A stretch of 38,429 nt of DNA. Origin: Bacteroidota bacterium (GTDB lineage: Bacteria > Bacteroidota > Ignavibacteria > Ignavibacteriales > Melioribacteraceae). Below, one piece after another: positions 1 to 38,429 of this stretch. The translations under genes and the position numbers were made by a program. Positions within the stretch are counted from its first letter, which is position 1. Each line of letters opens with the position of its first letter. Location: contig JAHJTX010000256.1 of the NCBI GenBank assembly GCA_018829545.1, forward strand, positions 1-38,429, in the 5' to 3' direction. Under the pieces are notes generated by a model that was not told the DNA's origin, ran no database searches, and saw only the letters and a list, made by a program, of their open reading frames with translations.

Positions 1-483
1 AAAAAAAACAAATACAATCTTTCTGAAGATAAAGAGAGTAACAATATTTTTTATAAACCGGAACACTCAGAGAAATTGACAAAATTCAGCAAGTGGTTAA
101 GAATAACGGGCTTGGACGAACTGCCTCAGTTATTCAACGTTATTGCCGGTAAAATGAGTCTTATTGGTCCAAGACCGCTGATGTTGAGTGATCTTGAATT
201 ATTGAAGCAAAAATATCCTGAGCAATATTTAAAGAGAGAATCATTCAACAGCGTGCCCGGGATTTCGGGTTTGTGGCAGATATACGGACAGCGCGAAAAA
301 GGAATTGATAATTTGATTGATCTGGAAAACGCATATGAAAAGTCCGGATCATTTGTAATGGATTTGAAGCTGATATTGGCAACAATACCGATAATAGTTT
401 TTGCCAATCATACTGATGCGATATTGGGTAGCAGAAAAGCGCGGGTTTGCAGACAAACCATAACCGCCGGTTGCAGGCAGTGA
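1..483 (+). CDS. Bacterial sugar transferase, C-terminal part (5' end outside window)
   Basis: The frame is open from the first base of the window, so the gene starts upstream and only its last 160 codons are here. The visible part carries the hallmark of the bacterial sugar transferase family (PF02397, WcaJ/PglC/EpsL type): DELPQLFNV, then a segment ending MSLIGPRP, then VPGISGLWQIYG. These membrane-associated phosphoglycosyl transferases move a sugar-1-phosphate from a UDP-sugar to undecaprenyl phosphate, the first step of exopolysaccharide or O-antigen assembly. The catalytic Asp-Glu region and the N-terminal membrane segment lie outside the window. The last 20 or so residues (after HTDAILGS) do not look like family sequence and may be a slightly altered C-terminus. 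Family call is firm; sugar specificity cannot be seen. Confidence 0.9.
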   Translation, partial: KKNKYNLSEDKESNNIFYKPEHSEKLTKFSKWLRITGLDELPQLFNVIAGKMSLIGPRPLMLSDLELLKQKYPEQYLKRESFNSVPGISGLWQIYGQREKGIDNLIDLENAYEKSGSFVMDLKLILATIPIIVFANHTDAILGSRKARVCRQTITAGCRQ

Positions 484-534
484 ATAAAAATGAGCAAAAA
501 GTAAAAAGGTAAAGGTTGAGTAAAAGGAGAATAA

Positions 535-729
535 ATTATTGTTATACGTACTTCGTTCGGGGTTCTTTGTTTAAAGCTCAAGAAAAGTCGAATAAAAAAT
601 AACAGAAGAGCTATTCCATTAATTCGCCCAGACAAAGAAAAACGATGGGGTGATTTTGTAATTCAAGACTTAAACGATGGCTCCGGCGGGGAATTCATAT
701 ATTTATACTATACGAAGAATAAAAACTAA
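535..729 (+). pseudogene. Remnant of a MABP-like (DLNxGxGGxxIYLYY) domain protein
   Basis: This frame is open for 64 codons after an in-frame stop at 532-534 but has no ATG, GTG or TTG start. Its C-terminal half reads GDFVIQDLNDGSGGEFIYLYYTK, split here as GDFVIQDLNDG and SGGEFIYLYYTK, closely resembling the conserved DLNxGaGGxyIYLyY motif of MABP-type beta-prism repeats (recognition from memory of the motif). The lack of a start and the unlikely composition of the first 20 codons suggest a 5'-truncated gene remnant. It ends 15 bases before the ATG of the secreted protein at 745. Alternative: a chance open frame, but the motif match makes that less likely. The rest of the 484-744 gap shows nothing else recognisable. 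Confidence 0.4.
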
Positions 730-744
730 AAATAGGAGAATATT

Positions 745-2007
745 ATGAAACGAATATTTTTGTTTTTATTCATTATTTCTGCGAATGTATTCGCACAAAC
801 AAATTTGTACGTTGCGAATTTTGAGCAATTGAACTTTAACGATGGGCAACCTCTTCCCGCCGAGAGGCATTTTATAATTCAAGGATACACAGACCACGAT
901 ATTGATATCGTAGAAATAGATATTCTTGAAAGCGGTGTTGAAAAGCCGGATTTGCTGTACACGGAAAGATGGGAAAGGCTAGCCGAAAGCAATGCTATGG
1001 TATATAAAATACCGGTAAAATTTAATTTATTCTACGACGCTAAGTATGATATTTTAGCAAAATTTTACAAAAAAGTGAACGATAAAAGCAAGACCGAATT
1101 ACAATCCGCTTTAGAGAAACATTTCGATACTTTCATTGACCAAGCGTTGGTGATTGAAGAGGGAAAGGTTAAATCAACTTCAAAAGGCAAGAATATTGAA
1201 GCTGATCTTAACTCAATACTCAACTCAACATTCAAGAATTACACCACAAGAAAAAATGATGGCTTCGAAAAATTCTCGGATCGTATTCCAAGTCTTGTTG
1301 CCCGGATGACAAACAAAAATTTGGAAATTGATGATTACGAGGCACAAAAGGATATTGATAGATTTAAAACTATTGTGAAGCAAGAAGCGAAGAAAAACTT
1401 TGAAGGCGATCTATTCTTATTATTCGATAAAAAAATGATTGTGGGCTATCCCACAGTTAAAAGAGACGCTTTTGTGAAATTAGTCGATTCTACAATAGTC
1501 GAAAAAAAATCATTTCTTCTAAATATTGGTTACGGCTCAGTAAGCGACGGCTCCTCATATCAAACAAATCCATTTGTGGGTTTTTCAATTCCAATTGCGA
1601 ATGACCGTCACAATTACAGTTTGTGGAGTAAATTATCAGTTTCGTTCGGAATTTTTACATCGGATTTTAAAAACAGCTTCGGAGAAACACTAACCGGACC
1701 AATAGTCAAAAAACCGATATACGCCGGTGTTGGATATTCCGTGTTCGATTATTTTAGAATACATGCTGGAACTTGTATCCTTCAAAACCAACCAAAGACG
1801 GCTGGTAATTTTAACATGAAGAATACAGCGTTCTACATGCACTTCGGATTGAGTTTAGACTTTAACATTTTGGCTGGAATAGGTTCTCAGAGTTTGAAGA
1901 AACATTCGTATGATTCCGATAGGACTTATGATATTGGTAAATGCACATTTGAAAATATTTTCAAGTGTGATTCAACTTGTGAGAATGATGAAAAGGTAAA
2001 TGAGTAA
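745..2007 (+). CDS. Secreted protein of unknown function with a probable C-terminal beta-barrel-like region
   Basis: I do not recognise this 420-residue protein. The ATG at 745 is preceded by a good ribosome binding site (AGGAG at 733-737). Residues 1-18 form a signal peptide (MKRIFLFLFIISANVFAQ), so it is exported. Residues 20-100 look beta-rich. Residues 105-235 are charged and mostly helical. From about residue 250 the sequence alternates glycines and aromatics (NIGYGSVSDGSS, NPFVGFSIPIAN, YAGVGYSVFDYFRIHAG, FGLSLDFNILAGIG) in the manner of an outer-membrane beta-sheet protein. The C-terminus has three Cys (C408, C413, C417 by rough count) in an acidic tail, unusual for an exported barrel. 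It stands alone between a gene remnant and the aqpZ repeats. Confidence 0.75.
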   Translation: MKRIFLFLFIISANVFAQTNLYVANFEQLNFNDGQPLPAERHFIIQGYTDHDIDIVEIDILESGVEKPDLLYTERWERLAESNAMVYKIPVKFNLFYDAKYDILAKFYKKVNDKSKTELQSALEKHFDTFIDQALVIEEGKVKSTSKGKNIEADLNSILNSTFKNYTTRKNDGFEKFSDRIPSLVARMTNKNLEIDDYEAQKDIDRFKTIVKQEAKKNFEGDLFLLFDKKMIVGYPTVKRDAFVKLVDSTIVEKKSFLLNIGYGSVSDGSSYQTNPFVGFSIPIANDRHNYSLWSKLSVSFGIFTSDFKNSFGETLTGPIVKKPIYAGVGYSVFDYFRIHAGTCILQNQPKTAGNFNMKNTAFYMHFGLSLDFNILAGIGSQSLKKHSYDSDRTYDIGKCTFENIFKCDSTCENDEKVNE

Positions 2008-2015
2008 AATTCAGG

Positions 2016-2064
2016 AAACCTCGGAGGTTTAATTCCCACTTCAATTCGCAAACCTCGGAGGTTT
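2016..2064. repeat. Two copies of the AACCTCGGAGGTT palindrome
   Basis: Positions 2016-2030 and 2050-2064 carry the same 15-base odd palindrome, AAACCTCGGAGGTTT, 19 bases apart. They belong to a family with central TCGA or CGA variants also found at 2266-2281, 3077-3089, 3110-3124, 13646-13662, 13681-13695, 14055-14071 and 14074-14087. All copies are intergenic. The rest of the 2008-2379 gap holds further GC-rich partial hairpins (CCCCGTAGC/GCTGCGG at 2160-2177) and looks like layered repeat debris rather than a gene. Confidence 0.75.
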
Positions 2065-2265
2065 TATCCTCACGGGAACTAAAATGTTTAGGTAGGTGTT
2101 TCCAAACTTAGTTTAATCCGCCTTCGCACGCTTCAGCGGTCGAGAAGATTGGTGTAATGCCCCGTAGCTTGCTGCGGAATAAGAGTCCGGAGTTTGCTCG
2201 GGGGTTAATACCATTTATTTTGTGATCCCGGAGGTCTGATAATTTGTTGTCACAAGAATTAAAGC

Positions 2266-2281
2266 AAACCTTCGAAGGTTT
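2266..2281. repeat. Perfect 16-base palindrome AAACCTTCGAAGGTTT
   Basis: AAACCTTCGAAGGTTT is its own reverse complement and is the most regular copy of the dispersed palindrome family. A degenerate copy follows at about 2292-2314, where AACCTT and AAGGTT arms flank a longer loop. Both lie in the leader region of aqpZ, roughly 65-115 bases upstream of its start. Confidence 0.75.
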
Positions 2282-2379
2282 CAGTCACAATAACCTTTGA
2301 GATTTTGGAAGGTTTGAGAAATATTTTAATTCAAAAATCTTGAATTAATTATTCAATAACATCCAGAAAAGGAGTATTT

Positions 2380-3066
2380 ATGAAAAAACTTATTGCAGAA
2401 TTTATCGGAACTTTGTGGTTAGTCTTGGGTGGCTGTGGTAGCGCTGTTCTTGCTGCGGCATATCCGGAATTAGGAATTGGATTTGCCGGCGTTGCGCTTG
2501 CTTTTGGATTAACCGTCTTAACAATGGCTTACGCAATAGGGCATATTTCAGGATGCCATCTTAATCCGGCAGTTTCAATTGGTCTTTGGGTTGGAGGCAG
2601 GTTCGATAAAAAGGAACTGCTACCGTATATAGGCGCGCAGGTGTTGGGCGGAATTGCCGGCGCAGGAATATTGTTCCTAATTGTAAGCGGAAAAGCAGGA
2701 TTTGAACTCGGCGGTTTTGCAGCTAACGGATATGGAGAACATTCACCCGGCGGATATAATATGCTTGCCGCGTTGGTATCCGAAATTGTAATGACCTTTA
2801 TGTTTTTGGTAATTATTTTAGGTGCGACTCATCCAAAAGCCCCAAAAGGCTTTGCAGGCATTGCAATTGGATTAGGATTGACACTGATACATTTAATAAG
2901 TATTCCCGTTACAAATACATCAGTAAATCCTGCTAGAAGCACAAGCCAAGCATTATTTGTTGGAGATTGGGCTTTGGGTCAACTATGGCTGTTCTGGGTC
3001 GCGCCGATTGTAGGCGCAATTTTAGCTGGTATTGTTTATAAAGTGATTTCACCGGAAAAAGAATAA
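2380..3066 (+). CDS. aqpZ: Aquaporin Z, water channel
   Basis: A 228-residue member of the major intrinsic protein family, the normal length for AqpZ. Six membrane segments and two half-helices are visible, with the two NPA motifs in HLNPAVSIG (about residue 62) and SVNPARS (about residue 184). The selectivity-filter residues expected of a water-specific aquaporin are there: His in LIHLISIP and Arg just after the second NPA. The sequence follows E. coli AqpZ closely through [17 protein letters not shown] and [11 protein letters not shown]. Start ATG has AAGGAG at 2370-2375. It lets water cross the inner membrane passively during osmotic shifts. It stands alone, with at least four copies of a palindromic repeat upstream and two downstream; together with the close match to proteobacterial AqpZ this makes lateral acquisition plausible (inference). 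Confidence 0.96.
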
Positions 3067-3076
3067 ATAAATAAGT

Positions 3077-3124
3077 AACCTTCTAGGTTTAAGCTCCGGT
3101 TAAGTCCACAAACCTCGAAGGTTT
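3077..3124. repeat. Two copies of the AACCT(T)CGAGGTT palindrome family downstream of aqpZ
   Basis: AACCTTCTAGGTT at 3077-3089 and AAACCTCGAAGGTTT at 3110-3124 lie between the convergent ends of aqpZ and mfd. They match the copies upstream of aqpZ, so the gene is bracketed. They could fold into short hairpins at the 3' ends of both transcripts, but neither is followed by a clear T run. Confidence 0.7.
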
Positions 3125-3156
3125 CATCAAGAGGTTTTTATTAAGAATGAACTCAA

Positions 3157-6100
3157 TTATAATAAAACAAGTTCACTCAAATCCTTGCAAAAATTGATGA
3201 TGTATTTAAGCGATTCATCCGGAGAAGAATATTTATTCAGCATTTCCAATCTCATAACGTCCTTCTGCTGTTTGAATTGAACCGTCCTTGAATGTTTGTC
3301 AAGAATAAACTGCATTAAAAGTGAAAACTTATTTTGATAAAATTCTGTTCTATCTGCGTTGGGAAGAACAATTGAAATATGATTTCGTTGAATTGCCACT
3401 TTTTCCAAGAGCGCTAGGGAAGCGTAATATCTTAATTCTGCGGTATGAATTAGTCGTTCAACAATTATTGGAAGTCTGCCGAATCTGTCTATCATTTCGT
3501 CGCGTACTTCATTGATTTCTTCCACTTTAATAACAGAGAATAGATCAGTATAAAAGCTAAGTCTATCTGATTGATCCGGCATAAAATCTTTTGGGATTCC
3601 AATCTCAAAGAAAGTGTCAATTTTTGGTTCGCTACGATCAATGTGTTTCGGTAAATCCTTGAACTCACTCTTAAATTCGCTTTGCCGTAATTCTTCAACT
3701 GCTTCGTCGAGCAGCTTGATGTACATATCAAATCCAACGGTATCAATAGCGCCGCTTTGCTCTGTGCCGAGTAAATTTCCGGCGCCGCGAATTTCCAAAT
3801 CACGCATAGATAAATTAAAACCCTCGCCCAAATCGGTATATTCTTCAATTGCTTGAAGCCTCCGCACAGCTTTTTTTGTGATAGTATTTAGTGAAGGCAC
3901 CAGCAGATAAGCGTATGCCTGTCTGTCTGATCTACCGACTCTTCCACGCAACTGATGAAGTTCGGCTAAGCCAAATCTATCTGCGCGGTTGATGATAATT
4001 GTGTTCACATTTGGAATGTCCAATCCGGATTCAATAATTTTTGTCGCCATTAGAACGTGATACTTCTTGCTCAAAAAATCATGAATAACATTTTCAAGTT
4101 GAGTTGGTTTCATCTGCCCATGAGCAACGCCGATATTAATTTCCGGAATATATTTATTAACATAAGCGGCAAGTTTATCAATCGATTGAACTCTATCATG
4201 AACAAAATAAATTTGACCATTTCGTTTAATCTCATTTAAAATCCATTCGCGGATTTTTAGAATATCAAATTTATCTACTTTAGTATAAATGGGTTGACGG
4301 TTCGGCGGGGGAGTTGCAATGATAGATAAATCCCGCGCCCCCAGCAATGACATATTCAACGTTCGCGGAATTGGAGTAGCCGTTAGTGTAAGCGTATCAA
4401 TATGCTCTCGCATTTTCCGCAGCTTCTCTTTTGCCATCACGCCGAACCGGTGCTCTTCGTCAATAATCAATAAACCGAGGTCCTTAAATTCAACGTCCTT
4501 CGATAGCAAACGGTGAGTCCCGATTACAATATCTACCGAGCCCGATTTAAGCTGCTTTAATGTTTCAGTCTGCTTTGCTTTTGTTGAAAATCTGGAAAGC
4601 GATGAAACATTAACCGGGAACTGAACCAGCCGGTCTTTGAATGTATTCCAATGCTGTTCTGCAAGAATTGTTGTTGGCACCAACAACCCAACTTGCTTTC
4701 CGTCGTTAACCGCTTTGAATGCCGCTCTAACTGCAATTTCCGTTTTACCGAACCCAACGTCACCGCAAACCAATCTGTCCATAGGATTATTGGATTCCAT
4801 ATCACCTTTAACTTCTTCTGTTACTTTTGCTTGATCGGGTGTATCCTCATAAAAGAAAGACGCTTCCAATTCTTTCTGCCAAATCGAATCAGGGCTGAAC
4901 GCTGTTCCATCCGATGACTTTCTTTTTGCGTACAATTTTATTAATTCTCGCGCTGCATCAATGATTTTGGATTTAACTTTTTTCTTCGTCGATTTCCATT
5001 GGCTGCTGCCAAGAACAGAGAGCCTAGGCTTTAACTCCTCATTTGAGGAAAACTTTTTTATCAGTGAAAGGTAATTCAAATTTACATACACAACTCCGCC
5101 TTCTGCATAGAGGATTTTTATACTTTCTTGTTCAATCTCTCCAATCTTGATTGTCTCCAGCCCGGCGTACTGTCCGATTCCAAAATTTGAATGAACAATA
5201 AAATCACCCCTTTTTATAGAAGCGAAATCCTTTGAGCGTGACTTTTTGTACTTGGATTTACTCTGAATTCTCGACCGGTAGGGTTTGTTGAATATTTCAT
5301 AATCGGAAAGAACAAGAAGCTTATCCTCCTTCGATAAAAATCCCTTGTGGATTGGCAGAATAACAATTCTAATTTTGCCCCCTTCAATAAGATTCCTCAA
5401 TTCATCCTTAAATTCTGAAAACAAATCGAGAAGTCTTCGTCCTTGCAAATCATTTTCGGCGCTGATTAGAACCGTGAAATCCTTTTTGCAATAATCGATG
5501 AGATTATTAAACAGCAATTCGAAGTTTGAATTTATTATTGGCGGACTAGCAAGTTTAATTTCGAATCTATCATTGTCGATTCCTAATTCACTTTCAATCA
5601 GCCATTCAGCTTTATGTGAAAATAAAACCTGCTCAGGATCTGCATCATCGTTTAAATGATTTACGTGCGGATCTTCTGCTGATTCACTCTCATTTTCCTG
5701 ATCGCCAATTTCTTTGATTAATTCGATGTCCTCAAAAGGAAGCTCGGATTCAATTTCCTTTTTCGCAGGTTTGAACAAATCATTAATGCCGCCTTCAGTG
5801 GCGAGGACGAATGGATTATCGAGATAGTTAAAAATAGAAGATTTGCTCTGTTCATCTCCGTTCGAAAGAACCGAAGCAAGTGAAACGGATTCAACTCTTG
5901 AAGACGATCTTTGATTTTCATGATCAAAATATCTTATCGATTCGAGAAAATCCCCATCGAATTCCAACCTGCACGGTTGTCTTTCACTAAAAGACCAAAA
6001 ATCTATTATCGATCCACGCACGGCAAACTCGCCGGGGCTATCAACATAATTATCGCGCTGGTAATTCAGCAAATTCAAATATTCAATCAGATTGTCGTAA

Positions 6101-6516
6101 CCTAAATCACTTCCAGGCTGCACTGTTGTTGTGCTTTTCTGAAGATGATCTTTAGCGGGTAAATAAAATTTTAGCAAATCATAATGAGAAAGAAGAATAA
6201 ATGAGCTGCGGTTGTTCAAGTCCGTTAATTTTTCTTGAATTGCTTCGCTAGAAAAATCGTCTATTAAAACGGTTTTTGCGCCAAGCCCCAAAATGTCAAG
6301 CTCAACTCTAACCTCGTTCAACATTTGAATTGAATTATAAAGTGCAAATATCTGCTTCTTTTCTTTTGCCAATAAATTTATAAAAAGAGATTTAGTTGAA
6401 CCGGGAAATGGAGAAATAAATAATTTATTGCTCTTTATACTGCTTGAAGTAACTTTTCCCTTCAAGGCTTTTATGCTCTGTAGATTAGAAAAAGTATCGA
6501 GTAAAGGATTTTGCAT
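3157..6516 (-). CDS. mfd: Transcription-repair coupling factor Mfd
   Basis: A 1119-residue protein, about the usual length of Mfd. In order: a UvrB-like N-terminal region for UvrA contact; a CarD-type RNA polymerase interaction domain near residues 435-490 (GDFIVHSNFGIGQYAGLE); a RecG-like SF2 translocase with Walker A GDVGFGKTE near residue 580, DEEH box (IIDEEHRFGV), TATPIPRTL, and the late helicase motif QLRGRVGRS; and a C-terminal TRCF domain. Mfd uses ATP to push stalled RNA polymerase off damaged templates and recruits UvrAB. The region around residues 245-300 is unusually acidic (EDIELIKEIGDQENESESAEDP split by family), a likely lineage-specific insertion or linker. Start ATG at 6516 has only a weak purine stretch upstream. 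Divergent from the protease gene at 6687. Confidence 0.97.
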   Translation of the reverse strand: MQNPLLDTFSNLQSIKALKGKVTSSSIKSNKLFISPFPGSTKSLFINLLAKEKKQIFALYNSIQMLNEVRVELDILGLGAKTVLIDDFSSEAIQEKLTDLNNRSSFILLSHYDLLKFYLPAKDHLQKSTTTVQPGSDLGYDNLIEYLNLLNYQRDNYVDSPGEFAVRGSIIDFWSFSERQPCRLEFDGDFLESIRYFDHENQRSSSRVESVSLASVLSNGDEQSKSSIFNYLDNPFVLATEGGINDLFKPAKKEIESELPFEDIELIKEIGDQENESESAEDPHVNHLNDDADPEQVLFSHKAEWLIESELGIDNDRFEIKLASPPIINSNFELLFNNLIDYCKKDFTVLISAENDLQGRRLLDLFSEFKDELRNLIEGGKIRIVILPIHKGFLSKEDKLLVLSDYEIFNKPYRSRIQSKSKYKKSRSKDFASIKRGDFIVHSNFGIGQYAGLETIKIGEIEQESIKILYAEGGVVYVNLNYLSLIKKFSSNEELKPRLSVLGSSQWKSTKKKVKSKIIDAARELIKLYAKRKSSDGTAFSPDSIWQKELEASFFYEDTPDQAKVTEEVKGDMESNNPMDRLVCGDVGFGKTEIAVRAAFKAVNDGKQVGLLVPTTILAEQHWNTFKDRLVQFPVNVSSLSRFSTKAKQTETLKQLKSGSVDIVIGTHRLLSKDVEFKDLGLLIIDEEHRFGVMAKEKLRKMREHIDTLTLTATPIPRTLNMSLLGARDLSIIATPPPNRQPIYTKVDKFDILKIREWILNEIKRNGQIYFVHDRVQSIDKLAAYVNKYIPEINIGVAHGQMKPTQLENVIHDFLSKKYHVLMATKIIESGLDIPNVNTIIINRADRFGLAELHQLRGRVGRSDRQAYAYLLVPSLNTITKKAVRRLQAIEEYTDLGEGFNLSMRDLEIRGAGNLLGTEQSGAIDTVGFDMYIKLLDEAVEELRQSEFKSEFKDLPKHIDRSEPKIDTFFEIGIPKDFMPDQSDRLSFYTDLFSVIKVEEINEVRDEMIDRFGRLPIIVERLIHTAELRYYASLALLEKVAIQRNHISIVLPNADRTEFYQNKFSLLMQFILDKHSRTVQFKQQKDVMRLEMLNKYSSPDESLKYIINFCKDLSELVLL

Positions 6517-6686
6517 AAAGCTCTGCTAATATTTTAAAATAGACGCACTCCATCGCAGCATTAATGCCGGATGAGAATGGACAAAAATAAGTCAATTGAG
6601 AATGAAATGTTGCCTCATTCACATTATCGCCTTATTTATTTATATTATGTTCATAAAAATCCATCCTCAAAAAAAATGGGTATTCT

Positions 6687-9182
6687 ATGGCGCTTCTGAA
6701 AGCAGCAAAAGCGAAGGAATTGAGTCCGGATAAGTTACGCTGGACGTGCGATCCAAAAAGTTTAACGTTTGATTCGACTGAAGATCTAAAATCTCTTGAA
6801 GGTATAATCGGGCAGGAGCGGGCAATAAAAGCTCTTAAACTGGGCGTTGATATGCGAAGCCAGGGCTATAATATTTTTATTACCGGTCTATCCGGCACGG
6901 GTAAATTTACAACAGTAAAAAAAATGCTGGAAACAATAAGCCCCGACTGCACGCCAATATACGATTACGCTTATGTAAATAATTTTGAAGATCAGGATAG
7001 ACCGATACTATTAGAGTTCCCCGCAGGACAGGGAAATAAGTTTAAAAAAGATATGGAATCGGCAATCAGTTTTTTGCAGGAAAATATTCCTCAAGTTTTG
7101 GAGAATGAACCATTCGTTAGAAGAAGAAAAAAATTGTTGGAAGAGCATGGAATTTCGCAGCAAGAATTAATGCTCTCGTTTGAAGAGAAATTAAGAAAAA
7201 ATAATTTTACGCTTGGACAGGTAAAAATGGGTGAAGCGGCGCGCCCGGAAATTCTTCCGGTTATTGATAATGAGCCTGTTTTAATTCAAAAATTGGATGA
7301 ACTAATTAGAAACAATAAAATAACAAAACAGAAAGCTACGGCGCTCACGAAAAAGTATGCTCAATATCAGGAAGATTTGAAAAAAGTATTCCGGCAGAGT
7401 TTACAGCTTAACCAGGATTTTAAGTCTAAACTCGAAAATATGGAAAGTCAGGCTGTGGAAGATATTGTTTCTGTTACTCTTGAAAGTATTAAGAAAAAAT
7501 ATAAAATAGAAAAAGTCATAAAATACCTTGATAAGGTTTTCGAAAATATCCTTCAAAACCTGGATGTGTTTAAAGGAGCAAAACCTCAAACTGAAGAAAC
7601 CGTGGTCGGAGTGATTGTAGATTATCTGAAAGAATACGAAGTCAACATTATTATGGATAATTCGAAAGTAACGAAATGCCCCGTCATTATTGAGACATCG
7701 CCTACTTTCAGCAATTTATTTGGCGCGATAGAAAAATACAGCGATGGCAGCGGCGGATGGTATGCTGACTTTACCAAAATTAAAGCCGGTACACTTCTAA
7801 GAGCAAACGGCGGTTATTTAGTTCTAAATGCCGTTGACGCTTACTCGGAACCCGGCGTGTGGAAGGTATTAAAGCGCGTTCTGCTTTACGGTAAGCTGGA
7901 AATTCAGGACATGACCAGCGCTTTTCAATTTTCGCCAAGCGTTTTGAAGCCCGAACCAATTGAGATAAACACCAAAATATTGTTCGTTGGAAATAATTAT
8001 ATATATTCTCTTCTTTCTGCTTACGAAGATGACTTTAATAAAATCTTCAAAGTAAAAGCCGATTTTGATTATGAGATGAAGCGGACGGATTCGAACATTG
8101 TTGAATATGCCAAGGTAATAAAAAAAATCATCGACTCGGAAAAACTGATTGAATTTGATTCTTCGGCGATTGCAAAAATTATTGAATATAGCGCAAGATA
8201 TGCCGGGCAGCAAAATAAACTTACAACCCGATTTGCTTACGTTGCAGATATTGCAAGAGAATCATGTTTCTGGGCAAAAGATAACGGCGCAAACGTTGTT
8301 ACATCTTACGATGTTACTCAAGCCTATGAAGCCGCGCGCGAACGTCATGGCTTGTACGAAAGCAAATTAACAGAAATGATAAACAAAGGAATTGTTCTTA
8401 TTGACACTGAAGGCAGCAGGGTTGGACAGATTAATGGACTTGCAGTTTTCGGATCGGACAGTAAATACTCATTCGGTAAGCCTACTAGGATTACGGCATC
8501 TGTATCATTGGGAAACGGAAGCATTGTTAATGTTGAGCGAGAGTCGGGGCTAAGCGGAAATACTCATAATAAGGGCGTGTTAATAATTACCGGTTATTTA
8601 AGAGATGCCTTTGGCAGAAAAATTCCTCTCTCTTTTAACGCGAGTCTTGTCTTTGAGCAGGGTTACGGAATGATTGACGGCGACAGCGCCTCAATTACAG
8701 AAATATGCGCTCTGCTTTCATGTCTCTCAAACATTCCTATCAAACAGAATTATGCAATCACTGGCTCAGTAAATCAGAAAGGCGACATACAACCGATTGG
8801 AGGAGTGAATGAAAAAATTGAAGGATTCTTTGATATATGTAAAAAGCGCGGATTGGCTAAAGATCAAGGAGTGATTATTCCTATCCAGAATGTGTCCGAC
8901 CTCATGCTAAAAGAAGAAATTATTGCGGCTGTTGAAAAAGGTGTGTTCAAAATAATGGCTGTATCCCGCGTTGAAGAAGCTGTTGAAATATTGATGGGAG
9001 TTAAAGCCGGTAAAATTATGAAGAATGGGTTTCACCAACCTAATACTGTTTTCGGTGAAGTTGAAAAAACTCTGCGCGATATGCATTCAAGATTAAAACC
9101 AAAATCACAGATAAATAAAACTGAGTCTCTAAAGCCTAAGCGGAAAAGGAAGTCAAAAAAAATAAAGGATGGAAGAAGTTGA
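6687..9182 (+). CDS. Lon-family ATP-dependent protease (AAA_32/Lon C-terminal type)
   Basis: An 831-residue protein of the Lon-related family with an AAA module interrupted by a long helical insertion and a C-terminal Lon protease domain. Walker A is GLSGTGKFT (residues about 67-75). The expected Walker B site reads GGYLVLNA, lacking the usual DE pair. The coiled insertion spans about residues 130-300. The Ser-Lys catalytic dyad is intact: Ser667 in IDGDSASITE and Lys710 in GGVNEKIEGFF, 43 residues apart as in E. coli Lon. It is therefore likely an active cytoplasmic protease, unlike E. coli YcbZ, which has a divergent site. The C-terminus is a Lys/Arg-rich tail. The stop codon overlaps the TTG start of pyruvate kinase, so translation is likely coupled. 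It is not the canonical housekeeping Lon, which has an N-terminal LON domain not seen here. Confidence 0.92.
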   Translation: MALLKAAKAKELSPDKLRWTCDPKSLTFDSTEDLKSLEGIIGQERAIKALKLGVDMRSQGYNIFITGLSGTGKFTTVKKMLETISPDCTPIYDYAYVNNFEDQDRPILLEFPAGQGNKFKKDMESAISFLQENIPQVLENEPFVRRRKKLLEEHGISQQELMLSFEEKLRKNNFTLGQVKMGEAARPEILPVIDNEPVLIQKLDELIRNNKITKQKATALTKKYAQYQEDLKKVFRQSLQLNQDFKSKLENMESQAVEDIVSVTLESIKKKYKIEKVIKYLDKVFENILQNLDVFKGAKPQTEETVVGVIVDYLKEYEVNIIMDNSKVTKCPVIIETSPTFSNLFGAIEKYSDGSGGWYADFTKIKAGTLLRANGGYLVLNAVDAYSEPGVWKVLKRVLLYGKLEIQDMTSAFQFSPSVLKPEPIEINTKILFVGNNYIYSLLSAYEDDFNKIFKVKADFDYEMKRTDSNIVEYAKVIKKIIDSEKLIEFDSSAIAKIIEYSARYAGQQNKLTTRFAYVADIARESCFWAKDNGANVVTSYDVTQAYEAARERHGLYESKLTEMINKGIVLIDTEGSRVGQINGLAVFGSDSKYSFGKPTRITASVSLGNGSIVNVERESGLSGNTHNKGVLIITGYLRDAFGRKIPLSFNASLVFEQGYGMIDGDSASITEICALLSCLSNIPIKQNYAITGSVNQKGDIQPIGGVNEKIEGFFDICKKRGLAKDQGVIIPIQNVSDLMLKEEIIAAVEKGVFKIMAVSRVEEAVEILMGVKAGKIMKNGFHQPNTVFGEVEKTLRDMHSRLKPKSQINKTESLKPKRKRKSKKIKDGRS

Positions 9183-10594
9183 CACGCACCAAAATATTAG
9201 CAACGCTCGGTCCGGCTTCCAGCAGCGAAAAGGATCTTGAAAAACTTTTAGACGCCGGGATTGACGGTATCCGGCTAAATTTTTCGCACGGCACTTATCC
9301 TGAATTCGATGAAATATTCGAAACGATAAATCGAGTCTGCGAAAAGAAAAAACTTCCAATCGCAATTCTTGTTGATTTACAAGGACCCAAAATTAGAGTA
9401 GGCGAACTCGCATCGGCAACAGTTTTGTTGAAAGCGGGGAAGGATATTGAAATTTCCGCCGGAAAAATTTTGGGAAATGAAAACATTATTTCAACATCGT
9501 ACAAACCTCTAACAAGAGATGCTGTTATTGGAGACAAAATATTAATTGACGATGGACTGATAGAATTAAAAGTAATTGAGAAAAAGAAAAATTCATTGAA
9601 TTGCAGGATAATGGAGGGCGGAATTCTGAAACCGAAAAAAGGAATGAACCTTCCCGGGATGAAACTTTCGACTCAAGCTGTTACAAAAAAGGATTTTGAA
9701 AATCTTGAATTTGCCCTAAAACATAGAGTGGACTATATAGCCTTGTCTTTCGTTAGAGATTCAAAAGATATTTCTAAACTGAAGAAATGGCTTGCGGCAA
9801 AGGGAAAAAAGATACCCGTTATTGCCAAAATTGAAAAGCCGGAAGCTGTGCATAATTTTGAATCAATCTTGAAAGAAGCTGATGGAATTATGGTTGCGCG
9901 CGGCGATCTGGGTGTTGAAATGATGCCGTATGAAGTTCCCATGATTCAAAAGAAAATTATTCGTGAGTGTAGAAATAAAGGCAAACTCGTAATCACGGCA
10001 ACTCAGATGCTTGAATCAATGATAAACAATCCGGTGCCGACGCGAGCTGAAGCATCGGACGTTGCAAATGCTGTGCTTGATGGAACTGATGTTGTTATGC
10101 TAAGCGCGGAAACTTCGGTGGGGAAGTATCCTTCGCAGACAGTAAAGATGATGGACAACATTTTGCGGGTAACGGAAATTCACGAGGAGCTGCATACTCC
10201 GTTCGATTATAAATTTCCCAAAGATCAAGCTGAAAATCTATTCGATGCTGCGGGAAAATCCGTATACCACACATCCGAGCAGGTTAAAGCCGATGCGATA
10301 GTTGTATTCACGCGCTATGGAAGAAAGGCAAAAGTAATTTCAAAGTTTCGTCCCAAAGCGCCGATATACGTCTTCTGCGACAGGTTCGAAACAATGAACT
10401 GGTTGAATCTTTATTGGGGAATTGAATCTTTTTTCCTTGCAGATATCGCTAAGGAAAATAAGGCTATTAAAAAGGCGACAACCATATTAAAAGAAAAAAA
10501 GCTAATCAAAAAAGGAAATATAATTTTGTTCACCGCCGGCGCACCGATTACAGATAAAGAAAGAAAAAGTTGGATGAGGTATGTGGTAGTTTGA
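9179..10594 (+). CDS. pyk: Pyruvate kinase
   Basis: A 471-residue enzyme converting phosphoenolpyruvate and ADP to pyruvate and ATP, the last step of glycolysis. Signature segments are all present: TRTKILATLGPASS at the N-terminus, RLNFSHG, ILVDLQGPKIRVG, the active-site signature PVIAKIEKPEAV followed by IMVARGDLGVEM, and ATQMLESMI with PTRAEASDVANAVLDG. The start is TTG at 9179, overlapping the tga of the upstream protease gene as TTGA, with AAGGATGGAAGAAG as ribosome binding site; no better start exists because the TRTKI segment begins right after it. The length fits the single-chain bacterial type without the extra PEP-utiliser domain. Confidence 0.97.
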   Translation: MTRTKILATLGPASSSEKDLEKLLDAGIDGIRLNFSHGTYPEFDEIFETINRVCEKKKLPIAILVDLQGPKIRVGELASATVLLKAGKDIEISAGKILGNENIISTSYKPLTRDAVIGDKILIDDGLIELKVIEKKKNSLNCRIMEGGILKPKKGMNLPGMKLSTQAVTKKDFENLEFALKHRVDYIALSFVRDSKDISKLKKWLAAKGKKIPVIAKIEKPEAVHNFESILKEADGIMVARGDLGVEMMPYEVPMIQKKIIRECRNKGKLVITATQMLESMINNPVPTRAEASDVANAVLDGTDVVMLSAETSVGKYPSQTVKMMDNILRVTEIHEELHTPFDYKFPKDQAENLFDAAGKSVYHTSEQVKADAIVVFTRYGRKAKVISKFRPKAPIYVFCDRFETMNWLNLYWGIESFFLADIAKENKAIKKATTILKEKKLIKKGNIILFTAGAPITDKERKSWMRYVVV

Positions 10595-10632
10595 GTAGGA
10601 TTATAATATTAATAAGAGCTAAGGCACAATCG

Positions 10633-10651
10633 GATTATGGTGTGCATAATC
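10633..10651. other. Hairpin between convergent pyk and the methyltransferase gene
   Basis: GATTATG at 10633-10639 pairs with CATAATC at 10645-10651 around a five-base loop. It sits in the 72-base gap between two convergent genes and may act as a weak bidirectional terminator. Neither side has a proper T run, so the role is uncertain. Confidence 0.35.
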
Positions 10652-10666
10652 GCTGTACTAATTTTA

Positions 10667-11728
10667 TTAATTTTCGCCATCATCCAAATCAAAAAGTGTT
10701 TTTGATTTCTGAAAATTATTAAGATTGATTTTTTTGCCCGAATTGATAGAATTATAAATTTCTGTCAACTTATTTGTACTAAAATTACTATCAATAAATC
10801 TCAGGGACGATGCGCTTACATAATCAATTCGATTTTCAATACTAATCCAATTTCTATTCAGTTTTTCAGCAACAAATCCAGTGGTATTTGAACCTGCAAA
10901 AATATCGACCACAAGATCATTGGGATGGGTTAACATTTTTATGAAAAAAGCAGGTAATTTTTCAGGAAAGCGGGCAGGATGTCCTTTAACTCCGATTTCT
11001 TTACAGCGGCGTAAATAAAGGCTATTTGATTCGGAATTGGGAATTTGTAAAAGATTTGATGGTATTGCCCCTCCATTATCATTCCCAAAATTGGAGCCGA
11101 TGTTGTGTCCAGAAGGTCTTTCTTTTGGAGTATAATATTTGGCTGGGTCTTCAATCAATTTCTTCATTCGTTCGCTGTATGGAACGAGCACATTTCTAAT
11201 ATCAGATTTTGGATACTCTGATTTTGATAACCACCAGATAGTATTAACAGAGTCCTTCACTCTGATTTTTCTTTTGTTGACCCACTCAATAGGACTGGGA
11301 AGTTTTGAAGGATTGTACCAAAAAAATTCTTCGGCAAGGTGAAACCCAATATCGTCGCATAAATGTATTAGAAGTCGAAAATTATATAAGCTTCGAATTG
11401 GGATGCCTTTTTTGTATGCACCACCTAGGTCAATTACCAAACTACCATCATCGGTAAGTTTACGATTTATAATTTTTGCAAATTCCAATAACCATGCTAT
11501 ATACTGATCCTGCTCTTTATTGCCGTATTCTTTCTTTCTTTGTAATGCAAATGGAGGGCTGGTAATTACGAGATTTATACTTTGATCTGGGAACCTAGAT
11601 AGAACTGTTAAAGAATCATTGCAAATAGCCAGGCCCAGCCTAGTTCGATAACTATAACCGTTCTCAAAAAGGATTCTATTTATATTTCCAATGTTACTCA
11701 TAGTCTGTAGACTCATAGTATGCAACAT
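10667..11728 (-). CDS. PvuII-type DNA cytosine-N4 methyltransferase
   Basis: A beta-class DNA methyltransferase of the PvuII (CAGCTG) type. The catalytic motif IV is TSPPFAL, as in m4C enzymes, and it is followed by QRKKEYGN, characteristic of M.PvuII. Motif I is VDIFAGSNTTGFVAE near the C-terminus, the beta-class order. Long blocks resemble M.PvuII from memory (NPSKLPSPIEWVN, RKIRVKDSVN, RMKKLIEDPAKYYTPK, RPSGHNIGSNF, GHPARFPEKLP). It would protect CAGCTG sites by methylating the inner C. The start is uncertain: ATG at 11728, 11716 or 11701 are all possible, and two of these lie in the C-box. A TTG at 11767 would overlap the controller gene and is unlikely. Divergent from the controller and endonuclease genes, the PvuII layout. 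No frameshift is seen, so methylation is probably active. Confidence 0.93.
   Translation of the reverse strand: MLHTMSLQTMSNIGNINRILFENGYSYRTRLGLAICNDSLTVLSRFPDQSINLVITSPPFALQRKKEYGNKEQDQYIAWLLEFAKIINRKLTDDGSLVIDLGGAYKKGIPIRSLYNFRLLIHLCDDIGFHLAEEFFWYNPSKLPSPIEWVNKRKIRVKDSVNTIWWLSKSEYPKSDIRNVLVPYSERMKKLIEDPAKYYTPKERPSGHNIGSNFGNDNGGAIPSNLLQIPNSESNSLYLRRCKEIGVKGHPARFPEKLPAFFIKMLTHPNDLVVDIFAGSNTTGFVAEKLNRNWISIENRIDYVSASSLRFIDSNFSTNKLTEIYNSINSGKKINLNNFQKSKTLFDLDDGEN
11693..11720. promoter_or_regulatory. C-box operator of the PvuII-type controller protein
   Basis: Two near-identical symmetric sites, ACTCATAGT at 11696-11704 and GACTCATAGT at 11710-11719, are spaced exactly as O_L and O_R of known C-protein operators (compare the ACTTATAGT-type sites of the Esp1396I and PvuII groups, from memory). 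The centre between them, AGTC-TGTA-GACT, is itself symmetric. In these systems one controller dimer on O_L activates the C and R genes, and a second on O_R shuts them down. A likely -10, CATAAT, lies at 11726-11731, just before the controller ATG at 11743. Confidence 0.82.
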
Positions 11729-11742
11729 AATACATTTATGGT
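11726..11742 (+). promoter_or_regulatory. Probable -10 element and leaderless start of the controller-endonuclease transcript
   Basis: CATAAT at 11726-11731 is one base from the TATAAT consensus and lies 6 bases past the C-box. A start site 6-8 bases further on would fall at about 11738, only a few bases ahead of the controller ATG at 11743. No ribosome binding site precedes that ATG. Both facts suggest a leaderless or near-leaderless message, as known for several C genes. Confidence 0.5.
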
Positions 11743-11964
11743 ATGAAAAATACAAATAAAAAATCAAGAATCATATTAGCTGTCAATATGAGAAAATTCA
11801 GACAAAAGTTGGGCTTATCTCAGGAAGAACTAGCTTATAATTCCGGATTGCATAGAACTTATATCAGCTCGGTTGAAAGAGCAGAACGGAATATTTCGAT
11901 AGATGCCCTTGAGAAAATAGCGACCGCATTTAGTATCTCGTTGAATCAATTACTGGAGGAATAA
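11743..11964 (+). CDS. Controller (C) protein of the PvuII-type system, HTH_XRE
   Basis: A 73-residue protein made of a single XRE/lambda-repressor-type helix-turn-helix domain. The helix pair is visible in [26 protein letters not shown] (split: [11 protein letters not shown] and [15 protein letters not shown]), the arrangement typical of restriction-modification C proteins, with the Arg-Thr-Tyr recognition helix and the [13 protein letters not shown] dimerisation helix. It binds the C-box at 11693-11720 and times endonuclease expression after the methyltransferase has acted. Its end contains the ribosome binding site GGAGGA (11955-11960) of the next gene, one base after its stop, so the two are co-expressed. 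Confidence 0.93.
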
Positions 11965-11965
11965 T

Positions 11966-12226
11966 ATGAAACCCACAAAAGATATTAGAAAATTAAAAAA
12001 ATTATTTCCAAACATTCTTGAATATCAAAAACTAGCCGATAAGCACGGAATTAATGATATTTTCCAGGATAACGGGGGTAAACTTTTACAAGTACTTTTA
12101 ATTACTGGACTCAAGGTCATTCCCGGGCGAGAAGGTAATGATGCCAAAGACGAGAGCGGAAAAGAATTTGAATTAAAATCAGTCAATATAAAACTCACAA
12201 AAAGTTTTTCTACACAAATCATATGA
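11966..12226 (+). CDS. PvuII-type restriction endonuclease, N-terminal (catalytic) part, frameshifted
   Basis: This ORF aligns to residues 1-85 or so of R.PvuII (157 residues, recalled sequence), including [20 protein letters not shown] (dimer and minor-groove region) and the catalytic PD-ExK-type triad: Asp59 in GREGND, Glu69 and Lys71 in FELKSVNI, equivalent to D58, E68 and K70. After SFST the frame reads QII and stops at TGA (12224-12226), where R.PvuII continues HHHMNP. The continuation lies in the next ORF, one frame back. The best explanation is a one-base deletion around 12214-12219 (a CAAAAT to CAAAT change fits best). The stop overlaps the next ATG as ATGA, so both halves could still be made. 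It may be a pseudogene, a functional split enzyme, or an assembly error. Confidence 0.88.
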
Positions 12227-12465
12227 ATTCAACTATTATTAAAAAATATAGAAAGGTCGACTGGATTTTTGCAGTGTACGAAGGGATTGAATTAAAAAGA
12301 ATATATCGGCTAACTCCGTTGCTACTTAAACCATATTACGATAAGTGGGAAAAGAAATGGAAGGATGATGGGGATAAAGATATTAACAATCCCAAAATAC
12401 CTGTAAAATTTGTGGAAATGAAAGGGACATTAATTTATAACCACGAAAACGATCGCTTATTTTAG
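12223..12465 (+). CDS. PvuII-type restriction endonuclease, C-terminal (recognition) part
   Basis: An 80-residue ORF that starts at the ATG corresponding to Met86 of R.PvuII and runs to its natural end. It matches [32 protein letters not shown] and [12 protein letters not shown] of the C-terminal half, including the Asn pair (equivalent to N140/N141) that reads the CAGCTG site. The C-terminus is about 8 residues longer than R.PvuII (NHENDRLF). It has no own ribosome binding site, but its ATG overlaps the TGA of the upstream half, so re-initiation is possible. The preceding codons in its frame, AAT CAT, would restore an N-H-M-N link like the H-H-M-N of R.PvuII. Confidence 0.85.
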
Positions 12466-12585
12466 AGTCAGTTGAAAATTATTAGCGGATAGTTGCAACT
12501 GTTTTTGTTGAGTACTTAATTTTCCTCTTTTATGGGAGCATCTACCAGAGACTTAAATGAATTTAATTAATATCCAAAGTTTAGA

Positions 12586-13647
12586 ATGATTCTAAGGAAA
12601 ATCGCAAAATGGTGGGAGGAGGATAAAAACGGAAAAATTCTCTGCACACTCTGTCCGCGCTATTGTACAATAGGTGAAGGTCAGAAAGGATTTTGTTACA
12701 TACGGGAAAATAATGACGGCGTTCTTTATTCTACCGGATACGGAAGACCAACGGGATTTGCGATTGATCCAATAGAAAAGAAACCATTGAACCACTTTCT
12801 GCCGGGCAGTAAAATTCTAAGTTTTGGAACAGCGGGCTGCAATCTTGGATGCAAATTTTGCCAGAACTGGACAACAACAAAAGCTAAATCTGATAATCAA
12901 AAATCTCTTATCTACTCGCCGGAATCAGTTGTAAAACTCGCGCAAGATTATAACGTTCCTTCCATCGCATACACTTATAACGATCCAACAATATTTGGCG
13001 AATACGTGATTGATATTTCTAAACTTGCGCGGGAAGTTTCAATTAAGTCTGTGATGGTTACGGCAGGTTACATTGATAAAAATGCGCGTAAAGATGTTTA
13101 TAAATACATCGACGCTGCCAATGTTGACTTAAAGGCATTCAATGAAGAATTTTATAAAAAGCTAACGTATTCAAATCTTAATGACGTTTTAGAAACTTTG
13201 TACTGGATAAAACATGAAACGGATATCTGGCTGGAAATAACTACACTTCTTATTCCCGGAGAAAATGATTCCGAGAACGAGATAAAAAAAATGTGTCTCT
13301 GGATTTTAGAAAATCTTGGAGTAAATGTTCCTCTGCATTTTACAGCGTTTCATCCGGATTTTAAACTGAGGGACAAAGAGCGGACTCCATTATCAACATT
13401 AACAATGGCTAGAAATATCGCGTTAGCCGAGGGACTAAATTATTGTTACACAGGTAACGTTTATAACAAAGAAGGAGAAACTACTTACTGTCCCAACTGT
13501 AAAGTAACATTGATTGAAAGGAATTGGCATTCTGTAACACAAAATCTTGTAAAAAATGGCAAATGCTATAAATGCGGATTTGAGATTGCGGGAAGATTTA
13601 ATAATTCACAAAATTTCATGTTACAAAACCGCGGAGGCTTAAGCTAA
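12586..13647 (+). CDS. amrS: AmmeMemoRadiSam system radical SAM enzyme AmrS
   Basis: A 353-residue radical SAM protein of the AmrS (pyruvate-formate-lyase-activating-like) family. The [4Fe-4S] ligands are Cys85, Cys89 and Cys92 in CNLGCKFC, followed by QNW as typical of this family. An N-terminal cysteine group (CTLCPRYC) precedes the core, and a C-terminal zinc-ribbon-like pair (YCPNC, CYKCG) follows it. The family partners AmmA and Memo (AmmB), usually fused or adjacent, are not in this window. The substrate of the AmmeMemoRadiSam system is not known to me. ATG at 12586 is the first start after the restriction-modification island and is preceded by a 120-base gap without an obvious terminator. 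Confidence 0.9.
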   Translation: MILRKIAKWWEEDKNGKILCTLCPRYCTIGEGQKGFCYIRENNDGVLYSTGYGRPTGFAIDPIEKKPLNHFLPGSKILSFGTAGCNLGCKFCQNWTTTKAKSDNQKSLIYSPESVVKLAQDYNVPSIAYTYNDPTIFGEYVIDISKLAREVSIKSVMVTAGYIDKNARKDVYKYIDAANVDLKAFNEEFYKKLTYSNLNDVLETLYWIKHETDIWLEITTLLIPGENDSENEIKKMCLWILENLGVNVPLHFTAFHPDFKLRDKERTPLSTLTMARNIALAEGLNYCYTGNVYNKEGETTYCPNCKVTLIERNWHSVTQNLVKNGKCYKCGFEIAGRFNNSQNFMLQNRGGLS

Positions 13648-13695
13648 AACCTTCGAGGTTTTAGAATCGAACAGAGGCTTAAACCTCGAAGGTTT
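13646..13695. repeat. Two palindrome-family copies between amrS and the 97-residue ORF
   Basis: AAAACCTTCGAGGTTTT at 13646-13662 overlaps the stop of amrS, and AAACCTCGAAGGTTT lies at 13681-13695. Both belong to the family seen around aqpZ. A matching pair lies on the other side of the small ORF at 13747. Confidence 0.75.
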
Positions 13696-13746
13696 CTAGG
13701 AGATATCAGATATTATCTCATCCTTTTTAACTCTTACGCTAAATCC

Positions 13747-14040
13747 ATGAATAAAAAAATTCTAAGAAGCGGAACACTATTCAAGGTCAAAATTAAAAGT
13801 AAACATATTGCCGATCCGAATTATTTTATTTGGGTGATAAAATATATTCTTGAGAATCATGTAAAAGCAAATTTTGTTCAAAAAATAACTGATTTGGAAT
13901 TTTCAAACGCAAGTGATTTGCTTAGTTTACGAAAAGGGACATTAACCAATTCAAGAGAAGTCCGCTCATTTTTTCAATCGGAAATCCAAATGCCGGAATT
14001 TTTGGTGGATACGAAGATTAAAGTAAATTATGAATTTTGA
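13747..14040 (+). CDS. Hypothetical protein, 97 residues
   Basis: I do not recognise this protein. It is soluble, with a basic N-terminal strand (ILRSGTLFKVKIKSK), a central helix (YFIWVIKYILENHV), and a C-terminal strand (DTKIKVNYEF); no signal peptide or membrane segment is seen. Composition and the clean open frame favour a real gene. No ribosome binding site is clear before the ATG. It is bracketed by two copies of the AACCTTCGAGGTT palindrome family upstream and two downstream, the same arrangement as for aqpZ, so it may be a mobile or recently inserted gene. Confidence 0.55.
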   Translation: MNKKILRSGTLFKVKIKSKHIADPNYFIWVIKYILENHVKANFVQKITDLEFSNASDLLSLRKGTLTNSREVRSFFQSEIQMPEFLVDTKIKVNYEF

Positions 14041-14054
14041 GGTGAGCAATTATT

Positions 14055-14087
14055 AAAACCTTCGAGGTTTTAGAAACCTCGAAGGTT
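14055..14087. repeat. Two palindrome-family copies downstream of ahcY
   Basis: AAAACCTTCGAGGTTTT at 14055-14071 and AAACCTCGAAGGTT at 14074-14087 lie two bases apart, between the convergent ends of the 97-residue ORF and ahcY. Together they form an extended double hairpin, which could act at the 3' end of either message. Confidence 0.75.
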
Positions 14088-14103
14088 GATTTTTCTGCAA
14101 AAA

Positions 14104-15429
14104 TTAATATCTATAATATTCCGGTTTATAAGGACCATCAACGGGAACGCCAATATATTTTGCCTGCTCTGGAGTCAACTCTTCAAGTTCAACGCCAATT
14201 TTCTCTAGATGTAGTCTTGCAACTTTTTCATCTAAATGTTTGGGCAGAGTATAAACTATGTTCTCATATTTACCGGCGTTTGTCCATAGTTCAATTTGTG
14301 CAAGTGTCTGATTGCTAAATGAGTTTGACATAACAAAAGATGGATGCCCTGTAGCGCATCCGAGATTTACTAATCTACCTTCAGCAAGAATTATTAAGTC
14401 CTTTCCATCGATAGTATATTTATCAACCTGAGGTTTGATAACGTCTTTAGTCTGTCCGTAATATTTATTCAGCCATGCCATATCAATTTCATTATCAAAG
14501 TGACCGATGTTGCACACAACCGCTTTGTCTTTCATTAATTTGAAAGCTGCCGCATTCACGATATCTTTGTTGCCTGTTGCAGTAACAATAATATCAGCTT
14601 CGGGAACTGCTTTTAAGAATTTTTTCACTTCAAATCCTTCCATTGCCGCCTGCAGTGCGCAGATTGGATCAATTTCAGTAACTATCACACGAACGCCTGC
14701 GCTTCTAAGCGATTGCGCGGAACCTTTTCCAACGTCGCCATAACCGGCAACAACGGCAACTTTACCCGCCATCATTAAATCAGTAGCTCTACGAATTCCG
14801 TCAACTAAGGATTCTCGGCAGCCGTATTTATTATCGAATTTGGATTTTGTTACGGAGTCATTTACATTAAACGCCGGGACAGGAAGCGTGCCTTCCTTAA
14901 CTCTATCGTAGAGACGGTGAACGCCGGTTGTAGTTTCCTCTGAGATTCCTTTTATGTCTGCAACCAATTCCGGATATCTATCTAAAACCATATTTGTTAG
15001 ATCGCCGCCGTCGTCCAAAATCATATTAAGAGGTTTTCTTTCTTTGCCGAAGAATAACGTTTGCTCAATGCACCAGTCAAATTCTTCTTCGTTCATTCCT
15101 TTCCACGCGTAAACAGGAATTCCCGCAGCAGCAATTGCTGAAGCTGCATGATCCTGTGTAGAAAAAATATTGCACGATGACCACGTAACTTCCGCGCCCA
15201 ACTCAATGAGCGTTTCAATCAATACCGCCGTTTGAATCGTCATGTGAAGGCATCCGGCAATTCTAGCGCCCTTAAGCGGTTTACTATTCTTAAATTCCTC
15301 TCTTATTGCCATAAGCCCCGGCATTTCTGCTTCAGCGAGACCAATTTCTTTTCGTCCCCATTCTGCAAGAGAAATATCTTTTACTTTATATGGAACATAT
15401 TCTACTTTTTTTTCAACTACTTCACTCAT
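14104..15429 (-). CDS. ahcY: S-adenosylhomocysteine hydrolase
   Basis: A 441-residue enzyme that splits S-adenosylhomocysteine into adenosine and homocysteine, removing the product inhibitor of methyltransferases. The NAD-binding Rossmann motif is [19 protein letters not shown]. Family blocks [39 protein letters not shown] and [14 protein letters not shown] are all present, and the end is the usual YKPEYYRY. Length fits the standard bacterial form. Ribosome binding site AAGGA lies 6-7 bases before the ATG. It follows metK by 15 bases on the same strand, so synthesis of SAM and recycling of SAH are expressed together. Confidence 0.98.
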
Positions 15430-15444
15430 CTTATTTCCTTTTGA

Positions 15445-16581
15445 TTATAAATATTTTTTAAACTTGCTCACCAAATCTAACTGTTCCCAGCTAAATTCCT
15501 TTCTTCCGAAGTGACCGTATGCCGAAGTGGCTTGATAAATCGGTTTGCGTAAATCTAACCGCTTAATTATTCCATTCGGTGTAAGGTCAACTTCCTTTTT
15601 AATCATATCTGCAATTGCTTTGTCGCTGATCTTGCCTGTTCCATTTGTTTTTATAAAAACTGAAACTGGTTCTGCAACACCGATTGCATAAGCCACTTGA
15701 ACTAAACATTCTTTTGCAATTCCGGCAGCAACAACATTTTTTGCAATGTGTCTAGCCGCATAAGTAGCGCTTCTATCAACTTTGGATGGATCTTTGCCGG
15801 AGAAAGCGCCGCCTCCATGAGGAGCCCAACCGCCGTAAGTATCAACAATAATTTTTCTTCCGGTTAAACCGCTGTCTCCATGCGGTCCGCCGATTTCGAA
15901 TCTTCCGGTTGGATTTACAAAGTACTTAGTGTTTTTATCCAAATATTTTTTAGGAACAACTTTATTAACAACGTTTTTTATAACATCGATCTTGATTTTC
16001 TTTTGATTTACATTACCGTCATGCTGTGTTGAAACCACTATTGCATCGACTCTCAAAGGCTTGTTGTTTTCATCATACTCAATTGTTACTTGGGATTTTG
16101 CATCCGGTCTTAAATAAGGCATAAGTTTTGGTTGACGCTTTCTAATATCAGCCAGTTTTTTTACAAGTTTATGAGCGTAAACAATCGGCATTGGCATTAA
16201 TTCGGGAGTTTGATCGCATGCGTAACCGAACATAATTCCTTGATCGCCAGCGCCGCCGTTATCAACACCCATAGCAATATCCGGCGATTGCGCATGAATA
16301 GCGTTAAGCACTCCGCATGATTCAGAGTCAAATTTGTATTCAGCTTTTGTATAGCCTATTTTTTTAATTGTATCCCGCACTACTTTTTCAACATCAACGT
16401 AAGCTTTAGTTGTAACTTCGCCGCCGACCACCACAAGTCCTGTAGTAACAAATGTTTCACAAGCGACTCTTGCGTTTGGATCTTCCGAAAAAATTGCGTC
16501 AAGAACTCCGTCGGAAATTGCATCGCAAACTTTATCCGGATGACCTTCTGAAACAGATTCCGAAGTGAATAGATAAGACAT
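15445..16581 (-). CDS. metK: S-adenosylmethionine synthetase
   Basis: A 378-residue enzyme making SAM from methionine and ATP. Signature motifs: [17 protein letters not shown] at the N-terminus, [13 protein letters not shown] in the middle, and [16 protein letters not shown] in the C-terminal third. Length is slightly below the 384 of E. coli. Ribosome binding site AGAGG precedes the ATG. It lies between an NDP-sugar pyrophosphorylase gene (19-base gap) and ahcY (15-base gap), all minus strand, so the three likely form an operon. I saw no SAM riboswitch upstream. Confidence 0.98.
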
Positions 16582-16600
16582 TTATACCTCTGTTATTTTT

Positions 16601-17578
16601 TTATAAATATTCAATTTCCGAAGAATCTCCTGCGTTCAAACGCTGAAAAGATCCTTTAATACTAGCATTGTTTCCGATTATTGAATCTTCGAGCATCGCA
16701 TTTTTTATGTTGCTGTTGGAAGCGATAATAGAATTTTTAATAATAGAATTTTCTATACGGCAATTTTCTGCTATTGTTGTAAAAGGACCAACAACGCAAT
16801 TTTTCAATGATGCAGTTTCTGAAATAAAAACAGGATCATTAATTACAACATTTGATATCCGTCTGTTGGTTCCATTCCTCTCAAGTAAAAATTTATTTGT
16901 TGAAAGAAGTGTTTCAGGTTTACCGCAGTCGTACCAGCCTTCAACATCAAAAGTAGTAATCTTTTCTTTTTTTGTAATCATTAACTGGAGGGCATCGGTT
17001 AACTGATATTCGCCTTTGGTTCTAATATCTTTTTCAATTAATTCGTTTAAACATTCTTTCAATAAATCGGCGTTCGCTATGTAGTAAAGTCCAACAAGCG
17101 CTAGCTGTGAAACCGGCTCTTGAGGTTTTTCAACCAGCTTTGTTACGATTTTTTCGTCAGTTACAGCAACGCCGAATCTGCGAGGATCTTCAACATATTT
17201 TACTCCAAGAGAAGTAACCTTAGAGGTTAATACTCCTTTTAGTTCCACATCAAAAACCGTATCGCCAAGAATTATAAAAACTTCTTCCTCGTTCACCGTT
17301 GGCATTGCAGTGTAAATAGCGTGACCAAGTCCAAGCATTTCTTCCTGAACAACAAATTCAGATTTTAGTTTGGGAAAAGTTTTTGTAACATACTCTTGAA
17401 TTTTCTCACCCAAATGACCGATGATAAAAGTTGCTTTATCAATATTCTCTTCCAGTAACCTTTCAATAATATGTCCAAGAATTGGTTTACCTCCGACATT
17501 CAACAATACTTTTGGGTGCGAAAATGTGTGCGGTTTTAATCTTGTTCCGAATCCTGCAACAGGAATAATTGCGCGCAT
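16601..17578 (-). CDS. NDP-sugar pyrophosphorylase (nucleotidyltransferase with left-handed beta-helix tail)
   Basis: A 325-residue nucleotidyltransferase. The N-terminal catalytic domain has IPVAGFGTRLKPHT with PKVLLNVGGKP, the G-x-G-T-R-x(9)-P-K signature, then FIILGDTVFD (metal-binding Asp) and LVEKPQEP. Residues about 240-325 form hexapeptide-like repeats (NVVINDPVFISETASLKNCVVGP, split NVVINDPVFI and SETASLKNCVVGP), a left-handed beta-helix. It transfers a nucleotide to a sugar-1-phosphate. The archaeal/RmlA-long type (glucose-1-phosphate thymidylyl- or uridylyltransferase) is the nearest fit; the exact sugar cannot be read. First gene of the operon with metK and ahcY; AAAGG lies before its ATG. 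Confidence 0.88.
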   Translation of the reverse strand: MRAIIPVAGFGTRLKPHTFSHPKVLLNVGGKPILGHIIERLLEENIDKATFIIGHLGEKIQEYVTKTFPKLKSEFVVQEEMLGLGHAIYTAMPTVNEEEVFIILGDTVFDVELKGVLTSKVTSLGVKYVEDPRRFGVAVTDEKIVTKLVEKPQEPVSQLALVGLYYIANADLLKECLNELIEKDIRTKGEYQLTDALQLMITKKEKITTFDVEGWYDCGKPETLLSTNKFLLERNGTNRRISNVVINDPVFISETASLKNCVVGPFTTIAENCRIENSIIKNSIIASNSNIKNAMLEDSIIGNNASIKGSFQRLNAGDSSEIEYL

Positions 17579-17696
17579 ATTTACCTTTTTGATTTATGAG
17601 AGGCAAAGTTAAATAAACTCCCCGCGACATTCAATTATAGTTGAATTTATGTAATACAATTATTTATGTTAGACATACAATTATCGGAAGCTGCTA

Positions 17697-18647
17697 ATGA
17701 ATATTAAAAACAGAGTAACAGAATTATTGCGTGTTGAGCATCCAATAATTCAGGCGGGCATGGTTTGGGTTTCGGGTTGGAAACTTGCTTCAGCAGTCTC
17801 AAATTCAGGAGGACTCGGTTTGATTGGTGCCGGTTCAATGAAGCCGGAATTATTAAAAGAGCATATTCAAAAATGTAAAGCCGCAACAGAAAAATCTTTT
17901 GGCGTAAATATACCATTGCTAAGAGGAGACGCTGATGAGCTGATTGATGTTGTGATAAATGAGCAAATTAAAATTGTAGTTTCTTCTGCCGGGCATCCCG
18001 GAAAATATATAGACCGATTCAAGAAAAATGAAATGATAGTAATTCACGTCGTACCGAATTTGAAATATGCGGCGAAGGCAGAATCGGTTGGATGCGATGC
18101 AGTTGTAGGCGAAGGAGTTGAAGCCGGCGGTCACAACGGGATTGATGAAATTACTACGATGTGTCTGATTCCACAATTGGTAGATCGACTCACAATTCCC
18201 GTAATTGCTGCAGGAGGCATTGCAGACGGAAGAGGTATTTTAGCGGCATTATCATTGGGTGCGGAAGCAGTTCAAATAGGAACAAGGTTTGCAGCAACAA
18301 AAGAATCTTCTGCGCACGAAAATTATAAACGAAAAATTGCAGAATCATCTGATACGGATACAATATTGATATTGAAAAAATTCGGCATGGCTCGGACATT
18401 AAAAAACAAGTTTACAAAAGAAATTATTGAATTTGAACATTCGGGAATTTCTGCAAATGAATTAAAAAACGTACTTGGGGAGAAACGAGAAAAACTTGGA
18501 ATTTTTAATGGCGATACGGAAGAAGGAATGTTGGAAGCCGGTCAGGGTTCCGGAATGATTTACGATATACCCTCTGTAGACGAACTGATGAAGAGGCTGT
18601 TGAACCAATTTGACAAATGTTTGAATTCTGTTAAAGAATATTGCTGA
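17697..18647 (+). CDS. FabK/nitronate monooxygenase family flavoprotein
   Basis: A 316-residue FMN-dependent TIM-barrel protein. The family features are HPIIQAGMVWVS at the N-terminus, GEGVEAGGHNG (the His used by FabK for catalysis), PVIAAGGIADGRG, and GAEAVQIGTRFAATKESSAHENYK. The last block resembles enoyl-ACP reductase II (FabK) of S. pneumoniae more than fungal nitronate monooxygenases, so a role in fatty acid elongation (reduction of trans-2-enoyl-ACP) is likely. Annotation pipelines often call such proteins nitronate monooxygenase. No fabI is in this window to test redundancy. It is divergent from the nucleotidyltransferase gene, with no ribosome binding site of note. Confidence 0.88.
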   Translation: MNIKNRVTELLRVEHPIIQAGMVWVSGWKLASAVSNSGGLGLIGAGSMKPELLKEHIQKCKAATEKSFGVNIPLLRGDADELIDVVINEQIKIVVSSAGHPGKYIDRFKKNEMIVIHVVPNLKYAAKAESVGCDAVVGEGVEAGGHNGIDEITTMCLIPQLVDRLTIPVIAAGGIADGRGILAALSLGAEAVQIGTRFAATKESSAHENYKRKIAESSDTDTILILKKFGMARTLKNKFTKEIIEFEHSGISANELKNVLGEKREKLGIFNGDTEEGMLEAGQGSGMIYDIPSVDELMKRLLNQFDKCLNSVKEYC

Positions 18648-18755
18648 AACTCACATGAGACGACATAATGCAATAAATTCGTTTTATTGTAAGAATAAAA
18701 AGTATTAAATTAAATCCGGCTTCGTATCCAATTTATTTTTATCACATGAGCTAAT

Positions 18756-19472
18756 ATGATTATTGAAGAAAACAGACCGGAAACTATAGTAATTGATTAT
18801 AAATTCATCTTTGATGATGGCACCGAAAAAATATTTTCAATTAACATTGACACCGCAAATTACGATCTCATCAGAACATTCAGAGATGTTCCGCAGGATT
18901 GGACAAAACTAGAAAAATTTCAATGCCCTAACTGTCCGCTGAATTTTGAAGAATATGAATTTTGTCCTGTGGCAATTAATCTTCAAGACATACTCGAATT
19001 TTTCAGCGATGTTCCTTCTTATGAAAAAGTGAACTTGGCTGTTACGACGCGCGAACGCACCTACATGAAGGACACTTCAATACAACAAGGCATTAGCAGC
19101 ATTCTTGGAATAATCATGGTTACCAGCGGCTGCCCGGTAATTGGCAAACTAAAACCAATGGTGCGTTTTCATCTGCCTTTTGCTTCTATTGAGGAAACGG
19201 AAATAAAAGTTTTTTCCCTCTATTTACTTGCGCAACTAGTGAATGCGCAACTGGGCAAAGAGCAAGATTGGGAAATGAAAAAACTCAATGAAATTTATAA
19301 GGAAATCCGTGAAGTAAATGTTAACATTGCTCAAAAAATTGTTGACCTCGAAAAATTGGATGCAACAACTAATGCCGTTATTGTTCTGAATAATTTTGCC
19401 GATTCCGTTACATTGAGTTTGGAAGAAAAGGATTTAACTCCTCTGATTCCTTTTTTGAAGGAATTTCTTTGA
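18756..19472 (+). CDS. Conserved protein of unknown function with a CPNCPL motif
   Basis: A 238-residue soluble protein. Near residues 60-75 it has CPNCPLNFEEYEFCPVA, a three-cysteine cluster that may bind metal. It also has TSGCPVIGKLKPMVRFHLPF near residues 130-150, then a helical half (LYLLAQLVNAQLGKEQDWE). I recall a family with this CPNCPL/ATSGCP pattern that carries only a DUF name (DUF6901 is my weak recollection). Function unknown. It stands alone, with no co-directional close neighbour, and begins at ATG 18756, before which no clear ribosome binding site is seen. Confidence 0.8.
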   Translation: MIIEENRPETIVIDYKFIFDDGTEKIFSINIDTANYDLIRTFRDVPQDWTKLEKFQCPNCPLNFEEYEFCPVAINLQDILEFFSDVPSYEKVNLAVTTRERTYMKDTSIQQGISSILGIIMVTSGCPVIGKLKPMVRFHLPFASIEETEIKVFSLYLLAQLVNAQLGKEQDWEMKKLNEIYKEIREVNVNIAQKIVDLEKLDATTNAVIVLNNFADSVTLSLEEKDLTPLIPFLKEFL

Positions 19473-19560
19473 TAGATATATCTAAAAATTAGCCTTTCCT
19501 TTACAAAAGAATATTTCACGAACTTGCCCGACTTCGTCAAGGCTTGTATAGGTCAGAAAC

Positions 19561-19598
19561 GAGGCAATAGGGAGTAGGCAATAGTGATTAGTGAATAG
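19561..19598. repeat. Left arm of a GGCAATAG-type inverted repeat
   Basis: GGCAATAGGGAGTAGGCAAT at 19563-19582 and the following bases repeat in reverse complement at 19682-19702 (CTATTTACTATTGCCTATTGCC region). The arms enclose about 85 bases without a gene. This is part of the 19473-20172 repeat-rich gap. Confidence 0.5.
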
Positions 19599-19701
19599 TA
19601 TTCCGATTTTAATCTTGAACATTGTTAAACCTCCAAATAATTTAATTTTCATTTCAATTTTGTATTCTTATCCACTTTTGTCTATTTACTATTGCCTATT
19701 G

Positions 19702-19750
19702 CCTTCCTCCTGCCTATTACCTTCCTCCTGCCTTCCTCCTGCCTGCTGCC
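19702..19750. repeat. Short tandem repeat of a CCTTCCTCCTGCC unit
   Basis: The unit CTTCCTCCTGCC recurs three times in about 50 bases (19703, 19721, 19732), with partial units between. It follows the right arm of the inverted repeat directly and abuts the broken CxxCH protein fragment. On the minus strand it encodes a run of Arg, Gly, Lys and Glu that is not natural protein sequence. Confidence 0.65.
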
Positions 19751-19779
19751 ATTCTCACTGCCTAGCGGTGAAACAATAC

Positions 19780-19951
19780 TCATAGGCAGTTTGCCGTAAT
19801 ACCATCCGTTCATATTGCAAATTATTCCGCCGGTTGGATTTGAATGGCAATCCGAACATCTATCATTCAAACGCAGAGCAAGACTCGGAAGAGCGTTTAA
19901 TTCCAACAAAGCAATAAAAAAAATAAATAACGATCTATATAAAACTTTCAT
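19780..19951 (-). pseudogene. 5' fragment of an exported CxxCH (haem-binding) protein
   Basis: The minus frame from ATG 19951 gives a signal peptide (MKVLYRSLFIFFIALLELNA) and then RLNDRCSDCHSNPTGG, with the haem-binding CSDCH motif, and NGWYYGKLPMS. From memory, exported proteins of this lineage start with ALR..RCxDCHxNPTGG..R..GW.YG and run for several hundred residues. Here the match ends after about 57 residues and the frame runs into a tandem repeat. It is thus a truncated gene, likely cut by repeat insertion or recombination. A ribosome binding site (AGGGAACC-type purine run) lies just before the ATG. Confidence 0.5.
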
Positions 19952-19991
19952 GACGGTTCCCTTGTTCTAATGATAGAGAAAAATAATAATG

Positions 19992-20115
19992 ATGAGTCCA
20001 CTCCGAAAAACCCCAAACGGGTTAAAACCCGTTTGGGAAAGTTTGTTTTTAGCTTGTTATCCCCACGTTAAAACGTGGGGTTAATAACAATATGACTTTT
20101 CAGAGTGGACTCAAT
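19992..20115. mobile_element. REP/MITE-like element with terminal inverted repeats and two inner hairpins
   Basis: The ends are inverted repeats: ATGAGTCCACTCCGAAAAA at 19992-20010 and the reverse complement of ATTGAGTCCACTCTGAAAAG at 20096-20115. Inside are two strong hairpins. Arms CCCAAACGGGTT and AACCCGTTTGGG surround an AA loop at 20012-20037, and CCCCACGTT and AACGTGGGG lie at 20061-20080. No coding sequence is inside. Such folded elements are typically moved by REP-associated (IS200-like, Y1) transposases in trans; no transposase is in this window. A relative starts at 38276. Confidence 0.75.
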
Positions 20116-20172
20116 GATGTTTCTCTTTACAAAGTATTAAATATTAACAAAATATTTCAAGGAAAAATACTA

Positions 20173-20637
20173 ATGAGTATCTACGGGTATATAGTAACAT
20201 TTCACGTAATGATGGCAGGTATGTGGTTATTAAATTTGATTTTCGATTTAACCATGAGAAAACAAATTCTGAATGCAGCCGACCGGGCAATTAAAGAGAA
20301 TAATGTACTGTTCTATCTCAAGTACACTAATTTATTCGGAATGATTGGCGCCGGGGGAATTTCGATAACAGGGCTGCTAATGGTAATTATTAATCCAGTC
20401 TATTCTCTTTTTGAGTTTAGTTCAAATCACTGGCTTGCATCAAAGCAGATTATTCTGGTTGCATTGCTCGCGCTCGTTTTTGCCAGGATAATTCCGATTG
20501 CAAATGCAATTAAACAAAATCTTTCAGACAATGCAATTTTAGATTCAAAATTGAGAAGTCTTTTCAACATAAATAGCTGGATGAATTTGCTGGTTGTGGT
20601 CAATATTCTGTTTGCCCTGAGTCGAAGATTGCTCTAA
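20173..20637 (+). CDS. Small four-helix membrane protein of unknown function
   Basis: A 154-residue integral membrane protein with four predicted membrane segments: about residues 3-24 (YGYIVTFHVMMAGMWLLNLI), 55-78 (GMIGAGGISITGLLMVI), 93-115 (IILVALLALVFARII) and 132-152 (MNLLVVVNILFALS). His12 in the first segment and an Arg/Lys-rich loop are the only polar marks inside. I chose ATG 20173, with AAGGA at 20160-20164. A longer reading from 20092 would begin inside the repeat element and lacks a ribosome binding site. Function unknown. Confidence 0.65.
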   Translation: MSIYGYIVTFHVMMAGMWLLNLIFDLTMRKQILNAADRAIKENNVLFYLKYTNLFGMIGAGGISITGLLMVIINPVYSLFEFSSNHWLASKQIILVALLALVFARIIPIANAIKQNLSDNAILDSKLRSLFNINSWMNLLVVVNILFALSRRLL

Positions 20638-20664
20638 GTTGTTTACTTCGTTTTGATTCCTTAA

Positions 20665-20730
20665 ATGAGTAAATTTGAAAAACTCTTTAAGACAATAATT
20701 AACCAATCTGTAAAAACAGAAGCGCAATGA
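20665..20730 (+). CDS. Possible 21-codon leader ORF overlapping dxr
   Basis: ATG 20665 opens a 21-codon frame (MSKFEKLFKTIINQ and seven more residues) that ends at TGA 20728-20730, overlapping the dxr ATG (20727-20729) as ATGA. This is the classic layout for translational coupling. The ORF has no clear ribosome binding site and is too short to support by content alone. It may be a chance frame. Confidence 0.25.
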   Translation: MSKFEKLFKTIINQSVKTEAQ

Positions 20731-21872
20731 AAAATATTTTTATTTTAGGCTCTACAGGATCAATTGGAGTTAATACGCTTAATGTTATCAGTCAGTTCCC
20801 GGATAAATTTCGCGTTGTTGGTCTCACGGCAAATAAAAATGTTGACTTGCTGAAAAAACAAATAGAAAAATTTTCCCCAACTGTTGTAGTTGTTGCCGAT
20901 GAAAATTCTGTGTTGGAACTTCTCAAATCATCGTCACAAAAATGTGAAATTCTCAGCGGGAATCATAATTTGGTGAATGCAGCAAAAAGTGCAGATTATG
21001 ATATCTTAGTTTCCGCATTAGTTGGATTTGCCGGACTTGCGCCGACAATTGAAGGAATAAAACGGAAAAAGAGAATTGCTCTCGCGAACAAAGAAACGCT
21101 CGTAGTTGCCGGCGAATTAATAAATCAATTAATCAATAAGTATTCTGCGGAAATTATTCCGGTTGATTCCGAGCATAGCGCCATTTTTCAATGCTTAACG
21201 GGAGAATCGGTTGAATATATTGATAAAATAATTTTAACTGCTTCGGGCGGACCATTCAGAAAATTTAATTTAGAAGATCTAAAAAGCGTAACGGTAAAAG
21301 AGGCGTTGAAGCATCCAAACTGGGAAATGGGCAACAAAATTACAATTGATTCCGCGACCATGATGAACAAAGGACTGGAAGTAATTGAAGCTCATTGGCT
21401 GTTCAAACTTCCAAAGGAAAAATTGGAAGTTGTAATTCATCCTCAGTCGGTGATACATTCAATGGTACAGTTTATCGACGGTTCAATTAAAGCGCAATTA
21501 AGTTTGCCGGATATGCGGCTGCCGATTCAATACGCTCTATCTTATCCGGAACGGTTTAAAAGCAGTTTTGTGAATACCGAACTTCCAAAAGTGGAAAATC
21601 TTTCATTTCACAAGCCCGATTTTAATAAATTTGAATGTTTGAAATTGGCTTATGATGCAATGAAGCATGGCGGTACCGCGCCATGTATTTTGAACGCTGC
21701 AAACGAAATTGCCGTCAGCAGATTTCTTAATAGTGAAATAGGCTTTTTGGATATCCCGAATGTGATTAAACATTCTCTGGAAAAAATTGAAAATAATTCT
21801 CAGCCGGATCTTGATGCGATTTATAACTGCGACCGAAAAGCACGGGACGCAGCAAAAAGTTATATGAATTAA
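20727..21872 (+). CDS. dxr: 1-deoxy-D-xylulose 5-phosphate reductoisomerase
   Basis: A 381-residue enzyme (IspC/Dxr) that converts DXP to MEP with NADPH, the first committed step of the non-mevalonate isoprenoid pathway. The NADPH-binding N-terminus is ILGSTGSIGVNTL. The metal-binding and substrate region is PVDSEHSAIFQCL, with the flexible loop around TASGGPFR, KEALKHPNWEMG, and SATMMNKGLEVIEA. All catalytic blocks are intact. rseP follows after 12 bases, so the two are one operon, a pairing common in many bacteria. Confidence 0.98.
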   Translation: MKNIFILGSTGSIGVNTLNVISQFPDKFRVVGLTANKNVDLLKKQIEKFSPTVVVVADENSVLELLKSSSQKCEILSGNHNLVNAAKSADYDILVSALVGFAGLAPTIEGIKRKKRIALANKETLVVAGELINQLINKYSAEIIPVDSEHSAIFQCLTGESVEYIDKIILTASGGPFRKFNLEDLKSVTVKEALKHPNWEMGNKITIDSATMMNKGLEVIEAHWLFKLPKEKLEVVIHPQSVIHSMVQFIDGSIKAQLSLPDMRLPIQYALSYPERFKSSFVNTELPKVENLSFHKPDFNKFECLKLAYDAMKHGGTAPCILNAANEIAVSRFLNSEIGFLDIPNVIKHSLEKIENNSQPDLDAIYNCDRKARDAAKSYMN

Positions 21873-21884
21873 AAGGATAAACTC

Positions 21885-23240
21885 ATGGATTATATAATAT
21901 ATTTTATTCTCACAATTGCAATATTGGTATTTTTCCATGAGCTGGGTCATTTCCTGGCTGCAAAAATGTGCGGAATGCAGACAGATATTTTTGCTATTGG
22001 ATTCGGGAAAAGACTTTTCGGCTGGAATAGGATAAACGGTTTTTCTTTCGGCGAGTTAGAAGAAAATTTCGATTTGCAGGGGCATACCGATTACAGGTTG
22101 GGGATTATTCCATTAGGCGGTTATGTTAAAATTGTTGGGATGATAGATGAAAGTCTTGATACCAAGTTCGTTGAAACTGAACCAAAGCCGCATGAATTCC
22201 GCTCGAAACCGACTTATCAAAAATTGTTCGTAATTACCGCCGGCGTGATGATGAATATCACTCTAACTCTTGTAATTTTCTCGGGAATTAATTTCTTTCA
22301 GGGCAAGCAAGTTTTAAAGACAGCTCTTGTTGGAGAAGTTAAAGAAGGCACAATAGTTCATGATGCGGGCTTTAGATCTTACGATAAAATTTTGGAGATC
22401 GATAATGTCCCCGTAGATAATTGGGAAGATATCCTTAACAAACTATTGATAGAAAATTTTGGACAGTTTAAATCCGTTAAAGTACTGCGCGATAACGCTG
22501 ATTATAATTTTGATATTTCAATTGATTTGACAACCGAAGCCGCAAGGCAGAATTTTTATTTGCCGCCGGGTGAAATTAGAACTGTGATTTCAGAAGTGTT
22601 TACGGAATCGCCTGCTGAAATTTCGGGAATTAAAGCGAAAGACGTTTTTTTGAGCATCAATAATATTCCGCAGGCGAATAGAAGCCAGACAATGGAGATT
22701 ATTTCTTCGAGTAAAAGCACTCCGATAGATGTAAAATTATTACGCGGAAACGACACAGTTTACACAAACGTTACTCCCAGCGTTGAAGGTAAAATCGGAA
22801 TTATGCTTGGGGATGCTTACACCGGAGAAATAGAGTATCGTTCGTATAGTTTTTTTGAATCTGTTTCTAAGGGAGTTACAGATATATTTGACTACACTGT
22901 TTTTACATTTTCTTCGTTGAAGACGGTTATTGCCGGGGATGTTGAATTCGGAGCAGTCATGGGCGGACCGGTAAAGATTGCTCAACTTGCCGCTGATACA
23001 GCCGACCTTGGATTGATTGCCTTTTTAAGATTTTTAGCGTTTATAAGTTTGAGCCTGGCAATCGTGAATATTTTGCCTTTCCCTGTTCTTGACGGCGGTC
23101 ATTTTGTTATAATTGTTATTGAAGGCATTATCAGAAAAGAACTACCGATAAAATTTAAGATAGCAATTCAAAATATGGGTTTCATTATTCTATTGATTCT
23201 GATGGTATTCATCATTTATAACGATATAATAAATTTATAA
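21885..23240 (+). CDS. rseP: RIP metalloprotease RseP (site-2 protease)
   Basis: A 451-residue inner-membrane zinc protease. The HExxH site is in FFHELGHFLAAK (about residues 17-28) and the second site is NILPFPVLDGGH (about residues 388-399), with Asp as the third metal ligand. Two PDZ-like domains lie between about residues 125 and 310. Four membrane segments are visible, one N-terminal and three in the C-terminal half. It cuts membrane-embedded anti-sigma factors or leftover signal peptides. A good ribosome binding site (AAAAGGA) precedes the ATG, 12 bases after dxr. Confidence 0.96.
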   Translation: MDYIIYFILTIAILVFFHELGHFLAAKMCGMQTDIFAIGFGKRLFGWNRINGFSFGELEENFDLQGHTDYRLGIIPLGGYVKIVGMIDESLDTKFVETEPKPHEFRSKPTYQKLFVITAGVMMNITLTLVIFSGINFFQGKQVLKTALVGEVKEGTIVHDAGFRSYDKILEIDNVPVDNWEDILNKLLIENFGQFKSVKVLRDNADYNFDISIDLTTEAARQNFYLPPGEIRTVISEVFTESPAEISGIKAKDVFLSINNIPQANRSQTMEIISSSKSTPIDVKLLRGNDTVYTNVTPSVEGKIGIMLGDAYTGEIEYRSYSFFESVSKGVTDIFDYTVFTFSSLKTVIAGDVEFGAVMGGPVKIAQLAADTADLGLIAFLRFLAFISLSLAIVNILPFPVLDGGHFVIIVIEGIIRKELPIKFKIAIQNMGFIILLILMVFIIYNDIINL

Positions 23241-23252
23241 CTCACGTTACTT

Positions 23253-23343
23253 AAAAATGTAGAGCGAAACTCTGTTTCGCTCATTAATTGAATAATTTGA
23301 ACTAAATTGGCTGATCGATTCAGCGAATCGCCCTACAATTTTT
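23253..23343. repeat. Inverted-repeat element with two hairpins downstream of rseP
   Basis: The ends, AAAAATGTAGAGCG at 23253-23266 and CGCCCTACAATTTTT at 23329-23343, are near-complementary. Inside are a hairpin GAGCGAAAC-TCT-GTTTCGCTC (23262-23282) and CGATTC-AGC-GAATCG (23316-23330). Built like a non-autonomous MITE. It fills the first third of the 311-base gap before the TonB receptor. Confidence 0.65.
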
Positions 23344-23409
23344 ATCCTTTTGCGTAAGATGAGTTTATAAGTAGCTAATGAATTTCCCTGACGCAGACGG
23401 CGGGGAGAT

Positions 23410-23511
23410 TCAGCCCTCGTTCACCGAAGCAAAACGCGAAGTCGGACTAAGTTCTTTATCATTTACCCGCAGCTTTAAAGTGTAACTTTCCTGCGGGCTA
23501 TTTCTCTCCAT
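23410..23511 (-). pseudogene. Antisense 33-codon frame, part of a repeat-derived reading frame
   Basis: On the minus strand, ATG 23511 opens a 33-codon frame ending ELSPTSRFASVNEG at TGA 23410-23412. One frame over, from 23411, the strand stays open as ESPRRLRQGNSLA and onward through the inverted-repeat element to a stop near 23247. I recall SRFASxNEGESPRRLRQGNSLA-like tails on many hypothetical proteins in related genomes, so this is likely a decayed or frameshifted repeat-borne ORF rather than a gene. A hairpin with CCCGCAG and CTGCGGG arms (23466-23497) lies inside it. Confidence 0.3.
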
Positions 23512-23551
23512 TATTTAATCCATAAACCAAATCATTTTTTCAGAGGAGTAC

Positions 23552-25372
23552 ATGAATAATTCTTTTAAAGGAATTGTAATTTCTATTATTTTTTGTTTGC
23601 CAATGCTATTGCACGCTCAAGATTCGCTTCATTACAATTTGGCGGAATTAACTGTAACGGCAAGTAAATCGCCGGTTTACTATTCGGATTTAGCCAGAAC
23701 AGTTGATGTGATTCAACCACAAGATATTAAAAATTATCCGGTCAATACTATTGGAGACTTACTCCAATACATTGGCGGAGTTGATTTAAAGCAGCGGGGC
23801 GCTGAGGGAGTTCAATCCGACATTTCAATCAGAGGTGGATCTTTTGAACAAACTCTGATTCTAATTGATGGAATAAAAATAATCGATCCTCAAACCGGGC
23901 ATCATAATCTAAATCTGCCTGTCGATATAAACGAAGTGGAAAGAATCGAAATCTTAAAAGGTGAGGGAAGCAAAATTCATGGACCAAATGCGTTTAGCGG
24001 TGTTATAAATATCATCACTAAAAAAAGCTCTGTTGATGAGTTATACATAAAAGCAAGCGGCGGGAATTTCGGTTTTCATTCGCAAACGCTTGGATTAGGT
24101 AACAGGCTTGGATCTCTATCAACACGTGTCAGCGCCACAAGATCAAAATCCGATGGATATATTCACAACACTGAATTCGAAAGCGCAAACATCTCCGTAT
24201 CGTCAACCTACGTAAATGCTGCCGACTATCACCGCATCTTTTTGGGATTTAACGAAAAGGATTTCGGCGCGAATAGTTTTTACTCATCCAAATATCCGGA
24301 TCAATCTGAGCACACAATTACAAAACTACTTGCGGCGTCATCGGAATATTTTTTGGGGAGTATTAATGTTTCGCCTAAAATTTATTGGCGCAGAAACAAT
24401 GATGAATTTCTACTAAAAAAAAATAATCCGGCATTTTACAAAAATCTTCACGAGACGAATGTTTTTGGTGGTGAAATCGGGATTTCAGTGAAATCAGATT
24501 ACGGTTCTACTTCTTTTGGCGGCGAATTTGGCTCCGATAAAATTGTAAGCAATAATCTTGGTAATCATTCTAGAGAAAGGCATGGATATTATCTCGAACA
24601 TCAATTCGAAAGCATTATAGGCATAAACCTAAATGTGGGTGGCTTTGCATACAAGTATTCAAATTTGGATTGGAAAGTTTGGCCGGGATTTGATGCTGCC
24701 TACAGAATATCACAGTCAGTAAAAATTTACAGTTCATACGGCAAAGCGTTTAGAGTTCCGACTTATACCGAATTATTTTACAATGATCCGGTTACTGCGG
24801 GCAATCAGTTTCTTAAATATGAGGAGTCCGATTCCTACGAATTCGGAAGTTCCTTCAACTCTTCAAACGTCAGTTTACGGGCAAATATATTTTACAGAGA
24901 AGGGAAGAATTTAATTGACTGGGTTAAGTCGGATGATAGTTCTAAATGGAATGCGCGAAATATTTCTGAGATAAATACAACGGGATTTGAATTTAGAGTT
25001 ACAGTCAATCCAGTATGGCTTGATTTCAATTTAATTGAGAAGATTGATTTTGATTTCACCCATCTGAGTTCGGATAAGTTCTCCGGTAATTTAGAATCGC
25101 GTTATCTTCTGGACCATTTGAAGAATCAAGCAATATTAAAAATAATGAGCAGTCCTCTTAATATTATCACAATGCTAATATTTAGATATGAGCAAAGACT
25201 TAACAATAAGGAGCAATTTTTAGTTGATTTTGGATTAGCAAAAGCCGTAATTGGAGTCGAACTCTTCGTTAAAGTCTCCAATTTATTCGATAGGAAATAT
25301 GAGGACATCGCCGGTGTAATGCTTCCGGGACGTTGGGTTAAATTGGGTGTGAGTTATTCTCTTGAGTATTAA
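23552..25372 (+). CDS. TonB-dependent outer-membrane receptor (BtuB-like)
   Basis: A 606-residue outer-membrane receptor. Residues 1-23 are a signal peptide ending LLHAQ. The plug domain (about residues 30-145) has the typical DVIQPQDIKNYPVNTIGDLL, DISIRGGSFEQTLILIDGIK and IEILKGEGSKIHGPNAFSGVINIITK blocks. The rest is a 22-strand-type barrel with a C-terminal aromatic end (VSYSLEY). The compact size and plug resemble BtuB and other small vitamin or siderophore receptors; the ligand cannot be read. Ribosome binding site GAGGAG at 23543-23548. No convincing cobalamin riboswitch lies upstream. Confidence 0.93.
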   Translation: MNNSFKGIVISIIFCLPMLLHAQDSLHYNLAELTVTASKSPVYYSDLARTVDVIQPQDIKNYPVNTIGDLLQYIGGVDLKQRGAEGVQSDISIRGGSFEQTLILIDGIKIIDPQTGHHNLNLPVDINEVERIEILKGEGSKIHGPNAFSGVINIITKKSSVDELYIKASGGNFGFHSQTLGLGNRLGSLSTRVSATRSKSDGYIHNTEFESANISVSSTYVNAADYHRIFLGFNEKDFGANSFYSSKYPDQSEHTITKLLAASSEYFLGSINVSPKIYWRRNNDEFLLKKNNPAFYKNLHETNVFGGEIGISVKSDYGSTSFGGEFGSDKIVSNNLGNHSRERHGYYLEHQFESIIGINLNVGGFAYKYSNLDWKVWPGFDAAYRISQSVKIYSSYGKAFRVPTYTELFYNDPVTAGNQFLKYEESDSYEFGSSFNSSNVSLRANIFYREGKNLIDWVKSDDSSKWNARNISEINTTGFEFRVTVNPVWLDFNLIEKIDFDFTHLSSDKFSGNLESRYLLDHLKNQAILKIMSSPLNIITMLIFRYEQRLNNKEQFLVDFGLAKAVIGVELFVKVSNLFDRKYEDIAGVMLPGRWVKLGVSYSLEY

Positions 25373-25400
25373 TGAATAAATACTGCATCAAAAAAACTTG

Positions 25401-25470
25401 CTGCCAAGTCACAAGACACTAAAACATAAAGGCTTTCTTTCCACTTCGTGTCTTTGAGACTTTGTGGCAG
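25401..25470. repeat. Imperfect long inverted repeat (hairpin element)
   Basis: CTGCCAAGTCACAAGACAC at 25401-25419 pairs imperfectly with GTGTCTTTGAGACTTTGTGGCAG-type sequence ending at 25470 (outer arms CTGCCA and TGGCAG, inner GACAC and GTGTC). It lies in the 142-base gap between the convergent TonB receptor and DUF4340 genes. It could terminate both transcripts or be a dispersed repeat. Confidence 0.5.
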
Positions 25471-25514
25471 AGATGTTTTGCAAAGAAAAGCCATCATTAG
25501 GGCGGCGCTAAAAC

Positions 25515-26444
25515 TCACTTCAGAAGTTGCTTGTAACCTATAAAAGCTTTTTTACCAAGATTATTCTGCGTTCCCTCAAAATATGAATCCGGATTCAAAT
25601 TAGAAGTTATTGGGAAATGTTCGATCTGTTGAAATCCTTTCACTTCTAAAATCTCACCGCTTTCGGTTTCAACGGTTAATTTATGAGTAGGCACAATCGC
25701 GGCATCCACATCATCCGTAAAATAAGAACTTGTTAACCTTTGCAGTTGGCTTAAATATTTAGCTGTTTCTACAGAATCAGTCGGCTCGTCATTTGCGAAC
25801 CAAATATCGTTCAACTTAACAAGTTGATAAGAGCTATCTGCCGGATAGTTAAAACTAATTCGATTCCAATTTTTGTAATCACCTGTAATAATAGAGTTAT
25901 CGCGAAAACTCGAAATGCCTTGATTGAATGTAGCTGAGAGAAATCCATCAACTTCGTAAACATCAGAATCGTTGTTTAAGCGCACATAAGTAGACATGCT
26001 GCGCGGCTGTTGAAACGCAAATTTGCCCAATAAAATATTTAGTGTTTCTTTGCCGTCTTCAATTATTTTAACTCTTGTGGCGGTTGAATCAACTTCAAAC
26101 TCCGTCCATTTTTGAGAGCCTCTCGCGGCTAATCGTTTTGGTTTAATGCTCAAAATTTGGTTGATGAGATTATCTGCTTTTGAATCAGGAACACTCACAA
26201 CTTTTCCATTCGTGAGAGTAGTTTTCCAAGAATCATTTTCTTTGAAGATTTTTATTTCAGCATGATTTTGAGATTTAGGATATATCAAAATCTCCGTGAT
26301 TTCCGTTGTGTCGATATCAACAAGTTCCTGCCGGAAAGTTCTTTCATTTTTCTCATCGGTAAAATAAAAGACTGCCGCAATCACAACAAGAACTCCGAAA
26401 ATAACCGCTAATTTTTTATTCGATAAATTATTTAACATAGTCAA
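25515..26444 (-). CDS. DUF4340 domain protein of the Gld-like ABC operon
   Basis: A 309-residue protein with one N-terminal membrane anchor (LAVIFGVLVVIAAVFYF, about residues 12-28) and a large extracytoplasmic part. The pattern of KIFKENDSWKTTL, ARGSQKWTEFEVDSTATRVKI, LLGKFAFQQPRSMSTYVRL and VYEVDGFLSATF matches DUF4340, a family of beta-rich repeats regularly encoded after GldG-like genes. It probably works with GldG as a periplasmic accessory of the ABC exporter. Its start overlaps the end of the GldG-like gene by 17 bases, so it is translationally coupled. Confidence 0.9.
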   Translation of the reverse strand: MTMLNNLSNKKLAVIFGVLVVIAAVFYFTDEKNERTFRQELVDIDTTEITEILIYPKSQNHAEIKIFKENDSWKTTLTNGKVVSVPDSKADNLINQILSIKPKRLAARGSQKWTEFEVDSTATRVKIIEDGKETLNILLGKFAFQQPRSMSTYVRLNNDSDVYEVDGFLSATFNQGISSFRDNSIITGDYKNWNRISFNYPADSSYQLVKLNDIWFANDEPTDSVETAKYLSQLQRLTSSYFTDDVDAAIVPTHKLTVETESGEILEVKGFQQIEHFPITSNLNPDSYFEGTQNNLGKKAFIGYKQLLK

Positions 26445-27954
26445 CTGATTTTAATTGTAATCTGGTTTTTCTTTTGATATGCGCTCGAACCAATCCATAA
26501 ATGATTATTAAAATAATCGGCAGAAGGAAGTTCAAGTATTTCACAATCATCTTTGTGCCGTCTTCAAGTTGAGCGTCCAACGGTCTAGAGGTAACGCCTT
26601 TTGTTCTCAGCTCAATTAATCCTGTATCGTCGGAAAGCCAATCAATCGCATTCACCATTAAGCTAACATTATCCGGCTGAAGTTGCTGCGCTTGCTGTCC
26701 ATCGCCGTTTACGGCAAAGTCGCCATCAGAAAAAACAACCATTTTAGAAATTGTTTCACCGACTAATCTGCCTTCGACTGTTACGCCAACCGGAATTGAA
26801 GACATACCAAAATCGCTCGGCTTCCACTGCTTGGAAATATCAAAAAATAGCGGTGGATTCTGAACTCCTACTTTAGCGGAACTTAATGCAATTGGGTAGT
26901 AGGTTATCGAAGTATCTCGCGGAGTAATTTTGATAGGACTTGCAAAAGGAAGTACAACAGATTCAAGTCCTTCTGTTATCGGGTGATTTGCAAAATTAGA
27001 TATAATTGGAAGATACGGGAAACTTATCGGCGTATTCATAACGAACATGCCCTGCTGCTGACGAACCATAACATTACTGCATTTGGAATCGACCAAAAAA
27101 CTCTCTTCAACTTCAATTCCCTTTTCCCTAAGCCATGCATTAAATCCGGTTGACACCTTGCTGCCGGAAGCCGTTGTCAAATCGCCCATTACTGAATTCA
27201 AAGCCAGCATCAATCTTCCGCCGCGTCCTAAGAACTCATCAAGTTTTTCGAATACGTATGGAGCTATTGAATCTGTTGGCGCGATAACTGCGATAGTTTT
27301 AATTTCTTGCGGGATGCTCGCCAAAGGCGTTATGTTCAGAGTATCCAAGGTGTACATAACGGATATTACTTCGTTTAACTGTTGAAGCGAAGAAATTGGC
27401 GGCTCGCCGTGTCCTTGCAGTAACGCAACTTTTGGCTTATTCGGCACAGATAGTTTTTTAATATTTGTCGTTAAAGCATACTCCATCGCAGCGCCTGGTT
27501 GAAGAAAAGGAATTACTTCTTTCTTCTCGCCAAGTTGAAGAACAGCGCCGAGATATGCTCTTTGCTGTTTAACCTGATCCCTTTCGCGGACGTTTATCAT
27601 TATCGGTCTAATTCCGCTTTGCTGCGCCTGCATTTCGGTTTCTTCATCTTCATTCGGATTGATAAATTCATAGACAATCTGTCCGCCTGAGTAACTGTCA
27701 AATTCAGTAAGCAGATCTTTAAAATCATCTTTCACTTTAGATACGTCAGGAGGAAGATCTTCTGAAAAGTAGGCAGTTACGGTTACGGGATCATTCATCT
27801 CAGCAAGAATGTCCTTTGTGGCATTGCTTAAACTATATCTTTGGTCGGCTGTAAAATCTAATCTAAAAAAGAATTTATCGCCCAAAAAATTAACCAATAT
27901 TAAGATACCGAATAATAATGCGATGGAAGTTTGTATTTTTTTTCTTGTCAGCAT
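26428..27954 (-). CDS. GldG-family ABC auxiliary protein
   Basis: A 508-residue protein of the ABC_transp_aux/GldG family (PF09822). An N-terminal membrane helix (IALLFGILILVNFLGDKF) leads into the RLDFTADQRYSLSNATKDIL block diagnostic of the family. It is followed by DPVTVTAYFSEDLPPDV, a Rossmann-like centre (KPKVALLQGHGEPP), and a C-terminal helix (YLNFLLPIILIIIYGLVRAHI). In Bacteroidota GldG works with GldF and GldA and is needed for gliding in Flavobacterium; non-gliding relatives keep the set for an unknown export job. The gap to the permease gene is 8 bases. Confidence 0.92.
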   Translation of the reverse strand: MLTRKKIQTSIALLFGILILVNFLGDKFFFRLDFTADQRYSLSNATKDILAEMNDPVTVTAYFSEDLPPDVSKVKDDFKDLLTEFDSYSGGQIVYEFINPNEDEETEMQAQQSGIRPIMINVRERDQVKQQRAYLGAVLQLGEKKEVIPFLQPGAAMEYALTTNIKKLSVPNKPKVALLQGHGEPPISSLQQLNEVISVMYTLDTLNITPLASIPQEIKTIAVIAPTDSIAPYVFEKLDEFLGRGGRLMLALNSVMGDLTTASGSKVSTGFNAWLREKGIEVEESFLVDSKCSNVMVRQQQGMFVMNTPISFPYLPIISNFANHPITEGLESVVLPFASPIKITPRDTSITYYPIALSSAKVGVQNPPLFFDISKQWKPSDFGMSSIPVGVTVEGRLVGETISKMVVFSDGDFAVNGDGQQAQQLQPDNVSLMVNAIDWLSDDTGLIELRTKGVTSRPLDAQLEDGTKMIVKYLNFLLPIILIIIYGLVRAHIKRKTRLQLKSVDYVK

Positions 27955-27962
27955 GGCTTCCG

Positions 27963-28688
27963 TTACTCAACTATATTTCTTTTTGAAAGTATTGTTTCTG
28001 CTAAATAGAGTCCAAAAAAACTAATGGATAGGAAATAGAGAATATCCCTTGAATCAATAACGCCGCGGGAAATTGAGCCGTAATGCGTCGATAAACTTAG
28101 ATAACTCAAGAACTGTCCAACTCCTCCTGTTGAATTATCTGCAAGAACATCGAAGATAATCAGGAAGAAAACGCCGATAAACAACGCGAGAAGGAAAGCA
28201 ACAATTTGATTGTTGGTAATGCTGCTTGCGAACAAACCGATACTAATAAATGTTGCGCTCATAAGCATCATTCCCAAATAACCGCACCACACTGCTCCAT
28301 GATCGATTGGACCAAGCATCCAAACCGAAAAATAATACGGAAGTGTGAATAACAGCGCAATTCCGATTAGTTCAACGCACGCAACAAATTTTGCAATTAT
28401 TACCTGCCAATCCGATACCGGTTTTGTAAGAAGCAATTCTAAAGTTCCGCTTCGCTTTTCTTCCGAAAGCATTTTCATTGTTAACGCGGGAATAAAGAAA
28501 AACAACGTCCAGTAAGCGACCGAAAAGAAAGGCTGCAAAGTTGCCTGCCCAATAAAGAAAATATCGGAACCGTAGAGCCAGGTAAAAAATCCGCTCATGC
28601 CTAAAAAGACGGTTATCAAAATGTAGGCAATCAGTGAATCAAAAAACGAGCGTAATTCCTTTTTGGAGATTATCCAGATTTCTTTCAT
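27963..28688 (-). CDS. ABC-2 type permease (GldF-like)
   Basis: A 241-residue integral membrane protein with six predicted helices, including LIAYILITVFLGMSGFFTWLY, LFFFIPALTMKMLSEEKRSGTLELLLTKPV (the conserved EEKRSGT-ELL block of ABC-2 permeases), and IVAFLLALFIGVFFLIIF. It pairs with the ATPase encoded just upstream on the minus strand (7-base gap) and with the GldG-like protein downstream. Likely dimeric in the membrane. No obvious ribosome binding site beyond translational coupling. Confidence 0.92.
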   Translation of the reverse strand: MKEIWIISKKELRSFFDSLIAYILITVFLGMSGFFTWLYGSDIFFIGQATLQPFFSVAYWTLFFFIPALTMKMLSEEKRSGTLELLLTKPVSDWQVIIAKFVACVELIGIALLFTLPYYFSVWMLGPIDHGAVWCGYLGMMLMSATFISIGLFASSITNNQIVAFLLALFIGVFFLIIFDVLADNSTGGVGQFLSYLSLSTHYGSISRGVIDSRDILYFLSISFFGLYLAETILSKRNIVE

Positions 28689-28695
28689 GTTAATT

Positions 28696-29628
28696 TTATT
28701 TTGTTGTTAAGTTTCTAAATACATCTTCAAGTTTTGTTTCAATCGGAGTCATTTCTGTAAGAATCCAATTTTTCTCTTTGCAGAGATTAAAAACATTTCT
28801 TTTAGAAGATTGATCGTTTTTACTGTTGATTAAAAATCCGAATTCGCTGCTTTCATACGGATCGATCATTGCAACTGAATCAAGCTGCTGAACTGACGAA
28901 ATAATTTCATCTTTCGAAGGAGCGTCAAGGATTTCAACTTTTAATACTTCCTGACCATGCGCCTGCTTGCGCAAAATTTCCGAAGTGCCGTCGGCTACAA
29001 TTTTGCCTTCATTAATAATCAATATTCTATCGCATGTAGCTTCCACTTCCGGTAGAATATGAGTGCTTAAAATAACGGTTTTTTCTCTTCCAATTTCGCG
29101 GATCAGTTTTCTTATTTCTACGATTTGATTTGGATCTAAACCCGACGTAGGTTCATCGAGTATTAAAATTTCCGGATCGTGAATCATAGCTTGGGCAAGC
29201 CCAACTCTCTGTTTATATCCTTTTGAGAGTTCGCTTATCTTTTTGTGCTTCTCAACATTCAATCCGCAAACTGCAACCATTTCTGCAATTCGTCTCGGGA
29301 TTTTGTCTTTTGGCACTCCATTAAGTTCAGCCACAAATTCAAGATATTCAAGAACGTACATATCAACATAAAGAGGATTATTTTCGGGCAGGTAGCCGAT
29401 TTTTCTTTTTATCTTCCCTTGATCTTCATGAATTGAGTACTCGCCGATTTTAATATCGCCATCGGATGGAGCCATAAAACAAGTGATTATTTTCATCGTA
29501 GTTGTTTTACCGGCGCCGTTCGGTCCAAGGAAACCAACGATTTCTCCGGTTTTAACTTCGAATGATATGTTGTCTACAGCTCTTTGTGTGCCGTATTTCT
29601 TAGTGAGATTGGATACTGTAATTCTCAT
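28696..29628 (-). CDS. ABC transporter ATPase (GldA-like)
   Basis: A 310-residue ATPase. Walker A is GPNGAGKTTTMK (about residues 34-45), the signature is LSKGYKQRVGLAQAM (LSKGY in place of LSGGQ, as in the GldA/CcmA branch), Walker B is ILILDEPTSGLD, and the H-loop is STHILPEVE. The last 80 residues form a C-terminal domain of the GldA/NatA type. First gene of the four-gene operon ATPase, permease, GldG-like, DUF4340. The upstream gap to rpiA (130 bases) is AT-rich and likely holds its promoter, but no clear -35/-10 pair can be chosen. Confidence 0.94.
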   Translation of the reverse strand: MRITVSNLTKKYGTQRAVDNISFEVKTGEIVGFLGPNGAGKTTTMKIITCFMAPSDGDIKIGEYSIHEDQGKIKRKIGYLPENNPLYVDMYVLEYLEFVAELNGVPKDKIPRRIAEMVAVCGLNVEKHKKISELSKGYKQRVGLAQAMIHDPEILILDEPTSGLDPNQIVEIRKLIREIGREKTVILSTHILPEVEATCDRILIINEGKIVADGTSEILRKQAHGQEVLKVEILDAPSKDEIISSVQQLDSVAMIDPYESSEFGFLINSKNDQSSKRNVFNLCKEKNWILTEMTPIETKLEDVFRNLTTK

Positions 29629-29758
29629 AGTATATAGATTATGTTTTTTGAAGGGTCAAATTTATTACAACTAAAATATTTTTTCAAGTTTATCAAATAA
29701 TTCATCAAGATTTTTTTTCGATTTTACCGTATAATAAAAAATTAGTTCCTAAAAATAT

Positions 29759-30463
29759 TTATAGTCTCGTAAATTCTCTTATCCCGTTTTCACTTGCAAT
29801 AATTACTTTGTCTGCGATTCCGACAAATAAGCCGTTTTCAACAATTCCGGCTCTTTGATTTAATTCAAGTGATAACTTACCAGGATTTTCTATTCTCCCA
29901 AAATTAGCATCCAAAATAAAATTGCCTTCATCGGTAATGCAGGGTTGCGATTTTTCATCCAAACGTAAATCGACTTTTGTGCATCGCTTTGATAAAAATT
30001 CCATTTCAGAAGTCAGTGCGAATTTGATAACCTCTATTGGAACTGCCCATTTCTCGCCGATTCTTTTGGAAACTTTTGTGTCGTCCACAATAATTAAAAC
30101 TTTCTTGCTTGCCTGCGCAACAATTTTTTCCCGCAGAAGCGCTCCGCCGCCGCCTTTTATTAAGTTCAGTTCTTCATCAACTTCGTCGGCGCCGTCAATA
30201 GTAAGATCAATCCGGGAATAATCTTCCATTTTTCCCAAAGGAATTCCTAATTGCCCCGCATGTTTTTCAGTAGCAAGCGATGTCGGAATTCCAATAATAT
30301 TTTTTATTGTTCCCATCTTCAATAAATCAGAAATTTTTTCCAGCGCAAACTTAACTGTGCTTCCGGTTCCTAAGCCGACTATCATCCCGGATTTTATTTC
30401 AGCAACAGCAGTTTCCGCAGCAAGTTTTTTAAGGTCATCTTTAATATTCAAAATACCGCCCAT
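29759..30463 (-). CDS. rpiA: Ribose 5-phosphate isomerase A
   Basis: A 234-residue enzyme interconverting ribose 5-phosphate and ribulose 5-phosphate in the pentose phosphate pathway. The family motifs are GLGTGSTVKF (phosphate loop), TIDGADEVD (catalytic Asp), and KGGGGALLREKIVA (catalytic Lys region). Length is close to the usual 220-235. An ATG at 30463 begins MGGILN; a TTG 4 codons in is an alternative. Followed by the ABC operon on the same strand after 130 bases, divergent from the small ORF and miaB. Confidence 0.96.
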   Translation of the reverse strand: MGGILNIKDDLKKLAAETAVAEIKSGMIVGLGTGSTVKFALEKISDLLKMGTIKNIIGIPTSLATEKHAGQLGIPLGKMEDYSRIDLTIDGADEVDEELNLIKGGGGALLREKIVAQASKKVLIIVDDTKVSKRIGEKWAVPIEVIKFALTSEMEFLSKRCTKVDLRLDEKSQPCITDEGNFILDANFGRIENPGKLSLELNQRAGIVENGLFVGIADKVIIASENGIREFTRL

Positions 30464-30540
30464 TCCATTTATCTCAATTGTTTATAGCATTTATTAATTG
30501 TAGATTTGGCATCCAAATTTATAATAAATGTTTGTTGAAT

Positions 30541-30684
30541 ATGTTATTTAAAGAAAAAAATTATCTGGAAGAAAATTTAATCTCAAAAGAAAGAAAAAGA
30601 AAACAATTAATTTTTTATTCTTCTCTTGGAGCAGTCGCTTTTGCGTTCTTTAATGTAGTCATGTACTATCTCTCTAATTTTTAG
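30541..30684 (+). CDS. Small single-helix membrane protein, 47 residues
   Basis: ATG 30541 opens a 47-codon frame with a basic, charged N-terminus (KEKNYLEENLISKERKRKQ) followed by one membrane helix (LIFYSSLGAVAFAFFNVVMYY). By the positive-inside rule the N-terminus would face the cytoplasm. A longer reading from TTG 30478 is possible but not preferred. It precedes miaB by 37 bases on the same strand. I do not know a family. Composition supports a real small protein. Confidence 0.45.
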   Translation: MLFKEKNYLEENLISKERKRKQLIFYSSLGAVAFAFFNVVMYYLSNF

Positions 30685-30721
30685 TTAACTCCACTTTACT
30701 CCATCAGCTTGAAAGAAAAAA

Positions 30722-32071
30722 ATGTCGAACAATAACGTATATATAGAAACATACGGTTGTCAAATGAATTTAGCCGACACCGAAGTTGTATTAGGTATAT
30801 TGAAGAGCAACGGCTATTCGGTTACTGATGATATCAGAAATGCCGATGTTGTTCTTTTAAATACTTGCAGCGTGCGCGACAATGCCGAGCAAAGAATTTA
30901 TGGAAGACTTGGTAATCTTAAAAGATTAAAAGAGAACAACCCCGGCATGGTGTTGGGAATTTTGGGCTGCATGGCGGAGCGTCTGCGCACCGATTTAATT
31001 GAAGAGAAAAAAATAGTCGATTTGGTTGTTGGTCCGGATGAGTACCGTAGACTTCCTGAATTTATTGATACTGTTTATTCAGGCGAAAAAGGAATTGGAG
31101 TAAAACTCTCAAAAACTGAAACTTATGATGATATCGTACCTTTCCGCGAAGATGGGCTAACCGCATGGATTTCGGTGATGAGAGGCTGCGATAAATTCTG
31201 CACTTTTTGCGTTGTGCCCTTCACACGCGGAAGAGAAAGAAGCCGTTCAACCGATTCAATTATTGATGAAATTCAAGTTCTATCGCAGAGAGGATTTAGG
31301 GAAATTACATTACTCGGGCAAAATGTTAATTCATATAACGATGGAATAAATGATTTTGCGGATTTACTAGCAGCAAGCGCAAAAGTAGATAGATCTTTAC
31401 GAATAAGATTCACGACCTCCCACCCTCAGGATTTATCGGACAAACTGCTTTACACAATTGCCGAAAACCCTAATTTGTGTAATTACATTCATCTTCCGGT
31501 GCAATCGGGATCGAACAAAATTTTGGAATCAATGAACAGAACCTACACGATTGAACACTACTTGAATCTAATTGAAAAGGCTCGTAAGATTATTCCTGGT
31601 GTTTCATTTTCAACCGATATAATTGCAGGATTTCCAACCGAAACATTTGAAGATCATTTAGCCACAATTGACGTTATGCAGAAAGTAAAATACGACGGCG
31701 CTTATATGTTCAAATATTCTCCGCGCGAAGGCACAAAAGCTTTCAAAATGAAAGATGATGTTTCCGAAGAAGATAAATCAAAAAGACTTAGCGAGATTAT
31801 CGATTTGCAGCGGATTATTTCGTATGAATTAAATCAAAAACTTATTGGCACAGAAGAGATAGTTTTGGTTGAAGGACCGAGCAAAAAATCGGATAAATTT
31901 TTCGCGGGTAGAACCGATAGTAATAAAATTGTTATCTTTCCGGCAGAAGAAATTATTGCTTCCGGAGATTACATAAAAGTGCTGTTAAATAAAGCTACTT
32001 CGGCAACTTTATTCGGCGATTATCAGTCAACCGTAATGAAACGAAATGAAAAACTTCCACTCACAGCTTAA
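30722..32071 (+). CDS. miaB: tRNA-2-methylthio-N6-dimethylallyladenosine synthase MiaB
   Basis: A 449-residue methylthiotransferase with two iron-sulfur clusters. The N-terminal UPF0004 domain has ETYGCQMN, NTCSVRDNAEQ and ILGCMAE (three Cys of the auxiliary cluster). The radical SAM core has RGCDKFCTFCVVPFTRG (CxxxCxxC), and a TRAM domain closes the C-terminus. CVVPFTRGRERSR is typical of MiaB rather than MtaB or RimO. It adds a methylthio group to i6A37 in tRNAs. The next gene begins 4 bases after its stop. Confidence 0.97.
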   Translation: MSNNNVYIETYGCQMNLADTEVVLGILKSNGYSVTDDIRNADVVLLNTCSVRDNAEQRIYGRLGNLKRLKENNPGMVLGILGCMAERLRTDLIEEKKIVDLVVGPDEYRRLPEFIDTVYSGEKGIGVKLSKTETYDDIVPFREDGLTAWISVMRGCDKFCTFCVVPFTRGRERSRSTDSIIDEIQVLSQRGFREITLLGQNVNSYNDGINDFADLLAASAKVDRSLRIRFTTSHPQDLSDKLLYTIAENPNLCNYIHLPVQSGSNKILESMNRTYTIEHYLNLIEKARKIIPGVSFSTDIIAGFPTETFEDHLATIDVMQKVKYDGAYMFKYSPREGTKAFKMKDDVSEEDKSKRLSEIIDLQRIISYELNQKLIGTEEIVLVEGPSKKSDKFFAGRTDSNKIVIFPAEEIIASGDYIKVLLNKATSATLFGDYQSTVMKRNEKLPLTA

Positions 32072-32075
32072 ACCG

Positions 32076-32774
32076 ATGAAAGCATTTTTGTTTTTAATGT
32101 TATTCACTTCAGTTTTTAATGCACAGAATACTAATATCATTCCGGCATTAAAGGAAATTGAATCCGGCAATTTTGATGAAGCCGAGAAGTTTCTGGAAAG
32201 TAATATCAAATCAAATCCTAATGATCCTTCCCTGTTATTTCTGAAAGCTGTAATCACAGAAGAAGCCGATAATGCAGCAGATTTATATTCGAAAGTTTTT
32301 AATGAGTTTCCAAATTCTGCTTATGCCGATGCGGCATTATTTAGATTATTTTCTATGCATTATGCCAATGGCAGCTATAAAACCGCCGAGACAATTCTAA
32401 ATCAATTGAAAGAAAAGTATCCATCCTCCCCATATATTATTACAGCCGATAGAGCCATACCCGACGAAGAAGAAATTAAAACGCCTCCTGTTCAGGTGGA
32501 GCCTGTAAAAATCATTGAAAAGTTGGAAGCAGAAGAAAAATATTATTTTACAATTCAGGCCGGAGCATTTTCTAACGTTGGCAATGCCAGAGCATTGAAA
32601 AACAAATTTGAACAGAAAAATCTCTATTCAAACATTTCTCAAAAAGAAGTTGGCGGCACTATTTTCAGTATTGTAACAGTCGGTAGATTTCAAGATAGAA
32701 ACGAAGCCGAGCAGCTTCTGCAGTCTGTAAATCGAGAATACAAACTTCAAGGCAGAATCATTCCTTATAATTAG
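32076..32774 (+). CDS. Exported TPR and SPOR domain protein
   Basis: From ATG 32076 this is a 232-residue protein with a signal peptide (MKAFLFLMLFTSVFNAQ). An earlier in-frame ATG at 32046 overlaps miaB and puts a charged stretch before the signal, so I prefer 32076. Residues about 25-125 are helical tetratricopeptide-like repeats (PSLLFLKAVITEEADNAADLY, ADAALFRLFSMHYANGSYKTAETIL). The C-terminal 75 residues are a SPOR domain (YYFTIQAGAFSNVGNARALKNKFE to GRFQDRNEAEQLLQSV), which binds denuded septal peptidoglycan. The likely site is the periplasm at division sites. Confidence 0.88.
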   Translation: MKAFLFLMLFTSVFNAQNTNIIPALKEIESGNFDEAEKFLESNIKSNPNDPSLLFLKAVITEEADNAADLYSKVFNEFPNSAYADAALFRLFSMHYANGSYKTAETILNQLKEKYPSSPYIITADRAIPDEEEIKTPPVQVEPVKIIEKLEAEEKYYFTIQAGAFSNVGNARALKNKFEQKNLYSNISQKEVGGTIFSIVTVGRFQDRNEAEQLLQSVNREYKLQGRIIPYN

Positions 32775-32785
32775 AAGCATCAACA

Positions 32786-33559
32786 TTGAAAATTATTTTC
32801 ATCGGAACCGGTTCGGGTAAAACTTCCCTTAAACGAAATCATTCGTCAATTGCGCTAATAAAAGCAGGCGGCGTACATTTAATTGACTGCGGCGATGGAG
32901 TTTCCCGCGCATTATTAAGCGCAAAAATATCTCCACTAGATATTGACTCAATTCTAATTTCGCACTTTCATGCGGATCACGCGGCAGGTCTTCCGTCTCT
33001 CGTTACTCAAATGAAACTGCAGCACAGAACGAAGAAGCTGAAAATTTTCACATATAAGCATCATGTTGAGTTTGTGGCTCTAATGCTTGAATGCGCGCTT
33101 TTATTTCAATCCAATCTTGGATTTGATTTAGAAATCGTTCCCTTTGAAAATAATTGTGCAATTTCTCTCGGTAATGGAATGTCTGTTTTGCCGAGAAAAA
33201 ATTCTCACATTTCCGAGAAATACGGAGAAACTAAGTTTAGCAATAATCAATTTTACTCTGCTTCTTTTTTGATTCAGATAGAGAATTCAAACCTGTATTA
33301 CTCAGCAGACATTGGGAATGTTGAAGATCTAAAAATATTTTGCGATTTTTCTTGCGATACTGCAATTCTCGAAACCACTCACGTGAATACTGATGATCTG
33401 AATAAATTTATTGAATCGGGGAAATTCAAAAGAGTATTTCTGACGCACATCGGCGATGAAACCGAAATTGAATTACAAAAGTGGATTGCGAAAATTAGAG
33501 CAGAATATTCCGCAAGCATTCAATTAGCATACGATGGCTTTGAGATCGAAATTATATAA
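32786..33559 (+). CDS. RNase Z-like metallo-beta-lactamase fold hydrolase
   Basis: A 257-residue MBL-fold protein. Metal ligands: SHFHADHAAGLPS (HxHxDH), His in NSHISEKYG, Asp in YYSADIGN, and His in FLTHIGDE. The N-terminus (IIFIGTGSGKTSLKRNHSSIALI) and overall order are those of the RNase Z/ElaC and related phosphodiesterase group, without the long exosite arm, so tRNA 3'-processing is uncertain and a phosphodiesterase is also possible. The start is TTG at 32786 with AGAAG before it; no ATG precedes the conserved beta strand. Confidence 0.87.
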   Translation: MKIIFIGTGSGKTSLKRNHSSIALIKAGGVHLIDCGDGVSRALLSAKISPLDIDSILISHFHADHAAGLPSLVTQMKLQHRTKKLKIFTYKHHVEFVALMLECALLFQSNLGFDLEIVPFENNCAISLGNGMSVLPRKNSHISEKYGETKFSNNQFYSASFLIQIENSNLYYSADIGNVEDLKIFCDFSCDTAILETTHVNTDDLNKFIESGKFKRVFLTHIGDETEIELQKWIAKIRAEYSASIQLAYDGFEIEII

Positions 33560-33575
33560 GCGTAAAATGAAATTG

Positions 33576-33605
33576 TTACACGATATTTTTATATTTTATC
33601 GTGTG
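33576..33605. other. AT-rich hairpin before the sigma-54 activator gene
   Basis: ACACGAT and ATCGTGT arms surround a 13-base AT-rich loop, in the 80-base gap after the hydrolase gene. It is followed by GTTTAAT and an A run rather than a T run, so it is a weak terminator at best. Confidence 0.35.
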
Positions 33606-33639
33606 TTTAATAAAAAAATAAGTGCAAACAAATAGTTAA

Positions 33640-34746
33640 ATGAGTACGGAAAAAATTCAAGAAAAACTCGGAATTATCGGAAAATCCAAAGGGATTAAAG
33701 ACCTGGTGGATATAGTTTTGCAAGTGGCAAAGTCCGATATCTCCGTACTGCTCACTGGCGAAAGCGGCGTTGGAAAAGAAATTTTTGCCAATGCTATTCA
33801 TACTTCCAGCAGCAGAGCAAACAAAAAACTTGTGAGCGTTAATTGCGGCGCCATCCCGGAAGGAATACTCGAAAGCGAATTGTTCGGACATGAAAAAGGT
33901 TCATTCACCGGCGCTACGGACGACAGAAAGGGCTATTTCGAAATTGCGGACGGCGGGACTTTATTCCTCGATGAAATTGCCGAAATGCCGCTTACTACTC
34001 AAGTGAAATTGCTGCGTGTTTTGGAAACAAACGAATTTATGCGGCTTGGCAGCGAAAAAGTTACTAAGGTTGATGTTAGAATAATCTGCGCAACCAATAA
34101 AAATCTCCAGCATGAAGTCGACAATAAAAAATTCAGAAAGGATTTATTCTTCCGACTCAAAGCTGTTACGCTTACAATTCCTGAGTTAAGAGAGCGCAAA
34201 GAGGATATAATCTCACTTGCAGAATTCATGTTGAAAAATTATTCCGAGAGGATGAAACTTCCTCCGTATATTTTCTCAAAAGATGCGCATGAATTATTCA
34301 CAAATTATTATTGGCCCGGAAACGTTAGGGAATTAAAAAACGTAATTGAGACCGGCGCTGCGCTTAGTAAAAACAGCGTCTTAACTTCAGAATCTTTTCT
34401 CCCGCATCTTTCATCAAATTCTTCGGTTTACGAAACAAAAAATCTTCCCGTGCATTTAGACCGCTCTTCCGAAGAATTAGACAGAGAAATGATTTACCGC
34501 GCGCTTATTGAAATCAAAAGGGACCTGATACATCTTAAGAATATGGCAGGAAAGTATAACGGCGAAAACATTAGAAACACAGAAGATGCATTGGTTCACG
34601 AAATTATTCCTCTTGCTTCGCTGGAAAAAAAAGCGATAATTAATACTCTGGAATTTACCAAGTGGAATAAGAAAAAAGCAGCAGAACTGCTTAAAATAAG
34701 TGAAAGAACTTTATACAGAAAACTGAAAGATTATGAAATTCAATAA
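33640..34746 (+). CDS. Sigma-54-dependent transcription activator without receiver domain
   Basis: A 368-residue bacterial enhancer-binding protein. The AAA+ domain begins almost at the N-terminus: Walker A GESGVGKE (about residues 40-47), the sigma-54 contact loop as GSFTGA (about residues 86-91, Ser in place of Ala), Walker B GGTLFLDEI, and the arginine-finger region LFFRLKAV. A Fis-type helix-turn-helix closes the C-terminus (NKKKAAELLKISERTLYRKLKDY). No receiver or GAF domain is present, so it may be constitutively active or held by a separate partner. Its end overlaps lptE by 14 bases. The genes it controls are not shown here; I saw no convincing GG-N10-GC promoter in the window. Confidence 0.93.
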   Translation: MSTEKIQEKLGIIGKSKGIKDLVDIVLQVAKSDISVLLTGESGVGKEIFANAIHTSSSRANKKLVSVNCGAIPEGILESELFGHEKGSFTGATDDRKGYFEIADGGTLFLDEIAEMPLTTQVKLLRVLETNEFMRLGSEKVTKVDVRIICATNKNLQHEVDNKKFRKDLFFRLKAVTLTIPELRERKEDIISLAEFMLKNYSERMKLPPYIFSKDAHELFTNYYWPGNVRELKNVIETGAALSKNSVLTSESFLPHLSSNSSVYETKNLPVHLDRSSEELDREMIYRALIEIKRDLIHLKNMAGKYNGENIRNTEDALVHEIIPLASLEKKAIINTLEFTKWNKKKAAELLKISERTLYRKLKDYEIQ

Positions 34747-35248
34747 CCGTAATATTTGTATCTTTGTATGCGCTTTATCGGCTGCTATTGCCGGATGCAG
34801 CTATTCTTTCACCGGAGCTTCAGTTCCGCCTCATCTCCAGACAATTGCAATCTCAATAGTGCAAGATAGGAGCAATAAAGGTGAACCGAATTTGGATAAC
34901 CTTTTTACTGATGAGTTAATAAACAAATTTTTAAACGATAATACTTTAGAAGTAACCGACAAAAATAATGCCGACGCGCTGTTAGAATGTACAATCCTTT
35001 CTCTGAGCGATTCTCCGGAGTTGATAAGCGGAGACAGAGAAAAGGCGACAACACGCAGGATGACAATCACCGTTAAAGTGCAGTATAAAGATCTGGTGAA
35101 TAAAAAGAGCGTTTTCGATAAGAATTTTTCGAACTACGAGACTTACGATACGGAATCTGATTTTATATCTGCAAGAAACTCGGCTATTGAAGCTGTTGTG
35201 GATTATTTAACAGAAGATATTCTGTTAGGTGTAGTTTCCAATTGGTAA
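34733..35248 (+). CDS. lptE: LptE-family lipoprotein, LPS assembly
   Basis: A 171-residue outer-membrane lipoprotein. The N-terminus ends in a lipobox AAIAGC (lipidated Cys at about residue 22), then YSFTGASVPPHLQTIAI, typical of the LptE family in this phylum. It plugs the LptD barrel and helps to place lipopolysaccharide in the outer leaflet. Its ATG lies inside the last codons of the sigma-54 activator gene (14-base overlap), a pairing I recall from other Bacteroidota/Chlorobi genomes. Confidence 0.9.
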   Translation: MKFNNRNICIFVCALSAAIAGCSYSFTGASVPPHLQTIAISIVQDRSNKGEPNLDNLFTDELINKFLNDNTLEVTDKNNADALLECTILSLSDSPELISGDREKATTRRMTITVKVQYKDLVNKKSVFDKNFSNYETYDTESDFISARNSAIEAVVDYLTEDILLGVVSNW

Positions 35249-35268
35249 TTAATTAATAAAGAGACATT

Positions 35269-36732
35269 ATGAACGAACTAGTTTTATTTATTTACTTCTT
35301 TTCCTTAACCATACTTTTAATTTTTTCCAGTCATGGTTTTATCATGCTTTTTTATCATATCAAATATGAAAAAGTTACACCCAAGGAAAAGGAATCTGCT
35401 GGAAACGATCCTTTGGTTACAATCCAGCTCCCGCTTTATAACGAAATGTACGTTGCAGAAAGATTAATTGATGCTGTCTGCAATATTGAATATGATAAAG
35501 ATCTGCTTGAGATTCAGGTTTTGGATGACTCGCGAGATGAAACAGTTGAGATCGTTCGCAAAAAGGTTGAAGAAAAGAAAGCGCTTGGATTCAACATCGA
35601 GCATATTAGAAGAGAGGTGAGAACCGGTTTTAAAGCAGGCGCGCTTAAATATGGTCTTGGCATTGCTAAGGGCGAATATGTCGCTATTTTTGATGCAGAT
35701 TTTGTGCCTACCACAGATTTTCTAAGAAACACTCTTAAATTTTTCCACGATGACAGAGTAGGAATGGTTCAAACACGTTGGGAACATTTAAACGAAGATT
35801 TCTCAATGCTTACAAAAATTCAGGCTCTTGCTTTGAACGGGCATTTTGTAATTGAACAATCTGTGCGCAACAAAGCGGGATTTTTTATTAACTTTAACGG
35901 CACAGGCGGAGTTTGGAGAAAAGAATGCATTGAAGATGCCGGCAACTGGCATGCAGATACGCTAACTGAAGATTTGGATTTAAGTTTTAGAGCGCAATTA
36001 AAAGGGTGGAAATTTGCTTACTTGCGTGATTTTACAACTCCTGCAGAACTACCCGCAGAAATGAATGCATTAAAAGCTCAACAGTTTAGATGGACAAAAG
36101 GAGCAATTGAAACTGCTAAAAAATTGCTGCCAACTCTTTGGAAATCGGATGTGTCTTTGAGAGTAAAACTTCAAGGAACTTTTCATCTGACAAACAATAT
36201 AGTTTTTCCCTTCATACTGCTTGCAGGAATTTTGAACGTTCCGTTAATTTTTATTAAGAACAGCGGACCCTATGATAACTTCTTCAATTTGATGTCTGTT
36301 TTCGTTCTCGCATTTATAAGTTCATTTCTGTTTTATCTTTATGCTCAAAAAGATGTTTATGTTGATTGGAGAAAGAAAATTACGCTCTTCCCAATTTTTA
36401 TGGCTGGAAGCATGGGCTTAGCTCTTAACAACACTCGTGCAGTAATCGAAGGTCTTTTAAGCAGAAAAAGTGAATTCGTTAGAACTCCTAAATTCCAAAA
36501 CGTTAAGCAATCAGATTCATTAGTAAAGAATAAGTATTTTCAAAACACAAAGGTAGATACTTCTGCTTTTGTTGAGTTAATATTAGCGGTTTATTGCCTA
36601 ATAGGTGTAATTGCTTCAATTTACTTTTGGGAAATTGCAGCGCTTCCATTTCAACTGATGTTCTTCTTGGGATTTGGGATTGTTTCTTTTCTTTCCCTTA
36701 AACAGTCTCTTGTGAAAAAGAAAGGTGCGTAA
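35269..36732 (+). CDS. Family 2 glycosyltransferase, cellulose-synthase-like membrane enzyme
   Basis: A 487-residue processive-type GT2 enzyme. The catalytic Asp groups are VLDDSRDE and FDADFVP, followed by NFNGTGGVWRK, the TLTEDLDLSFRA catalytic-base block, and QQFRWTKG (Q-x-x-R-W). One membrane segment lies at the N-terminus and four or more in the last 200 residues. It most resembles the CESA/CaSu-like and ceramide glucosyltransferase-type group; the polymer or lipid it makes is not known. The following TPR gene starts right after its stop codon, so the two are co-translated and may work together. Confidence 0.92.
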   Translation: MNELVLFIYFFSLTILLIFSSHGFIMLFYHIKYEKVTPKEKESAGNDPLVTIQLPLYNEMYVAERLIDAVCNIEYDKDLLEIQVLDDSRDETVEIVRKKVEEKKALGFNIEHIRREVRTGFKAGALKYGLGIAKGEYVAIFDADFVPTTDFLRNTLKFFHDDRVGMVQTRWEHLNEDFSMLTKIQALALNGHFVIEQSVRNKAGFFINFNGTGGVWRKECIEDAGNWHADTLTEDLDLSFRAQLKGWKFAYLRDFTTPAELPAEMNALKAQQFRWTKGAIETAKKLLPTLWKSDVSLRVKLQGTFHLTNNIVFPFILLAGILNVPLIFIKNSGPYDNFFNLMSVFVLAFISSFLFYLYAQKDVYVDWRKKITLFPIFMAGSMGLALNNTRAVIEGLLSRKSEFVRTPKFQNVKQSDSLVKNKYFQNTKVDTSAFVELILAVYCLIGVIASIYFWEIAALPFQLMFFLGFGIVSFLSLKQSLVKKKGA

Positions 36733-37404
36733 ATGAGTAAGAGTCAAGCCGGTATCTCCAACGATAAAATCGCTTTGATTTATGAGTTCAATAAAAATTC
36801 TCCGCTGTTCGTCCGCGTTGCATACAACGAATTGGAGAATGGAAATATAGATCAAGCGTTAAAAATTTTGGGAAACGGTTTGGAACTGTATATAAATTAT
36901 CCGACTGCTTTTATAATCAGCGCGCTGGCTCTTGCGCTTAAGGGTGAAACTCAAAAAGCTGCAGCAAAATTGGAAGAGCTTAAAAGTTATATCGATGCTG
37001 AAAAAACTATCGCTTATTATTTAGAGAAAATTAGTCAGATCAAAGGAAATAAATCCGATCTAAAATTGATTTTCAATAGAGCAACTGAAGAAAATTTTGT
37101 ATCCGACGAATTCATTCCGAATGATGTTGATAATAACTTGGAAGAACTGGCTAAAAAATTAGCAAAAGCTAAAATAAATTTTTCTGATGATCCTGTCGAT
37201 GATTCACCCGCATCGAAAACGGTAGAATTGAATGAGACAAGAGGCTTAGTTAGTGAAACTCTAGCGAAGATTTTTATCAATCAGCAGAATTATGAAGAAG
37301 CGCTGAATATTTATCAAACGCTAATCGGTATTCAGCCCGAAAAGAAAAATTATTATCTGGAAAGAATTGCAGAACTCAATAAGTTAATCGGTAAGGGGAA
37401 TTAA
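36733..37404 (+). CDS. TPR-repeat protein downstream of the glycosyltransferase
   Basis: A 223-residue soluble protein with no signal peptide. TPR-like helix pairs are visible near residues 28-75 (AYNELENGNIDQALKILGNGLELY, PTAFIISALALALKGE) and again near 180-215 (LAKIFINQQNYEEALNIYQTLI, YYLERIAELNKLI). A less ordered acidic linker lies between. The ATG directly follows the TAA of the glycosyltransferase gene, with GAAAGG as ribosome binding site. It probably scaffolds or regulates that enzyme (inference from context). Confidence 0.8.
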   Translation: MSKSQAGISNDKIALIYEFNKNSPLFVRVAYNELENGNIDQALKILGNGLELYINYPTAFIISALALALKGETQKAAAKLEELKSYIDAEKTIAYYLEKISQIKGNKSDLKLIFNRATEENFVSDEFIPNDVDNNLEELAKKLAKAKINFSDDPVDDSPASKTVELNETRGLVSETLAKIFINQQNYEEALNIYQTLIGIQPEKKNYYLERIAELNKLIGKGN

Positions 37405-37420
37405 TTTCCCCCTTTTTTTT
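37393..37420 (+). terminator. Intrinsic terminator abutting the mpg start codon
   Basis: AAGGGGAA at 37393-37400 pairs with TTCCCCCTT at 37406-37414, with eight T in a row up to 37420. The stem includes the stop codon of the TPR gene. The T run ends one base before the ATG of the DNA glycosylase gene, so the terminator occupies the place where its ribosome binding site should be. Confidence 0.72.
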
Positions 37421-38032
37421 ATGAATTTCTCCTTTAGTACAAATAAACTTCCCCAAGAATTTTACTCAAGACATGTTACAGATGTAGCAAAAGACCTCCT
37501 CGGAAAAGTTTTATGCCGTACAGTAAGCGGGCAAATTTTATCCGGGAAAATTGTTGAAGTAGAAGCCTATTCAAAAGACGGCGATGAAGCCTCACACTCT
37601 TTTAAAGAGAAAAATAAAAGAAATTCAATTATGTTTGAGGGCGGCGGAATTCTGTACGTTTATCTTATTTACGGAATTCATTTTTGTATGAATATTGTTA
37701 CCGGAGACAAAAACAGCGGCTGCGCTGTTTTAGTGCGTGCAGTTGAGCCTTTAACTAATATTGACATAATGATGAAAAATCGTTTCGGCGAGGCTTTGCC
37801 GAATGACAAATCCTTAGCCCATGCAACGAACGGTCCTGCAAAATTGTGTAAAGCTTTTAACGTTGATTTGGCGCAGAACGGAATAAGCCTTTTATCTTCA
37901 GAAATATATTTAACAGAAGGATTTGAAGTAAGCGAAGATGAAATCGGTAATTCAAAAAGAGTGGGAATCAGTAAGTCAAAAGAACTTGATTGGCGATTTT
38001 ATTTAAAAGGTAATAGATTCGTTTCAAAATAA
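37421..38032 (+). CDS. 3-methyladenine DNA glycosylase (Mpg/AAG family)
   Basis: A 203-residue base-excision repair enzyme removing alkylated purines. Family blocks are LPQEFYSRHVTDVAKDLLGKVL, IVEVEAYSKDGDEASHSFKEK, GGGILYVYLIYGIHFCMNIV and ATNGPAKLCKAF. The active-site region with Glu (VEVEAY) and the intercalating Tyr (YVYLIYG) is intact. Length is normal for the bacterial form. Start at ATG 37421 has no ribosome binding site, because a terminator T run ends just before it; no later start would keep the first conserved block. It may be leaderless. Confidence 0.95.
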   Translation: MNFSFSTNKLPQEFYSRHVTDVAKDLLGKVLCRTVSGQILSGKIVEVEAYSKDGDEASHSFKEKNKRNSIMFEGGGILYVYLIYGIHFCMNIVTGDKNSGCAVLVRAVEPLTNIDIMMKNRFGEALPNDKSLAHATNGPAKLCKAFNVDLAQNGISLLSSEIYLTEGFEVSEDEIGNSKRVGISKSKELDWRFYLKGNRFVSK

Positions 38033-38275
38033 ACTTTAATACGGTGAAAGAGTTTTCTGTAAAACTGGAAGACTAACTGTAGTTTTAATAATTTTCTGTG
38101 TTCTTTATTGTGGACAAATTCTCTTATTCAAGATAGAAATGTTCTGTTTTTCGCCAAATATTTGATGTTTTTATCTGGCATAATGATTGAGTAAGTACAT
38201 ATTTTCATAAATATTGTGACTTAACATTTTTGTAATTAGTCCCGTAGGGACGTCATATTTATAGAAAGAATAAGC
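38033..38275. other. Intergenic region without gene; contains a GTCCCGTAGGGAC palindrome
   Basis: I see no coding sequence here. At 38239-38251 there is a 13-base palindrome, GTCCCGTAGGGAC, followed by GTCATATTTATAGA. I recall this pair of motifs as a widespread intergenic repeat in environmental bacterial genomes. A short AGTTTT/AAAACT hairpin lies near 38050. Confidence 0.5.
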
Positions 38276-38429
38276 AATGAGTCCACTGCAAAAAGGCGCT
38301 TAAATCGAATTTGAGAAAGAATTGAAAACCGTTGAAACGGTTCACCAATTCTCTAAGTAGTTGTTAACCCACGACTTAAGTCGTGGGTTAGCTAAACTCA
38401 GTTGTGATTCTTTTAACCGTTTTAACGGT
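38276..38429. mobile_element. Second REP/MITE-like element, cut by the window end
   Basis: It begins AATGAGTCCACTGCAAAAA (38276-38294), nearly the same end as the element at 19992. Then come a hairpin with AGAATTG/CAATTCT outer and AACCGTT/AACGGTT inner arms (38319-38353), and a perfect palindrome of 26 bases at 38365-38390 with arm TAACCCACGACTT. A further AACCGTTTTAACGGT-type hairpin ends the window. The right terminal repeat is not reached. Its inner hairpins differ in sequence from the first copy while the layout is kept. Confidence 0.68.

Follow-up and report, generated by a model that had tools for sequence, protein, structure and literature searches.

A PvuII-type restriction-modification cassette with a split, probably recently inactivated endonuclease gene in a Melioribacteraceae genome

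What does it mean when a restriction endonuclease gene is found as two overlapping reading frames beside its methyltransferase and controller genes? An earlier note on such a PvuII-like locus, in a 38,429-nt stretch of DNA (the window) from a 4.1-Mb draft genome of the Melioribacteraceae (408 contigs, estimated 98.6% complete), named three options: a very recent inactivation with the methyltransferase kept, a functional two-chain enzyme made by re-initiation, or an assembly error in an A run. The first is the best supported of the three. With a probability of about 0.7, this is a PvuII-type cassette in which a small complex mutation, in the codons for His83, His84 and His85, has recently inactivated the endonuclease gene, while the methyltransferase and the controller were kept. 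Such an event is of a known kind, an instance of the ordinary decay that restriction systems undergo.

The cassette lies at about 10640–12470, between pyk and an amrS-like radical-SAM gene, and is chromosomal; its GC content is 0.34, that of the window 0.37. A complete relative (G049) has lon, pyk and amrS arranged likewise, and its pyk and amrS matches lie only about 230 bases apart. Because the relative keeps this gene order with an empty site, the cassette is an insertion. Among the 79 genomes of a same-family list, which contains no same-genus genome, only the present genome and G026 carried PF09225 (Endonuc-PvuII), and a search of the present genome found the PvuII-like gene in a single copy. 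The window's flanking genes were not found beside the other fetched PvuII systems, except for a weak Lon match in L017. As a separate observation, in L100 of the present genome (G000:C11, about 4.8–6.8 kb) a large protein with repeated C-terminal secretion-type domains has in-frame stops, near the contig end.

The layout is that of a C-regulated PvuII-type system, with a divergent methyltransferase gene, a C gene upstream of the endonuclease (R) gene, and a C-box between. The M.PvuII-type N4-cytosine DNA methyltransferase is encoded on the minus strand at 10667–11728 (353 aa from the ATG at 11728; PF01555, E = 5.9e–44), and the C.PvuII-type controller protein of 73 aa on the plus strand at 11743–11964 (HTH_3, E = 9.1e–15). 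Two intact PvuII systems served for close comparison: L046, from a Bacteroidetes MAG, whose R.PvuII matches that of same-family G026 (L004) without a difference along its length, and L045, from an Ignavibacteriaceae MAG, whose R.PvuII is likewise identical to that of same-order G457 (L088). The methyltransferase is 78–80% identical to those of L046 and L045 over nearly its full length, and the C protein 70–75% identical to theirs. Neither reading frame is interrupted, and each gene aligns with its relatives from one end to the other, so that the earlier description of them as undamaged stands. The C-box region ACTCATAGTCTGTAGACTCATAGTATGC (11695–11725) overlaps the start of the methyltransferase ORF and hardly differs from the corresponding position in L046, L045, L089 and the Proteus PvuII system (L005). 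Judged by its sequence, the locus is a C-regulated PvuII-type (CAGCTG) Type IIP cassette; an intact system of this type would be expected to cleave CAGCTG and to methylate it at the N4 of cytosine.

R.PvuII is normally a single ORF of about 157 aa; here 86 and 80 aa are encoded in two frames of the plus strand. The N-terminal piece (11966–12226) comprises residues 1–82 plus QII, and matches PF09225 at profile positions 2–79 (E = 1.5e–28); the C-terminal piece (12223–12465) runs from Met86 and matches positions 83–155 of the 155 (E = 4.2e–26). The R.PvuII chains in the PDB are matched at residues 5–83 and 86–157, respectively, and all of these matches are far beyond chance. Joined, the pieces are 69% identical to R.PvuII. 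They are thus the two parts of one R.PvuII homologue, as had been proposed from the letters alone, with the second starting at Met86; the proposed division of active-site and Asn residues also proved correct, Asp34, Asp58, Glu68 and Lys70 all lying in the first piece and Asn140 and Asn141 in the second. We take Asp58, Glu68 and Lys70 to be the catalytic residues of R.PvuII, and Asp34, Asn140 and Asn141 to be its recognition residues. The role of Asp34 is supported by the title of PDB entry 3pvi.

The lesion itself occupies 12215–12222 on the plus strand. The window reads TTT TCT ACA, then CAAATCAT, then ATG AAT TCA, where the closest intact relatives read TTT TCN ACN, then CAY CAY CAY, then ATG AAY CCN. 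Because the 8 nt of CAAATCAT face the 9 nt of the His83-His84-His85 codons, the lesion combines a net −1 indel with one substitution or more; just beyond it Pro88, a proline in 74 of the 84 aligned rows, has become Ser. The first chain ends in ...Phe-Ser-Thr-Gln-Ile-Ile, the second begins at Met86, and the histidine triad is absent from both. The central histidine is invariant in 77 distinct intact homologues (exceptions number one at His85 and five at His83); it hydrogen-bonds a guanine of the recognition site and is the presumed m4C sensor (PMC4705667). The closest homologue, that of L046, was modelled with AlphaFold2 (pLDDT 93.7; best PDB match PvuII, TM 0.91), and in the model the triad sits in a loop between a short strand (80–82) and a helix (89–95). 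On this model the break takes out the recognition loop and cuts no core strand. One extra base would reopen the frame but, by the codons, would not by itself restore the invariant triad.

Other origins of the break were considered and rejected. A cloning scar was suggested by the NdeI-EcoRI-like string CATATGAATTC at the break, but its CATATG is inherited from the His-Met codons of the relatives, and one transition gives the rest. The break is not a chimeric junction, both halves being about 80% identical to the same relatives, nor a phase-variable tract, there being no repeat beyond ordinary A5 and T5 runs.

The two pieces share an ATGA at 12223–12226, through which the second chain of a working enzyme could be made by termination-reinitiation, each half-site then being bound by one N-terminal and one C-terminal piece. 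Survival of the catalytic and Asn recognition residues, conservation of both halves and the position of the split in a loop all suit such an enzyme. The overlap, however, is of a kind to be expected without it: codon 86 is ATG with an overlapping +1-frame TGA in 49 of 79 intact homologues, a pair that is common in intact genes because Met-Asn is encoded by ATG AAY. Where intact genes have this stop, their +1 frame is open for nine codons or more upstream of it; whatever the net −1 change in that stretch, translation would then terminate at this TGA, with this ATG left in place. The ATGA is, on these codon comparisons, inherited from Met86-Asn87 and not a matter of design; an overlap of this sort between gene pieces need not signal a designed split.

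Three further points weigh against two working chains. Neither would contain the triad with its exceptionless His84. No Shine-Dalgarno-like motif precedes 12223 (the R gene's own start has GGAGG), a weak point, since such a motif was seen in just about a third of the 28 window genes surveyed. And there is no second example: R.PvuII scans, which took up a search that the earlier note had proposed, yielded 72 loci from 84,980 species genomes, as well as loci in 11 viral contigs, 11 plasmids, 5 phages and genomes of the same order, and none of these is split at this place. A functional two-chain R.PvuII is for these reasons very improbable. Slightly more improbable again is a natural two-chain PvuII that dispenses with the His83–85 loop, perhaps with altered stringency or m4C tolerance, in a genome nearly purged of CAGCTG.

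A full-length enzyme might instead arise by −1 frameshifting, either programmed or transcriptional, which would limit the R.PvuII level. The second frame does lie −1 of the first, and A5 and T5 runs are present at 12199–12209, but direct reading of the sequence found no in-phase X XXY YYZ heptamer, and the downstream RNA structure is not unusual (z = 0.43). L089 and the intact L022 share this A5-G-T5 stretch, which is read there without any change of frame, and the slipped product would read ...Thr-Asn-His-Met..., still lacking His84. We give this explanation the least credence of all.

A more serious competitor is an assembly or consensus error in the MAG, in which case R.PvuII would be a normal single ORF and the break would have come from low coverage or a mixture of strains. 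The genome is a draft in many contigs, both halves are otherwise fully conserved, and the CAGCTG avoidance described below fits a currently active system. Moreover, in L048 and L061 the methyltransferase is frameshifted and R is open; this should be lethal, and the frameshifts are probably sequencing errors in those low-coverage or draft records. That such errors occur in this class of data also counts against a recent inactivation here. The stretch differs from its relatives by an indel plus a substitution, however, which would take more than one wrong base, and its longest homopolymer is three bases. When the assembly was compared with G049 proteins, no frameshift was found in 125,328 coding bases, 26,020 of them in the window, and in-frame stops occurred only in one 6.9-kb contig. 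From the absence of frameshifts in 125,328 bases, their rate is put at no more than about 1 in 42 kb (95%), or a chance of about 1% for a gene as long as that of R.PvuII. The earlier suggestion of a miscounted A run is thus weakened, the lesion exceeding one missing base; an artefact of some kind is unlikely, though it keeps an appreciable share of our belief.

If the gene was inactivated, it was probably inactivated lately. Outside the His codons, the window protein does not depart from its homologues at any column conserved at 90% or more, and, measured against the two closest homologues, each half has a dN of about 0.1 and a saturated dS; together these argue for selection until recently. 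About 50 columns are conserved at 95% or more, and long neutrality should have left changes among them; there are none. Since no strongly conserved residue has changed outside the lesion, the break appears young, and we estimate from the alignment that neutral divergence since then would be below about 3%. The earlier statement that neither half bears other damage accordingly holds for the columns at 90% or more, and has to be amended only for the Pro88 to Ser change near the break. Two aspects of this pattern are awkward for a recent inactivation. The otherwise perfect conservation of both halves also fits an artefact or a working enzyme, and an indel, a change at His84 and Pro88Ser within six codons are unusual for the random decay of a young pseudogene.

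The genome carries what may be a footprint of the enzyme. In 529 kb of genome stretches, on which the expectation-based counts and the frameshift rate rest, CAGCTG was the most avoided of the 24 four-GC palindromes, at 11 found against 71.7 expected (0.15), the ratio for G049 being 0.82; the 38-kb window had none against 4.2 expected. Genome-wide there are 130 sites, or 31.7 per Mb, the lowest density of 80 genomes (median 105); the CAGCTG/CAGCTT ratio, the other measure used in the 80-genome comparison, is again the lowest at 0.096. Site avoidance tracks residence time, and Type II systems that have long been resident typically show it (PMC4687349); the lowest CAGCTG density suggests that the system was long active in the past. 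It is not specific proof of PvuII activity, given the low CAGCTG density of the relatives G046 and G072, which are without PvuII; conversely, G026 has an intact PvuII system without CAGCTG avoidance. We also observed that GAGCTC (0.35) and CTCGAG (0.41) are low in this genome, which may reflect other past or present restriction systems.

Loss of R in a PvuII-type system has precedent among the scanned loci. Five homologous loci had other, independent R breaks: a stop at codon 100 in L089 (same-order genome G475; 1474–1974, minus strand), a stop near codon 63 in L064, frameshifts near 143 in L042 and near 124 in L071, and general decay in L076. In L089, L064 and L042 the methyltransferase and C genes are open over the aligned length beside the broken R. 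From these independent breaks, a broken R with M retained is a recurrent fate of PvuII-type systems. The L076 locus (3001–3457, Candidatus Thiosymbion) is a case of its own, a fully decayed PvuII system with multiple stops and frameshifts in both R and M.

The window likewise has a disrupted R beside an intact methyltransferase gene, the pattern of modification-only decay, and recent inactivation of the endonuclease would account for it as follows. After insertion of the cassette between pyk and the amrS-like gene, a net −1 indel plus a substitution in the recognition-loop codons would have inactivated R. Ribosomes would then stop at the TGA within the ancestral ATG-AAT codons of Met86 and Asn87, and the fragment so released would have its catalytic residues but neither the recognition histidines nor the C-terminal half. 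A product started at Met86 would be without the histidines too. Restriction would thereby be lost and, with the methyltransferase and controller intact, a modification-only system left, in which methylation presumably continues. The locus would then be a C-regulated Type IIP system caught just after the probable loss of its endonuclease, while the footprint of restriction, CAGCTG avoidance, is still in the genome. As such it could offer a datable example of how orphan methyltransferases originate, and of how long site avoidance outlives the enzyme.

Among known systems, the Proteus PvuII system (R.PvuII, C.PvuII and M.PvuII; plasmid record NC_002632) shares with the window the divergent M and C-R genes, the C-box sequence and an endonuclease that is 69% identical from end to end, with catalytic and Asn recognition residues in common. 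It differs in that the window's R is split by a frameshift at His83–85 and its system is chromosomal. Also, the window's C and R genes are one base apart, whereas pvuIIC and pvuIIR overlap in Proteus (PMC2997769). The system of same-family G026 is closer (endonuclease 81% and methyltransferase 78% identical, with the same gene order and C-box), but its R is intact with HHHM, its flanking genes are others, and its genome, at 144 CAGCTG per Mb, does not avoid the site. In same-order G475, as in the window, R is inactivated while the methyltransferase and C genes are open over their length; there, however, R was broken at another place and by a stop codon, not an indel. Heterodimeric restriction endonucleases such as BspD6I/BstNBI, in which two polypeptides jointly supply the functions of the enzyme, do exist (PMC4081073). 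Their chains, however, are stable, separately evolved proteins, whereas the window's two pieces are broken parts of one compact domain that has lost its recognition loop.
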